From the NCBI GenBank assembly GCA_947176765.1, contig CAMWRX010000004.1, positions 1 to 64,000 on the forward strand: DNA of 64,000 bases. Reading direction: 5' to 3'. The notes below the pieces were generated by a model. That model made no database searches. It worked only from the letters and a program-made list of their open reading frames with translations, and was not told the DNA's origin. Shown here in pieces: positions 1 to 64,000 of the stretch; positions within the stretch are counted from its first letter, which is position 1; the number at the start of each line of letters is the position of its first letter. The stretch comes from an uncultured bacterium (GTDB lineage Bacteria; Bacillota; Clostridia; Oscillospirales; Oscillospiraceae). The translations under genes and the position numbers were made by a program.

Positions 1-408
1 CCCCAGGCCCGGGTGCTGATCCCCTCCGCCCTGACCCATGGCACGCTGGAGCGCCGCCTGCGGGAAGCCGCAGAACGCTACGGCGCCGAACGGACTGCCC
101 TGGCAGTGGAGTGGGTGCGGGAGGATTTTCTTCTCCCCGCCCGGGGCAGGGGGGAGCCCATCCCCCGGGAAACGCTGGAGGAGATGCACCGCCGCCTGGA
201 GCCGGCGGTATTCTTTGATAAAGGGCTGTGCGCCCACTACTTTACCTATATGAAGGGCCCCCAGGCCCACTTCGTGCTGTTCGATACCCCCCGCTCCATC
301 CGGGAGAAGCTGGGTACGGCAAAGCGGCTGGGAATCGTGGCCGCCCTGTTGCCCCAGCCGGAGGTGGAGGAGCATTTGGAGGAGATTTTCGGGCCCGACG
401 GCGTATAG
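1..408 (+). CDS. Hypothetical protein, 3' portion (open at left window edge)
   Basis: Frame open from base 1 (PQARVLIPSALTHGTLERRL...) to stop at 408; family not recognised. Confidence 0.65.
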   Translation, partial: PQARVLIPSALTHGTLERRLREAAERYGAERTALAVEWVREDFLLPARGRGEPIPRETLEEMHRRLEPAVFFDKGLCAHYFTYMKGPQAHFVLFDTPRSIREKLGTAKRLGIVAALLPQPEVEEHLEEIFGPDGV

Positions 409-563
409 AAAAACCGGCCCCCGCCGGTACGGTGACCGGACATACGGTTCACGCTTCACTGTTCGTCGGGAAGGGACCCGCTGTGTGCCGCGCACCAACT
501 TGTCAAGGCTGGCCGCGTGTGTTATACTAATCATCACACCGAAGCTTGCAGGGGGGCCGTATC

Positions 564-1073
564 ATGAACACAGCGGAGCGCCGCCAGCGCATTCTGGAAT
601 ATCTGAAGGGGGCTGACCGCCCCCTGTCTGCCACCGCTTTGGCCCAAAAGCTGGCGGTGAGCCGCCAAATCATCGTGGGGGACGTTGCCCTGCTCCGGGC
701 GGCGGGGGAGGGGATCACCGCCACTCCTCGGGGCTATGTGCTGGAGCGTCCCCGGGCGGGCATTGTGGGCACCGTGGCCTGCCTGCACAGCGGCGAAGAC
801 ATGGAGCGGGAACTGACGCTGATGGTGGGCCAGGGGTGCACAGTGGAGAACGTCATCGTGGAACACCCAGTATACGGCCAGCTCACCGGGCCGCTGGAAC
901 TTTCCTCCCGGTATGATATTAAGGAATTTATACGAAAAGTTGAAGAAAACGCCGCCCGGCCCCTGTCGGCGCTGACGGACGGCATCCATCTGCACACGCT
1001 GCGCTGTCCCGACCGGGAGACCCTTGACCGGACTGTGGCCGCATTGGAGCGGGAAGGTTTTTTGGTGAGATAG
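564..1073 (+). CDS. niaR: NiaR-type transcriptional repressor (HTH + 3H domain)
   Basis: N-terminal HTH (LSATALAQKLAVSRQIIVGDVALLRAAG) and 3H-like C-terminus (ELTLMVGQGCTVENVIVEHPVYGQL...HLHTLRC); NiaR-like palindrome directly downstream. Confidence 0.85.
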   Translation: MNTAERRQRILEYLKGADRPLSATALAQKLAVSRQIIVGDVALLRAAGEGITATPRGYVLERPRAGIVGTVACLHSGEDMERELTLMVGQGCTVENVIVEHPVYGQLTGPLELSSRYDIKEFIRKVEENAARPLSALTDGIHLHTLRCPDRETLDRTVAALEREGFLVR

Positions 1074-1077
1074 GCTA

Positions 1078-1105
1078 TTGACATTTCTGCCTCACCCTGT
1101 ATAAT
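1078..1105 (+). promoter_or_regulatory. Predicted sigma-A promoter (-35 TTGACA 1078-1083, -10 TATAAT 1100-1105)
   Basis: Consensus hexamers with 16-bp spacer upstream of the 1194 CDS. Confidence 0.75.
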
Positions 1106-1142
1106 AGTCCGCACAGGTGTCAAGACACCTGTGCGGACTATT
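1103..1142. promoter_or_regulatory. Predicted NiaR operator: perfect inverted repeat, 19-bp arms, 2-nt spacer
   Basis: AATAGTCCGCACAGGTGTC-AA-GACACCTGTGCGGACTATT; contains TGTCAAGACA, the core known for NiaR sites, and overlaps the -10 box. Confidence 0.75.
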
Positions 1143-1193
1143 TTCATCTGCTCCGGGTTATCGTGATTTCCGCAGGCAGAGGGAGGGCTTTTT

Positions 1194-2294
1194 ATGGAAA
1201 AAATAAGGGCATTTTTAAAACGAAAAGACATCGTCATCTCCGGCAAGCGCTACGGCATCGACGCCCTGGGGGCCATGGCCCAGGGCTTATTCTGCTCACT
1301 GCTCATTGGCACCATTGTCAAGACGCTGGGAGAGCAGGCCGGCCTGCAATTTTTAGTGGACGTGGGCGGCTACGCCTCCGCCATGAGCGGCGCCGCCATG
1401 GCCATCGCCATCGGCTGGGCGCTGAAGGCCCCCCCGCTGGTGCTGTTCTCCCTGGCCACGGTGGGCTACGCCGCCAACGCCCTGGGCAGCACCAGCCTGA
1501 TCGAGGGCTGGACTGGCTCCGGCGGGCCGCTGGCGGTGCTGTTTATCGCTATCATCGCCGCTGAGTTTGGCAAGGCCGTGTCTAAGGAGACGAAAATCGA
1601 CATCCTGGTCACCCCGTTGGTGACGATTCTGACCGGTGTGGGCCTGTCTGCCCTGATTGCCCCCGCTATCGGAACCGCCGCCACCGCCATTGGCAACATC
1701 ATCATGTGGGCCACCGATTTGCAGCCCTTCTTTATGGGCATCATCGTCAGCGTGGTCATCGGCATGGCGCTGACCCTGCCCATCTCTTCCGCCGCCATCT
1801 GCGCCGCCTTTGGCCTGACGGGGCTGGCGGGTGGCGCGGCGGTGGCGGGCTGCTGCGCCAACATGGTGGGTTTCGCGGTGCTGTCGTTTAAGGAAAACCG
1901 CTGGGGCGGACTGGTGAGCCAGGGCATCGGCACCTCCATGCTGCAAATGGGCAATATTGTGAAGAACCCCCGAATCTGGCTGCCCGCCATTCTCACCTCC
2001 GCCGTCACGGGGCCCATCGCCACCTGCGTGTTCCGGCTGGAGATGAACGGTTCCCCGGTGTCCGCCGGCATGGGCACCTGTGGCTTGGTGGGGCAGATCG
2101 GCGTGTGGACGGGTTGGCTGTCCCCCAGCGAGAAGGCCATTGCTAACGGCGCTGTGGCCATCACGCCGGGCGCGTTTGAGTGGATCGGGCTGATCTTGAT
2201 TTCCTTTGTCCTTCCGGCGGTGCTGTGTTGGGCCTTCGGCCTGCTGTTCCGGAACATCGGATGGATCAAGGAAGGCGATTTGAAGCTGGACTGA
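1194..2294 (+). CDS. PTS EIIC-like / PfoR-family membrane transporter
   Basis: 366-aa multi-TM protein (MEKIRAFLKRKDIVISGKRYGIDALGAMAQGLFCSLLIGTIVKTLG...). Confidence 0.75.
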   Translation: MEKIRAFLKRKDIVISGKRYGIDALGAMAQGLFCSLLIGTIVKTLGEQAGLQFLVDVGGYASAMSGAAMAIAIGWALKAPPLVLFSLATVGYAANALGSTSLIEGWTGSGGPLAVLFIAIIAAEFGKAVSKETKIDILVTPLVTILTGVGLSALIAPAIGTAATAIGNIIMWATDLQPFFMGIIVSVVIGMALTLPISSAAICAAFGLTGLAGGAAVAGCCANMVGFAVLSFKENRWGGLVSQGIGTSMLQMGNIVKNPRIWLPAILTSAVTGPIATCVFRLEMNGSPVSAGMGTCGLVGQIGVWTGWLSPSEKAIANGAVAITPGAFEWIGLILISFVLPAVLCWAFGLLFRNIGWIKEGDLKLD

Positions 2295-2307
2295 TAAGAT
2301 CAATGAA

Positions 2308-2334
2308 AGCCCCGCCAATCGGCGGGGCTTTTTC
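2308..2334 (+). terminator. Intrinsic terminator
   Basis: AGCCCCGCC-AATC-GGCGGGGCT followed by TTTTC. Confidence 0.8.
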
Positions 2335-2341
2335 ATGGTTA

Positions 2342-2375
2342 AAAAAACCAGCCGCCTGTAGGCGGCTGGTTTTTT
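2342..2375. terminator. Bidirectional intrinsic terminator between convergent genes
   Basis: AAAAAACCAGCCGCC-TGTA-GGCGGCTGGTTTTTT. Confidence 0.8.
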
Positions 2376-2395
2376 ATTGTGCCAGATAAGGTAGA

Positions 2396-3598
<1,203 letters not shown>

Positions 3599-3697
3599 TT
3601 TGGGTTTTCCTCCTTGTACTTGTTAAATGAAATGGTTGGGGTAAATAGGTTTATGGGCCTATTTTATCCTATGGCGGAAGAAATTGCAACTATAATT

Positions 3698-5803
3698 TTA
3701 GTCCTCTTTCCGTCCGCGCTGGGCGATGATCTTTTCTGCGATGTTCTTGGGGATCTCCACATAGCTGTGGGGCTCCATGGTGTACTGGCCGCGTCCCTGG
3801 GTGCGGGAGCGCAGGTCGGTGGCGTAGCCGAACATCTCGGACAGGGGCACCAGGGCGTCGATCTGCTGGGCGCCGGGCCGGGCCTCCTGGCCCAGAACCT
3901 GGCCGCGGCGAGAGGTCAAATCGCCGATGACGTTGCCCAGGTAGTCCTCGGGGGTGATGACGGACACCTTCATGATGGGCTCCAGCAGGCAGGCCCCGGC
4001 CTTGCGGCAGGCATCCTTGAAGGCCATGGAACCGGCGATCTTGAACGCCATTTCGGAGGAGTCCACCTCGTGGTAGGAGCCGAAGGTCAGGTGGACCTTC
4101 ACGTCCACCACCGGGTAGCCGGCCATGACGCCGGCCTGCATGGCCCCCTGGATACCGGCGTCGACGGCCGGGATAAATTCCTTGGGGATGACGCCGCCGG
4201 TGATCTCGTTGAGGAACTCATAGCCCTTGCCGGGCTCGTTGGGCTCCACGGTGATGACCACGTGGCCGTACTGGCCCTTACCGCCGGACTGGCGGGCGTA
4301 CTTGGTGTCTTGCTTGACGGTCTGCTTGATGGTCTCCTTGTAGGCGACCTGCGGCGCGCCCACGTTGGCCTCTACCTTGTACTCGCGGAGCAGCCGGTCC
4401 ACAATGATCTCCAAATGGAGCTCGCCCATGCCGGCGATGATGGTCTGGCCCGTCTCCTCGTCGGTGTAGGTCTTGAAGGTGGGGTCCTCCTCGGCCAGCT
4501 TCATCAGGGCGATGCCCATCTTCTCCTGGCCGGCCTTGGTCTTGGGCTCGATGGCCACGCGGATGACGGGCTCGGGGAACTCCATGGACTCCAGGATGAC
4601 CGGGTGCTTCTCGTCGCAGAGGGTGTCGCCGGTGGTGGAATTCTTCAGACCGATGACGGCGGCGATGTCGCCGGAGTACACGGTCTCGATGTCCTCCCGG
4701 TGGTTGGCGTGCATCTGGAGGATGCGGCCAATGCGCTCCTTCTGCTTCTTGGTGGAGTTGAGCACCTGGGTGCCGGTGTTCAGCGTGCCGGAATAGACAC
4801 GGATGAAGGACAGCCGGCCCACGAAGGGATCGGTGGCGATCTTGAAAGCCAGGGCGGAGAAGGGTTCCTCATCGGAGGACGGACGCTCCTCTTCCTCCTC
4901 GGTGTCGGGGTTGACGCCCTTGATGGGGGGGATGTCGGTGGGGGCGGGCATATAGTCCACAATCGCGTCCAGCAGCTTCTGCACGCCCTTGTTCTTGTAG
5001 GACGTGCCGCACACCACGGGAACCATCAGGTTGTCGATGGTGCCGCGGCGGATAGCCCGGCGGAGCATCTCCTGGGGGATAGGCTGCTCCTCAAGGGCCA
5101 GCTCCATGATCTCCTCGTCGATGTCGGCGCAGGCGTCCACCAGCTTGGTGCGGTACTCCTGGGCCAGCTCCATCATGTCCTCGGGGATGGGCTCCACACG
5201 CATATCCTTGCCCAGATCGTCGTAGTAGATATCGGCATTCATCTCCACCAGGTCGATGATGCCCTTAAAGGTCTCTTCCTTACCGATGGGGAGCTGGATG
5301 GGCACGGCGTTGGCCTTGAGCCGGTCGTGGATCATGTTGAGCACGTTGTAGAAGTCGGCGCCCATGATGTCCATCTTGTTGACGTAGATCATGCGGGGCA
5401 CCTTGTAGTGGTCCGCCTGACGCCACACCGTCTCGGACTGGGGCTCCACGCCGCCCTTGGCGCACATGACGGTCACAGAGCCGTCCAGCACGCGCAGGGA
5501 GCGCTCCACCTCTACGGTGAAGTCCACGTGGCCCGGGGTGTCGATGATGTTGATCCGGGTCTGGGGGAACTGGTCCTTGGTGCCCTTCCAGTAGCAGGTG
5601 GTGGCGGCGGAGGTGATGGTGATGCCGCGCTCTTGCTCCTGAGCCATCCAGTCCATGGTGGCGGTGCCGTCATGGGTCTCACCGATCTTGTAGTTCACGC
5701 CGGTGTAGTACAGGATGCGCTCAGTGGTCGTCGTCTTACCGGCGTCGATGTGGGCCATGATGCCGATATTACGGGTATTTTCCAGAGATACTTTTCTTGC
5801 CAT
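3698..5803 (-). CDS. fusA: Elongation factor G
   Basis: [35 protein letters not shown]...; 701 aa. Confidence 0.99.
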
Positions 5804-5826
5804 ATTGGTTCAGGTTGCCTCCGTCC

Positions 5827-6297
5827 TTACCAGCGGTAGTGGGCGAACGCCTTGTTGGCCTCGGCCATCTTATGGGTATCCTCGCGCTTCTTCACGGCGG
5901 AACCCGTATTGTTGGCGGCGTCCATGATCTCGCCGGCCAGCCGCTCCTTCATGGTCTTTTCGCCGCGGTTGCGGGCATAAGTGGTCAGCCAGCGCAGACC
6001 CAGGGTCTGACGGCGCTCGGGCCGGACCTCCATGGGGACCTGATAGGTGGAGCCGCCCACGCGGCGGGACTTGGTCTCCAGGGAAGGCATGATGTTTTCA
6101 ATGGCGGTGGTAAAGACCTCCAGGGGCTCTTTACCGGTCTTGTCTTTGATGATGTCAAAGGCACCGTAGACGACCTTCTGGGCTACGCCCTTCTTGCCGT
6201 CCAGCATGATGCTGTTGACGAGCTTAGTGACTAAGACGGAATTATACAGCGGGTCGGGCAGAACTTCCCGCTTGGGTACGTTTCCTCTTCTGGGCAC
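5827..6297 (-). CDS. rpsG: 30S ribosomal protein S7
   Basis: [40 protein letters not shown]...; 156 aa. Confidence 0.98.
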
Positions 6298-6477
6298 TTC
6301 GCTTCCCTCCTTCTAAATAAGAATTCATAGGTACTCGAAGTTTTTCAAGCCGCAGGGCGGCTCAAAAACATCTCCGTACAATGCCTGTCCGAGGTTCACC
6401 CGTTATATTAGGTAAACGCCCGGCAAGGCTTTCAGCCCTGCGCGTGTGCGCAAAACTCGTTGTTGGTGAAGAAGCGA

Positions 6478-6903
6478 TTACTTCTTCTTGGCAGCCTTGG
6501 GCCGCTTGGCGCCGTACTTGGAGCGGGCCTGCATACGGCCGTTGACGCCCTGAGTGTCCAGAGTGCCGCGGATGATGTGGTAACGAACGCCGGGCAGGTC
6601 CTTGACACGGCCGCCGCGGATCATGACCACAGAGTGCTCCTGCAGGTTGTGGCCCACGCCGGGGATATAGGCGGTGACCTCGTAGCCGTTGGTCAGGCGC
6701 ACACGGGCGATTTTACGCAGCGCGGAGTTCGGCTTCTTCGGGGTGGAAGTACGAACGGCGGTGCACACACCACGCTTCTGGGGAGAGGGGAGATCCGTCT
6801 CCTTGTTCTTCAGGGTGTTCAGACCGTGCTGCATGGCGGGAGAGTTGGACTTGTAGGTGCTCTTCTCGCGGCCCTTGCGGACCAGTTGGTTAAAAGTAGG
6901 CAT
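6478..6903 (-). CDS. rpsL: 30S ribosomal protein S12
   Basis: [25 protein letters not shown]...[28 protein letters not shown]. Confidence 0.98.
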
Positions 6904-6974
6904 GATTTTCCTCCTTTCAATGAATATATATTTTAACGAACCATCCGAAGATTATTCGCTAAAACCGGAAAAAT

Positions 6975-7214
6975 TTACACGGTGGCCGCTACGGCGGCCC
7001 CCACGGCGATGCCGCAGGCGCGTCCCAGGGCCTTCATGGTGTCGGCCCAGACGACCTCTACGCCCCGCTCCTGCCCCTGCTGGGCCAGCGGCTGGGTGAG
7101 CTGGGGATCGGCATCCTTTGCCAGATACAGGCGCTTCGCCCGGCCGCTGGCCAGGGCCCGGCGAACCTGTTTGACGCCCACCACCTTGTCCTCACGGGTC
7201 AGTTCATTCAGCAT
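6975..7214 (-). CDS. L7Ae/YbxF-like ribosomal or K-turn-binding protein
   Basis: 79 aa, MLNELTREDKVVGVKQVRRALASGRAKRLYLAKDAD; upstream of rpsL. Confidence 0.85.
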   Translation of the reverse strand: MLNELTREDKVVGVKQVRRALASGRAKRLYLAKDADPQLTQPLAQQGQERGVEVVWADTMKALGRACGIAVGAAVAATV

Positions 7215-7317
7215 CGGGTGGGCCTCCTTTTGGCGTATCAGCGCAATTTGAAATTATAGCATAGAGTTTTGCCTCCGTCAAGCAGATTTTACCCTTTTTA
7301 TCCGTCATTTCCAATAA

Positions 7318-7350
7318 AAAAGAGAGGGCGGCGGGCAAAACCCGCCGCCC
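7318..7350 (-). terminator. Intrinsic terminator
   Basis: GGGCGGCGGG-CAAAA-CCCGCCGCCC with T-tract on the minus strand. Confidence 0.75.
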
Positions 7351-7362
7351 TTTGGCGCAATT

Positions 7363-7998
7363 TCATTTTCCGGCGGTTGTTTCACTGCCATGTCCGGCCC
7401 AATACGCCTCAAAAGCCACCCGGTCCAGCCGGAAGGTCAGCCCGTCGTAGGTACCGCCCCGGACCTGTCGGATGCCCTCCTTGCGGCGGCACTCCCGGAA
7501 GCCCAGCTTTTCCGCCAGGGCAATCATGCGGAAGTTGCCCGACCAGGTCTGGGTGTACAGGTCGGCATAGCCCCCGTTCAGGTGGTAGCGGATGAACGCC
7601 GCCAGCGCCTGGGTCCCCCAGCCGCCGCCCCAGTAGGCGGGCTCGTGGATGTCGATGCCTACCGCCCAGCGGGCCGCTTGGCGTTCCTCCTCAGTCTGAG
7701 GGGCGGTTTCCTGCCAGTTGCAGTCCTTGTCGATGCAGTAGCAGCTCACCGCGCCCAGGTGGACGCCGTCCGCGGTGTCGATTTCCAGGCTTCGGCGGTG
7801 ATTCGGTTTGGGCTTTGCGATCCATTCCAGTTCCTTTTTCCGGTGCTGTTCCGGGTCAAAGTCCCGCAGCTCCTCCTCCGTCTCCCAGGGGGCGTCCCAC
7901 AGCGCCCATTCGGTCTGGACGGTATTCCAGCGGATCTCGTCGTCGATGTCGCCCTCCCGCATATCCCGCAGGATAATGTTTTGGTGCTTGATCTCCAT
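7363..7998 (-). CDS. GNAT family N-acetyltransferase
   Basis: MEIKHQNIILRDMREGDIDDEIRWNT...GGWGTQALAAFIRYHL...ALAEKLGFRECRRKEGIR. Confidence 0.85.
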   Translation of the reverse strand: MEIKHQNIILRDMREGDIDDEIRWNTVQTEWALWDAPWETEEELRDFDPEQHRKKELEWIAKPKPNHRRSLEIDTADGVHLGAVSCYCIDKDCNWQETAPQTEEERQAARWAVGIDIHEPAYWGGGWGTQALAAFIRYHLNGGYADLYTQTWSGNFRMIALAEKLGFRECRRKEGIRQVRGGTYDGLTFRLDRVAFEAYWAGHGSETTAGK

Positions 7999-8152
7999 GC
8001 TTGTACAATTCCTCCAAATTTGATTTGGAGGGCGGATTTTATCTGGCGCAGGCCCTCCAGCCGCGCGCGTTGATCTTTTTCATAATTGGTATCTGCCCCT
8101 TTCTGTGTAAGATGAAGCTATCATACCATATCCGGCCCGAAATGGCAAGAAA

Positions 8153-8185
8153 GAGGCCGCGGGAGTGATATAATCCCGCGGCCTC
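8153..8185 (-). terminator. Intrinsic terminator stem-loop
   Basis: GAGGCCGCGGGA-GTGATATAA-TCCCGCGGCCTC directly after the 8191 CDS. Confidence 0.6.
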
Positions 8186-8190
8186 CCCTG

Positions 8191-9213
8191 TTACAGCGCT
8201 TTCAGCCGGGCAATCTCCCGGCGCACCTTGTCCGCCGTCTCGCCGGTGCGGGTGTCCCACTGGTTGGCCAGGGTGGTCACCTCCTCCTCCAGGGCGGCGA
8301 TGGCCCCGGGGATGTCCCCCTCCAGCTCGCACACCTGGGCGATGGATTCCAGGCCGTCCACATATTTGGGTACAGGCTGGAGTTCAAAGGCCCGGCGGTA
8401 GTGCTCCTTCGCCTTACCGTACTGCCCTGTGCGGACCATCACGTCCCCCATGCTGTACCACACTAGCCACTCGTCCGGCCAGTCCCGGCACATCTGCTCC
8501 CAGACGGCCATGGCCCCATCGTGTTCCCCGGCGGCCCAGGCGATGAGCCCCCGGTACAGCGGCGTGCGGAAGGTGCCGTCCACCGGCTCCATGCGCTCCA
8601 GCCATACCCGCGCCTCGTCCAGCCGACCATCGTCGATGAGCTGGTCCAGCAGCCAGAGATAGCCGCCCCGGCAGTCCGGGTTTTTCTCTAAAAACGCCTC
8701 ATACCAGCGGATCAGCTCCCGGTGGTTGGTATAGCACCAGTCCGCCAGCTTCCCGCCCATGGCGTGAACCAGCTCGTCATGGGCGCCCTTGCTCAAGGGC
8801 TCTCGGTTCAGGGACTCTTTGGCGTACTCCGCCGCCCGGACCCGGTGCTCGTCCGCCAGGTGGTTCTCCATATCGGCCAGCAGCTCATAGGGCCTGCCGT
8901 TGTCCGGTTCCCGCCGGGCCTTTTCCAGCAGGAACGCCCGGTCCCGCTCCACCGCCGCCCGGTCCAGCACCCGCTCGTCCCACAGCATATTCTGGATGCG
9001 CTCCATCCTGGTCTCGTCGGACAGGGCGAACAGCGCGTCGATGGTCACGCCGAAATAGGTGGAGATGGCGGGCAGAAGCTGCACGTCGGGCAGGGCGGCC
9101 TCCCGCTCCCACTTGCTTACCGCCTGGGGGCTGATGTTCAGGTGCTGGGCCAGCGCCTCCTGGGTGACGCCCCGCTGGAGGCGCAGGGTCTTGATCTGAT
9201 TTCCCAATTCCAT
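8191..9213 (-). CDS. XRE-family HTH regulator with TPR-like C-terminus
   Basis: MELGNQIKTLRLQRGVTQEALAQHLNISPQAVSKWEREAALPDVQLLPAISTYFGVTIDALF, followed by TPR-like helices. Confidence 0.85.
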   Translation of the reverse strand: MELGNQIKTLRLQRGVTQEALAQHLNISPQAVSKWEREAALPDVQLLPAISTYFGVTIDALFALSDETRMERIQNMLWDERVLDRAAVERDRAFLLEKARREPDNGRPYELLADMENHLADEHRVRAAEYAKESLNREPLSKGAHDELVHAMGGKLADWCYTNHRELIRWYEAFLEKNPDCRGGYLWLLDQLIDDGRLDEARVWLERMEPVDGTFRTPLYRGLIAWAAGEHDGAMAVWEQMCRDWPDEWLVWYSMGDVMVRTGQYGKAKEHYRRAFELQPVPKYVDGLESIAQVCELEGDIPGAIAALEEEVTTLANQWDTRTGETADKVRREIARLKAL

Positions 9214-9330
9214 ATTTGGTATCCTCCCGGTCAAATGATGCACTCGAGTGTGTCACTATCATAACCAGGCTTGGGGCAAAAGGCAATGACCGGGTTTTCC
9301 AGCCGGGTCAACCAGGAGTTGAGCGGGGCA

Positions 9331-9657
9331 CTAAAACACCGCCTGCACCAGCACCATGTAGAGGATGGTTCCCCCCACGATGGACAGCATATTATTCTTC
9401 TTCCAGAGGTGGAGGGCCACCACGGCCCCGCCCGCGATGAAAGCGGGGGCCCAATCGCCCACTGCCGCGAAGCTCACATTGCGGTAGCAGTACACGATGA
9501 GCATGGCGATCACCGCCGGAGGCAGGAACCGGCCCAGATAAAGCACCACTTTTGGCGGCTCCCCGCCCCGGCCGAACAGCAGGAAGGGCAGCGCCCGGGT
9601 GAGAAAGGTCACAATTGCCATCACCGCCACCAGGGCGGCGATCTGCGCGGTAGTCAC
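9331..9657 (-). CDS. azlD: AzlD-family branched-chain amino acid transport protein
   Basis: 108-aa membrane protein; overlaps upstream azlC by 4 nt. Confidence 0.85.
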   Translation of the reverse strand: MTTAQIAALVAVMAIVTFLTRALPFLLFGRGGEPPKVVLYLGRFLPPAVIAMLIVYCYRNVSFAAVGDWAPAFIAGGAVVALHLWKKNNMLSIVGGTILYMVLVQAVF

Positions 9658-10382
9658 TCTAACTCGCCCCCTTTCGGCAACATCTCAGGCTTTTCCAGGT
9701 TGGGCCGCATCAGCAGCAGTCCCGCCACCAGGATGACCAGTGCCGGGATGAGGAACCGCCCGCCCTCCGGTCCGAAGGTCAGCAGACAGGCCAGCGTGCC
9801 CGCCGCCCCCAGAAATACCGGGGCGTGGCGCTCATTAGATTGCCACTGTTCCACGGCGATGACCAGGAACAGCGCCGTCATGGCGAAGTCGATGCCCTCC
9901 GTGTTGATGGTGATGAGCGCCCCCGCCACCGCGCCGATGACCGATCCCGCGATCCAGTACAGGTGGTCCAGCAGGGCAATGGAGAAGTAGAAGTCCTTCT
10001 CATCCACTCCCTCCGGAGCGCTGACCCCCGCCAGCAGGGCGTAGGTCTCGTCGGTAAGGGAGAAGATCATGTACAGCTTCCGCCAGCCCATACCCTGGAA
10101 TTTCTCCAGCATGGACAGGCCGTACACCAGGTGGCGGAAGTTGAGCACCAGGGTGAGGAAGGCCGCGTCCGCCAGGGGGGAGGCGTTGGCCAGCAGCTCC
10201 ACCCCCAGGTACTGGCCGCTGCCGGCGTAGATGGTCAGCGACATGATGCCGGACCAGACGGTATGAAAGCCCGCCGCCGACAGCATCCAGCCGAATACGA
10301 TGCCGATGGACAGGTAGCCCATAAGCACCGGCACGGTGTGGGGAAAGGCGGCGGCCAGGGATTTTCGGTTCATTGGGGTCAC
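9654..10382 (-). CDS. azlC: AzlC-family ABC-independent amino acid exporter
   Basis: AFPHTVPVLMGYLSIGIVFGWMLSAAGFHTVWSGIMSLTIYAGSGQYLGVELL. Confidence 0.88.
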   Translation of the reverse strand: MTPMNRKSLAAAFPHTVPVLMGYLSIGIVFGWMLSAAGFHTVWSGIMSLTIYAGSGQYLGVELLANASPLADAAFLTLVLNFRHLVYGLSMLEKFQGMGWRKLYMIFSLTDETYALLAGVSAPEGVDEKDFYFSIALLDHLYWIAGSVIGAVAGALITINTEGIDFAMTALFLVIAVEQWQSNERHAPVFLGAAGTLACLLTFGPEGGRFLIPALVILVAGLLLMRPNLEKPEMLPKGGELE

Positions 10383-10576
10383 ATCCTTGTGTAAAAAACG
10401 CGTTAAAGCGCTAAATAGACACTGTTATTATATCGTCAAGCTTCCCCTTTGGCAAGGGCAGGGTTTTACAGATTGTTCATTGTATTCCAGGGAGAATTTG
10501 GGTATAATACAGTCCACGGACGACCCGCCCGAACCATTTGGGGTTGGGGCGGAAGGAACGATGGAGTGACAGACCG

Positions 10577-11485
10577 ATGAAAAAGCTTTTGTACATCTAC
10601 AACCCCGCCGCTGGGAGGAGGACCGCCAAGGCCAACCTGTCCGATGCGCTGGAGGTGTTTGCCCGCCAGGGCTATGAGATCACCGTCCACCCCACCCAGA
10701 AGCGGGGGGACGCCGCCGCCGCCGCCCGGGAACAGGGGGCAAACTACGACCGGGTGGTGTGCTCCGGCGGGGACGGTACACTGAACGAGACGGTACGGGG
10801 TCTGCTGGCGCTGCCCCAGGAAAAGCGGCCTGTGCTGGGCTACATCCCGGCGGGCACCACCAACGATTTCTCCCGCACCCTGGAGCTGCCCAAGACATTG
10901 GCCGAGTTGGCGGAGGTGGCGGGGGAGGGCCTCCCCCGGCTGGTCGATGTGGGGGAGGCCGAGGGCAGTCCCTTTACTTATGTGGCTGCCTTTGGACTGT
11001 TTACCGACGTGTCTTATTCCACGCCCCAGGCGAACAAAAATCTGCTGGGCCATTTCGCCTATGTGCTGGAAGGGGCGGGAAAGCTGGTTAACATTCCCAG
11101 CTATCACATGACCGTGACCGCCAACGGCCGCGAGGTGGAGGGCGACTTTATCTATGGCATGGTGGGCAACACCGTGTCGGTGGGGGGGCTGGTGAACCTG
11201 CCCCGGGACAAGGTGCTGCTGGACGACGGGCGGTTTGAGGTCATTTTGATCCGCCAGCCCAAGACCGGCAAGGACTGGCAGTCCATCCTCACCGCTCTCA
11301 CCACCCTGGAGGTGGAGGAGGACGGCGCGGTGGTGGGCTTTGAAGCGGGGGAGATCACGTTTGCCTGCGGCCAGTCCGTGGCCTGGACGGTGGACGGCGA
11401 GTTCGGCGGCGAACAGGAGGTCACCCATGTGAAGTGTCTGCCCCAGGCACTGACCATTGCCACAGGAAGCGCGAAGCCGTCGTGA
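10577..11485 (+). CDS. Diacylglycerol kinase / YegS-like lipid kinase
   Basis: MKKLLYIYNPAAGRRTAKANL...VVCSGGDGTLNETVRGLL...LGYIPAGTTNDFSRTL. Confidence 0.92.
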   Translation: MKKLLYIYNPAAGRRTAKANLSDALEVFARQGYEITVHPTQKRGDAAAAAREQGANYDRVVCSGGDGTLNETVRGLLALPQEKRPVLGYIPAGTTNDFSRTLELPKTLAELAEVAGEGLPRLVDVGEAEGSPFTYVAAFGLFTDVSYSTPQANKNLLGHFAYVLEGAGKLVNIPSYHMTVTANGREVEGDFIYGMVGNTVSVGGLVNLPRDKVLLDDGRFEVILIRQPKTGKDWQSILTALTTLEVEEDGAVVGFEAGEITFACGQSVAWTVDGEFGGEQEVTHVKCLPQALTIATGSAKPS

Positions 11486-11605
11486 GCAGCGCGGATGGAC
11501 TGGAGCGAGGGCGAGCGGAGGGCCGCACAGCGGCCCGCAGACCAGCCCGAGTCGGAGGGAAGCCGCGCGTCGCGAGCAGGCGTAGCGTGACAATAAGACT
11601 GTAAC

Positions 11606-11639
11606 AAGCGGCCCGGCGGGAGTACCCGCCGGGCCGCTT
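11606..11639. terminator. Bidirectional terminator between convergent genes
   Basis: AAGCGGCCCGGCGGG-AGTA-CCCGCCGGGCCGCTT, 15-bp arms. Confidence 0.75.
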
Positions 11640-11645
11640 TCTGCG

Positions 11646-13802
11646 TTATTCACTGTCTGCGAACACGTATTTGTAATAATCCTCCTGGATGATGAGCTTG
11701 GAGTAGTTCACCTTGGCGGCCACCAGGCGGCTGACCCGCTTGACGTAGTCCTCCTCGTCCTCCAATTCGATTCCCTCGTTGGGGGTGAAGGTCTTGGTGG
11801 AGCACTCGTAGGTGCCCGCGGCGGTGATCCAGGCGTTGCCCTTGCCCTTGTTGGCGAACACCACCAGGGGCATACAGTTGGAGTACTGGTCCGCCTCGTA
11901 GTTGGCGGCGAAGATGTCCCGCCCGGAGTAGAGCCGGGAGTCATAGGCCAGACCGAACAGGTTGCAGATGGTGGGCACGATGTCGATGGAGGAGCAGGGG
12001 GTGTCCACCTCGATGGGCTCCTCGATGCACCCCGACCACATCAGCAGGGTGTTGCGGTAGCGGGAGGTGTCGCTCTCGGTGTCCTCAAAGCCGCGCAGCT
12101 CGTTGTAGAAATCCGCCTCTTTGGTCACCATCAGGTAGGGGTAATGGTCGCCGGTCATGACGATGAGGGTGTCGTCGGCGATGCCCGCCGCCTCCAGCTT
12201 GTCCACCAGGTACTCCAGCGCCAGATCCAGCTCCATGTTGCAGGCCAGATACGCCTGACTGGTCTCGGACAGGTCAGGGTACTTGGCTTCCACCGCCTCC
12301 TGGTGCTTCCGGGACATGGCGTTGCCGCCCCAGGAGTAATAGCCGTGGCCGCTGACGGTCATATAGTAGGCGTGGAAGGGGGTGCCGTCCTCCACATAGG
12401 CGTTGATATAGCTGTCCGCCGTGGCCTCCATCATCTCCAGGTCGGAGTTGGGCCACACGTCATGGGCCAGCTCCAGGCCGTTGCCGATGCCGTGGTAGTC
12501 GTAGCCGAAATTGCCCAGGTACTCGTCCCGGTGATAGTAGGTGTAGGTGTGGTTGTGCCAGGCGGGGACGATATAACCCTCGGCGGCGAACAGCTTGGCC
12601 AAGGTGATGGGCATGGATCGGCTGGCGCTGACCAGGGGCGACGCGTCGCTGCCGCCGAGCCAATTGGGGATGACGCCAGTGGTGACGGCAAACTCGCCGC
12701 CGGTGGTGGACAGGGTCCAGTCGGGCTGATAGAAGTTGTTGAACACGAAGCCCTCGTGGGTCAGCTTGTACAGGGTGGGGGTCAGCTCCTGGTCGATGGC
12801 ATAGGGGGAGAAGCCCTCGGCGGTGAGGAGGATGAGGTTTTTGCCCTCAAACATCCCGGTGTACTCATTCTTCTCGGAGGGGATGACGTTGGCAAAATAC
12901 TGGTGCATACTCTGGATGGTCTCATTGGCCTCCCCCTCGGCCAGGGCCTCGAAGTCGATGTCCAGCACGTTGGGCCCGCTGGGGGTGGGGACAGAGGGAC
13001 CCTCCGAAGCCGCGCCGGAGGGGTTGTCCGACGGATCTGCGGCGGCGCTTGGGTCAACCGTGGCGGTGGGAAGCGGGTCGTCTAAAAACGCGTCCAACGG
13101 GGCGTTGGGGACGCCAACTACGGCATACTCCAACTCCAGCCGCGCCGAGGTCAGCAGGCCAAAGTGTGGGATGGCGGTGTTGGCGGTGAACTCGTAGGTG
13201 TAATAGTTTTTCACCGGGCCCAGGATGGACAGCAGATAGGCGGTGAGCTGGCAGGCAACCAGCGCGGCGGCGATGATGATGCGCACGGGGGTATCCTGTC
13301 CCTGGTCGGGGATCACGCTCTGGCGCAGGAGGATAAAGGCCGCCAGCGGCACGAAGGACAGCAGGATGAAGGGGATCAGCCCCAGCACCACTGACCACAC
13401 GGTAGAGGCGAAGTCTCCCGCCACGTCCCCGGCCATATGCCCCATGAAGGAGACGCCGTAGTAGACGCCAAAGGTGGCGCGGCACCCCCGCTCGACGCAC
13501 AAAAGGACGGTGCCCAGGCCAATCACCACGCCCCCAGCGATTCGCGCGGCCTGCCGCCAGGGAAGCAGATCCAGCAGGAAAAAGACCACCAGCCCCGCCG
13601 CCGCGGAGAACAGCAAGGTGCGCAGCAGCGCCAGATCGAAAAAGGCGGTGTCCCGGTCGAACAGGCGCAGCAGCAGCTCGTGATATAAGATGACGGCGGG
13701 GAAGAACAGGGCGGACAGCAGGGGGGAACCCGTGCGCCGCCCGGTGTGGCGGTAAGGGGTGATGCCCCTGTTTTTACGGAAACGGTTCATATAAATGGTC
13801 AC
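11646..13802 (-). CDS. LTA synthase-like sulfatase (phosphoglycerol transferase family) membrane protein
   Basis: N-terminal TM segments; KNLILLTAEGFSPYAIDQELTPTLYKLTHEGFVFNNFYQ, TTGGEFAV, MTGDHYPY. Confidence 0.9.
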   Translation of the reverse strand: MTIYMNRFRKNRGITPYRHTGRRTGSPLLSALFFPAVILYHELLLRLFDRDTAFFDLALLRTLLFSAAAGLVVFFLLDLLPWRQAARIAGGVVIGLGTVLLCVERGCRATFGVYYGVSFMGHMAGDVAGDFASTVWSVVLGLIPFILLSFVPLAAFILLRQSVIPDQGQDTPVRIIIAAALVACQLTAYLLSILGPVKNYYTYEFTANTAIPHFGLLTSARLELEYAVVGVPNAPLDAFLDDPLPTATVDPSAAADPSDNPSGAASEGPSVPTPSGPNVLDIDFEALAEGEANETIQSMHQYFANVIPSEKNEYTGMFEGKNLILLTAEGFSPYAIDQELTPTLYKLTHEGFVFNNFYQPDWTLSTTGGEFAVTTGVIPNWLGGSDASPLVSASRSMPITLAKLFAAEGYIVPAWHNHTYTYYHRDEYLGNFGYDYHGIGNGLELAHDVWPNSDLEMMEATADSYINAYVEDGTPFHAYYMTVSGHGYYSWGGNAMSRKHQEAVEAKYPDLSETSQAYLACNMELDLALEYLVDKLEAAGIADDTLIVMTGDHYPYLMVTKEADFYNELRGFEDTESDTSRYRNTLLMWSGCIEEPIEVDTPCSSIDIVPTICNLFGLAYDSRLYSGRDIFAANYEADQYSNCMPLVVFANKGKGNAWITAAGTYECSTKTFTPNEGIELEDEEDYVKRVSRLVAAKVNYSKLIIQEDYYKYVFADSE

Positions 13803-13933
13803 TTCCTATGATTTGTGGCGGGAAAAGGGAGAATTGCCGCTTTTTTGCGTCTGTAAATGTGTTTTCATATGATACCATAGGGAAAGAAGAATTGCAACGC
13901 CTGAGGGGGAATTTAATCGGAACTTAAAAGGAA

Positions 13934-13959
13934 GGGCGGCCGTTCCCGAACGGCCGCCC
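13934..13959 (-). terminator. Intrinsic terminator stem-loop
   Basis: GGGCGGCCGTTC-CC-GAACGGCCGCCC after the ABC gene. Confidence 0.65.
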
Positions 13960-13969
13960 CATTTTGACA

Positions 13970-16900
13970 TTATTCGCTTCTTAAAGCCTCCACCGGGTCC
14001 TTCTTGGCCGCGCCACGGGAGGGGATCAGCCCCGCGAACACGGTGAGCACCACGCTGATGGCCACCAGGATGGCTCCCGCCACCGGGGGCAGCACGGCGG
14101 TGAGGTCGTCCAGCCCCGTCAGGTCGTGGATGATGGCGTTGATGGGGAAGGTGGCCGCCACGCTGACCAGAATGCCCAGCAAGCCCGCCGCCAGACCCAC
14201 GATGAGGGTCTCGGCGTTGAACACCCGGGACACGTCCCGCTTGGACGCGCCCACAGCGCGCAGAATGCCGATCTCCTTGGTGCGCTCCAGCACGGAGATG
14301 TTGGTGATGATGCCGATCATAATGGAGGACACCACCAGTGAGATGGACACGAAGGCGATGAGCAGATAGCTGATGCCGCTGATGATGCCGGTGATGGAGC
14401 TCATCAGCAGGGCCACGTAGTCGGTGTAGGTAATCTCGTCCTCCTCGTCCACGCCCTCGTTGTAGGCGGAGATGAGGTCGGCGATCTCGTCCTTCTGGGC
14501 GAAGGTGGTGGCGTAGATGCTGATGGCGGAGGGGGACTCCAGCCGCACATAGCCCAGCAGATCCAGGTTGTCCTCATAGGTGGAGGACGAGCGGGTGGGG
14601 GGCATATAGTTGTCGTAGAGGTAGACGAACTGCTCTGTAGTAAAGGGGCTGGGGGATGCCATGGAGGGGCTCATACTCATGGAGGGATCCATCCCCATAC
14701 CCGCGGCCATGCTTGGGTCCATCCCGGCGGGCAGGCCGGGGGCGGGATCCGCGCTCTCCTCCGGTTCGCTGTCGGCGTCCTGCTCCAGGGTCAGATCCAT
14801 CATGGCGGCAAGCTGGTCATTTGTCTGGGCGGACAGCCGCTGCTCCACCGCGGCGGCGTACTGCTCCCGCACACCCTGGGCGATGGCCTCCTCGATGCGG
14901 GCGAACAGCTCGTCGTCGCTCATGTCCGCGATGTAGGAGGCCACGGTGTCCCCGCTCACCCCCATCTCGGCGGCGTACTGCTCCACGATCATCTGCTCGA
15001 TATACTCCCGGGTCATGCCCTCCATCTGCTGGGACACCACCGCGTCCACGTACTCCTGAGAGGGCTGGCCCATCACGTCGATATAGGCCGAGGCTTTCTC
15101 CTGGACGGACAGGGTGGACAGGTATTCCGTGATGGCCTCGGCCTTTTCCCCGTCAGTGGGCTCCACGTCGTCGTCCTTGGGGAAGGGCAGGCCGGAAATC
15201 ACATCGGTGTCCGGGTCGTCCAGCTGGGACTTCAGAATTTCGGTCTCCCCGGTGGCCTCAATGGCGTACTGGGTCAGGGCGCTGGTGTAGCCGATGCCGC
15301 CGGAGCTCATGCCGTGGCCCCCTTCCAGGGGCCGGGCGATGCCCGCGATCTTCAGCCGGATGCCGGTCTCGTCGCTATTGTAGAGGAAGTCCATGCCCGT
15401 CCCGGTGGCGGACATATCGGTGTAAATCCCCTCCGCCGGGTCATACTGGTAATATTCCGCCGGCAGGATGAGCTTGAAGCCCAGGGCGCACAGCTCTTCA
15501 TAGCTCCAGCTCATCTCCGTGGCTTCGATGGCCTCGCCCTTGGACATGGAGATCATAGCCTCCTCCATGTCGTCGTGGGGCATGAGCCCCAGGGCGTACA
15601 GCATCAGGTCGGAGATCTCGTTGTTGATGTCCACAAACAAAATGACCTCGTCTTGGTTCCGGGGCCAATCCCCGTAGAGCAGCTCGTACTGGCTTTTGAC
15701 CTGGCCGGACACCAGCTCGCCGTCCTCCCCGGCCAGCAGCTCCTCCCACACGTCCATAGCGGAGTACATGGAGCCCATGGACTTGAAATAGGAGGAGTAG
15801 TCGCCGCCGTACATGGCGGTCATGGCGTCCTGCATCAGCGTCATCACGTCGCACTTGATGATGTCGCCGTTCTCGTCCTGGGTATAGATGTCAAAATCGA
15901 AGTCGTAGCTGTAGTGGATGGCGGCCATATCCTTGATGCCGCCGCCCCCGTTGTCCAGATATTCCTTAAACGCCTCCAGGTTGTTGGTCTCCACCTCGGC
16001 GTTCATCATAGAGTCCATCATGTCGTACATGACGGTGGAGGCGTACACCCGGTCGGGATCATGGCCCTCTGCGCCCTCGCCGGTGAGCATATCCCGCCGC
16101 GCCCCCATGAGGGAGGCCATCAGGGCGGACATATCGGTGCTCTCCGCCTGGATGGTGATGGGGTAGCTGGACAGGGTGTCCTCCTGCACCTTGGTAATAT
16201 AGTTGTTGATGCCGGTGGACAGGGCCAGGATCAGGGCGATGCCGATGATGCCGATGGAGCCGGCAAAGGCGGTGAGCACGGTGCGGCCCATTTTGGTGCG
16301 CAGGTTGGTCAGCGACAGGGACAGCGCCGTGAGGAAGGACATGGAGGTCTTATGCCCGCCCCGGGCCTGCTTGCCGGTGAGGACGGGGGCGGTATCCTCT
16401 GAGTGGTAGGGGTTGGAGTCGCCGGTGACCAGGCCGTCCTTCAATGTCACGATGCGGGTGGAATACTGCTGGGCCAGCTCCGGGTTGTGGGTGACCATGA
16501 TGACCAGCCGGTCCCGGGCCACCTCTTTCAGCAGTTCCATCACCTGCACCGAGGTCTCGGAGTCCAGAGCGCCGGTGGGCTCGTCGGCCAGCAGGATGTC
16601 GGGGTCGTTGATGAGGGCGCGGGCAATGGCCACCCGCTGCATCTGCCCGCCGGACATCTGGGAGGGCACCTTGCTGAGCTGATCCCCCAGACCCACCTGT
16701 TCCAGGGCCTCAATGGCCCGGCGGCGGCGCTCCGAGCGGGATACCCCAGCCAGCGTCAGCGCCAGCTCTACGTTGGCCAGCACCGTCTGGTGGGGGATTA
16801 GGTTGTAGCTCTGGAACACGAAGCCGATGGAGTGGTTGCGGTAGGCGTCCCAGTCGCTGTCCTTGTAGTCGCGGGTGGAGCGCCCGTTGATGATGAGGTC

Positions 16901-17080
16901 GCCGGCAGTGTAGCGGTCCAGGCCGCCGATGATGTTCAGGGTCGTGGTCTTACCGCAGCCGGAGGGGCCCAGGATGGACACGAACTCGTTCTCCCGGAAC
17001 TCCAGGTCGATGCCCCGCAGGGCGTCGATGGTATTTCCGCCCAGGGTGTACTGTTTGGTGATATTGGAAAGCTTCAGCAT
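13970..17080 (-). CDS. Fused ABC transporter ATPase + FtsX/MacB-like permease
   Basis: Walker [10 protein letters not shown], signature [22 protein letters not shown], Walker [15 protein letters not shown]-terminal FtsX domain ([37 protein letters not shown]). Confidence 0.93.
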
Positions 17081-17532
17081 AGGTCATGGTCTCCTTTGGT
17101 TTGTTCAAAAAGATAGTCCAGCATTTGGTTGGCGGCCTGAAAGCCCCGGCGCAGCTCTTCCTGGGTGCCGTCGGGCAGGGCGTCCAGCAATTCCAAATAG
17201 TGATCCAGCCGCCGCTGGATGCGCTCCGCCGTCTCCCGGCCCTTGGAAGTGAGGGAGAGGGTGACCACCCGTCCGTCGGCGGTGCCCCGGCTGCGGCTGA
17301 GGAAGCCCTCCCGCTCCAGCTTTTTGCACAGGGAGGAGGCGTTGGCCTGGCCCATGCCGGTCACCTCGCTGATGCCGCCCACAGCGGCGTCCTGCTGGGA
17401 GAGCTGGAACAGTACGCAGGCCTGGAGCGGGGTCAGCCCCTCCGCCTGGACAACGGGCTCCAGCAGGCGGGCAGTTTTGGTTTTCAGGGTTTGGAATACG
17501 GTGAGGATGGAGATTCGATCGTCCTCGTTCAC
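17074..17532 (-). CDS. MarR-family transcriptional regulator
   Basis: LTPLQACVLFQLSQQ...ISEVTGMGQANASSLCKKLEREGFLSRSRGTADGRVVTLSLTSKG; overlaps ABC gene start; GTG start proposed. Confidence 0.88.
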   Translation of the reverse strand: MNEDDRISILTVFQTLKTKTARLLEPVVQAEGLTPLQACVLFQLSQQDAAVGGISEVTGMGQANASSLCKKLEREGFLSRSRGTADGRVVTLSLTSKGRETAERIQRRLDHYLELLDALPDGTQEELRRGFQAANQMLDYLFEQTKGDHDLC

Positions 17533-17744
17533 GGGAATCCCTCCAAATATATTTGCTCCACATATATTAGCGTGGGCTATTCCCGCTGTCAAGGAAAATC
17601 ATGGGTTGTTCACAGATTGTTCAGGAAGAGCGGCTCTCCGACCTTTGGAAAATCCACGAAATCCGAATTGATTCTTCCCCAAAACTTATGTATAATAATA
17701 GGCAGGGTATCGAAAGGCACCATAAACGCATAGGAGGAAACACA

Positions 17745-18854
17745 ATGGAACGGATCAAAAAGAATTTTGGCTTTGGCTGTATGCGCCTGCCCATGAAGGA
17801 CAATGAGGTGGACACCGAGCAATTCAGCCGCATGGTGGACGCCTTTTTGGAGGCGGGCTTCAACTACTTCGACACCGCCCACGGCTACATCAGCACCAAG
17901 AGCGAGCCCGCCATCCGGGAGTGCCTCACCAGCCGCTACCCCCGGGATCGCTATATCCTCACCGATAAGCTCACCGCCCCCTACTTCAACCAGGAATCGG
18001 ACATCCGCCCCTTCTTCCAGAGCCAGTTGGAGATCTGCGGCGTGGATTACTTCGATTTCTACCTCATGCACGCCCAGAGCGCGGACAGCTTCGCCAAGTT
18101 CAAGCGCTGCCGGGCCTACGAGACGGCGCTGGAGCTGAAGGCCGAGGGCAAGATCCGCCATATGGGCATCTCCTTCCACGACACCGCCGATGTGCTGGAC
18201 CAGATCCTCACCGAGTATCCCCAGGTGGAGGTAGTGCAGCTCCAGCTCAACTATGTGGACTGGGACGACCCGGCAGTGCAGTCCCGGAAGTGCTGGGAGG
18301 TGTGCCGGAAGCACAACAAGCCGGTGATCGTCATGGAACCCTGCAAGGGCGGCAGCCTGACCAATCTGCCGGACAACGCGAAAGCGGCGCTGGACGCGCT
18401 GGAGGGCGGCTCCCCGGCCAGCTATGCCATCCGCTTCGCCGCCGGACAGGAGGGGGTCTTCATGGTGCTGTCCGGCATGAGCGACATGGCCCAGATGGAG
18501 GACAACATCGGCTTTATGAAGCAGTTCCAGCCGCTGGATGACCGGGAGATGGCGGCGGTGGCGCAGGTGTGCGCCGTTTTCCGGGGCCAGGATCTGATCC
18601 CCTGCACCGCCTGCCGGTACTGCACCGACGGCTGCCCCATGAAGATCTCCATCCCAGACCTGTTCGCCTGTATGAACGCCAAAAAGACGTTCCAGACCTG
18701 GAACGCCGATTTCTATTACGAGAGCGTCCACACTGTGAACAACGGCAAAGCCTCCGCCTGTGTCAAGTGCGGCAAGTGCGAGACGGCCTGCCCCCAGCAT
18801 CTGCCCATCCGGGAGCTGCTGGTCAAGGTGGCGGAGGAATTCGAGCACGAATAA
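17745..18854 (+). CDS. Aldo/keto reductase with C-terminal 4Fe-4S domain
   Basis: FGFGCMRLPMKD...FNYFDTAHGYI; Cys motifs CTACRYCTDGCP and CVKCGKCETACPQHLPI; RBS aggagg. Confidence 0.93.
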   Translation: MERIKKNFGFGCMRLPMKDNEVDTEQFSRMVDAFLEAGFNYFDTAHGYISTKSEPAIRECLTSRYPRDRYILTDKLTAPYFNQESDIRPFFQSQLEICGVDYFDFYLMHAQSADSFAKFKRCRAYETALELKAEGKIRHMGISFHDTADVLDQILTEYPQVEVVQLQLNYVDWDDPAVQSRKCWEVCRKHNKPVIVMEPCKGGSLTNLPDNAKAALDALEGGSPASYAIRFAAGQEGVFMVLSGMSDMAQMEDNIGFMKQFQPLDDREMAAVAQVCAVFRGQDLIPCTACRYCTDGCPMKISIPDLFACMNAKKTFQTWNADFYYESVHTVNNGKASACVKCGKCETACPQHLPIRELLVKVAEEFEHE

Positions 18855-18905
18855 CAAAAAACGCGGCGGCCGAAACCATGACAAACAGGATCAGGAGGCG
18901 GGAAA

Positions 18906-21233
18906 ATGAGATATAGTCTGTGTGACGGCTGGGAGTTTACCTCCCAGTGGAGCGAGGAATTCCTGGCGGGGGAGGGGACGGCCCAGTCCGTCCGCCTGCC
19001 CCACACCTGCAAGGAGCTGCCCCTGCACTATGTTGACCCGGAGGACTACCAGATGCTGTGCGGCTACCGGCGGACGCTGGACATTTCTCCAGAGATGGGC
19101 GGCAAGCGGCTGTTCCTCCAGTTGGACGGCGCGGCCCACATCGCCACGGTGTACGTCAACGGTGTGGAGGCGGCCACCCACCGCTGCGGCTACACCGCCT
19201 TCCGGGTGGAGCTCACCGGGCTGGTAAAGCCGGGCGGCAATCTGCTGTGTGTCAAGCTGGACACCAGCGAGAACCCCGCCATCCCGCCCTTCGGCTTTGT
19301 GGTGGACTATCTGACCTACGGCGGCTTGTACCGGGAGGCGTGGCTGGATGTGCGGGAGAGCGGATATATCTCGGACATCTTTGTCACCACCCCCACCCTC
19401 ACCACAGCGGACGTGAAGGTGGCCACCGACGGCGCGCCCGAGGGGTCCAGGCTGGAGGTGTCCATCCTGGACAGCGCCGGGAACACGGTGTGGACGGGGG
19501 AGCCGGGGAGTGCCAGCGTCCCGGAGGCCAAGCCCTGGGACATCGAGCGGCCCACCCTCTACCGCTGCGCTGTCCGGCTGCTGGCCCCGGACGGGGGAGA
19601 GCTGGATTGCCAGGAGACGACGTTCGGCTTCCGCACGGCGGAATTCAAGGCGGACGGCTTCTACCTCAACGGGAAAAAGACCTTCCTGCGGGGCTTAAAC
19701 CGCCACCAGAGCTATCCTTATGTGGGCTATGCCGCCCCGGAGTCCCTCCAACGGGAGGACGCGCGCATTTTGAAGCAGGAGCTGGGCTGCAACGCCGTGC
19801 GCACCAGCCATTACCCCCAGAGCCAGCATTTTATCGACGAGTGCGACCGGCTGGGCCTGCTGGTGTTCACCGAGATCCCCGGCTGGCAGCACATCGGGGA
19901 CGCTGACTGGAAAGACCAGGCCTGCGAAAACACCCAGGAGATGGTTTTGCAGTACCGAAACCACCCCTCCATCGTGCTGTGGGGGGTGCGGATCAACGAG
20001 AGCCTGGACGACGACGAGTTCTACGCCCGCACCAACGCCATCGCCCATGAGCTGGACCCCAGCCGTCAGACCTCCGGCGTGCGGTATCTGGAGCAGAGCC
20101 ATCTGCTGGAGGATGTGTACGCCTATAACGACTTCTCCCACAACGGGCACACCCCCGGTGTGAAGCCCAAAAAAGCGGTCACCCCGGACATGGACAAGGC
20201 TATCCTCGTGTCCGAGTGCAACGGCCATATGTTCCCCACGAAACCCTATGACACCTGGGCAAGGCGGCAGGAACACGCCCTGCGCCACATCCGGGTGCAG
20301 GACGCGGCGGGGAAGGAGCACGCCGGCTGCTTCGGCTGGTGTATGTTCGACTACCCCACCCACAAGGATTTCGGTTCCGGCGACCGCGTCTGCTACCACG
20401 GAGTGCTGGACGCTTTCCGCAACCCCAAGCTGGCCGCAGCCGCCTACGCCAGCCAGGGGGAGGAAGCGCCCATGCTGGCGGTGGGCTCGCCCATGGACAT
20501 CGGGGACTACCCGGCGGGGCGGCTGGGGAAGGTGTACGCGTTCTCCAACGCGGACGAGGTAAAGCTGTATAAGAACGACGTTTTTGTCACCTGTCTGCGC
20601 CGGGGGAAATGGCCGAACCTGCCCCATCCCCCCTTTGTGGTGGACGACACCATCGGCGAGCTGCTGGAGAGCCAGGAGGGCTTCCCGCCTGCCAAGGCCA
20701 AGTTGCTGCGGGAATGCCTGCTGGCGGCCAGGGACTGCGGCGGTATCGCGGGTCTGCCCGCCGCGGTCAAGGCGAAAATGCTGTGGTGCATGGCCCGGTA
20801 CGGGCTGAAATTCCAGGACGGCGTGGATCTCTATGGCAAATATGTGGCCAACTGGGGCGGCTCGGCCACCGCTTGGCGCTTTGACGGACTGAAAAACGGC
20901 GAGGTGGTGTCCAGTGTCACCTGCCGCCCTTCCGCCAAGCTGCATTTAGAGGTGAAGGCCAGCCATATCGCTCTGGCGGAAGGGGATACCTACGACATGG
21001 CCGCCGTCCGGGTTCGGATTCTGGACGAGAACGGTAATCCGGCCCCCTACGCCCAGCTCCCGGTCGGTTTCACCCTCACCGGGGAGCTTGAGCTGGTGGG
21101 CCCCAACCTGGCCGCCGCCGAGGGCGGTATGTGCGGAACCTATGTGCGCACCTTGGGCCGTGCGGGAGCCGCGTCCCTCACCGTCCACACGGAGCAGACG
21201 GAGGATGTCACGCTAGACTTTACCATAGCATAA
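18906..21233 (+). CDS. Glycoside hydrolase family 2 (beta-galactosidase/glucuronidase-like)
   Basis: FYLNGKKTFLRGLNRHQSYPYVG...NAVRTSHYPQSQHFIDECDRLGLLVFTEIPGW. Confidence 0.93.
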   Translation: MRYSLCDGWEFTSQWSEEFLAGEGTAQSVRLPHTCKELPLHYVDPEDYQMLCGYRRTLDISPEMGGKRLFLQLDGAAHIATVYVNGVEAATHRCGYTAFRVELTGLVKPGGNLLCVKLDTSENPAIPPFGFVVDYLTYGGLYREAWLDVRESGYISDIFVTTPTLTTADVKVATDGAPEGSRLEVSILDSAGNTVWTGEPGSASVPEAKPWDIERPTLYRCAVRLLAPDGGELDCQETTFGFRTAEFKADGFYLNGKKTFLRGLNRHQSYPYVGYAAPESLQREDARILKQELGCNAVRTSHYPQSQHFIDECDRLGLLVFTEIPGWQHIGDADWKDQACENTQEMVLQYRNHPSIVLWGVRINESLDDDEFYARTNAIAHELDPSRQTSGVRYLEQSHLLEDVYAYNDFSHNGHTPGVKPKKAVTPDMDKAILVSECNGHMFPTKPYDTWARRQEHALRHIRVQDAAGKEHAGCFGWCMFDYPTHKDFGSGDRVCYHGVLDAFRNPKLAAAAYASQGEEAPMLAVGSPMDIGDYPAGRLGKVYAFSNADEVKLYKNDVFVTCLRRGKWPNLPHPPFVVDDTIGELLESQEGFPPAKAKLLRECLLAARDCGGIAGLPAAVKAKMLWCMARYGLKFQDGVDLYGKYVANWGGSATAWRFDGLKNGEVVSSVTCRPSAKLHLEVKASHIALAEGDTYDMAAVRVRILDENGNPAPYAQLPVGFTLTGELELVGPNLAAAEGGMCGTYVRTLGRAGAASLTVHTEQTEDVTLDFTIA

Positions 21234-21359
21234 AAAAGGGGCAGGCCCCGGAGCCTGTCCCATATGCCCTGCGAATTTGAATGGCGGAGGCGTCCCGGAT
21301 GATTGTCCGGGACGCCTCCGCCGTGTTCGGTCTGCGCCGGTATGGAGCTTTGCTGCCAG

Positions 21360-22181
21360 CTATTTTTTCTTTTTGGGCGGTTTTTTAGGGGGAGGAGGTG
21401 GTGGTGGCCCTTTAGGGGGCGGCCTGCCGTATTTAGGCTTTGGCTGTTTGGTGGGCTCGCCGGGGTCTGCCGTCGGCTTTGACTTGTCGTCGGATGAGGA
21501 AGACGCTCCTGAGAATCCAAGCGTTAGCCCGATTAAGCTCGGGATTGTATCGAGCTGCCTTTCAACCCGATAAATTGACTCGCCGCGCTTGCCGTCTTTG
21601 TGTTCACCCCAGGCCACCAGGTAATACTCGTCGCCCTCCAGCACATAGAAAAAAGTGATCACATGGCGGTTGCCAGTTTGATTTTTTACACCCTCTCCGC
21701 TGGAATTTTTAACGGTCTCGTGATACAGCGGAGGACATTTAGAGACCATAAGAGGATTTCCAAGGCGTATTCCCTTAGGTAACGGACGAACCGCTTTGTT
21801 TGCGCTTTCGTTCGACAGCCCCAGCTCCGCCCTGGCCCTGGCAACAGAAGCGGGACTGCCATCCCGCGGTATGCCCGGCAGCGCTGCTGGGGTCGGCGGG
21901 GGAGGAGGCTTCCTGGGGACTTTATCCGCCTGGAACTTCTTTATCACTGACTGCATACTGGTCAGGACTTTCTCCCATATCTTATCGTCTGCATATTCTT
22001 CCGAGAGCAGTGCGGTCAGCCCTGGGGGATAGCCGTTCTCCTTCGCGTACTCCCGCGCGAAGTACACAAGCGCGTAGGGATCGACGTTTTTCCCAGTCGC
22101 ATAAAAATACTTTGAGAATCTGTCCCATTCCTGCTGGAAAAACTCGTCTACCTGTCGGCGCTCAGCATCGGTATACGGCAT
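21360..22181 (-). CDS. Uncharacterised protein with proline-rich linker and Pro/Lys-rich C-terminus
   Basis: PRKPPPPPTPAALPG linker and terminal PPPKGPPPPPPPKKPPKKKK; start overlaps the stop of the DUF2589 gene. Confidence 0.75.
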   Translation of the reverse strand: MPYTDAERRQVDEFFQQEWDRFSKYFYATGKNVDPYALVYFAREYAKENGYPPGLTALLSEEYADDKIWEKVLTSMQSVIKKFQADKVPRKPPPPPTPAALPGIPRDGSPASVARARAELGLSNESANKAVRPLPKGIRLGNPLMVSKCPPLYHETVKNSSGEGVKNQTGNRHVITFFYVLEGDEYYLVAWGEHKDGKRGESIYRVERQLDTIPSLIGLTLGFSGASSSSDDKSKPTADPGEPTKQPKPKYGRPPPKGPPPPPPPKKPPKKKK

Positions 22182-22750
22182 CAGGTGCTGATCTCAATGG
22201 GCTCAATGACCGAGGCCATGATGGTGGTCAGCTTGGCCATACCCTCCGCCGGCGGCTGCTGGCAGGCCCTGGCGTAGATCTCATACTTGGCGCTCTTGTC
22301 CGTGGTGCGGGTGTGTTCGCTCTGGGCGGTGACCGAGCCGGACAGGCTGGCGGTAAAGCCCCAGGCGCTGTAGCCGAATTCGCTCTTGGCCTCTTCGGTC
22401 AGGCTGTTGGAGTCCACCGTCTGATCCCGCACCTCCATGGTGAAGCGGACCGTAGTCTCATCCATGGTAAAGGCGGGCACCGGCACCAGGGACAGCAGGG
22501 GGGCCTCCACCTTGACGGGCACAACTTTGGGCTCGCCGTTGTTGATGACCACGCGGTTCAGGGTGAAGGTGATGGTCTTGGCCTTGCGAATGGTCTTGTC
22601 GCCGTCCTTCGCGTCCTCAAAGGCCAGCTTGAAGAGGTAGTCAAGGTAGACCTCGCACAGCGCGGCCTGGCCCTTCGCTACCTCTAAAATGGGCTGGCAG
22701 ACCAGCAGCCCCAGCGGCAGACCGGTAAATTCACGGGCAATGTCACTCAT
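22181..22750 (-). CDS. DUF2589-type protein
   Basis: MSDIAREFTGLPLGLLVCQPILEVAKGQAALCEVYLDYL...; resembles DUF2589 N-terminus. Confidence 0.75.
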   Translation of the reverse strand: MSDIAREFTGLPLGLLVCQPILEVAKGQAALCEVYLDYLFKLAFEDAKDGDKTIRKAKTITFTLNRVVINNGEPKVVPVKVEAPLLSLVPVPAFTMDETTVRFTMEVRDQTVDSNSLTEEAKSEFGYSAWGFTASLSGSVTAQSEHTRTTDKSAKYEIYARACQQPPAEGMAKLTTIMASVIEPIEIST

Positions 22751-22774
22751 GTGTTTTCCTCCTTACGATTGGGT

Positions 22775-23233
22775 TTACAGAACCTTTTGGACATTCAGAT
22801 CCAGGCGGGCAATACCCTCGGCCGGCGGGGCGGCTTTAAAGGTGAACTCCGCCTCTCCCGGGCTTTCCGCGCCGTCCTCCCCGGCGGCGGGACACGCTTC
22901 CACAAGCAGGACGTTGTCCTCCGCGCGCAGCTGTGTTTTGATCGGCACCCGCACCGTGACGGAATCCAGCCCCATGGCCTGATGCCGGAGCAGAGCGGCC
23001 ACAGGCACGTCCACCGATTTCAGCTCCATCCCGTCGCCGGCGGGCAGCTTCAGCCGCCGGGTGAGGGGAACCTCGCAGCTGCCCGACGAATCGTTGACGG
23101 TTTCAAAGCACCGGAAAAACGACTCCGCCGCCTCCCGCTCCAGGTGTCCCTGCGCCTCCTGGATGGAGCGGCCAAGCTGTTCGACCAGCGTTTCAAACGG
23201 AATATACATTTCCAGTCCTCCTCTTTTGTCCAT
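22775..23233 (-). CDS. Second DUF2589-like protein (paralogue of neighbour)
   Basis: C-terminal APPAEGIARLDLNVQKV parallels QPPAEGMAKLTTIMASV of the neighbour; ORF start uncertain (internal MYIPFETL likely). Confidence 0.6.
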   Translation of the reverse strand: MDKRGGLEMYIPFETLVEQLGRSIQEAQGHLEREAAESFFRCFETVNDSSGSCEVPLTRRLKLPAGDGMELKSVDVPVAALLRHQAMGLDSVTVRVPIKTQLRAEDNVLLVEACPAAGEDGAESPGEAEFTFKAAPPAEGIARLDLNVQKVL

Positions 23234-23236
23234 TGG

Positions 23237-23479
23237 TTACCCCGCGGTTTGAACCGCGCATACCCGCTCGGAAGGGATGTTGTAGCGGCCCATCAGCGCG
23301 GTCAGGTCGGAGCCGACCTCCACGATGGTGTGGCCGTCCTGACCCTTCAGCGGCGACCAGACGGCATAGCGCCCCAGAACCTGCTCCACGTCCTCCACGG
23401 TAACAGTGCGGTCTGCCCCAAGGTCAGTGATAAAGGTTTTCCCGCCCATCAGGCGAGCCCATTCGTCCATGTGTCTCAC
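23237..23479 (-). CDS. Small uncharacterised protein (80 aa)
   Basis: First gene of the same-strand DUF2589 cluster, 3-nt gap; RBS-like GAGGAGG upstream. Confidence 0.65.
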   Translation of the reverse strand: MRHMDEWARLMGGKTFITDLGADRTVTVEDVEQVLGRYAVWSPLKGQDGHTIVEVGSDLTALMGRYNIPSERVCAVQTAG

Positions 23480-23696
23480 CTCCTCTTTTGTGGTTGTTCC
23501 GAAGTTCGTTAAAAAATATGCTTGTCAACCCAAGCTTATGCCGCGCAAAATAAAAAACGAGGGAAGAGGGCGGTCAGCCCTCTTCTCTCGTCTCGTTTTA
23601 CCCGACATACTTTTCCAGGAACGCCTCCACCAGAACGGTCGAAACAATTAAGAATGATCCTGCCCCTGCGGCGCTTTCGAATGGATTGTTCCACGG

Positions 23697-24431
23697 TTAT
23701 GCCTCCATCAAAATGGCCTTTACCCGGTTCAAATCCATGGTCTCCAGCACATGGTCGGCCTGGGGGAGGGGTTCCTTTGGGGAGATGTTGGAGCGGATAT
23801 AGACGGTGGACAGCCCCACCGTCTGGGCGCCCCGGATATCGCACGCCCCGTCGTTGCCCACCATTACCGCGGTTTCGGCCGGGATGGCGCGTTCCCGGAG
23901 CAGGGTCTGGAAAAACCGGGGATCGGGCTTCTTGCAGCCGTAGTCGGAGGAGAGATAGATCCCGTCGAACAGGGGGGTGAGCCCCAGTTGATCCAGCTCC
24001 CACCGGGTGAAGATGGCCTGGGCGTTGGACAGCAGCCAGACCCCACGGCCTGACGCCCTCAGCGCCCGCAGAAGCTCCGCCGCCCCGTCGTACAGGCGGA
24101 TGTACTGGGTGGACTGCCGCCGGAACTCCAGTCCGGTCTGAACAGCCAGCTCCATGCCGGCGTCCACCCCTTTTTCCCGGTACAGGGCCTGAAAGACCTG
24201 TTCGATCTGGATCTCCGGGTGGGCCTCATGGGTGTCTCCAGCCGAGGACGCGCCGCCCTCCAGCTCGCCCACCAGGCGCAAGTAGGCCGCTTGCAGCTCC
24301 TCCGGCTGCCAGGGGGCACCCTGGCGGCGGTACTCGTCCGCCATATGGGCCCACAGCTGGGGGGAGTTTTCCTCTGTGTGGATGTCTGCCAGAGTGCCGT
24401 ACAGGTCAAAAATGCAGTTTTGGTATTTCAT
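23697..24431 (-). CDS. HAD-family hydrolase
   Basis: CIFDLYGTLADIHTEE, WLLSNAQ, GCKKPDPRFFQTLL, VMVGNDGACDIRGAQTVGL. Confidence 0.93.
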   Translation of the reverse strand: MKYQNCIFDLYGTLADIHTEENSPQLWAHMADEYRRQGAPWQPEELQAAYLRLVGELEGGASSAGDTHEAHPEIQIEQVFQALYREKGVDAGMELAVQTGLEFRRQSTQYIRLYDGAAELLRALRASGRGVWLLSNAQAIFTRWELDQLGLTPLFDGIYLSSDYGCKKPDPRFFQTLLRERAIPAETAVMVGNDGACDIRGAQTVGLSTVYIRSNISPKEPLPQADHVLETMDLNRVKAILMEA

Positions 24432-26695
24432 TGAATCCCGCCTCCGTGGCGCAGCGCCTTGATCTCCTGGTAGGGTTTGTCATAACCGGCATGGACGATC
24501 TCGGTGTCCACGCCGCCGTCCTCCCGGACGGTGAAGCGGTACTGGTGGTATTTGCCCTCCCGGTAGCCGAAGCTCTCGCCGTCGTCCAGGTAGTGGTCGT
24601 ATGTGCCCTGGCCGGGGAACACGTCCAGCAGCAGCGTGTTCGCCTCTGCCTCGCCCACATAGGACTGGGGCGGGGCCATGGGGATGGCGCTGCCCGCCTT
24701 CACATAGATGGGGCATACATCCAGCGGGGCCTCCCGGATGAACCACACCGGGCCGGTCAGCTTTTCCCCCGTCCAGTAGTCGTACCAATCCCCTTGGGGG
24801 AGGTAGACCATGCGCCGCCGGGCGCCCTGCTGAACCACCGGGGCCACCAGCACCCGCTCTCCAACCAGGAACTGGTCGTTGCAGGTGCGGGCGGTCTCGT
24901 CGTCCGGGTAGTGGAACACCAGGGGGCGGAGGATGGGCGCGCCGGTGCGCTCCTCCTCATAAAACAGGTCGTAGAAATAGGGCAGCCACTGGTAGCGCAG
25001 TTTGACGTACTTGCGGTAGATGTCCAGTACCTCAGGCCCGAACTGCCAGGGCTCCTGGGGCCGGGTGCCCAGGGCGGCGTGGTTGCGGAACAGAGGGGAG
25101 AAGCAGGCGGTCTGCACCCAGCGCGTCAGCAGCTCCGGCGTGGTGTCCGAGCCGAAGCCGCCCAGGTCGGTGCCCGCAAAGGGCAGCCCGGACAGGCCCA
25201 GATTGCAAAGCTGGGGGATGGCCATTTGCAAATGGGCCCAGAGGCTGTGGTTGTCCCCGGTCCAGACGGTGGAATACTTCTGCGACCCGGCGTAGCAGGC
25301 CCGAGTGATGACGAAGGGCCGCCGTCCGTCCGCCGCCTTCAGCCCCTCGTAGGCGGCCTGGGACATGAAGTGACCATAGACGTTGTGCAGCTCGGCATGG
25401 GTGGCCTTGCGCTCTCCGTCGGAGAACACCACGTCGTCGGGGAGGGGGCCTTTGAAGCTGGCGGGCTCGTTCATGTCGTTCCAGATGCCCCGCACGCCCA
25501 GATCCACCAGGAACTTCTCATGCTCCCCCCACCATTTCCGCACGGCGGGGTTGCCGAAGTCGGGGTAGGCGGCGTCACCGGGCCAGACGGCGTTGATGTA
25601 GACCTCACCCTCGGGGGTCTTGGCGAAGTAACCCTGCTCTACCCCCTCGTCATAGACGGGGTAACCGGCCTCCTGCTTCACGCCTGGGTCGTTGATGACC
25701 ACCGGCTTGAAGCCCCGGGCCGCCAGATGGGACAGGAACGTTTTGGGGTCGCCGTGGTAGCGCTCCTGATTCCAGGTGAACACCTTGTAGTCCTGCATAT
25801 AGTCGATGTCAAAGTGGATGGCGTCGCAGGGGATGTCATTGTCCCGCATCCCGTCCGCGATAGCCTGCACGTCCTCCTGGGTCATGTAGCCCCAGCGAGA
25901 CTGGTGATAGCCCAGCGTCCATTTCTGGGGCAGGGGGTAGGTGCCGGTGAGATAGGTGTACCGCTCCAACACCTGGGGCAGGCCGTCCCCGGCGATGTAG
26001 TAGTAGTCCAGGTTGCCCCCGGCGGCCCCAAACCAGTAGTAGTCCTCCGACTCCTGCCCCATGTTGAACCAGGAGCGGAAGGTGTTGTCCATAAAAATGC
26101 CGTAGGTGTGGCCGTCCGTCAGGGACATAAAGAAGGGGATGGACTTGTACAGCGCTTTAAAGCTGTCCACATGGGGGTCGGGGATGTCGGAGTTCCACAT
26201 CTCATAGTCATAGCCCCGCTTGTCCAAAAAGCCGGTTTTGTCCCCCAGGCCGTAGAAGTGTTGGCTGCGGCCCAGCTTCTTCACCACCTCAAAGGCACGG
26301 GCGGGCTCCTGGAGGTGTGCCCCGTGGCCCTCGGCGATGAGCAGCTTGGCCCGCTCCGGGGTGATCCGCTCCAGGGGGCGGCGTTTGCCCCGGTAATCCA
26401 TGCACACCTCGTTGCCGTCCCGGTCGAAGAAGTCCACAGTAAACCCGTCGCCCACCCGGACGCGCACCTCGTCCGTCTCCAGCCACAGGCCGTCATCCCG
26501 GCGCTGGGCGGTGAAGGTCACGGGCCGGCTCTTGTCCCCCTCAATGGCCTTGGAGCGGTGGTCGGGGGAGGCCAGCGGGGCGAATACGTTGACGATGCCG
26601 GGGGCCACCAGCTCCACGCGGGCCTCCCCGCCCTCAAATTGGAGCCGCGCCGTCTGGCCGGACAGGGTGTAGCTTTTTAATGCGCCATATTCCAT
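24428..26695 (-). CDS. Glycoside hydrolase family 31 alpha-glucosidase
   Basis: GIWNDMNEPASF catalytic motif; 755 aa; overlaps the HAD gene by 4 nt. Confidence 0.95.
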   Translation of the reverse strand: MEYGALKSYTLSGQTARLQFEGGEARVELVAPGIVNVFAPLASPDHRSKAIEGDKSRPVTFTAQRRDDGLWLETDEVRVRVGDGFTVDFFDRDGNEVCMDYRGKRRPLERITPERAKLLIAEGHGAHLQEPARAFEVVKKLGRSQHFYGLGDKTGFLDKRGYDYEMWNSDIPDPHVDSFKALYKSIPFFMSLTDGHTYGIFMDNTFRSWFNMGQESEDYYWFGAAGGNLDYYYIAGDGLPQVLERYTYLTGTYPLPQKWTLGYHQSRWGYMTQEDVQAIADGMRDNDIPCDAIHFDIDYMQDYKVFTWNQERYHGDPKTFLSHLAARGFKPVVINDPGVKQEAGYPVYDEGVEQGYFAKTPEGEVYINAVWPGDAAYPDFGNPAVRKWWGEHEKFLVDLGVRGIWNDMNEPASFKGPLPDDVVFSDGERKATHAELHNVYGHFMSQAAYEGLKAADGRRPFVITRACYAGSQKYSTVWTGDNHSLWAHLQMAIPQLCNLGLSGLPFAGTDLGGFGSDTTPELLTRWVQTACFSPLFRNHAALGTRPQEPWQFGPEVLDIYRKYVKLRYQWLPYFYDLFYEEERTGAPILRPLVFHYPDDETARTCNDQFLVGERVLVAPVVQQGARRRMVYLPQGDWYDYWTGEKLTGPVWFIREAPLDVCPIYVKAGSAIPMAPPQSYVGEAEANTLLLDVFPGQGTYDHYLDDGESFGYREGKYHQYRFTVREDGGVDTEIVHAGYDKPYQEIKALRHGGGIQ

Positions 26696-26708
26696 GTGTA
26701 TTCTCCTT

Positions 26709-28679
26709 TCAAAGCGCCGTCAGCGGCTGGACTAGACGTCCCTCTAGTGCGTCGTATACCCGCAGAAGCTCACCCACGCTCCACGCCTGGGCGAAGCAGC
26801 CCTTGGAGGCGGTGGGGTTGGCCCCGTCGTAGATTTCGGGCAGCTGGCCCACGCAGCCCTCCCTCAGAGCGCTTTGAAGCGCCTCCAGCTGCCGCCGGAC
26901 GGTGTCCTTAGCCTGCCGGGAATAGCCGTTCACCTTTAAGTAGGCCAGGTAGTATCCCCCCAGCGGGAACGCCCACACGGTGCCCTGGTGATAGGCCAGA
27001 TCCCGCTCCAGGCGGTCCCCGCCGTAGAAGGGCTTGAACTCCGGGTCGGCGGGATCCAGCGTGCGCAGTCCATAGGGAGTGTACAACTTCTCAAACACGG
27101 TGTCAACCACCTGCTTTTCCTGCTCCGGCGGGAGGATGGAGAAGGGGAGGGACACCGCCCAGATCTGGTTGCAGCGGATCTGGTTATCCGCCTTTGTCCC
27201 GGACAGCACATCCCGCAGACAGCCCAGTTCGGGGTTCCAGAACTTCTCCCGGAAGCTGGCCTGGGCGCGCTCCGCCATGGCGGCGTACCGGGAGCCGTCC
27301 CCTTTCCCCAGCAGCGTTTCCAGGTGCTCCATGATCCGCAGGGCGTTGTACCAGTAGGCGTTGATCTCCACCGGCTTGCCGTGGCGGGGGGTGGGCAGGA
27401 TGCCGTCCACGTTCACATCCATCCAGGTCACCTGGTCGCAGCCGCTGCCGGCGGAGATGAGGCCGTCATCGTCCATGCGGATGGCGAAATCTGTCCCCTT
27501 TTCGTACCAGTCGATGATGTCCGCCATGGCGCCGTAGGCCCGCTCCGCGAACTCCCGGTCGCCGGTGCGGCCGCAGTAGTCGTAGACCGACAGAATGAAC
27601 AGCAGCGCCGCGTCCACCGTGTTGTACCGGGGGGCGTCCTGCCCCTCGGGGAACAGGTTGGGCATGAGGCCCCGGTGGCAGTAGGCCAGGAAGGTCTCCA
27701 GAATGCTGCGGGCGTCGTCATATTGCCGGGTGGCCAGGCAGCAGCCCCCCAGGGCGATCATGGTGTCCCGTCCCCAGTCCTCAAAGAAGGGGAAGCCCGC
27801 CAGGATGGTCTGCTTGCCGGTGGAGGCCCGGTAGGAGACGAACTGGTGGGCGGCCAGGGCCAGGGCCTGGGCGGTGTCGTCCGTAAAGCCCGCCTGTCCC
27901 TCCAGCCCACGGCGCTCTTGCTCCACCCGGTCAAAGACCTCAGCCGCCGTGGGCAGCGCCTGATCGAGACCGTACACCGCCTCCAGCGTGCCATGCCCGC
28001 CGGGGGCGACGGTGAGGGAGAGACAGTGGTTGACGGCGGCCCACCCGGCGGCGGGCTTGCCGTCCATCACGTCATAGGCGTAGTAGAACGGCCCCCGCAG
28101 CTCCTGCTCCAGCGGCTCCACCTGGCCGGTGGTTCGGAAATACAGGCTCCAGCCCGCCGAGCGAACACAGTTCCCCTCCAGGGTAAACCGCTGACCGGGA
28201 GCCAGATTCTCCCCCTTGGGGACGAAGCGCAGATGGGGGGTCACCCGGAGGGTGGCCGTCTCCCGGCTGCGGTTCCAGACCTCATAGACGATGGCCCCGG
28301 TATTCTCTCCCGGCGCCAGGGCCAGGGATTTGACCACCTCTATGCCGTCCGCCAGCCAGCTCCACTGGGGATAGTCCCGGAAGGTGAAGCCGGACAGGAG
28401 GCGCCAGCCGTCCTCCCGGAGTAGGTGGTCCTCAAAGTCCTGGCTGGACAGGACGCGGGTGTTGTCCCCCTGGACCAGCGCCTCTTCCAGCCGCTGGATC
28501 ATCTGCACCCGGCGGTTGGGGGAGTGGTCGCAGGCCATCAGTACCCCGTGCTCGATCCGGGCGCAGGAGCCGATGGCGGTGAGGGAGGAAAAGCCGCCCA
28601 GACCGTTTGTCATGAGATAGCAGGTCTCCTCTCCCCGCTCAAAGGTGCTCCAATCCTGTTTTCCGTATATGAACTTCAT
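26709..28679 (-). CDS. Glycogen debranching enzyme / amylo-alpha-1,6-glucosidase
   Basis: FPFFEDWGRDTMIALGGCCLATRQYDDARSILETFLAYCHRGLMPNLFPEG...YNTVDAALLFI. Confidence 0.93.
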   Translation of the reverse strand: MKFIYGKQDWSTFERGEETCYLMTNGLGGFSSLTAIGSCARIEHGVLMACDHSPNRRVQMIQRLEEALVQGDNTRVLSSQDFEDHLLREDGWRLLSGFTFRDYPQWSWLADGIEVVKSLALAPGENTGAIVYEVWNRSRETATLRVTPHLRFVPKGENLAPGQRFTLEGNCVRSAGWSLYFRTTGQVEPLEQELRGPFYYAYDVMDGKPAAGWAAVNHCLSLTVAPGGHGTLEAVYGLDQALPTAAEVFDRVEQERRGLEGQAGFTDDTAQALALAAHQFVSYRASTGKQTILAGFPFFEDWGRDTMIALGGCCLATRQYDDARSILETFLAYCHRGLMPNLFPEGQDAPRYNTVDAALLFILSVYDYCGRTGDREFAERAYGAMADIIDWYEKGTDFAIRMDDDGLISAGSGCDQVTWMDVNVDGILPTPRHGKPVEINAYWYNALRIMEHLETLLGKGDGSRYAAMAERAQASFREKFWNPELGCLRDVLSGTKADNQIRCNQIWAVSLPFSILPPEQEKQVVDTVFEKLYTPYGLRTLDPADPEFKPFYGGDRLERDLAYHQGTVWAFPLGGYYLAYLKVNGYSRQAKDTVRRQLEALQSALREGCVGQLPEIYDGANPTASKGCFAQAWSVGELLRVYDALEGRLVQPLTAL

Positions 28680-28758
28680 GAAAATCCCTCTTTTCCTGAG
28701 AAAAGGGCCGACCCGACCCGTAAGATGGGTCGGATCAGCCCTTTGTTCCGATCATATC

Positions 28759-30690
28759 TCAGCTATCTTTCCGCAGGAGCAGCATCCCGCTGTGGGCGGG
28801 GACGCGCACCGTCTGGCCGGACACGGTTGTGTGCTGGTCAGCGCACTGCCCGTCCGCCCGGACGATCCAGCCGCCCACGGGCAGCGGGGCGGAAAATGCC
28901 TTGTCCGAGGCGTTGTAAACCACCATCAGGCGCTCCCCTGCGGGGCCGCCGCCTTCCACCTGGAAGGACACGACCCCGGGACAGTGGACGGTCTGCTCCG
29001 CCACCCTGTCCGCCGCGTCGGCTGACTTGGCGCACAGGCCGGGCAGGGACTTGCGCAGGCGGATGAGCTGCCGGTAGTAGTCCGTCAGGGCGCCAAACCG
29101 CTCGGCCCGCTCCCAGCAGAGCATATTGAGCTCCGGGGGAGAGCAGTAGCTGTTTCCGTCGCCCAGCTTGGTGCGGCCGAATTCCTCTCCGGCCTGCATA
29201 AACAGGCGGCCCAGACAGGTGAAGTAGATGAAAGCGGCCAGCTTGTTCCGCTCCAGCACGTCGGGTCGGAGCTTGCGGAAATCGACCGGTCCCGGCCCTT
29301 CTGGCAGACACATGACCAGCTTATCCCACAGCGTGAAGTTGTCGTGGGCGGAGACGTAGTTGATCACCTGGGCGCAGCTTCTGGGCTGGAACTCCGGGCT
29401 TCCCTCGTGCCAGCCGGCGGCGGCGTGGAGGATGGTCTGCTCAAAATCCTCCCCGCCGTTGACAAAGCCGGGAACCGTCTCCTTGAAGGAGTCGCCCTTG
29501 ATGGCGTCCCGGGTCAGGTCGCAGAACGCGCCCACGCCGGGATCCAGCAGACCCACGTGCTCTTTCAGCGTGGGGTGGGTGCCCGGTTCCATGGGGGAGG
29601 GCGCCGCCCGCCAGGGCTCGCCGTACATCAGCTTTTCCCCGGGGCCGAAGGCGGCGTCCAGCTCCCGCCGGACGCGGTTCATCAGCTCCACCGTTAAAAG
29701 ACCCATCAGGTCGAAGCGAAAGCCGTCGATGTGATATTCCCGCGCCCAGTACAGCACGGAGTGAACGATGTAATTGTCCGCCATGGCCCGGCCCGCCGCG
29801 ATGTCGTTGCCGCAGGCGGAGCCGGCGGACAACGAGCCGTCCTCGTTCCGGCGGTAGTAATACCCCGGCGTGGTGCGCTCCAGCCAGGAGTCCGCGTGGA
29901 AGGTGTGGTTATATACCACATCCATCACCACCCGCAGCCCGCTCTGGTGGAGGGCCTGGATCATCTCCTTGCACTCCCGGATACGGGCCGCGCCGTCTGA
30001 GGGATCGGTGGAATAACTGCCCTCCGGTATATTGTAGTTCACCGGGTCGTAGCCCCAGTTGAACTGCTTATCGTCCCCGGCCTCATCCACCGAGCCGAAA
30101 TCGAAGATGGGCATCAGCTGGACGTGGGTGACCCCCAAGGAGCGCAGATGATCCATACAGCGGGGGGGCTGTCCGTCCGCTGTGAGGGCGGAAAACGCCT
30201 TGTACTTCCCCCGGTACTCGGGGGGCACTCCGCTGTCCGGGTCGTAAGAGAAGTCCTTGACGTGCAGCTCATAGATGATCTGCTCCGGCTGGGCGGGGGG
30301 CGGGGCGTCCTGGGCCCAGCCCTCCGGGTCGGTGCGGGACAGATCTACCGCCATGCTGCGCGCGCCGTTGCGCCCGCAGGCCACGGCATAGGGGTCGGCG
30401 GTGCGGGCGCAGCGTCCGTCCACCCACACAGCGTAGTCATAGAAGACCCCGTGGAGGTTTTCCTCCATCGCCAGCGACCAGACGCCCCGGTCACCCCGGC
30501 TCAGCGGATGGGTTTCATAGGCGTCGGAGGCGTCGTCCCGGTACAGGGACAGCTCTATCCGTTCCGCCTCCGGGCTCCACACCTTGAATACGGTGCGTCC
30601 CCCAGTGCAGACGGCGCCCAAATCTGTTTCGTCATATCGGTATTTTGCGTCGAATTGCGCGTCATATTTGGTTTGTTTGATTGATTCCAC
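28759..30690 (-). CDS. pulA: Type I pullulanase (GH13)
   Basis: HVQLMPIFDFGSVDE...YNWGYDPVNYN-type motif, VVMDVVYNHTF, IDGFRFDLMGLL, YVSAHDNFTLWDKL. Confidence 0.95.
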   Translation of the reverse strand: MESIKQTKYDAQFDAKYRYDETDLGAVCTGGRTVFKVWSPEAERIELSLYRDDASDAYETHPLSRGDRGVWSLAMEENLHGVFYDYAVWVDGRCARTADPYAVACGRNGARSMAVDLSRTDPEGWAQDAPPPAQPEQIIYELHVKDFSYDPDSGVPPEYRGKYKAFSALTADGQPPRCMDHLRSLGVTHVQLMPIFDFGSVDEAGDDKQFNWGYDPVNYNIPEGSYSTDPSDGAARIRECKEMIQALHQSGLRVVMDVVYNHTFHADSWLERTTPGYYYRRNEDGSLSAGSACGNDIAAGRAMADNYIVHSVLYWAREYHIDGFRFDLMGLLTVELMNRVRRELDAAFGPGEKLMYGEPWRAAPSPMEPGTHPTLKEHVGLLDPGVGAFCDLTRDAIKGDSFKETVPGFVNGGEDFEQTILHAAAGWHEGSPEFQPRSCAQVINYVSAHDNFTLWDKLVMCLPEGPGPVDFRKLRPDVLERNKLAAFIYFTCLGRLFMQAGEEFGRTKLGDGNSYCSPPELNMLCWERAERFGALTDYYRQLIRLRKSLPGLCAKSADAADRVAEQTVHCPGVVSFQVEGGGPAGERLMVVYNASDKAFSAPLPVGGWIVRADGQCADQHTTVSGQTVRVPAHSGMLLLRKDS

Positions 30691-30888
30691 AGTTGATCTC
30701 CAATATTGGTCGTCAGGTTGTCAGGGCATAAAAGAGGGCATGGCCCGCGCCTCTCCATAGTGCAAAGGGGAACCGCGAACCATGCCCTGTGGGTCTTGCG
30801 AGCTAAGAGCAAAAATCGTCGAGCGGATCTGTCCGGCCTTATGATATGTTATGCGTAAAGCATGGACAGGGGCTGGGTTGAAAAAGCG

Positions 30889-31743
30889 TCAGCCCTTGAC
30901 AGCGCCGGAGACGCCCTCCACGTAGTACTTCTGCGTCATGGTGAACAGAATGGCGATGGGGATGGAGATCATGACACAGCCCGCGTAGAACTGGGTGTAG
31001 AAGTACTCCACATACTCCTTCTCCAGCATGGTCCACAGTCCGATGGCGATGGTGTAGAACTGGGTGTCCTGGCCCATAATGACCTTGGCGAAGATGTAGT
31101 CCACCCAGGGGCCCATGAAGGCGGTCAGCAGGGTGTAGGTGATGATGGGCTTGGACAGGGGCAGGGTGACGTGGATCAGGGTCTGCCACTTGGTGGCGCC
31201 GTCGATGTAGGCGGCCTCGTCAATGGCCTTGGGGATGGTATCCAGGAAGCCCTTGGCAATATAGAACCCCAATCCGGCGCCGCCGGAGTAGACCAGCACC
31301 AGCGCGAACTGCTTCAGAAGGCCGGTCTCCAGGAAGCCCAGGCCCTTGAGGATGTAGTACACGGCGATCATGGACATAAAGCCGGGGAACATACCCAAGA
31401 TCATGGCCAGGTTCATGAAGGGCTTGCGCAGACGGAAACGCAGGCGGCTCATGCAGTAAGCCACGCAGATGGTGAAGAAAGCGGCGATAATGGTGCTGAT
31501 GATGGCGATGATCAGCGTGTTCAGGAACCAGCGCTTGAAGTCGATCATGCTGTTGGTGGCGTTGAACAGGTTGACATAGTTATCAACGGTGAAGCCCTTG
31601 GGCCAGATATAGCTCTTGTAGGAGCCGCCCTCCGCACGGAACGAGGTCAGGATGACGTAAAAGATGGGCAGCACCCAGATGAAGCCGAGGACGGCCAGCA
31701 GAACGTGACAGAGCACGTTCGAAATCATTTTTCTTTGTTTCAT
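30889..31743 (-). CDS. Maltodextrin ABC transporter permease (MalG-like)
   Basis: AAYIDGATKWQTLIHVTLPLSKPIITYTLL EAA loop. Confidence 0.92.
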   Translation of the reverse strand: MKQRKMISNVLCHVLLAVLGFIWVLPIFYVILTSFRAEGGSYKSYIWPKGFTVDNYVNLFNATNSMIDFKRWFLNTLIIAIISTIIAAFFTICVAYCMSRLRFRLRKPFMNLAMILGMFPGFMSMIAVYYILKGLGFLETGLLKQFALVLVYSGGAGLGFYIAKGFLDTIPKAIDEAAYIDGATKWQTLIHVTLPLSKPIITYTLLTAFMGPWVDYIFAKVIMGQDTQFYTIAIGLWTMLEKEYVEYFYTQFYAGCVMISIPIAILFTMTQKYYVEGVSGAVKG

Positions 31744-33155
31744 TATTGGAACGCCCCCTCATCCTTGTATGCGCCGGTCTGGTGGTAGGTGAGCAGCGCT
31801 GTGACCGCCAGCACGATAAAGGTCATGATGCCAATGACAGAGCCGATGTTGTAGTCCTTCTGGGTGATGGTCAACCGATACAGCCAGGTGATGAGCAGGT
31901 CGGTCTTGCCCGCGAAGTAGTAGTCCAGCGAGTCCGGCCCGCCGCCGCTCAGCAGGAAGATCACGTTGAAGTTGTTGATGTTCCCAGTGAAGGAGGTAAT
32001 CAGATTGGGCGTCATAACAAACAGCATATAGGGCAGGGTGATTTTGCGGAAAATAGTGGGCGGATTGGCGCCGTCAATGCGGGCGGCCTCATACAGCTCG
32101 CCGGGGATGTTCTGCAAAATACCCGTGGTAGACAGCATAGTGTAGGGGATACCGATCCACATATTGATGCAGATGATGGTAATTTTGGCGTATGTCGCGT
32201 TGGTGAAGAAGGGGACCGAATCCGTGGCCCCGATCAAGCCGGCCAACCTCAGCAGGATGTTCACCGGGCCGTTGGTGTTGAAGATGGTGCGCATACTCAG
32301 CAGGGTGACGAACTGGGGCACGGCGATGGACAGCACGAACACGAAGCGCCAGAAGCCCTTGGCGCGGGTGTCCTTGCGGTTGATGAGCAGAGCCAGCAGC
32401 ATACCCAGGATAAAGTTGCTGAAGGTGGCGCACACGGCCCAGATCAGGGTCCAGCCCAGGACGGGCCAGAAGGTGGCGGCCAGCTTGCTGCCGTTGGTAA
32501 ACAGCTGGGCGAAGTTGGACAGCCCCACCCAGCCGAACAGGTTTCCGGGCGGCTGGTGGTCGCGGTCATAGCTGGTGAAAGCGATCAGGATCATGAAGAT
32601 CAGCGGGATGACAGTGAATGCCAGGATGCCGAAGGAGGGGAAGGCCATCAGCAGGCCGTGGATGTTCTCCTCCAGCAGGGAGTGCAGGTCGTCCTTAAAG
32701 GTGGGGATGGGCATACCCCGCTCCTTGCGCTTCTGGGTGCAGTAGGCGCTCTTCATGGACATATAGGCCACGGCGATGACAATGGCCGTCAGCACAATGG
32801 TGATCACGCCGTACAGCATACACAGCATGGAGTTGTCGCCCGGAATGTACTCGAAGACACCATGGGCCTCGTTCCAGACCTCTTCCTGTACCTTGGTGCC
32901 CAGGGTGAGGAAGTTACCCATAGCGGCCGCGCCGAAGCTGACCATATAGGCAATGTAGCCAACCTCGATGGCCAGCAGAAGAAGGCCACGGATGATCTGC
33001 ATATTGATCAGGTTGCCCAGACCGAAGATGAGGAAGGACAGCTTGGAAATGGCGTTGCTCTCGCGGATGACCTGCAAGGGACGCGCGTTGTTGGGCAGTA
33101 CGGCGCGCAGAGCCGGTGCGTCGGCGCTGCCCGGGTTAGTTTTCTTCGTCTCCAT
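31743..33155 (-). CDS. Maltodextrin ABC transporter permease (MalF-like)
   Basis: YEAARIDGANPPTIFRKITLPYMLFVMTPNLI EAA loop; 1-nt overlap with malG-like gene. Confidence 0.92.
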   Translation of the reverse strand: METKKTNPGSADAPALRAVLPNNARPLQVIRESNAISKLSFLIFGLGNLINMQIIRGLLLLAIEVGYIAYMVSFGAAAMGNFLTLGTKVQEEVWNEAHGVFEYIPGDNSMLCMLYGVITIVLTAIVIAVAYMSMKSAYCTQKRKERGMPIPTFKDDLHSLLEENIHGLLMAFPSFGILAFTVIPLIFMILIAFTSYDRDHQPPGNLFGWVGLSNFAQLFTNGSKLAATFWPVLGWTLIWAVCATFSNFILGMLLALLINRKDTRAKGFWRFVFVLSIAVPQFVTLLSMRTIFNTNGPVNILLRLAGLIGATDSVPFFTNATYAKITIICINMWIGIPYTMLSTTGILQNIPGELYEAARIDGANPPTIFRKITLPYMLFVMTPNLITSFTGNINNFNVIFLLSGGGPDSLDYYFAGKTDLLITWLYRLTITQKDYNIGSVIGIMTFIVLAVTALLTYHQTGAYKDEGAFQ

Positions 33156-33184
33156 AGATTTTCTCGACCCCCCTGTATTGAATC

Positions 33185-33223
33185 GCGGCGGGGACACCAA
33201 ATGAACAGCATCCCCGCCGCTTT
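33185..33223 (-). terminator. Intercistronic stem-loop between MalE-like and MalF-like genes
   Basis: GCGGCGGGGA...TCCCCGCCGC. Confidence 0.5.
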
Positions 33224-33256
33224 TATGGACGGCAGTCCCGCCTGCGGTTCAGCGGG

Positions 33257-33304
33257 CGATGTGGGCCGGCCCACATCGATGAAAAAGCCATGGCTTTTTC
33301 ATCG
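33257..33304. repeat. Two overlapping perfect palindromes (22 bp and 28 bp)
   Basis: CGATGTGGGCCGGCCCACATCG (33257-33278) and CGATGAAAAAGCCATGGCTTTTTCATCG (33277-33304). Confidence 0.9.
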
Positions 33305-33329
33305 GATTCATATTCATTTTAGCCTGTTC

Positions 33330-34637
33330 TTACTCCGCGGTCATGGCGGAGACAAAGGTGTCCAGCTTGGCCTGGGCGTTATCCTTGGTGATCTCCTTGC
33401 TGCGGATCTCGGTGGGGATGGCGCCGGCGTAGGTCCAGTACCGGGCGGAGAAGGTGGTGCTGACGGGCTGCATCACGCTGCAGTTATTGGACTCGTTCAC
33501 CAGGACGGTGGCCAGTTCGTTGGCCTTCACGGCGTCGGAGTTGGCGGAGTCGTTGTGGGTGGGGATCTGAGCGGACTTCTCAAAGCGCAGGGTCTGGTTG
33601 TCCGCGTTGCCCAGGAAAGCGGCGAGGGCCACGGCGGCGGCGGGGTTCTTGGACTTGGCGTTGACGCCGATGCACTTGGAGCCGTAGAAGCCCAGCAGCT
33701 GATAGTCATTGCCGTCGGGATTGAAGGTGGGGATGACAGCCAGGCCCAGGTCGTCGCCCAGGACATCGTGATACATATCATAGTTCCAGGCACCGTCCCA
33801 CCAAGCGGCGATGCGGTGGTCTTCGATCAGCTCGGACACGGCGATCTCGCCGTCATAACCGCACTTGGGGTTGTTGATCAGGTCGATGAGGTAGTTGGTG
33901 ACAGCCAGACCGGTGGCGTTGTTCCAGTCCACACCGGCGGCCAGGTCGCTGCCGTCAGAGCCGAACACGGACAGGCCGGCGCCGTAGTACCAAGCGCCCA
34001 GCTTCCAGCCGCCAGCGGACTCGAAGTAGAAGTTGTAGGCGTTGTCAGCAGTCTCGGCGCTCATGATGCCTTCCATGGTCTTGATCTGATCCTCGTTGAG
34101 CAGGGTCTTGTCATAGAACATGAAGAAGGTGTTGTGGGTGAAGGGGATGGCATAGAGCTTGCCGTCGGACATGGCGGTGTCGATGACGGACTGAGCCATG
34201 CTGGAGTTCACCATATCGGCGGTAGCGCCGCCCAGCTGGGCGATGGCGCCGGCGCTGACCAGGTCGGGCAGCTGGTCGTTGGCGAAGAAGAACACGTCAG
34301 CCGCGGCCTCCACGTCCTTCAGAACCTCGTCCTTGCACTTGTCCTCGCCCACGGCGGTGACTTCCCAGGTGATGTTCCACTCGGGATGCTCAGCCGCGAA
34401 GGCCTTCTGCTGCTCGTCGATGATGCCGGTGTCGATCTGGTTGGAGGGGCACCACACCTTCAGGGTGATGTCGGTGACTTCGCCCTCGTTACCGCCCTGG
34501 GGGGCGTCGCTGGTGACTTCGCCGCCATTGTTGCCCTGGGGGGCGTCGCTGGTGGTGGTGTCCTTCTTGCCGCAGCCGGCCAGAAGGCTCAGAGACAGGG
34601 CGCCAGCCAGAAGCATGGCTAAAGTTCTTCTTTTCAT
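33330..34637 (-). CDS. Maltodextrin-binding lipoprotein (MalE-like)
   Basis: MKRRTLAMLLAGALSLSLLAGCGKKD lipobox; extracellular solute-binding protein fold motifs. Confidence 0.92.
   Translation of the reverse strand: MKRRTLAMLLAGALSLSLLAGCGKKDTTTSDAPQGNNGGEVTSDAPQGGNEGEVTDITLKVWCPSNQIDTGIIDEQQKAFAAEHPEWNITWEVTAVGEDKCKDEVLKDVEAAADVFFFANDQLPDLVSAGAIAQLGGATADMVNSSMAQSVIDTAMSDGKLYAIPFTHNTFFMFYDKTLLNEDQIKTMEGIMSAETADNAYNFYFESAGGWKLGAWYYGAGLSVFGSDGSDLAAGVDWNNATGLAVTNYLIDLINNPKCGYDGEIAVSELIEDHRIAAWWDGAWNYDMYHDVLGDDLGLAVIPTFNPDGNDYQLLGFYGSKCIGVNAKSKNPAAAVALAAFLGNADNQTLRFEKSAQIPTHNDSANSDAVKANELATVLVNESNNCSVMQPVSTTFSARYWTYAGAIPTEIRSKEITKDNAQAKLDTFVSAMTAE
34474..34551 (-). repeat. Imperfect 39-bp tandem duplication in MalE-like linker
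   Basis: Two copies of gtgacttcgcc...ccctggggggcgtcgctg encoding TSDAPQG(N/G)N(G/E)GEV. Confidence 0.85.
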
Positions 34638-34738
34638 TTTGATTTTGTCCTCCTTTTTGTGTTTACTTTGTTTCGCAAAGTTTCGAAAGGGCCGGATTAA
34701 AACGGGATATAGAAGGAACCGGTGCATCCAAAACCTTG

Positions 34739-34757
34739 TTTCGCAAAGCTTGCCAAA
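34739..34757. promoter_or_regulatory. Candidate LacI-family operator
   Basis: TTTCGCAAA-G-CTTGCCAAA imperfect palindrome in the malE/lacI divergent region; TTTCGCAAAGTTTCGAAA nearby at 34671. Confidence 0.5.
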
Positions 34758-35046
34758 ATTAAATTAGCACAACTTTCGGCGAATGTCAAGGAAGATTTCC
34801 ACTGAACTGGAGTGTTGGTGCCAAAAATTCGCTTGAGTTTTTATGCAAACTGCCAAAGCGCCGCAGGGAGGAGGGAGGGTTGCGAAACTTATTCCAGCGC
34901 TGTTTTCGCTTGAAAACCGGCGGCAAAAGTTCGCGAATTTTCTGTGGAAGGCGGCGAAAAAAGTTTCGAAACGAGCTTGATTTTTTGTAATAATGTGGTA
35001 CAATACTCACAAATGCTGTGTTGGTATCATTCTGTAGGAGGTTATC

Positions 35047-36075
35047 ATGGTTACCCTTAACGATATTGCTGCCAGGCTGGGTATATCGAAAAGCACCGTC
35101 TCTAAAGGGCTGAGCAATGCCTCGGACGTCAGTGAAGAGCTGCGTAAGAAAATTATAGAAACCGCCGCGGAGATGGGGTATTCCGGCAGACGGACACAGA
35201 AACGGCTGTGCATCCTGGTGGAGAACATGGGGTACAAGGAGCCGAACCAGTTTGGCTATGAGTTGATCTCCGGGTTTGTACAGATGGCAAAGCCGGAGGG
35301 CTGGACGGTGGATGTGGTGCCCCTGGACAAGGAGCGCCAGAAGGATATGGCCTACAGCGACTTTATGGCCCAGGGCGGGTATCAGGGGGCGTTCCTGCTG
35401 GGCTTTTCCCTCGTCGATCCCTGGATGGAGGAGTTCCGCACCGCCCGGATTCCTACTGTGCTCTATGATAACTACATTAAGGAAAACCCCTTTATGGCCT
35501 CGGTGGGGTGTGACAGCTGGGGCGGCATGGAGGAGGCGGTGCGGCACCTGTACGCGCTGGGCCACAGGCGGATCGGGCTGCTGTTCGGCCCGCTGGATTC
35601 CTATGTGCTGAAAGAGCGGTATAACGCCTTTCTCAGCGCGATGGAGAAGTGCGGCCTGGAGGTGAATGAGGAGCTCGTCGGGGTGGGCTATTATGTGGCG
35701 GAATCCACCCGGAAATATCTGCCCAAGCTGATTGAAAAGGGCGCGACCGCCATTTTATGCTCCGATGACAGCCGGGCTGTGGCGGCTTACACTGAGTGCG
35801 TGGACCGGCGCGTCCGTATCCCGCGGGACGTGAGCATTATCGGCTTTGACGACCTGCCCATCACCGCCTACATGAATCCGGCCCTGACCACCGTCCGGCA
35901 GGACAGGCTGGCGCTGGGCAAATGCGGCTACTACGCGCTGCAATGCCTGCTGGGCGGCATGGATATTCACTCGATTGTGCTCCGGGCTCCGCTGGTGGTT
36001 CGGGGCTCCACCGGGCCGGCAGCGGTCCGTCCTGAAAAATCTGCGGAGGAGGCTTCCCATGGCAGCGGAAAATGA
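35047..36075 (+). CDS. LacI-family transcriptional regulator
   Basis: VTLNDIAARLGISKSTVSKGLSNASDVSEELRKKIIETAAEMGYS; divergent from the maltodextrin operon. Confidence 0.94.
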   Translation: MVTLNDIAARLGISKSTVSKGLSNASDVSEELRKKIIETAAEMGYSGRRTQKRLCILVENMGYKEPNQFGYELISGFVQMAKPEGWTVDVVPLDKERQKDMAYSDFMAQGGYQGAFLLGFSLVDPWMEEFRTARIPTVLYDNYIKENPFMASVGCDSWGGMEEAVRHLYALGHRRIGLLFGPLDSYVLKERYNAFLSAMEKCGLEVNEELVGVGYYVAESTRKYLPKLIEKGATAILCSDDSRAVAAYTECVDRRVRIPRDVSIIGFDDLPITAYMNPALTTVRQDRLALGKCGYYALQCLLGGMDIHSIVLRAPLVVRGSTGPAAVRPEKSAEEASHGSGK

Positions 36076-36844
36076 GAGCGGCATGAGGGGTAGAAGATCC
36101 CTGTTCCCCAGCGTCTCCGTCAACACGCTGAAGATCGCGGGCGCGATTCTGCTGACCCTGTACTTTTTCAGCGCGGCGGTGATCCAAAACGGCATCCTTC
36201 ATGTGAACAACTATACCCCCGCCCAGCTCAACGAGCTGCTGGGAGGAGACCCCCAGGCCATGCTCTGGGCGGGCATCGCGTCGGTGGCGGAAATTGTCGG
36301 CATGATCGCCATTCCCATTTATGCCTACTTGCTGGTGCAGGGGGTGGAACACACCTCCAGCATTGGGAAATATGCCCTGTCTGTGCTGATTTTCGCCATA
36401 ATCTCCGAGGTGCCCTACGATCTGGCTGTCTACGGACAGGTATGGAGCTGGGAGACCCAGAACCCCCTTTGGGCGGTGTTCATCGCCCTCATCAGCCTGT
36501 GCCTAATGAAGTATGTGGAGGGGCGGGGAGCTGTCTCCTATGCGCTTGGCGCTGTGGCCGCCCTTGGCGGCTGCCTGTGGACCATCCTGATCAACTGCAA
36601 ATTCGGATGGGGCTTTGTGTTTATCGCCGCCGTCCTTTTCCTGCTGCGCAAATGGCGAACCCTGAGCCTGATCGCCGGAGTGGGCGCCAGTCTGGTGTAT
36701 ATCACCGCGGCCATGGGTTTTATCCTTATATCTATTTGCAACGGCGAACGTCGGGAGGATGAGAGCTGGGTGAGCAAATATGCCTACTATGCCTACTATC
36801 CGATTGTGCTGTTGCTGATGGCTCTTTGGGTGAAGATGCAGTAA
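36059..36844 (+). CDS. TraX-family membrane protein
   Basis: NTLKIAGAILLTLYFFSAAVIQN...; multi-TM, overlaps LacI gene end. Confidence 0.8.
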   Translation: MAAENESGMRGRRSLFPSVSVNTLKIAGAILLTLYFFSAAVIQNGILHVNNYTPAQLNELLGGDPQAMLWAGIASVAEIVGMIAIPIYAYLLVQGVEHTSSIGKYALSVLIFAIISEVPYDLAVYGQVWSWETQNPLWAVFIALISLCLMKYVEGRGAVSYALGAVAALGGCLWTILINCKFGWGFVFIAAVLFLLRKWRTLSLIAGVGASLVYITAAMGFILISICNGERREDESWVSKYAYYAYYPIVLLLMALWVKMQ

Positions 36845-37062
36845 ACACGCCTCAATCGATGTATCACAAAATTTAAAATGTGCTGTATGGGGCGGGAGTC
36901 AGATGTACTCCCGCCCTGCTTTGTACTGATATTCTGGCAGTTTCATTCTTCCAAAGAAAACCAGCGGCTGAAATTGAATACGCTTCCAAATCCTGCGGAT
37001 AATACAAAGGAAGCGATACAAAAATATGCCGTGCTCGCACGGCAAGACGCAGGAGGAAAACC

Positions 37063-37245
37063 ATGAAAGCGACTGGGATCGTGCGCCGCATCGACGATCT
37101 GGGCCGGGTGGTGATCCCCAAGGAGATCCGCCGCACTATGCGTATTCGCGAGGGCGACCCGTCACAGATAACATTGGAGCGGTGGGAGCGGTTCTGCTTT
37201 GGGATGATGGATCTGTCAAAACGGACGGGGTGGAGTTGTACATAG
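37063..37245 (+). pseudogene. Truncated AbrB/SpoVT-like regulator
   Basis: MKATGIVRRIDDLGRVVIPKEIRRTMRIREGDP then unrelated tail SQITLERWERFCFGMMDLSKRTGWSCT*. Confidence 0.75.
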
Positions 37246-37314
37246 TGACGGAAAGATTTGGAGAGACCGTGTGAATTTGGGAAGGGTCAATTTGAGAAGC
37301 AAACCGCCGCAAAC
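37170..37314. repeat. Left copy of imperfect direct repeat flanking about 12 kb
   Basis: Core 37271-37314 matches 49468-49511 at 40/44 positions by eye. Confidence 0.75.
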
Positions 37315-37343
37315 GCTTGGGGGACAAGCGCTTGCGGCGGTTT
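37301..37343 (+). terminator. Long stem-loop after left repeat
   Basis: AAACCGCCGCAA...CGCTTG-GGGGA-CAAGCG...TTGCGGCGGTTT. Confidence 0.6.
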
Positions 37344-37409
37344 GACTGTTCCAATGTTTTCAGAGAGGGCAGGAAAGCAACCATTAGACATGGTGCCTTT
37401 TGGCAACTG

Positions 37410-37754
37410 TTATTTGAAAATCCTTTGGCGCAGACTGGCTTTCAGGGCAAGGGCCGTATCATAAATAAGTATTTTTTCTTCATTGGAACAGTCGGACAGC
37501 AGCTCGGCCCATCTGGCGGTAAGAGAAAAAGGGTCATTGGTTTGGCTGCCGATTAAAAGACTGTCCACGGTTGTGTCCAGTGAATTAGCGATTCGAACCA
37601 GGGCTTCCAGGCTAACCTGCTTTTTTGCCCGCTCAATGCAGCTGATATACGAAACAGACAGTTCCACCTGTTCTGCCAAGAATGCCTGGCTCATCCGCCG
37701 CGTACGTCTTCGCACCTTGATTTGCCGCCCAACCATCTTGTAATTCACGCTCAT
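37410..37754 (-). CDS. XRE-family HTH regulator
   Basis: MVGRQIKVRRRTRRMSQAFLAEQVELSVSYISCIERAKKQVSLEALVRIANSLDTTVDSLL. Confidence 0.88.
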   Translation of the reverse strand: MSVNYKMVGRQIKVRRRTRRMSQAFLAEQVELSVSYISCIERAKKQVSLEALVRIANSLDTTVDSLLIGSQTNDPFSLTARWAELLSDCSNEEKILIYDTALALKASLRQRIFK

Positions 37755-37943
37755 ATTGTGTTCCTCCCAAAGAAACCCTTCTGTGGGTGCTTTTTTGCGG
37801 GATGGGAGGTTCCCTTGACAAAAGGGCGTATTATTTTTCAAAAACCGGACTACAGGTCAAACTTTTGACCCGTGGTTCGTTTTGATTTCTCCCACCTGAC
37901 AGTATACTACTTTTGAACTGTTTTGTTTGAGGAGGAATATGCG

Positions 37944-39845
37944 GTGAAAATTACGGGGGAGCAGGATCAAAGCCCGCAGAATGAAACAGAGAGCACAGAA
38001 AAGCGCAATCCAAGTCCTTTAGATGAAAAGGAGAAGATAAGGGCGCGCTATGCGGGAACGGACGGTGTTACGCTCATACCAGCCCGTTTGCAGCCGGGGC
38101 TGTTGGAAGATATGCAGGAGAAGCGTGTGGCCGTATACGCCCGGGTGTCTACAGGCGACCCCAGGCAGACGTCCTCCTATGAGCTCCAGAAAAACCACTA
38201 TCAGGATGTGGTCAATCGTCACCCAGGCTGGAAGCTGGCCGGAATCTATGCGGACGAAGGAATTTCCGGCACATCCCTCCAGCACAGGGATGCCTTTGTG
38301 CGTATGATTGACGACTGTCGCGAGCACAAAATTGACCTTATTTTGACAAAAAGTGTATCCCGGTTTGCACGCAATGTTTTGGACTGTATCGGGTATGCCC
38401 GGGAGCTGGCCGCTTTGGATCCACCCATAGGGATACTGTTCGAGGCCGAGAATATCTACACATTGGATCGGAACAGTGAAATGAGCCTTTCCTTTGTTTC
38501 GACGCTGGCCCAGGAGGAGAGCCACAATAAGAGTGAGGTGATGAACGCCTCCATTGAGATGCGTTTTCGCCGGGGGATATTCCTCACACCGCCTCTGCTG
38601 GGATATGACCGGGATGAGGATGGAGCCCTTGTTGTCAATGAGGAGGAGGCCAAAACAGTCCGGCTTATCTTTTATATGTACTTATATGGATACACCTGCA
38701 CACAGATTGCGGATGCGTTGACCCAGTTGGCCCGCCCGACGAAGAATGGCAGTACCGTATGGTCTGCGGGGAGCGTTCTGGGCATTTTGCAGAACGAACG
38801 TCACTGCGGAGACGTGCTGGCCCGCAAGACCTGGACACCCAGCTACTTGAACCACAGGTCAAGAAAGAACCGCCAGGATCGAAACCAATACTATCAGGGC
38901 AGGCACCATGCCGCAATCATATCTCGGAATGATTTCATCGCAGTCCAACGGTTGATCCGAAATGCGAAATATGGAAACAGAGGGTTTTTACCGGAGCTGG
39001 AGGTAGTATCGCAGGGCGCTTTAAAGGGCTTTGTACTGGTGCATCCCCGCTGGGCAGGGTTTCAAGTGCGGGATTATCTGATGGCCTCGGCCAGTGTGGA
39101 ACCTGCGAATCAGAAAGAGGATCAGAATGAGATTGAAGTGTCGGTTCAGGCTGGGGACTTTGATTATCGGGGGTATGAGGTGGCCAGAGGTCAGTTTTTT
39201 GATGTGGCGCAAAAGCTCTGCGTTACCTTTTCCTCAGACGAACTGTCTTTCAGCACCAGCTGCGTTCGCAAATTGCCGGATAGCCTGTATGTGGAGCTGC
39301 TGATCCATCCATACCGGCGGCTTCTGGCGGTGCGCCCCAGCGTGAAAGGGAACCGGAGAGCAATCCGATGGGCAAAGTCGGTAGACGGCCTTGCCTACAG
39401 CCGAAGTACCAGCGGACGGGCCTTTCTGCCCAGCCTTTTCACAATGCTGGGGTGGGACAAGACCTGCAAGTACCGGGTGCAGGGGATCCGGTATACTATT
39501 GGGACAGGCTCAGTCCTGCTGTTTAATTTAGAGGATACGGAGGTTTTTGTTCCCAAAGACCAATTTCCCGGGGAGAATGATGGGGCCAAATCCCTTGTGC
39601 CGGATTTGGGGGCAAAAGCTGCGGCCTATCCGGCGGACTGGGCGCAGGGTTTTGGAGAAAACTACTACTGCCACCGTGAAATGAGAACGCTGTCTGCCTT
39701 TGGCCTTCAAGACAACTGGGAGTTGCAAGAAGATATCTCAGCTTTTCAAGGCGAAACCTCCATCAGAGCGATAAGCCAGGAGACGCTTCAGACCGAAATT
39801 GCGAAGTTGATTCAAGAAATGAAACAGGAGAATTCAAATGAATGA
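37944..39845 (+). CDS. Large serine recombinase
   Basis: VAVYARVSTGDPRQTSSYELQKNHYQ...GIYADEGISGTSLQHRDAFVRMIDDCREHKIDLILTKSVSRFARN; Recombinase domain LLGYDRDEDGALVVNEEEAKTVRLIF; GTG start after RBS proposed. Confidence 0.93.
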   Translation: MKITGEQDQSPQNETESTEKRNPSPLDEKEKIRARYAGTDGVTLIPARLQPGLLEDMQEKRVAVYARVSTGDPRQTSSYELQKNHYQDVVNRHPGWKLAGIYADEGISGTSLQHRDAFVRMIDDCREHKIDLILTKSVSRFARNVLDCIGYARELAALDPPIGILFEAENIYTLDRNSEMSLSFVSTLAQEESHNKSEVMNASIEMRFRRGIFLTPPLLGYDRDEDGALVVNEEEAKTVRLIFYMYLYGYTCTQIADALTQLARPTKNGSTVWSAGSVLGILQNERHCGDVLARKTWTPSYLNHRSRKNRQDRNQYYQGRHHAAIISRNDFIAVQRLIRNAKYGNRGFLPELEVVSQGALKGFVLVHPRWAGFQVRDYLMASASVEPANQKEDQNEIEVSVQAGDFDYRGYEVARGQFFDVAQKLCVTFSSDELSFSTSCVRKLPDSLYVELLIHPYRRLLAVRPSVKGNRRAIRWAKSVDGLAYSRSTSGRAFLPSLFTMLGWDKTCKYRVQGIRYTIGTGSVLLFNLEDTEVFVPKDQFPGENDGAKSLVPDLGAKAAAYPADWAQGFGENYYCHREMRTLSAFGLQDNWELQEDISAFQGETSIRAISQETLQTEIAKLIQEMKQENSNE

Positions 39846-40560
39846 TCAAAAAGAGACCGCTGGCCTGCCACGTCCCGAAAGGTCGAATACCCCTTTGGAT
39901 GACAAAGAGCTATTCAGCTATCAAGGGTATCAGGTGGTGCGCAGGGAATTTTTGGCCCACGTCCAGGAACCGGCCATCACGTTCAGCCGGTATCAGATTT
40001 CTGTCAACGCCGCCTGCCTCAAAAAGCTACCACAGGTGGATTATGTGCAGGCTTTGGTTAATTCAGATACGAAAAAGTTGGTTCTCCGCCCCTGTGGGGA
40101 GGATGAAAAGGACTCTTTCCCATGGCGCTCCAACAGCAAGTCAGGGCGTCGGCCCAAACGGATCACCTGCCGGGTCTTTTACGCGAAAATTATGGAGCTG
40201 ATGGGCTGGGGAGGAGAGCTGCGGTACAAGCTGTTGGGGAAGCTGATTCGTTCCAATGAGGAGCAGCTCCTGCTGTTTGATTTGACGCAGCCCCAGATTT
40301 TTCAATATGCAGTTGTGGAGCAAGGCATCTGCAAAAGCAGCAAAGCACCAATATTTCCTGCGGAATGGAAGAACCAGTTTGGGCTCTCGGTGGAGGAGCA
40401 TCGCCGCTGCCTACAGATTGACCTGTTCCACGGATATGCGGTATTTGGCGTCCGTGTACCCAAGCCTCCCCTCCCTCATGAACCGCCGGAGGAGGGGCTA
40501 AGCACCGTGGAACAATGGATGACAGCCGAACGAAGGGATGGTGCGGAAGGTGTGCCGTGA
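39838..40560 (+). CDS. Recombinase-associated protein paralogous to recombinase C-terminus
   Basis: FSYQGYQVVRREFLAHV...KLPQVDYVQALV...MGWGGELRYKLLGKLI...LLLFDL aligns with FDYRGYEVARGQFFDVA...KLPDSLYVELLI...LGWDKTCKYRVQGIRY...VLLFNL. Confidence 0.8.
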   Translation: MNDQKETAGLPRPERSNTPLDDKELFSYQGYQVVRREFLAHVQEPAITFSRYQISVNAACLKKLPQVDYVQALVNSDTKKLVLRPCGEDEKDSFPWRSNSKSGRRPKRITCRVFYAKIMELMGWGGELRYKLLGKLIRSNEEQLLLFDLTQPQIFQYAVVEQGICKSSKAPIFPAEWKNQFGLSVEEHRRCLQIDLFHGYAVFGVRVPKPPLPHEPPEEGLSTVEQWMTAERRDGAEGVP

Positions 40561-41491
40561 ATTCTGCCAACAGCTCATTGTGGAGGAAGAATTCCGCAGA
40601 TTGGAGCAGCCTGTGGAGAATGACGTACAGCAGGCCCTCGAGCGGGAATTGCTTGAAAACCGCTGTCAAAACGAGGTCAATCTGTGGGGGCGCATTATCC
40701 TGGAAGGTTTTCTTTGCTATCAGCTTTGCCTGAAACATGAGCTGCCGGTTCGCACCCGACAGATTCCGGTTCGCAACCGGCGGGAGGCATTGACCTGGGC
40801 CTGTGCGGCGCAGCTCAGACGGAGCGACCTGAAACCGGAAATGAGGCTCTATCTGATCGGAAAACGTTATTCGATTGAAAAAGGTGTGCCTGGGCGTCGT
40901 TCATCCCAGCTATCGGACATTGTGGCCCAGTCCCAGCCCGAGGAGGGGGAAAGGTTCGTCCCGGGCAGTACGGCAATCCGCCTGGGTGAAGAATATGGCT
41001 TTGGGCGCTATGCAATTACACGATACGGAGTCTATGCGGAATCGATTGACCAATTGTTCCGAACGGCGCCGCAATTAGCCGCGCTTATTCTGTCAGGCAT
41101 GCTCGAGATGACGCAGAAGGATGTGATCCGCGTATCGCAGCTGCCGGACCAGGTCTTGCGGAAGGCAGAGGAAAATCCTGAGAAGTTTGTGCTTCAGAAT
41201 GGATGGCGAAGGAGAAAACGAGGACGGCCGCCTGCGTATGACGGACAGCGGTCTGCCCCTGAGTTCTCCCAGCAAATGCTGGTCAAGCAAATGCCGAGCT
41301 ATGACCCGGACGCGGAGGTATCTGGGCTGACGCTTACGATCCCATCCTGGATCAGTTCCATTCAGCGAACTCATGCCGCGGCGGAGCTTTCTGCCATCTC
41401 CCCCAGCGCCTTGGAGCGGCTGGCGGCGCAGCTTCTCTGCCTGACGCAAAGTGCGGAACAATTGATGAGCGCCATTAAGGAGGTCTTATAG
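40538..41491 (+). CDS. ParB/HTH-like recombinase-operon protein
   Basis: KPEMRLYLIGKRYSIEK and HTH-like RLGEEYGFGRYAITRYGVYAESIDQLF resemble ParB-associated DNA-binding region; overlaps neighbours. Confidence 0.6.
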   Translation: MVRKVCREFCQQLIVEEEFRRLEQPVENDVQQALERELLENRCQNEVNLWGRIILEGFLCYQLCLKHELPVRTRQIPVRNRREALTWACAAQLRRSDLKPEMRLYLIGKRYSIEKGVPGRRSSQLSDIVAQSQPEEGERFVPGSTAIRLGEEYGFGRYAITRYGVYAESIDQLFRTAPQLAALILSGMLEMTQKDVIRVSQLPDQVLRKAEENPEKFVLQNGWRRRKRGRPPAYDGQRSAPEFSQQMLVKQMPSYDPDAEVSGLTLTIPSWISSIQRTHAAAELSAISPSALERLAAQLLCLTQSAEQLMSAIKEVL

Positions 41492-42309
41492 TGGATAATC
41501 CCTTTGTCCCCAACGTGCATTTTGAGCAGATCCCCATTAAGAATCTGGTATCTAATCAGGAATACCAGCGGAATATCTCTGTCGGGCATGTCCGCCGCGC
41601 AGCGGCAAATTTTGATCTGCATCAAATCAATCCCGTCAAGGTCAGCCGGCGGGCCGGCATCAATTATGTGTTCAATGGTCAGCACACCATTGAGATTGTG
41701 GCGCTGGTTTCCGGTTCCCGGGATACGCCCGTCTGGTGTATGATCTATGACGATCTGGAATACAGTCAAGAGGCGGACATTTTTGCCAACCAGCTGAAAT
41801 ATGTCAAACCGCTTCTTCCCTATGAGATATTCATGGCCAATATTGAGGCCGGAAATGATAAGCAGCTGATCATTAAATCCCTGGTGGAATCCTATGGTTT
41901 GAAGCTGTCGCCGAGCAAAAACATTGGATGCATTTGTGCAATCGCAACAGTGGAGGCAATCTTTGATAAATATGGATTCCAGGTTTTAGACCGTGTTTTG
42001 CTTTTGTGCATCGGAACCTGGGAGGGCGATGCCGATTCTTTCAGCGGGAATATGCTGAACAGTATTGCCAGATTGGTCGATACATATGATGAATCGCTCA
42101 GGGACGACAGCTTCAAAGAGCGATTGGGCAGATATTCCGTGCGGGAGATCAGCAGGACAGCCAAAGAGCGGGGTGGCGGTACGCTTGGATACGCAGAAGC
42201 CATTTTGAATCTCTATAACAAAAAGATGCGCAATACGCTGCCTATCTCTGCTCTCTATACAAAAAGAGTTCCAACAAAAGCGGCTGAGGAGATAATTGAT
42301 AACGATTAA
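41491..42309 (+). CDS. ParB-like N-terminal domain protein
   Basis: EQIPIKNLVSNQEYQRNISVGHVRRAAANFDLHQINPVKVSRRAGINYVFNGQHTIEI. Confidence 0.8.
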   Translation: MDNPFVPNVHFEQIPIKNLVSNQEYQRNISVGHVRRAAANFDLHQINPVKVSRRAGINYVFNGQHTIEIVALVSGSRDTPVWCMIYDDLEYSQEADIFANQLKYVKPLLPYEIFMANIEAGNDKQLIIKSLVESYGLKLSPSKNIGCICAIATVEAIFDKYGFQVLDRVLLLCIGTWEGDADSFSGNMLNSIARLVDTYDESLRDDSFKERLGRYSVREISRTAKERGGGTLGYAEAILNLYNKKMRNTLPISALYTKRVPTKAAEEIIDND

Positions 42310-42377
42310 CTGGTGCATATTGCTTAGTGATGGCAAACAATACCGAATGATTTGATCGTTTAGCCAGAAAAGCAAAA

Positions 42378-42410
42378 GCGGTCTGCCTGGCGGAAATCCA
42401 GGCAGACCGC
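42378..42410 (+). terminator. Terminator-like stem-loop after recombinase operon
   Basis: GCGGTCTGCCTGG-CGGAAAT-CCAGGCAGACCGC. Confidence 0.65.
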
Positions 42411-42447
42411 GAAAACAGGAGAAAGGATAATGGCAACGACACCAGTA

Positions 42448-42735
42448 CTATAAAATGACCCATCTCCCTTTTTGACTGGAACCTTCTCTTTTAATAATGC
42501 CGGCTTTCTTCATAGATTCCATGTAATATTTGACAGCGCTGTATTTCTCCCCAAGTTGTGCTGCAATTTTTTTCTGTGAAAGTGAAGGGTTCTCATCAAT
42601 GACGCCTAATATGCGGGACACTAAGTCAGTGGCATCTTGGTTAGCTTGGTTAGTAGCTTGGTTAGTATTACTAACCAAGCTCTTGAACATGACCATACTG
42701 AGATGGATAATCACAAAATCGCTTCGCCGCCCCAA
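42448..42735 (-). pseudogene. Probable truncated gene encoding only a winged-HTH C-terminus
   Basis: DLVSRILGVIDENPSLSQKKIAAQLGEKYSAVKYYMESMKKAGIIKREGSSQKGRWVIL, typical of C-terminal wHTH of larger ATP-binding proteins; N-terminus absent. Confidence 0.5.
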
Positions 42736-43718
42736 ACCTGGGCCTGCGTGATCGCCAGAACGGTTTCGGTAGGAATACCGGCGATCTCGTCACCAAAAAT
42801 CGCTTGCAGATTTCCAACCCTCATCATGCTGGCAAGCCGGGATCTTGCCGCGGCGGCGGAAAGCAGATCGGAGGCCTGCATACGCCGCTGGATTTGCTTC
42901 TCTACCGCCAGCTTCATAAACTCGGCGTGGCGGGCCATACGCAGATCCCACCAGCTTTCTTTATCGTCAGAGCCGCTCTTGGAGTAGGTAATCTCACCGC
43001 CCGCACTGGAGGAACAGGCGTTACAGATATTCCCATCCTCACCGATGGCGACGGCCTGGGACATATCCCATGTACTTCCGGGCATCATTGCCTCGTTTCG
43101 CGCTACATCAAAGGCAAACCAGGTGTCGATCTTCGCAAAAATCTCCTGGGCGTAGGCCGGGTCTTGCTCCATGCGCTCCTGCACCTTGGGGTGAATGACC
43201 ACCGCCTTGCTCCCAGGCGGGACGCTGCCCAGAGCGCGGATCTCTTTCGGAGCGGTAAACCTGCCGTCAATGGACCCGTAGAAAGGATTGGCCCCGGTGG
43301 GCTGCCAATTCTCCAGCGTTTCCTTTGCTTTGTCCCCGTCCTGGTACAACAGGTAATGGGGGTAGTCGTTCCTCGTTTTCCAATAGCCGCTGCTGGCGTC
43401 AAAGACATGATAGTGGATGTTGGGATATTTGGCTTTCAGCATCGTTTCCAGGGAAGGGGCCTCCGCTGCTTCCACGCCCTCTGTTTTAATCTGTCCGGCA
43501 GTCCGCACCGACAAATCCATCATCAGGCTTGTGGGCAGGCCCGCCATACCCATGAGGCCGCTCATGCCGGTGGTCAGCGTATCCGTTCTGCGGCCGCTGG
43601 TCTGCGCCGCCATGGCGAGAAAGCTGCTGGCTTGTGCCCCGGAATGCTTTGTCTCACGGGTTTTTGTGGGGGTGCTATATGTCTGCGTCCCATAACTCGG
43701 TTGAATCGTATTGCTCAA
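42711..43718 (-). CDS. Uncharacterised protein (DUF6033-like)
   Basis: 335 aa; conserved-looking region WFAFDVARNEAMMPGSTWDMSQAVAIGEDGNICNACSSSAG; assignment tentative. Confidence 0.6.
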   Translation of the reverse strand: MSNTIQPSYGTQTYSTPTKTRETKHSGAQASSFLAMAAQTSGRRTDTLTTGMSGLMGMAGLPTSLMMDLSVRTAGQIKTEGVEAAEAPSLETMLKAKYPNIHYHVFDASSGYWKTRNDYPHYLLYQDGDKAKETLENWQPTGANPFYGSIDGRFTAPKEIRALGSVPPGSKAVVIHPKVQERMEQDPAYAQEIFAKIDTWFAFDVARNEAMMPGSTWDMSQAVAIGEDGNICNACSSSAGGEITYSKSGSDDKESWWDLRMARHAEFMKLAVEKQIQRRMQASDLLSAAAARSRLASMMRVGNLQAIFGDEIAGIPTETVLAITQAQVWGGEAIL

Positions 43719-43732
43719 ATTGGTTCCCTCCT

Positions 43733-44242
43733 TTAGCTTCGCCGAGAGACTACCATGTGCTGGCGGCGGTATGCGTCGTTGTCCTTTTGGCGCAGCTCGC
43801 TCTCTACCTGTGCCAGTTTCGCTTCCAATCCCTTCTTTTTTGTCTCGTCCGTCTCGGAACTGATCTGCCGTTCCAACTGCTCCTTTTTCTTTTTCAGCTT
43901 TTCGATCTCGCGGTCAACCTTGTCCGTATTGCCGGTGCAGGTTTCCGCCTTTTTGCCGCCGGCCTTCTCTTTGGGCGCATCGGCGGCTTTGGGTTCCGGG
44001 TTGCCCGCGCCCTCATCCCGTTCCGGGTCGTCAAAGTAAACCTTGGGCTGGCCGTTTTCGTCCTTTCCAAGATAGTAGCGGCCGGACGGCTCCCGCTTTT
44101 CTTCCGGGACGTACTCATCCATCATGGGCTTTTGAGGGTGGGCAGGGGCGCCGCTGTCAGGCCGCTGAACGGCCGGGGCTTCTTTGACTCCGGCGGCCTG
44201 CGCCGCACTGAGGCCTAAACCGGAAATTGGTTGAATCATCAT
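43733..44242 (-). CDS. Uncharacterised coiled-coil protein
   Basis: MMIQPISGLGLSAAQAAG...DKVDREIEKLKKKKEQLERQISSETDETKKKGLEAKLAQVESELRQK; start overlaps GHKL gene stop. Confidence 0.7.
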   Translation of the reverse strand: MMIQPISGLGLSAAQAAGVKEAPAVQRPDSGAPAHPQKPMMDEYVPEEKREPSGRYYLGKDENGQPKVYFDDPERDEGAGNPEPKAADAPKEKAGGKKAETCTGNTDKVDREIEKLKKKKEQLERQISSETDETKKKGLEAKLAQVESELRQKDNDAYRRQHMVVSRRS

Positions 44243-45618
44243 GAATTGCTCCTTTCCTGCAATAAAACGGCTGCGGAAAATTCCCGCTGATCTGCTTTCA
44301 ACTCCAATTCTCCCATGTACTTCTCCGCCTCCCGGCGCACATTGGACAGGCCGATGCCGTGCATGGGAACATCCTCTTGTTTTATTGTGACAGGTAAACC
44401 GTCCTGTCCGAATACCACCTCGCCCGCGAAAGAGTTTTTGACTTCGATCAGAAAGAAACGTCCCTTCCTCTTTCCGGTCAGCGCAATAAACCGCTCCCCC
44501 TCGCTGACATTTACACAAGCCTCCACCGCGTTTTGCAGAAGGTTTTGCAGGATGATGCCCACGTCAAAGGCGTCATAGGCCCCCGGATCCGGGTAATGGA
44601 ACTCCGCCTGGAAACGGATGCCCAGGTCAAGGCTCCGCCGCCGTGTGTCGTTGACGATCACATCCGTGACTGGGTTTCCCGTCTGGAGCGTCAGTTCAAA
44701 GCCGCTCATGCTCTCGTCCATTTTGGCAATATAGTCGTCCAGGCTGGCGTATTCGCCGCGACCGGCCAAGCCCTTGATGTTGGTCATGTGGCCCCGCATT
44801 TCATGTTTCAGTTGACGGATGCGGGTATAGAACTGCTCCGCCTCGTGGATGCGTGCCCGGATCGCCTGTGTCTGCTGGCACTCAACGTAGTGGGTGGCCT
44901 GTTCCTCTTTCAGCGCCGCCATGCGCTGCTGGAAGACTACCGCCAGATAGGCCCCTCCATAAAACTGCAGGGCCAGCACCGGCACCACCGCTAAAAACGC
45001 CGGGTGCCGCTCGTAGAGCAGGAGAAAGACCCCGTCCTTGAACTCAAGCCACAGCCGGGAGACGATCTGCCCAAACAGGATACCCGCCGCCGGAATCAGG
45101 CTGAGATAGCACAGCTCCCAGCCGTGAAGCGGCATTTTTTGTTTTTGCATCTGCCGCTGGAGGGCGTACAGCATGACCGCCATCAGGGCAATATTTGCCA
45201 GCATGAACAGTGTCATCAGAACGGCGGCGCGGAGATAGATGACCTCCGGCGGCTGGTTGGGGGAGGGGCGCAGACGGTCCAGGAGGAAATAGGGGCTTTC
45301 CGTGATCAGCCCGCCGGATGTCCGGGTATTCCAGTAGAAAATGGCCAGCAGAAACGCCATCGGGCGCTTCAAGCTCAGCACCTTAGAGGCCGCTGTCAGG
45401 GTGACCGTCAGCACCAAACCGGAGAACCCCTGGGGAATGGCTGGATGGAGCGCGAACGGGACGGAGAGCAGATAGAACACGAAGATCAGGGCCAGTCTCC
45501 ACCGCCGTCCCCGCGACCGCAGGAACGGGCGCAGGAACAGGGCCAGGCAGGCGGCGTAGAGCAGTTCGGAAACAATGCCGAACACGTCGTTGAACACAAT
45601 GAATCCCGCTTCACTCAC
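44239..45618 (-). CDS. GHKL sensor histidine kinase (AgrC/VirS-like)
   Basis: N-terminal TM region; IRQLKHEMRGHMTNIKGLAGRGEY; LQNLLQNAVEACV; HGIGLSNVRREAEKY. Confidence 0.92.
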   Translation of the reverse strand: MSEAGFIVFNDVFGIVSELLYAACLALFLRPFLRSRGRRWRLALIFVFYLLSVPFALHPAIPQGFSGLVLTVTLTAASKVLSLKRPMAFLLAIFYWNTRTSGGLITESPYFLLDRLRPSPNQPPEVIYLRAAVLMTLFMLANIALMAVMLYALQRQMQKQKMPLHGWELCYLSLIPAAGILFGQIVSRLWLEFKDGVFLLLYERHPAFLAVVPVLALQFYGGAYLAVVFQQRMAALKEEQATHYVECQQTQAIRARIHEAEQFYTRIRQLKHEMRGHMTNIKGLAGRGEYASLDDYIAKMDESMSGFELTLQTGNPVTDVIVNDTRRRSLDLGIRFQAEFHYPDPGAYDAFDVGIILQNLLQNAVEACVNVSEGERFIALTGKRKGRFFLIEVKNSFAGEVVFGQDGLPVTIKQEDVPMHGIGLSNVRREAEKYMGELELKADQREFSAAVLLQERSNS

Positions 45619-46340
45619 AGGCCGCCGCCCCCTTTCAGGAAGCGGAGATACGCCTTTACAAAGTCCTGATACTTATACTTTGAGAGCAACAGCGTTTCCC
45701 CGTTTGTCAGCGTCACTTCTGCTTTGCTGTACCCATCCACATAGGAGAGGTTGACCAGATAGCCCTTGTGGATGCGGAAAAACTGATTTTGCAGTTCCAG
45801 CTCCAAATCCCGGATTTTTGCGTAGCAGGCAAATTCACCGTCCAGCAAATGCAAAATGACCTTGTGATCGCTGCTTTCGATGTAGCAGATGCTGTCCAGC
45901 GGTACGGTCTTGCTGGTGTTGGCGGATTGGAGCGTCAGCACACGTCCTTTCTGCGGGTTTTCCCGGCGAGCCTGTATCTGCTCCACCGCGCGGGCAAAGA
46001 CCTGGGCAAACTTTTCCTCGTCCACCGGCTTCAGCAGGTAATAGAACGCACCCACGTCAAAGGCGTCGAACACATACCGCTCATAGCCGGTCACAAAGAT
46101 AATGACCGGCTGTGCCCTAAAAGTCTGTTCCCTGATTTTTCGCGCCAGGGCCATACCGTCCGGGCGGTCGGGGGCCAGCTCTATGTCCAAAAAGAGCAGG
46201 TCGATTTCCCGGTGATCCGCAAGGCACTCACCGGCGGAGGCGTACTCCACGATCTCGCAGGGGCAGGACTGTGCCCGGATCAAGGACGAGAGATAGGCTC
46301 GGATATTTGCTTCATCATCACAAATCGCTATTTTTATCAT
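45615..46340 (-). CDS. LytTR-family response regulator
   Basis: REC domain MIKIAICDDEANIRAYLSSLI..DLLFLDIEL and LytTR domain DSICYIESSDHKVILHLLDGEFACYAKIRDLE. Confidence 0.95.
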   Translation of the reverse strand: MIKIAICDDEANIRAYLSSLIRAQSCPCEIVEYASAGECLADHREIDLLFLDIELAPDRPDGMALARKIREQTFRAQPVIIFVTGYERYVFDAFDVGAFYYLLKPVDEEKFAQVFARAVEQIQARRENPQKGRVLTLQSANTSKTVPLDSICYIESSDHKVILHLLDGEFACYAKIRDLELELQNQFFRIHKGYLVNLSYVDGYSKAEVTLTNGETLLLSKYKYQDFVKAYLRFLKGGGGL

Positions 46341-46402
46341 GGTAATCTTCCTCTATGTGCTTATTCGTTCAAATGGGTGCTGAAATAAAGGCGGTTGACG
46401 TG

Positions 46403-46496
46403 ACTGGACGATTTGACACCGCAACTGGACAGCGCAGAGCATTTTCACAGTGCACTTTTCTGCCGGTTGTGCTATAATGTGTGAAAGCTGTCCAGT
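46403..46496. promoter_or_regulatory. Candidate LytTR-type operator: ACTGGAC repeats around a promoter
   Basis: ACTGGAC at 46403 and 46424 (21-bp period), inverted CTGTCCAGT at 46488; TATAAT at 46473. Confidence 0.5.
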
Positions 46497-46532
46497 GGCA
46501 GGGGTACGTCCTGTGCCATTATAGGAGGAATT

Positions 46533-47021
46533 ATGGAAAATAGCAATTTGGAATTTGCCTGCATCGGACTGGGAAATGGCGGTATATTCCCGGCAGAAAA
46601 TACCGGGCGCGGATTGGACGTCTCGCCGGAGTTTGTCATCAAAAATTTATCACCCAATGCACAGACAATCGCAATCACGCTGGAAGATTTAAGCCACCCC
46701 ATCAAAAACTTCACACATTGGATTATCTGGAATATCCCAGCGAGGGACAGGATTATGGGCAAGATTCCCGCCGGTGCAAACGTCCCTGGAATGAGTGGAG
46801 TCCGCCAGGGCATCGGCTATGGCCTCCACAAATATGCGGGGCCTAAACCGCCAAGGGGCAAAACCCATACATACCGCTTTACCGTTTATACTTTGGACTG
46901 CAAAATTGAATTGAGTGCCCATTCCACGAAAAGGGCATTTTTGAAAAAAGCCGAAAGTCATATACTCCAAAAGGGAAGTATCATTGGTCGTTTTGAAGGA
47001 GAAACATCATGTACGAACTGA
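46533..47021 (+). CDS. YbhB/YbcL (PEBP) family protein
   Basis: FTHWIIWNIPARDRIMGKIPAG...GYGLHKYAGPKPPRGKTHTYRFTVYTLD. Confidence 0.92.
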   Translation: MENSNLEFACIGLGNGGIFPAENTGRGLDVSPEFVIKNLSPNAQTIAITLEDLSHPIKNFTHWIIWNIPARDRIMGKIPAGANVPGMSGVRQGIGYGLHKYAGPKPPRGKTHTYRFTVYTLDCKIELSAHSTKRAFLKKAESHILQKGSIIGRFEGETSCTN

Positions 47022-47887
47022 TCCAAGTTTCGGAACGGAATTACTACATCCAAAGTCCGGCCAAAATCGGGCTGGTGAAGCTGAATGAGCAGGACGTCTG
47101 CCTGATCGACAGCGGCAACGATAAGGACGCGGGGCGCAAAGTCCGTCAGATTCTCAATGCCAACGGATGGCGGCTCACCGCTATCTACAACACCCACTCC
47201 AATGCCGACCACATCGGCGGCAACAAATATTTGCAGGGCCAGACCGGGTGCAGAATCTACGCGCCGGGGATTGACTGCGCCTTTACCCGTCACCCCGTCC
47301 TGGAGCCGTCCTTTTTATATGGCGGCTATCCTTGTAAGGAGCTGCGGCACAAATTCCTCATGGCCCAGGAGAGCGACGCCCAGGAGCTGATCCAGGAATC
47401 TATGCCGGAGGGCTTTGAGATCATCCCCCTGCCGGGGCATTTCTTTGATATGGTGGGCTTTCGGACACCTGATGATGTGGTCTATCTGGCGGACTGCCTG
47501 TCCAGCCGGGAAACATTGGACAAGTATCAGATCGGCTTTATCTATGATGTTGCCGCCTATCTGAACACGCTGGAGATGGTCAAATCCCTGCGGGCAAACA
47601 TGTTCATCCCGGCCCATGCCGCGGCCTCCGAGGATATAGCCGACCTCGCTCAGTATAACATCGACAAAGTGCTGGAAATTGCGGACAAGATCACCGGCAT
47701 CTGTCAGGAGCCGCTTTGTTTTGAAGCGATCCTGCAAAAGCTGTTTGCGGACTACGGGCTGACAATGAATTTTGAGCAATACGTTTTGGTGGGCAGCACC
47801 GTCCGCTCCTATCTGGCATGGCTGAAAGACAAGCAGGCTGTCACGGCCTTGTTTGAAAATAATACGTTGCTCTGGCATCAAGCATAA
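47009..47887 (+). CDS. MBL-fold metallohydrolase
   Basis: NTHSNADHIGGNKYLQ; DVVYLADCLSS; FIPAHAA. Confidence 0.92.
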   Translation: MYELIQVSERNYYIQSPAKIGLVKLNEQDVCLIDSGNDKDAGRKVRQILNANGWRLTAIYNTHSNADHIGGNKYLQGQTGCRIYAPGIDCAFTRHPVLEPSFLYGGYPCKELRHKFLMAQESDAQELIQESMPEGFEIIPLPGHFFDMVGFRTPDDVVYLADCLSSRETLDKYQIGFIYDVAAYLNTLEMVKSLRANMFIPAHAAASEDIADLAQYNIDKVLEIADKITGICQEPLCFEAILQKLFADYGLTMNFEQYVLVGSTVRSYLAWLKDKQAVTALFENNTLLWHQA

Positions 47888-47931
47888 AACAGCGGCGCAG
47901 GGATTGGCTGACCGACTCCTGCGCTGTTTTC

Positions 47932-48855
47932 TTGCTGTGCGTAAAAATGAAGATATTTTACAAGCCAACAGAATCCCCCGACTGGTATAATTGGGCGGAC
48001 AAGGGGGTGCACCGCATGAAAAAAGAAGTACGAACAATAGTCTATGATGAAGAACTTCGCATTGAGGCTTACCGTTTTGAGGGAATTGTGCAGCCTTTCC
48101 CGAACCATTTCCACGAATATTATGTGATTGGCTTTATTGAGGGTGGGGAGCGTGCTTTGTCCTGCAAAGATCAGGAGTACACCGTCACAACGGGCGATGT
48201 CCTCTTGTTCAACCCCGGCGATAACCACGCCTGTGTCCAAAGCGACGATGGCACGCTGGACTATCGGGGGATCAACATCACGAAAGAGGTCATGCTTGAC
48301 TTAGCGGAGGAAGTCACGGGCAGGCGGGAGCTGCCCGGATTTTCCCGTAGCGTGATCGCTGATGAAGAAGTCACCTGCTGTCTGCGTCCGCTCCATGAGT
48401 TGGTCATGAAAGGTTCCAACGAGTTCGGGAAAGAAGAAAGCTTACTGCTCTTAATTTCGCGGCTGTCTCAGCAATACGGTCAGCCCTTTGAACGCTGTAT
48501 CCCGGAGTGCCGGGAGGAAATCGAAAAAGTCTGTGCCTTTATGGAACAGCATTACACCGAGCGCATTGATTTAGACCAGATTTGCCGCTGTGCAGGGTTG
48601 AGCAAATCCACCTTGCTCCGGGCCTTTGCGAAGTCAAAGGGCGTCACGCCGTACAGTTACCTGGAAAACATTCGCATCGGCAAAGCCAGGAAACTGCTGG
48701 AGCAGGGTGTTCCTCCCGTTGAGACGGCGCTGCAAACCGGCTTTTCCGATCAGAGTCATTTCACCAACTATTTCAACCGATTTATCGGACTGTCCCCAGG
48801 CAATTACCGCAGTATCTTTACAGGGCAATCGGAGACAGGGTCAAACGATTCTTGA
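47932..48855 (+). CDS. AraC-family transcriptional regulator (cupin + HTH)
   Basis: DLDQICRCAGLSKSTLLRAFAKSKGVTPYSYLENIRIGKARKLLEQG...TGFSDQSHFTNYFNRFIGLSPGNYR; likely start about 48016. Confidence 0.92.
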   Translation: MLCVKMKIFYKPTESPDWYNWADKGVHRMKKEVRTIVYDEELRIEAYRFEGIVQPFPNHFHEYYVIGFIEGGERALSCKDQEYTVTTGDVLLFNPGDNHACVQSDDGTLDYRGINITKEVMLDLAEEVTGRRELPGFSRSVIADEEVTCCLRPLHELVMKGSNEFGKEESLLLLISRLSQQYGQPFERCIPECREEIEKVCAFMEQHYTERIDLDQICRCAGLSKSTLLRAFAKSKGVTPYSYLENIRIGKARKLLEQGVPPVETALQTGFSDQSHFTNYFNRFIGLSPGNYRSIFTGQSETGSNDS

Positions 48856-49295
48856 GAAAGAGGAGAAGCAAAATGGACTGGCAAAATGAAAAATGTGTCA
48901 TGGTCATTGACGAGAGCCTTCCGCTGGGCCTGATCGCAAATACGGCGGCAATCATGGGCATCACCCTGGGGAAGAAAATGCCGGAGGTGGTAGGGGCCGA
49001 TGTGACCGACCAGAGCGGAAACGAGCATCTTGGAATTATCGAATTTCCCGTGCCGATCCTGCGGGGTTCGCCAGAGATCATCAAACAGATACGGGAAAAG
49101 CTGTACCAGCCGGATTTCCAAGATTTGACCGTTGTGGACTTCTCCGATCTGGCCCAGGGCTGCAAAACCTACGACGAGTTTATTGAGAAGATGGGACACG
49201 TTCCCGAAAGCACTTTGCAATATTTTGGTGTTGCCATCTGTGGTGCGAAGAAAAAGGTCAACAAGCTCACGGGCAGTATGCCGCTGTTGAGATAA
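48852..49295 (+). CDS. DUF2000-family protein
   Basis: KCVMVIDESLPLGLIANTAAIMGITLGKKMPEVVGADVTDQSGN. Confidence 0.85.
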   Translation: MRKRRSKMDWQNEKCVMVIDESLPLGLIANTAAIMGITLGKKMPEVVGADVTDQSGNEHLGIIEFPVPILRGSPEIIKQIREKLYQPDFQDLTVVDFSDLAQGCKTYDEFIEKMGHVPESTLQYFGVAICGAKKKVNKLTGSMPLLR

Positions 49296-49306
49296 TCATT
49301 TTGAAT

Positions 49307-49347
49307 AGGGCCAAAAGGACAAGTCTGGGACTTATCCTTTTGGCCCT
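49307..49347 (+). terminator. Terminator-like stem-loop
   Basis: AGGGCCAAAAGGA...TCCTTTTGGCCCTTTC. Confidence 0.65.
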
Positions 49348-49374
49348 TTCATAAACGATTGCGGTGGCCCGTCA

Positions 49375-49511
49375 TGGATAGCGCTGGAATGGTGGAGACG
49401 GTTCTGCTTTGAGATATGGATATGGGAAAGTGGATGGGGTGGAGGGGTATTGATTTGGGGAAACTGTGCAAATTTGAGAAGGGTCAATTTGAGAAGCAAA
49501 ACGCCGCAAAC
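49375..49511. repeat. Right copy of imperfect direct repeat flanking about 12 kb
   Basis: Core GCAAATTTGAGAAGGGTCAATTTGAGAAGCAAAACGCCGCAAAC 49468-49511. Confidence 0.75.
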
Positions 49512-49999
49512 TGTAAAACAATTGGTGCATTTTGATTCGTGACTTATGGTATCCTTATGTATAAAATGGCAAAATGCGTTTTCCTGTATTATATTTTACT
49601 GTTGGAAAACTGTAGTTTCACAGGGATAGCATGATACTTGGATAGTTCTTTTTGGCTATTGCATTTTCCAGATATTTCGCTTCAATAGCATATAAACACA
49701 GGGGTTTATCTTGCATATAGGCAAAATATATGCTATAGTATAAAGAAATATAGTTATCCCGTTAAGTCAACTGACCAGATATTTCAACAGTTGGAGTCGG
49801 CCGATCCAATTGTGTGGAGCCAAAAGAATATTGGCTGAAGTGAGCGCAAAACTTGTCCAGATACAGCTGAAGATTCGTTGCATTGCTGCAACCCATTTGT
49901 CAGCCGGTATATATGGCGACTGATGTATTTAGAAGCGATATGTCCGACTTTAAAGAATTTTTTGATGGAATTTTTGTGTAGTATATTTATTTGAGCAAG

Positions 50000-50206
50000 A
50001 TGGTAAAACTATGCCCATTAGTTAGATGAAGCTTTTGGATTTCACTAGTTGAAAGACAGATAACAATGGCACAATTTAGAAGGAGTGCCAGCCTTTCCCC
50101 TCCTACACTGACAAAGCCCAATAAAAATGAGTATGTATCAATAGAGATACTTACTCGTATATGCAGTGTTCTTAACTGTGACATCGGAGATATTAGTAGA
50201 AATTGA
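50000..50206 (+). pseudogene. Degenerate Cro/CI (YozG-like) HTH regulator
   Basis: In-frame reading MVKLCPLVR*SFWISLVERQITMAQFRRSASLSPPTLTKPNKNEYVSIEILTRICSVLNCDIGDISRN*; ending typical of small Cro-like regulators, interrupted by TGA at 50027. Confidence 0.6.
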
Positions 50207-50232
50207 GAAGTAAGTAAATTCGAGGTGTGGAT

Positions 50233-51684
50233 ATGGCATCCCTTATTGATAGCCCTCATATAAAAGAAAAGTGTCAAATATTTACTCCGGCAGATATTGT
50301 AGCACAAATGCTGGACTTAGCGGGCTATGGCGAAAAATTGTTTGGAAAAACTGTTTTGGAAAATTCTTGCGGGAATGGAGAGTTCCTGGTTCAAATTGTT
50401 GAACGCTACATTGAAAGTGCTATACGGGAAGGAGTTTCCCGCAAGGATATACAGAAGGGATTAGAACATGATATTGTTGCCTATGAAATAGATGAGGAAT
50501 TGATTGGCATTTGTAAAGTGCGTTTAGATGCAGTAGCTCTAAAATATGATATGTTGGATGTTGATTGGAATATTTGCTGTGATAATTTTTTGGCTGAAAA
50601 GGTCGCTGGCCAGTATAATTACATAATTGGAAATCCACCATATATTGCATACCCTGACCTGCCAGAGAATGAGCGAAGAGAGATTAGGGCCCTTTTTTCG
50701 ACGTGTAAAAAAGGAAAATTTGACTATAGTTATGCATTTATTGAAAAGTCATTCGAAATGTTAACGGTTGGTGGTAAGCTGGTATATATAATTCCAAGCA
50801 ATATCTTTAAAAATGTTTTCGCAGAAGAACTACGGAAATTGATAAAAAATGACTTGAAAACAGTCATTGATTTTCCGCAGGATCAGATTTTTTCAGGGGT
50901 ATTGGTTTCTCCGGCCATAATTTTGGTGGAAAAGGGGAGCAGTGGGGATAGGTTGATTTACTCTAAAACCATGGGAAAAGAAACAAAAACTGAACTTATT
51001 TCGAAGGAAAGGTTTGAGGGAAAATGGATTTTTGAGACTGTTGACACACTTGGCACACGTTTAGGGGAGTATTTCAAGGTATCAAATTCAATCGCGACGC
51101 TCTGCAATCCGGTTTTTGTTTTAAAGGATGGTTATTTTGATGCAGGTTATTATTGCATTGAAAATGACAGGATAGAAACCGCAATTTTGAGAAAAACAAC
51201 CGGCCCAAAGAGCAAGCGATATAGGAAGGGAAAAGAAGAATATATTATCTTTCCCTATTATTATGATAACGATGGGAATCTTCTTCACTACACCGAAGAA
51301 GAGATGCAAAGACTTTTTCCCTGTGCAATGCAGTATCTTGAAAAGCACAGATCGAAACTTGATAAGCGGAAGTCGGATGAATCTGCTGAATGGTTCGAGT
51401 ATGGCAGATCACAGGCTTTGCGAGACGCAAACCGAAGGATGATTATGGTATCTTCCGTAATTTCGGAAGATACCAAGGCATATTTGCTTGACAAGGGAGA
51501 GCTCCCCTATGCGGGATTATACATTATTCCTACTGGGACAATATCGCTTGAAGATATTTTGAAGGAGTTGAACTCAAGCGCGTTTAAAAAATATATTTCT
51601 CGTGTTGGCGTAAGCGTAAGCGGATCATCTAAGAGAATTACAACAAAAGATATTGAAAACTACGTTTTTACTTCAGCATTTTAA
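50233..51684 (+). CDS. N6-adenine DNA methyltransferase (Eco57I/TaqI-like)
   Basis: VLENSCGNGEFLVQIVERYI and NPPYIAYPDLPENERREIRALF; C-terminal specificity-like region; start 50227 or 50233. Confidence 0.92.
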   Translation: MASLIDSPHIKEKCQIFTPADIVAQMLDLAGYGEKLFGKTVLENSCGNGEFLVQIVERYIESAIREGVSRKDIQKGLEHDIVAYEIDEELIGICKVRLDAVALKYDMLDVDWNICCDNFLAEKVAGQYNYIIGNPPYIAYPDLPENERREIRALFSTCKKGKFDYSYAFIEKSFEMLTVGGKLVYIIPSNIFKNVFAEELRKLIKNDLKTVIDFPQDQIFSGVLVSPAIILVEKGSSGDRLIYSKTMGKETKTELISKERFEGKWIFETVDTLGTRLGEYFKVSNSIATLCNPVFVLKDGYFDAGYYCIENDRIETAILRKTTGPKSKRYRKGKEEYIIFPYYYDNDGNLLHYTEEEMQRLFPCAMQYLEKHRSKLDKRKSDESAEWFEYGRSQALRDANRRMIMVSSVISEDTKAYLLDKGELPYAGLYIIPTGTISLEDILKELNSSAFKKYISRVGVSVSGSSKRITTKDIENYVFTSAF

Positions 51685-51711
51685 TAAGATGTAGGAATTG
51701 GGGACGGTGGC

Positions 51712-54207
51712 ATGGAAAGAATTCAATTTGCCGTTAGCGCGAAAACGGCCAGGCTGATTGGCCGGGAAAATATCTCCGATGTCGATGGCGCTGTTGTTGA
51801 ACTCATAAAAAATTCATATGATGCAGATGCATCATGTGTTTTTGTGTGCTTTGACATTCCCTTTCCGGCGGTACCGCAAGAAATTTCCTTCGAGTTAGCG
51901 GCATCCGTTTTTGATGAAACTGGGCTGGCGCAGCTGTTGAACTATTATGTGAACGATGGAATTTGCTTTGCAAAGAAGAAAAATTTAAGTTCGACTGAAG
52001 AACGGAAGTTAAATGATTATCTTTTTTCATATAATACTATTATTGTAATGGACAATGGCTGTGGTATGAATGAAGATACTCTGCGAACAGCGTGGATGAA
52101 TATAGGTACCAGTGATAAAGAAGAACGAAAGGTAAGCGCTAGGGGAAGGGTAAAGACTGGAGCAAAAGGCATTGGCCGTTTTGCGCTGGATAAGCTTTCT
52201 GCAGCGACTATGGTCTATACAAAAAGTAATGAAGACACCCTAAAAAAATGGCAAATTGATTGGCGGCAATTTGATACGGCGATTATGCTGGACGAAGTAT
52301 CTGCGTCCATTGAAAACTGCGATGGAAGCTATATTAATTTAGCAGAAAAGATTGCCAAAGAAAAGGTCAAAAGTTTTGAACAATATAGCTGGAATACTGG
52401 TACGGTCATTGTTTTAAGTCCGATCCGGGAAAAATGGTCCGCAGAATACTTTTCAAAAATCAACCGTAATTTGAAAAGCCTGTTTCCTAGCACGAACAAT
52501 TCGCAGTTCGATATATATGTGGATAACGTGTTCTATCCTGAATACTCGTTTGAAAATGAACGGTTTTCCATTGATGAAAGTGATTATGATTACAAAATAT
52601 TTGGAAGTTTTGACGGGAAGGATACACTTACAATAAAAATTGATCGCAACGAAATCGACACACGAAAGATAAAGATTTCCGTTAAAGATGGGGAACAGAA
52701 ATATGATTTAATGCTGAATGATTTTTGGTCAAGAGCAGCATTTCAGGTAGATGGACACCGACGGGCCGATTATGCAAAACAATTTACTCTACCATTATCC
52801 ATATCATCGCTGACAAAAATTGACCCTGCAATTATTGCGTCAGTGGGATCTTTTCAAGCAGAGCTATATTTTTTGAAGAATACGAAAAGCACAATTGAAA
52901 TTGTAAGGCCTGTCGTGTCAAGCAGACGTAAAGACATCCTTGCAAACTACTCCGGGATTAAGTTATATAGAGATGGGTTTAAAGTCCGTCCGTATGGCGA
53001 GGAAGGGCCAAGCTTTGATTGGATCGGTTTGGGGGAACGCGCAAGGAAAAATCCGGGGGCAGTTTCCAGCGATGGCCCATGGAGAGTTCAGACAAACCAA
53101 ATTATTGGTGCTGTGAGAATTTCAAAGGATGGGAATCCTGAGCTTGTTGATATGGCAAACCGCGAGGGATTAGCTTTTAATGATGCATACAGAACCTTTG
53201 TTGTAATTATCGAAAAAATTGTTGAAACATTTGAAAGCGATCGACAATATGTTTTTCATGAATATGCATCCTGGTTGAAAGCAAAAAAAGCGGAACGATC
53301 TAAAACGCAGGAATTAATTGAGCATATTGAAAACGAGCAGCGAAAAGCATCGGGAACCCCTAAACAAAGTGAGACTCCTAAGGAAAAAGCTGATCTCTCC
53401 TATTCTCCCGACGAATATAAGGATGCGGTACTTGATCTAAAAAGAGAAAATGAACGAAAAGACAGGGCAATACAAACGATGATGCTGTATAGTTCCGCCG
53501 GTGTCATGACAAATACGTTTTCACATGAGATCAGTCGAATCACTTCAAACGCGGGAAGCCGGATGCAGCATTTACGGTATGCGGTAAAACGTTTGGTTGG
53601 AGAAAATGGGTATACGGGAAATCCGATTTTTGATCCTTTCATTATCATTGATCAGACGGAAGAAGTCGATAAGCTTCTCGAACGCTGGCTTGAGGTAATT
53701 ATGTCTGGCGCGGAACAATCTGCATTTTCGGGGAAAAACACAAATGTATTTAATACAATCCAAAAAATCCTTGACATATGGGAACCACTTTTACAGCAGA
53801 AGCTGATAAATATAAATCCGATTAAAGCGATTGGAAAAATGGAAGATTGTATATGTGCGACATCAGAAATCTCTTTGCATATAATCCTCAATAATTTTTT
53901 ACTAAATTCCGCATGGTTCCTTGAAAAAAGCGTTGTAAAACAGCGCGAGGTAGATGTTACAATTGAGAATAAGTCGGATAAGATTATTATTCTGCTTGAG
54001 AATAACGGGCCTCCGCTTGACGGTATGTTTTCCAATAATCCGGAAAGAATATTTTTTCCGGGGGAATCTTCAAAAAAGACCGAAAAGGGCGAAGGTACCG
54101 GCCTTGGATTGTGGATCACAAAAATTGTTGTTGATGATTCATCTGGCGAAATTCATCCGATGGATAAAGAAGATGGATTTGGCCTTTGGATATCTTTGCC
54201 CAAATAG
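51712..54207 (+). CDS. ATP-binding protein with two GHKL modules (MORC/Hsp90-like + histidine kinase)
   Basis: N-terminal VVELIKNSYDADA, IIVMDNGCGMNEDTLRTAWMNIGTS, TGAKGIGRFALDKLS; C-terminal TNTFSHEISRI, LNNFLLNSAWFLEK, IIILLENNGPPL, GEGTGLGLWITKIVV. Confidence 0.9.
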   Translation: MERIQFAVSAKTARLIGRENISDVDGAVVELIKNSYDADASCVFVCFDIPFPAVPQEISFELAASVFDETGLAQLLNYYVNDGICFAKKKNLSSTEERKLNDYLFSYNTIIVMDNGCGMNEDTLRTAWMNIGTSDKEERKVSARGRVKTGAKGIGRFALDKLSAATMVYTKSNEDTLKKWQIDWRQFDTAIMLDEVSASIENCDGSYINLAEKIAKEKVKSFEQYSWNTGTVIVLSPIREKWSAEYFSKINRNLKSLFPSTNNSQFDIYVDNVFYPEYSFENERFSIDESDYDYKIFGSFDGKDTLTIKIDRNEIDTRKIKISVKDGEQKYDLMLNDFWSRAAFQVDGHRRADYAKQFTLPLSISSLTKIDPAIIASVGSFQAELYFLKNTKSTIEIVRPVVSSRRKDILANYSGIKLYRDGFKVRPYGEEGPSFDWIGLGERARKNPGAVSSDGPWRVQTNQIIGAVRISKDGNPELVDMANREGLAFNDAYRTFVVIIEKIVETFESDRQYVFHEYASWLKAKKAERSKTQELIEHIENEQRKASGTPKQSETPKEKADLSYSPDEYKDAVLDLKRENERKDRAIQTMMLYSSAGVMTNTFSHEISRITSNAGSRMQHLRYAVKRLVGENGYTGNPIFDPFIIIDQTEEVDKLLERWLEVIMSGAEQSAFSGKNTNVFNTIQKILDIWEPLLQQKLININPIKAIGKMEDCICATSEISLHIILNNFLLNSAWFLEKSVVKQREVDVTIENKSDKIIILLENNGPPLDGMFSNNPERIFFPGESSKKTEKGEGTGLGLWITKIVVDDSSGEIHPMDKEDGFGLWISLPK

Positions 54208-54218
54208 GAGGAGCTTTT

Positions 54219-54905
54219 ATGGACAATTACTGCATTGGTATTATTGACGAGGATCAAGGCGAAGTTTTAGATATTAAACGAACGATTCATGCTAATAAGC
54301 CTGCGCATATTGCCGAGGAGCTAATCCAGTTTGTGGATTATCCGCTGCCGACCAGGGTCACTACATTATCTGACGAAGTGTCCAAGGCGGTGATTAGGGA
54401 TATTGTCGGCGGTTCGATTCATGCCCTTATTGTGGATTATCGGATTATTGTCGAATCAACGTGCATTGAGGGAACGGAGATTTTTAAGCAAATATCTTCC
54501 CTTGTTTCCAAATTTCCTACAATTATTTTGACAAATGTTCCGGACGCCTGCTATGACAAGCCGTTTGTTGATGCGGACAAAGTATATGGCAAGCATGATT
54601 TCTTTAAAATAGAAGAGAGTTATTCACAAGAAAAAACGCTTAATATTTTTAGAAATATTGACAATTACAAGAAACAACGTGCATTGCTTTCTGTATCACT
54701 GGCAGAGCAGCTGTTAAAGCTCGAAAGCCAGGGGTATGTTCCAGAAACCTACCAGAAAATTATTGAACTCGAAAATGCGTTAGATGATTACCTTCCGCAA
54801 GAGCAGACAATTGTCGAAAAAGAACTGAATTTATCCGACCTTAAAGGTGCCGTTGAACTAATAGCGGAAGCAAATCAATTGTTGGGTGACAGAGATGAAA
54901 ATTAA
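54219..54905 (+). CDS. Response-regulator-receiver-like protein
   Basis: CIGIIDEDQGE (acidic pair), HALIVDYRI (candidate phospho-Asp), TIILTNVPD, KVYGKHDFF (candidate Lys); C-terminal helical extension. Confidence 0.75.
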   Translation: MDNYCIGIIDEDQGEVLDIKRTIHANKPAHIAEELIQFVDYPLPTRVTTLSDEVSKAVIRDIVGGSIHALIVDYRIIVESTCIEGTEIFKQISSLVSKFPTIILTNVPDACYDKPFVDADKVYGKHDFFKIEESYSQEKTLNIFRNIDNYKKQRALLSVSLAEQLLKLESQGYVPETYQKIIELENALDDYLPQEQTIVEKELNLSDLKGAVELIAEANQLLGDRDEN

Positions 54906-55539
54906 AGATTTTAAAACACATAAAATTACTCGAAGTACACCGCCCTATCAATCAGATTATGCAAGGTATAAGCCGTTTTTAAAAATAGACTTTTGTGGAC
55001 GCTGCGCGTATTGTAACCTGAAAGATATAACTATCACGACGCCTTTTGAAGTTGATCATTTTATTCCAAGAGCTTCTTTTAAAGATGGAAGAATGGATCT
55101 TGATACGGATTACAGAAATTTGATTTATTCTTGCAAGAAATGTAACAATGCGAAACGCAAACAGTTTTCCGGTGATATTCATTCTGCTCATCCAACAAAT
55201 GAACTGTTCTATGACCCTGTTGCAGTGGATTACAACGATATTTATTACAGAAATCATCTTGGGGCGATTGATTCTGATGATGAAAAGGGGAAAAGGACAA
55301 TTACCCGTTTAAAACTTTATCGCCCCATACATATTTTATCATGGCTTTGTGAAGAAATGTATGAAACAGCTGAGCGGCTTGAAAAAGCTGTTAAAACCGA
55401 AGAAGACGAAATTCGGAAACAAACGCTTGAGTCTGCGTTGAATATGTTAAATGCACAATACCGAAAATTTAACCACCTTTTCATAGCGGCCTATAATGAT
55501 AATGGGTTCTCAATTGCGGCCATTGAAGATATGGACTAA
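54895..55539 (+). CDS. HNH endonuclease
   Basis: CGRCAYCNLKDITITTPFEVDHFIPRASF...DYRNLIYSCKKCNNAKR; overlaps receiver gene by 11 nt. Confidence 0.93.
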   Translation: MKIKDFKTHKITRSTPPYQSDYARYKPFLKIDFCGRCAYCNLKDITITTPFEVDHFIPRASFKDGRMDLDTDYRNLIYSCKKCNNAKRKQFSGDIHSAHPTNELFYDPVAVDYNDIYYRNHLGAIDSDDEKGKRTITRLKLYRPIHILSWLCEEMYETAERLEKAVKTEEDEIRKQTLESALNMLNAQYRKFNHLFIAAYNDNGFSIAAIEDMD

Positions 55540-55549
55540 ACCACAAAGA

Positions 55550-55915
55550 TGGGATTGCAGTATTCTCATCACCAATACTCTTGGTTGCCTGCATTGAAAA
55601 TCATGACGGAAATGTATATAAAGCAGGTCTATTAGAACTGGGCCGAAGCCTTGATCCGATTGCTATTAGGAGGAGACAATTTGTGATCATAATTCTTCAG
55701 TCCTGGTTTGACATTGGCAGATGGGAGACATTCGGCTTTCACTGAGCTACTTACTGCATTTTCCGAGGAGTTTCTCAATGCAGTCAATTAGGCAGCGTAC
55801 GTTCTGGAGATGACAGCAAAGCGGATCGGTGTTGCCAAAGTCAAGCTCAAATCTCCCGATGAGCTTCCAGTATAATGATGAGATTGGGTCGTTGTTCGGA
55901 GACACGGGCTTATGA
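55550..55915 (+). pseudogene. Degenerate coding remnants
   Basis: Interrupted frames such as GIAVFSSPILLVACIENHDGNVYKAGLLELGRSLDPIAIRRRQF...* and ELLTAFSEEFLNAVN*AAYVLEMTAKRIGVAKVKLKSPDELPV*. Confidence 0.35.
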
Positions 55916-56023
55916 ACCTGCTTTATGCCTTTTCTGGACGACGATTCGCTGTGTTCCCTTATAATTACGAAAGATGTATTATTTCTGTTCTGGTATCGCC
56001 GCCAGCGCTATGGAGGGATAGAG

Positions 56024-56383
56024 ATGTTATTTGTCGAGTATCCAGGATGCACAACCTGCCAGAAGGCACGCAAGTGGCTGGAAGCGCAGGGTATGACCTA
56101 TACCTCCCGGCATATTAAGGAAGAGAATCCTACGGAAGAGGAGCTGAAGCTCTGGTGGGAGCGCAGCGGCTTGCCGCTGAAGCGGTTCTTCAACACCAGC
56201 GGACTAAAATACAAAGAGCTGAGCTTGAAGGACAAGCTGCCCGGCATGAGCGAGACGGAACAGCTGACCCTCCTGGCGTCGGATGGGATGCTGGTGAAGC
56301 GGCCCATCCTGGTGGGGGACGGCTTCGTCCTGGTGGGCTTTCGGGAGGCGGAGTGGAGCGAGTTTCTGGGTAACCATGACTAA
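56024..56383 (+). CDS. ArsC/Spx-family protein
   Basis: MLFVEYPGCTTCQKARKWLEAQGMTYTSRHIKEENPTEEELKLWWERSGLPLKRFFNTSG. Confidence 0.93.
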   Translation: MLFVEYPGCTTCQKARKWLEAQGMTYTSRHIKEENPTEEELKLWWERSGLPLKRFFNTSGLKYKELSLKDKLPGMSETEQLTLLASDGMLVKRPILVGDGFVLVGFREAEWSEFLGNHD

Positions 56384-56460
56384 TACCGCATAGGTAAAAG
56401 CCGCTGTGTTCTGCAGTGGTTTTTAACGATGTCTGCCCGCTTGAAAATATGTATTAAAAG

Positions 56461-56497
56461 ATATTCTCCCGAATATAATTGCTATTCGGGAGAATAT
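56461..56497. repeat. Perfect inverted repeat, 15-bp arms (terminator- or operator-like)
   Basis: ATATTCTCCCGAATA-TAATTGC-TATTCGGGAGAATAT then TTTTT. Confidence 0.85.
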
Positions 56498-56509
56498 TTT
56501 TGTGTACGG

Positions 56510-56551
56510 TTGAATTATCTCCCAGCTTGTGCTATAATCCGGGAGATAATT
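56510..56551 (+). promoter_or_regulatory. fic promoter with embedded inverted repeat
   Basis: TTGAAT (56510) -17 bp- TATAAT (56533); AATTATCTCCC (56513-56523)/GGGAGATAATT (56541-56551) overlap both. Confidence 0.7.
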
Positions 56552-56572
56552 GATTGAGCAGAAGGTGATGGG

Positions 56573-57622
56573 ATGCGGAAATTTGACTATGCAAAGCTGA
56601 AAAATCGTACTTGGGACAGTGAGATACTGGGTTATGTCGCCCAAATCCATGAGTATAAGGGAAAACAGCAGGTGCTTCTAAAGCAGATGCCCATGGAGCT
56701 TGAGCGGTTGGTGGAAATCGCTAAGGTACAGAGTACGGAGGCATCCAACGAGATTGAAGGTATCCGCACAACGAATACCCGCCTGAGGCAGCTCTGTGCG
56801 GACAAGACTGCCCCACGGACGCGGGATGAGCGTGAGATCATGGGCTACCGGGATGTGCTGAACACCATCCATGAGAACTATGAGTACATTCCTCTGCGCT
56901 CCAGCTATATTTTACAGCTCCATCGAGACCTGTACTGCTATTCTGAAAAGGGCATCGGCGGCTGTTTCAAAAATACGCAAAACTATATCAGTGCGACTGA
57001 TACAGCGGGGAATACCTTTGTGCTGTTTACTCCTCTGCCACCCTATGAGACGCCGGAGGCCATTGACATGATCTGTGACAGCTGCAGCCGGGTGATCGAC
57101 ACCCAGGAGGTTGATCCGTTGATCCTGATTCCGATTGTGATCCATGACTTCTTGTGTGTCCACCCGTTCAACGATGGAAACGGCAGAATGAGTCGCCTGC
57201 TGACGACGCTGCTGCTCTATCGCTCCGGGTACCATGTAGGAAAGTATATTTCGCTGGAGAGCAAGATTGCGAAAAATAAAGACCTGTACTATGACGCCTT
57301 AGAGGCCAGTCAAGCCGGTTGGCATGAGAATGCGGACGATCCAACGCCGTTCATCAAATATCTGCTTTCGGTTATCCTGGCCGCTTACCGGGAGCTGGAT
57401 GAGCGGTTGGAGCTAATAGGGGACAAGCCCTCGGCCATTGAGACTGTACGCAGGGCCGTGGAGAGCAGGATTGGCAAGTTCACAAAAACTGACATTATGG
57501 AGCTCTGTCCTACGCTGGGCAAGACCTCGGTGGAGAGTTCCATCAAACAGCTGGTGGATGAGGGCATCCTCATAAAACACGGGAAGGGCCGGGCGACCTT
57601 TTATACCAAAACTTGTTGTTGA
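56573..57622 (+). CDS. Fic-domain protein with N-terminal inhibitory motif and C-terminal wHTH
   Basis: HPFNDGNGRMSRLLTTLLLYR Fic motif; SNEIEG matches (S/T)xxxE(G/N); C-terminal FTKTDIMELCPTLGKTSVESSIKQLVDEGIL. Confidence 0.95.
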   Translation: MRKFDYAKLKNRTWDSEILGYVAQIHEYKGKQQVLLKQMPMELERLVEIAKVQSTEASNEIEGIRTTNTRLRQLCADKTAPRTRDEREIMGYRDVLNTIHENYEYIPLRSSYILQLHRDLYCYSEKGIGGCFKNTQNYISATDTAGNTFVLFTPLPPYETPEAIDMICDSCSRVIDTQEVDPLILIPIVIHDFLCVHPFNDGNGRMSRLLTTLLLYRSGYHVGKYISLESKIAKNKDLYYDALEASQAGWHENADDPTPFIKYLLSVILAAYRELDERLELIGDKPSAIETVRRAVESRIGKFTKTDIMELCPTLGKTSVESSIKQLVDEGILIKHGKGRATFYTKTCC

Positions 57623-57645
57623 TTGGGACGGAACCTGTTATAATA

Positions 57646-58722
57646 ATGGAGAGAAATTTTGCACAGTCTGAAAGGGCAAAGTTTATGGATGAACTGATGA
57701 AAAGGGAAAACTCGTTGAGCGACCCGCAGCCGGAGGACGCCTATCGGTCTATCCGGGGCTATGTGATCGAGGCGCAGCGTCAGGTCTATACGGCGGTCAA
57801 CGCCGCAATGGTGACCGCTTACTGGAAGATCGGCAAGTCGATTTTTGAGGCCTGCGGGGAAAATGACAGGGCGGCTTATGGCAAGCAGGTATTACAATAT
57901 ATCTCTGATAGAATGACAGCGGAGTTTGGGAAAGGGTTCGATGAAAGCAATCTGCGCAACATGAGGCGATTCTATCTTGCGTTCCCAATTCAGGACGCAC
58001 TGCGTCCCGAATTGAGCTGGACGCATTACCGCTATCTGATGAAGGTCAGTGATACCGAAGCAAGAACGTTCTACATGGAGGAGGCCGTAAAAGCTGGATG
58101 GAGTTCGCGTCAATTGGCCCGGCAGATCAACACCATGTATTACCAGCGAATCCTGGCCAGCCGGGACACGGAGAGCGTTGCGGCGGAAATTCAGACCACT
58201 GAGCCGAAGCCGGAGTACGAACGAATCATCAAAGACCCTTACGTGTTGGAGTTCCTTGACCTTCCGGCAAATGAGCATTTTTATGAATCTACGCTTGAGC
58301 AGGCGCTGATCGGCCACTTGCAGAAATTCCTGCTGGAGCTGGGCCGTGGATTTTCCTTTGTGGCGAGACAGAAGCATTTTAACGTGGATGGACGGCACTT
58401 TTATATCGATCTCGTGTTTTACAACTATATTTTGAAATGTTTTGTGTTGATCGACTTGAAAACAGGCGACCTCACGCACCAGGACATCGGGCAGATGCAG
58501 ATGTATGTGAATTACTTTACCCGGTATATGATGAACGAGGGGGACAACCCGCCGGTGGGCCTGCTTTTGTGTGCACAAAAGAGCGATACGCTGGTGCGGC
58601 TGACCTTGCCGGAGGACAACCGGCAGATCTACGCCGCAAAGTATATGCCGTACCTGCCCACGGAGGAGGAGCTGAAGCGGGAGCTGAAGCTGGAGGAGTT
58701 TGAACGGCTGGAGGATGTGTAG
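57646..58722 (+). CDS. DUF1016 / PDDEXK nuclease-like (YhcG) protein
   Basis: GRGFSFVARQKHFNVDGRHFYIDLVFYNYILKCFVLIDLKTGDLTHQDIGQMQMYVNYF. Confidence 0.92.
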   Translation: MERNFAQSERAKFMDELMKRENSLSDPQPEDAYRSIRGYVIEAQRQVYTAVNAAMVTAYWKIGKSIFEACGENDRAAYGKQVLQYISDRMTAEFGKGFDESNLRNMRRFYLAFPIQDALRPELSWTHYRYLMKVSDTEARTFYMEEAVKAGWSSRQLARQINTMYYQRILASRDTESVAAEIQTTEPKPEYERIIKDPYVLEFLDLPANEHFYESTLEQALIGHLQKFLLELGRGFSFVARQKHFNVDGRHFYIDLVFYNYILKCFVLIDLKTGDLTHQDIGQMQMYVNYFTRYMMNEGDNPPVGLLLCAQKSDTLVRLTLPEDNRQIYAAKYMPYLPTEEELKRELKLEEFERLEDV

Positions 58723-58795
58723 CGGAAGGCCGGCGGGCGCGAACAAAAAAGCCGCAAACCAAGGGGAGGATCTGCCGGCAGATCCTCCCCCAATT

Positions 58796-60088
58796 TTATA
58801 GTAATTCGTTTGTTTTTCGTGCCAGGTACAGCGGCAGATTCGTGACCGCGCCGTCCTTGCGGTAACCCCGCTTGGAGAAGCGCAGGGCATATTGGGGTTG
58901 ATTTTGTGCGACGTACCGCTTAAAGGATGGGGCAGACTTATCCTCACCGCCCTTGGCTTCCACAGGGACGATCTCCGTTCCGTATTGCAGCACAAAGTCG
59001 ATTTCACCATTTTTGTCCGAGAAATAGCGCGGCTCTACCTGAAACTGCCCCCGGAGCTGCTGGAGGACAAAGTTTTCCGTCAGCGGCCCCTTGAATTGGT
59101 AATCGCTTTTCAGTAGGATGGCGCTGTTGTCGATGCCGGCCATGTGCTTGAGCAGGCCGGTATCGAAGACGAAAAGCTTGAACTGATCCAGCTTATCGAA
59201 GGCAGCCAAGGGGTGCTCCATTTTGGAGACATTATAGACCCGGTTCAGCATCCCGGCGGAGACCAGCCACTCAATGGCTTCCTCAAAATCCCGGGCGCGG
59301 GCGCCGTCCCGGACGGCACCGTACATAAATTTCTCGTTGGCTTTGGCCAGCTGGGATACGATGCTGCGGAACACCATCAGGATGCGCCCGCTGTTGACCT
59401 TGCCGTTGTGCTTTGAGAAGTCGTTTTCATAGATCTGGATCAACTCATCCTGGATTTGGTTGACCTTGGCGGGGTCTTTGTGCTTGAGCCAGGATGCCAC
59501 GCACTCCGGCATCCCGCCGATGATGAGATAATTGCTATACGCTTCCAGAAGCCGGAGGTGGAAGATATCCTCGATGGGCTGTTCCTTCTGAATTGTGGTG
59601 TAGTAGGCGAACAGGGCAGGGTCTGTGGCCTCCAGGAACTCATCGAAGGTCAGCGGCGTGACATCCAGCAGATTGACCATGCCCACCGGGTAGGATTTGG
59701 GCTGGGCCAGCAGGGTTCCCAGCAGACTGCCTGCCGCGATGACGTGGTACTCATTGGCTTTCTCCTTGAAATATTTCAAGGCGTTCAGCGCCGCCGGGCA
59801 CTCCTGGATTTCGTCAAAAATAATGAGCGTTTCCCCAGGGAGAATTTTCTCCCCAGCGATCAGAGACAGCAGTTCGATGATCCGCCGGGGATTTTTGTTT
59901 ACCTCGAAGATGGATTTCAGCTCGTCCTCCTCGTCGAAGTTGAAGTAGACCGTGTGCTGATAGCAGTTTTGTCCGAACTCCTTCATCAGCCAGGTCTTGC
60001 CCACCTGCCGTGCACCCTTCAGTACCATGGGCTTGCGGTCCTCGCTGGATTTCCAACGGATCAGGGACTCCAATGCGTTGCGCTTCAT
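58796..60088 (-). CDS. AAA ATPase with DUF4143 domain
   Basis: VLKGARQVGKTWLMKEFGQNCYQHTVYFNFDEED, TLIIFDEIQECPAALNALKYFKE, C-terminal FVLQQLRGQFQVEPRYFSDKNGEIDFVLQYGTEIVPVEAKGG. Confidence 0.94.
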   Translation of the reverse strand: MKRNALESLIRWKSSEDRKPMVLKGARQVGKTWLMKEFGQNCYQHTVYFNFDEEDELKSIFEVNKNPRRIIELLSLIAGEKILPGETLIIFDEIQECPAALNALKYFKEKANEYHVIAAGSLLGTLLAQPKSYPVGMVNLLDVTPLTFDEFLEATDPALFAYYTTIQKEQPIEDIFHLRLLEAYSNYLIIGGMPECVASWLKHKDPAKVNQIQDELIQIYENDFSKHNGKVNSGRILMVFRSIVSQLAKANEKFMYGAVRDGARARDFEEAIEWLVSAGMLNRVYNVSKMEHPLAAFDKLDQFKLFVFDTGLLKHMAGIDNSAILLKSDYQFKGPLTENFVLQQLRGQFQVEPRYFSDKNGEIDFVLQYGTEIVPVEAKGGEDKSAPSFKRYVAQNQPQYALRFSKRGYRKDGAVTNLPLYLARKTNELL

Positions 60089-60129
60089 GTCATCACCGGC
60101 CTCTCGGGAAAAGGATGAAAACAGTGTAG

Positions 60130-60210
60130 CACATTTTTCCGATGATTACAACGGAAATCTCACACATTTTTCCGACAAAAGGAACTACAAATCAACACAT
60201 ATTTCTCGGG
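60130..60210. repeat. Three iteron-like direct repeats at 33-bp spacing
   Basis: CACATTTTTCCGA at 60130 and 60163, degenerate CACATATTTCTCG at 60196. Confidence 0.75.
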
Positions 60211-60316
60211 CTTCGAAGATGATCAGATGGGATTCGTAAATATGCCGGTTTATAGGACTTCATCTGTGCTATCATTAGACCATGCAGAAATAATGACCAG
60301 AGAAGGAGGTCATTTT

Positions 60317-61126
60317 ATGAATCCCATCGGCTTTAATCCCTTTAGCAGGCGTATAGACAAAGGCGGCGAGAAAAAGCCGGAAGCCAAGGCAAAAGCTGAA
60401 ATAAGGCCCACCATCGTGCAGATATTCTTCCCTGACCGGAACCGCACTCTGTCGTACTACAATGACCGCTTTGACCTCCGCGTGGGGGACATCGTGTTCG
60501 TGGACGGCAAGTTGGAGGGCTTGCGGGGCCGGGTGACGGCGGTGAGCACCCATTTCAAGGTGAAAGTCGAGGACTACAAGCGGGTGATCGGCGTGGCGGA
60601 CACCCGTGTAGTGGGGGAGTTTTTCCAGGCTGGCGCTCATCTTATCACCTTTGACCCGCTGGTGCTGCCCTGGAAGCAATTCTGCTCTTGGGTGAAGCCG
60701 TCCAAGGAGGACGAGACGGAGTATTACATCAGCTATGATGAGGACGGTTTCCCGCTGGACGATCTCAGCGGGCTGGACGCGCCCAGTGCGGTATTTGAGC
60801 GGAGCCTAGCCTACTACCAGGAAAACCGGGTGTCGTACCTCTGCCTGAATGGCTCCCAAGGCCGGGCAATCGTGGAGGGCACGAAGCCTTATGAAGTGGA
60901 GTTTCAGTACAAGGATGGGCAGATCAGCAATCTGTTCTGCGACTGTCCCTGCGGCTATACCTGCAAACATGAGGTGGCGGTGCTGCTCCAGCTGCGGGAG
61001 ACGCTGAAGATTATCGAGAAGGATTACGCGGCCCAATGGGGCAGTTACTTTGCCATCGTGTCCAAGTCCATGTTTTATACCTTCGCTGTGGATGCCAATC
61101 CCAAGGCGGTGTTGAGCCTAAGTTAA
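60317..61126 (+). CDS. SWIM zinc-finger protein
   Basis: NLFCDCPCGYTCKHEVAVLLQLRETL SWIM motif; RBS aggagg upstream of ATG. Confidence 0.85.
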   Translation: MNPIGFNPFSRRIDKGGEKKPEAKAKAEIRPTIVQIFFPDRNRTLSYYNDRFDLRVGDIVFVDGKLEGLRGRVTAVSTHFKVKVEDYKRVIGVADTRVVGEFFQAGAHLITFDPLVLPWKQFCSWVKPSKEDETEYYISYDEDGFPLDDLSGLDAPSAVFERSLAYYQENRVSYLCLNGSQGRAIVEGTKPYEVEFQYKDGQISNLFCDCPCGYTCKHEVAVLLQLRETLKIIEKDYAAQWGSYFAIVSKSMFYTFAVDANPKAVLSLS

Positions 61127-61202
61127 AGGGGGGTGGGCTTGATGATTTTTCTGTCGGTGCTTTTCGCGGCAGAAAATCTGTGATATACTTGCTGAAATAC
61201 TG

Positions 61203-62069
61203 CTATTCGGAGAAGAGTACGATGGGTGCTCCGCCTTTTGGAGGAAGCTCCCAAACCAAGTCACAATTGTGGGGTTCCTCCGTTTTTCGTACGGCATAGG
61301 AGCCGGTGAAATTAAGGTCGTCCTTGCGCCGTGCTCGAAACAGAAAGCCCTCTGTCCCATCCATGAGGTAGGGCTCGTCTGAACTGAGCTTTGGGTAGTA
61401 GTCAGTCATCTCACCGCCGTATTTTTCGGAGAGTACCCGCTGAAGGAACATGACAGCGTGAAGATACGGTTGTTCCTGATCGCTGGCGGCATAGGTGTTT
61501 AGGTTGGAAAGGATGTTCTGGAAGCGAACCCGAGCCGGGTCTATGTCTGGGTGCTCCAGAAACCAAAAATGATACAGAATGGAGCCCAAATGGTCGCAGA
61601 CTTGTTGGAATTTCCCGGGGTCGCGCAGGCGGCAAATAATCTCAATCAGTGTGTGCCAGATCTGGCCGCAGTGGGTTTCATCCAAGCCGCACAGGGCGTT
61701 CCACTCAGAATATTTGCCTTCGCGCTCAATCACCGCCGTCAGGAACTGCTTCAGGCTGTACCGCGACTGGTGGATATTGATATAGTCGCGCAGATATTCC
61801 TCCTGAGTTGGGCCAACACAGCCCTGCAATGATAGAATTTCGGCCATGGGAAACATGGGCGCTAATTCCTTCAGAGCGTCCGATTTTTCCTCATCTATGG
61901 CGTGCCATTGAGAAAAGCACAGCTCATTGAGCAACAGTCCCAGATGAAAGACTGAGTTTGCGATTTCATTCCAATGAGACTTGAGCTCCTCTGCCCGCTT
62001 CTGCTGTTCTTTTTTCTGGCGACGGGACGTAAAGGAGAAAGCAAGAGCCAAGTTTGTCCAAAAGTCCAT
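61203..62069 (-). CDS. Hypothetical protein
   Basis: Single long ORF (MDFWTNLALAFSFTSRRQKKEQQKRAEELK...); family not recognised. Confidence 0.7.
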   Translation of the reverse strand: MDFWTNLALAFSFTSRRQKKEQQKRAEELKSHWNEIANSVFHLGLLLNELCFSQWHAIDEEKSDALKELAPMFPMAEILSLQGCVGPTQEEYLRDYINIHQSRYSLKQFLTAVIEREGKYSEWNALCGLDETHCGQIWHTLIEIICRLRDPGKFQQVCDHLGSILYHFWFLEHPDIDPARVRFQNILSNLNTYAASDQEQPYLHAVMFLQRVLSEKYGGEMTDYYPKLSSDEPYLMDGTEGFLFRARRKDDLNFTGSYAVRKTEEPHNCDLVWELPPKGGAPIVLFSE

Positions 62070-62270
62070 AGCGATCCACCTCATTTTAGCTGTATACTCA
62101 TTAAATACCATAGTCAGAGAAGAAAAGCAAATGAATGCTGCACGGGGAGGACGCTATGGTCACTTTTTCAAAAGAGATGATGGAACAGACGCTGATCCGG
62201 GAATACCAGGAAGAGATTCCGTGGCATAAGTTCTGCCCGGCGGGCGAAACCATTTTGAGGAGACTGCGGT

Positions 62271-62600
62271 ATGGGCGGTAGAGTTTACAACAAGCTGGTT
62301 CGGGATCGTATCCCTGAGATCATTGAAGCAGACGGGAATACCTGCACAACAGAAACTTTGTCCGACAAGCAATACATGGAAATGCTGGATGTCAAGCTGA
62401 ATGAGGAGCTGGCAGAGTACCAGGAGAGTAAGTCCTTGGAGGAATTGGCTGACCTGCTGGAGGTCATGCGGGCGGTGGTTCGGGCCAGGGGTTGGACCTG
62501 GGAGCAGCTGGAACAGGTGCGTAAGGAAAAGGCTATCCAGCGAGGGGGATTTGAGAAGAAAATTTTGCTCAAAGAGGTTGTGGAGCGGACGCCCGCGTGA
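62271..62600 (+). CDS. MazG-like / phosphoribosyl-ATP pyrophosphohydrolase-like protein
   Basis: YNKLVRDRIPEIIEADG...LNEELAEYQESKSLEELADLLEVMRAVVRARG. Confidence 0.9.
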   Translation: MGGRVYNKLVRDRIPEIIEADGNTCTTETLSDKQYMEMLDVKLNEELAEYQESKSLEELADLLEVMRAVVRARGWTWEQLEQVRKEKAIQRGGFEKKILLKEVVERTPA

Positions 62601-62740
62601 CGTTGCTGAGCCGGGAAAATCGCTGCTGATCCGACAGGCAAGAAGCACAAGCTACTTGCCTGTAAATAACTTCTTTGATGTAGTGGATGTCAGCTTTCTC
62701 AAATACACTAATAAAGCCCGGTTTATGGGACACTTCCTAT

Positions 62741-63370
62741 GATATGCTTTTACTATTAGCAAAGAAGGAAGGTGTACCCATGTACTATTTCAGAAAAGAT
62801 GGAAGAAAAAAGATCCTCCATACAAAGACCTGCCGTTACAAAGCGATGATTCGGACAGATTGCCTTGACACTGTCACAGATGTGAGAGGGGCGGTCGCAG
62901 TTGGATACCGCTTTTGCAAATGCTGCGACCCGTTGGGGCGGAAGTTCCAGGCCGAGCGGCAAGAGACGCTGGACTATTCGCAACAGCACGGCTTGTCGGT
63001 CTACCGGCATCGGCGCGGTGTTGGTGTTGCCACGCCGTGGAGCCGGTGGATGATTGTCTACGCAGACAACAAAGCTGGAACTGCGCTTTATCATCGGAAT
63101 GTTTTTGATCCGAAGGGGAACGCCGATGGGCCGTATCCGGGCTATCATGCCCAGAATGTGTGCTGTGCTGGCCTGCACCACTATCTGGAATACATCGTAG
63201 AGCACGACTATTATCGGATGATGAACCCCATTTATCCAGCTCCGAAGAAAAAAGCACCGCCTCCAAAAGGTTCAAAGCGATACAAGAAAGCTCTAAAGCG
63301 CCAGAAAAAGCAGGAGCGCAGGACGGCAATCAAAAATGTGCTGGAGCTGATCGATTCAGTGGCATCATAA
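62741..63370 (+). CDS. Hypothetical protein, basic C-terminus
   Basis: ILHTKTCRYKAM..., CKCCDP; KKKAPPPKGSKRYKKALKRQKKQERR; start uncertain (62741-62780). Confidence 0.65.
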   Translation, partial: DMLLLLAKKEGVPMYYFRKDGRKKILHTKTCRYKAMIRTDCLDTVTDVRGAVAVGYRFCKCCDPLGRKFQAERQETLDYSQQHGLSVYRHRRGVGVATPWSRWMIVYADNKAGTALYHRNVFDPKGNADGPYPGYHAQNVCCAGLHHYLEYIVEHDYYRMMNPIYPAPKKKAPPPKGSKRYKKALKRQKKQERRTAIKNVLELIDSVAS

Positions 63371-63380
63371 GGGAAGTATA

Positions 63381-63414
63381 GCAAACCCCGGATACGGCGG
63401 TATCCGGGGTTTGC
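63381..63414. terminator. Stem-loop, probable terminator
   Basis: GCAAACCCCGGATAC-GGCG-GTATCCGGGGTTTGC. Confidence 0.6.
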
Positions 63415-63633
63415 AGTATACTATTTGAGAATGCTCTTACTGTGGTCACATCGCCCATGAGATGATCAGTGCGTTCAGCGTGGTGGTCAGGGTACTTCAG
63501 AACCTGCAGGGTTCGCCTTGTGCGGCAGGCAATGGTTATGTATGTTTGCCGTTGATAATATAGATTGAAAGATCGCGATTTGAGGTGTATAATGTAAGAT
63601 AAACAACATTTATGAATAATCGGAGGTGGAGTT

Positions 63634-64000
63634 GTGGCGGGTAAAAATATAGTGCCGAAATATGGTGACTTGATTACCGTTACGTATGCAGCCTTAAAGG
63701 CTTTAGGTGGTTCCGGCAAAAATGAGGAAATCAACGAAAAAGCAGCGGAATTATTGGTTCTCCCGGACGAGGTGTTAGAGATTCCTCATCTTAACAGTAG
63801 TAGTTTAAGCGAGGTGAATTATAGACTTGCTTGGGCAAGAACACTTTTGAAAAAACATGGTGCCATCACCAATAGTGAGAGAGGTGTATGGTCAATTACA
63901 CCGAGGTTTTCCGACGTAACCGATGTTGACGGAAATGCAATTGAAAAGGCTCACCATAAAAGTAATTCGCGCAAAAAGGACATTTTGATAGATGAGAATC
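63634..64000 (+). CDS. Mrr-like restriction protein N-terminal domain (truncated by window end)
   Basis: GTG start after GGAGGTGG; VAGKNIVPKYGDLITVTYAALKALGGSGKNEEINEKAAELLVLPDEVLEIPH...YRLAWARTLLKKHGAITNSERGVWSIT; not in the supplied ORF track. Confidence 0.8.
   Translation, partial: MAGKNIVPKYGDLITVTYAALKALGGSGKNEEINEKAAELLVLPDEVLEIPHLNSSSLSEVNYRLAWARTLLKKHGAITNSERGVWSITPRFSDVTDVDGNAIEKAHHKSNSRKKDILIDEN

Follow-up and report, generated by a model that had tools for sequence, protein, structure and literature searches.

The window, as we call the whole stretch of 64,000 nucleotides that was analysed, carries four open reading frames on the plus strand. They encode, in order, an N6-adenine DNA methyltransferase (MTase) of the Eco57I/TaqI type (50233..51684), a MORC-like GHKL ATPase fused to a soluble histidine kinase (51712..54207), a stand-alone receiver (54219..54905) and a PtuB-like HNH nuclease with a Cys-zinc knuckle (54895..55539). 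Inspection of the reading frames confirmed the positions and spacing given in an earlier note on this DNA: a 27-nt gap follows the MTase, an 11-nt gap follows the GHKL gene, and the HNH gene (ATG 54895) overlaps the end of the receiver gene by 11 nt. The MTase starts at ATG 50233, with a GTG two codons upstream, and an AGGAGG lies within the 11-nt gap ahead of the receiver ATG at 54219. The note had also described AT-rich DNA within a GC-rich genome, and the composition of the window agrees: the operon has approximately 40% GC, and the GC fraction is 0.37-0.42 over 49-56 kb, rises to 0.50-0.54 directly beyond that span and reaches about 0.62 at greater distance. The AT-rich island that contains the operon (49400..55900, no strand assigned) is presumably horizontally acquired, judging from its composition and from the finding of the system in a single genome among 398 that were sampled in the phylum. 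A comparison with relatives for a clean empty site was uninformative, their flanks not being syntenic.

A frame-broken remnant of a small HTH regulator (...NEYVSIEILTRICSVLNCDIGDISRN*), recognised from its sequence, lies just upstream of the MTase (50066..50206, plus strand). A conserved upstream HTH regulator was considered and rejected, since a motif scan of the relatives found no counterpart upstream of related loci and the degraded copy is present in the window only. Downstream of the operon, a small ArsC-like reading frame precedes a segment (56573-60088) that encodes a SoFic-like Fic protein, a DUF1016/YhcG nuclease and an AAA_14/DUF4143 ATPase, each with a PADLOC match; this segment is possibly a defence or mobile island. 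About 10 kb upstream of the operon, a reading frame at 37923-39845 resembles by eye a large serine recombinase and is accompanied by more reading frames at 39838-41491, a region that is possibly an integrative element.

The gene identities proposed in the note were upheld by Pfam for three of the genes and by fold and profile comparison for the receiver. In the kinase protein, Pfam recognised HATPase_c_3 at residues 108-194 (52 bits) and HATPase_c at residues 719-829 (46 bits). Residues from about 1 to 520 form a MORC-like ATPase with its transducer, residues 491-595 a helical linker, the following DHp domain contains H605-E606, and residues 700-831 form the catalytic ATP-binding domain. Both ATP sites are intact across the family alignment. 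In the MORC-like site, E30, N34 and D37 are present in 80 of 81 sequences and GAKGIGRF in 81 of 81, and D114 is also conserved. The N-box and G-box residues are kept in 81/81, the DHp histidine H605 likewise in 81/81, and H605, N728, N732, GTGLG and GAKGIGRF taken together in 80-81 of 81. When the AlphaFold2 model (pLDDT 83) was compared with the PDB by Foldseek, the top matches were human MORC2 with DNA (9cdj) and MORC3, followed by HK853, ZraS and ThkA; the MORC2 and MORC3 matches span a mixed alignment, with TM to target of 0.42-0.56. The N-terminal half of the model resembles DNA-bound MORC2 and the C-terminal half HK853 and ThkA, the latter in agreement with a profile search. The protein thus joins a MORC-like ATPase to a histidine kinase, for which the receiver is the cognate partner. 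It has both the intact GHKL ATPase and the MORC-like build of the MORC/paraMORC architecture, and its sensor half is this ATPase rather than a small-molecule sensor. Its similarity to restriction enzymes of the BbrUII/HgiDII type (58 bits, against a family cut-off of 550) is confined to the N-terminal GHKL ATPase region, the rest of the protein being unmatched. When the whole order was searched with the single protein, the kinase had no other match over its full length; many weaker matches cover the C-terminal kinase part alone.

The receiver has no match in Pfam and, for the window protein, none in PADLOC. The profile of its family matches the PhoP receiver (1mvo, 4e-5), and its AlphaFold2 model (pLDDT 91.8) is a (beta-alpha)5 fold to which helices are appended. 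Foldseek places the receivers of RcsB, AtBRR and PhyR among its PDB neighbours. The REC domain occupies residues 1-130, with D10, E11, D73, T105 and K125 in place, and is followed by a helical C-terminal domain. D73 is conserved in 80 of 80 sequences, K125 in 79 of 80 and T105 in 77 of 80 (the alignment counts were made in TTG numbering, +11). No output domain, DNA-binding domains included, was recognised in the AlphaFold2 model. PADLOC matches of a few receivers pointed to PDC-M60B and LeoB, identities that were rejected since the kinase matches gave them no backing.

The MTase matches Eco57I (8e-21, 75 bits) and TaqI_C (0.009) in Pfam and MTase_II in PADLOC (199 bits). Its C-terminal target-recognition region is TaqI-like, and its NPPY motif is kept in 70-75 of 76 aligned sequences. 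The HNH protein matches Pfam HNH (2e-9, 38 bits). Its motif residues are C37, H55, N75, C80 and N84, and H55, N84, C37 and C80 are invariant in the family alignment.

The earlier note had named co-occurrence of kinase, receiver and HNH genes in other genomes as a check on its claim. When contigs of GTDB genomes were scanned once with the alignment of the kinase, 80 loci resulted, selected by the kinase alone, of which 72 were testable in having at least 1.6 kb of contig beyond the kinase; the other three genes were located by profiles iterated on the open reading frames of the 80 loci. Both the receiver and the HNH gene were found at 72 of 72 testable loci and the N6-MTase at 70. The 80 loci are the closest relatives only, and these figures therefore describe this kinase family, not all MORC-kinases. 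A reverse scan of viral contigs with the HNH alignment alone agrees. It gave 25 matches, and the eight with E<=1e-10 were all on contigs found independently by the kinase. The matches that lack the kinase (L215-L231) are weaker (mostly 20-40 bits, 86 bits for L215 and 98 bits for L216) and mostly generic HNH proteins. No HNH was found in annotated phages, and in a scan of viral contigs the receiver proved too variable to search with. Wherever it could be computed, dN/dS in close pairs was mostly 0.03-0.23; the four-gene set is under purifying selection. A set that recurs in 70-72 of 72 testable loci with so low a dN/dS is not due to chance, and a chance neighbourhood, or an operon of unrelated genes, is rejected by the 72/72 co-occurrence. 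These results indicate that the gene set is a real, conserved system. At one locus that is otherwise complete, the HNH gene is split over two frames (L060:10169-10787), through decay or an assembly error.

Two gene orders were observed among 72 complete four-gene loci, which overlap with the 72 testable loci but are not the same set. The MTase comes first in 27, as in the window and in gut Firmicutes, and last in 45, from Bacteroidota, Pseudomonadota and others. All complete loci keep their genes on a single strand, with the kinase ahead of the receiver and the receiver ahead of the HNH gene, and the median gaps are +1 and -1 nt; receiver and HNH were separate genes in the loci examined. Relatives on Bacteroides and Salipiger plasmids are annotated "sensor histidine kinase - hypothetical - HNH endonuclease - N-6 DNA methylase", and a Deinococcus locus reads Eco57I MTase, kinase, hypothetical, HNH. 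Partial distance correlations, which rest on non-independent pairs, were largest within each layout between DHp and REC (0.56 and 0.30 in the two layouts), and largest overall between REC and the HNH tail (0.35), among the inter-protein links examined.

The layout bears on the reading that MTase and HNH are an ordinary type II restriction-modification (R-M) pair, for which the kinase and receiver would just tune expression or dosage. The two genes adjoin when the MTase is downstream, and in the MTase-upstream group the target-recognition region is as conserved as the catalytic part, which fits a co-evolving R-M pair. However, the strong full-length HNH matches on viral contigs all adjoin the kinase and receiver, while the MTase can be lost. 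Moreover, a receiver without a DNA-binding output domain makes transcriptional control unlikely, and a MORC-like ATPase is not the small-molecule type of sensor. We consider this reading improbable.

The MTase is the most freely exchanged member of the set. At two loci (L048 and L052) the operon lacks an adjoining MTase, nor was a close copy found in the rest of the genome; in a third (L050) the MTase is frameshifted, which may be an assembly error. The HNH gene is intact in all three. It is therefore unlikely that the nuclease acts constitutively on unmethylated DNA, and, as far as these genomes tell, a constitutive restriction enzyme could hardly be kept without a working MTase, with the proviso that MTase-less loci are few (two among the 72 testable). 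Both MTase-less copies (L048:5515-6922 and L052:5163-6980) lie downstream of genes that by eye resemble spoVA-type sporulation genes, and L048 has two extra reading frames of 208 and 257 aa ahead of the kinase.

The closest solved relatives of the HNH protein are PtuB proteins (PDB profile, PtuB 8ee7, 7e-5). In Septu EcB88, PtuAB cuts tRNA-Tyr, and defence needs the H-N-H motif of PtuB (PMC13096335). For this reason an RNA target is a serious rival. The phosphorelay would then gate an HNH nuclease that, like PtuB of Septu and retron Ec78, cleaves tRNA or some other target in the host and so arrests the cell, in the manner of abortive infection. The MTase, which has been swapped more readily than its three partners and is missing in two loci, would tune the DNA signal or be loosely attached. 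The HNH protein scores low against PtuB (PADLOC 66 bits, below the cut-off; NCBIfam 32 bits, where the cut-off is 150), and the presence of the MTase in 70 of 72 loci points to DNA. We judge abortive infection unlikely, with a better chance than the ordinary R-M pair.

A sister group carries a different effector. In four loci, an MBL-fold metallohydrolase gene (L120:9725-10762, L155:9724-10725, L157:5731-6738 and L170:9731-10753) replaces HNH beside an N6-MTase, a MORC-histidine kinase and a receiver of 227 aa, and these systems form one clade in the kinase tree. Taken with the receiver that has no DNA-binding domain and with the covariation between REC and the HNH tail, this swap points to direct control of an exchangeable effector. 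The swap, together with the MTase-less loci in which HNH is intact, suggests an effector gated by a phosphorelay rather than constitutive restriction. Seven viral contigs (L149:2513-8392, L158:2506-8397, L162:2933-8824, L167:1316-7213, L174, L175 and L186) carry an N6-MTase and a MORC-kinase with a receiver-like protein of 360-410 aa and a downstream protein of 240-260 aa. No significant Pfam domain was found in the three or four downstream proteins scanned, which are possibly a further effector family. In a conjugative plasmid of Campylobacter coli (pCCDM224L, L118:5818-10271), a MORC-kinase and response regulator lie beside a C5-MTase, and the kinase match recurs on 41 Campylobacter plasmid records (kinase alone, neighbourhoods aside).

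Copies of the system were found on plasmids and viral contigs, and in Bacillota, Bacteroidota, Pseudomonadota, Spirochaetota, Verrucomicrobiota, Kiritimatiellota, Thermodesulfobacteriota and Deinococcota, as well as in one archaeon, Methanolobus. A distant blastn with the Enterobacter locus as query found no copies in E. coli. The kinase tree (FastTree, midpoint root, with long branches outside the HNH class) indicates cross-phylum transfers, such as Bacteroides and Treponema copies within a Firmicutes clade; several of the records are metagenome-assembled genomes, whose assemblies may conceal errors. Immediate neighbours, counted without a matched control, include a type I S subunit, DpnII, ResIII, relaxase, TniQ, integrases and resolvases. 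It has also to be asked whether the phosphorelay serves DNA repair or chromosome maintenance, with the MORC-kinase sensing lesions or topology and HNH doing the processing. GHKL/MORC and MutL proteins do work in DNA transactions, and Vsr repair genes adjoin the related HEF_HK pair (PMC8011034). However, the very patchy distribution, the carriage on plasmids and viral contigs, the horizontal spread and the effector swapping are typical of defence and not of housekeeping repair, which makes this the least probable of the readings considered.

The reading that we prefer, with a probability of roughly 0.6, is a four-gene, modification-linked immune system in which a phosphorelay controls the nuclease. 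Eukaryotic MORC ATPases are ATP-dependent dimers that act on DNA. By analogy of fold, the MORC-like half would probably dimerise on DNA and clamp it, and would read the state of that DNA, either a missing cognate N6-methyl mark or a structure of phage replication. This would drive the fused kinase to phosphorylate its own H605, from which the phosphate would pass to D73 of the stand-alone receiver. The phosphorylated receiver would license the HNH nuclease through its helical tail, and self DNA would be marked by the MTase. The signature residues of every catalytic step are intact, those of phosphotransfer in kinase and receiver included. Phosphotransfer, the direction in which regulation runs, the signal, what the nuclease cuts and an activity against phages are our inferences; the sequence does not set the sign of regulation, and the phosphorylated receiver could activate or inhibit. 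A more far-reaching form of this proposal, to which we give a little less than an even chance, is a class of restriction in prokaryotic immunity that is built from modules and gated by a phosphorelay. A DNA clamp of the MORC type, covalently wired to a histidine kinase, would turn DNA state, not a small molecule, into a phosphoryl signal; by way of a stand-alone receiver, this signal would directly license a nuclease that can be exchanged (HNH or MBL-fold).

The earlier note had called the set a candidate undescribed defence system. No PADLOC, NCBIfam or Pfam model of the four-gene system was found; in PADLOC the kinase family has weak matches alone, all to the GHKL domain held in common (window protein, 24 bits). 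No publication that gives the set a name was found in the open literature and the minority of preprints that the search covered. Neither of the two outcomes that the note had set as refuting its claim, a match to a catalogued system or a failure of the genes to co-occur, was observed. The set is thus uncatalogued; "undescribed" is too strong in view of two earlier studies (PMC8011034, PMC2292703), and "defence" is our interpretation. Bellieny-Rabelo et al. (2021) described in silico TCS-like kinases with HATPase_c_3, HEF_HK and HATPase_c, whose genes adjoin those of Response_reg_2 proteins. The R-M genes nearby were mostly those of C5-MTases and Vsr, and the neighbours listed included HNH variants; the authors proposed regulation of R-M and named no four-gene system (PMC8011034). 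Common to that pair and the present one are a soluble kinase with an N-terminal HATPase_c_3, a DHp domain with a conserved His-Glu/Asp and a C-terminal HATPase_c, an adjoining divergent receiver without another known domain, and R-M genes nearby. However, no match to HEF_HK (PF19191) was found in four members of the kinase family (E up to 1), nor to Response_reg_2 (PF19192) in five members of the receiver family (E up to 10); a distant relative (L119) has a match to PF19191 below the cut-off (0.0039). The receiver here has 228 aa, whereas the query of that study had 600 aa, and the MTase here is an N6 enzyme of the Eco57I type with an obligatory HNH fourth gene and no Vsr, in contrast to the C5-MTases that predominate there. 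Going by domain content and gene neighbourhood, we place the system as a variant of this R-M-linked MORC-kinase/receiver kind, of which the 2021 pair is the closest precedent. The kind has so far been predicted in silico, and no experimental test of it was found in the literature.

Other known systems share parts of the set. Iyer, Abhiman and Aravind (2008) reported GHKL proteins of the paraMORC1 type in R-M operons, sometimes with HNH endonucleases (PMC2292703). The present system has the same MORC-type ATPase in R-M-like operons with, as in some of theirs, an HNH gene; here, however, a histidine kinase core is part of the same protein as the ATPase, and a receiver accompanies it, whereas the passages of that paper on these proteins mention no kinase fusion and its text does not contain the word "receiver" (PMC2292703). 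The DefensePredictor study (2026) presents defence systems that are predicted and unvalidated, and HATPase and REC domains are named there in the legend of Fig. 6F, which does not give the host system or the presence of MORC, HNH or MTase (PMC13092281). Septu and the PtuAB of retron Ec78 have a related PtuB-like HNH effector; here, by contrast, the operon has no PtuA-like ATPase gene, the kinase and receiver stand in the regulator's place, and an MTase is added. Detocs, the defensive two-component system, is, per its name, likewise a multi-gene defence by two-component signalling, of three genes instead of four. In Detocs the effector is fused to the receiver and the sensor is a TPR protein, whereas the system here has a MORC-like sensor, a stand-alone receiver, an HNH effector and an MTase. 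The best-described Detocs effector is a PNP that degrades ATP (PMC11249213). No PADLOC match to Dtc proteins was obtained, in so far as that PADLOC release contains Detocs models. With classical type II R-M the system shares a DNA MTase and a nuclease gene. The full gene sets of BREX, MADS and DISARM are absent, and generic MTase-domain matches below the equivalog cut-offs are all that was found of them.

Eukaryotic relatives of MORC act in chromatin silencing. If the proposal is true, restriction would here be under the control of signal transduction, with a MORC ATPase as the sensor of DNA state. The effector slot is swappable, as the exchange of HNH and MBL-fold proteins shows. The operon offers a compact, clonable four-gene example for both the paraMORC predictions of 2008 and the TCS-like predictions of 2021, in which point mutants can be defined for each step.
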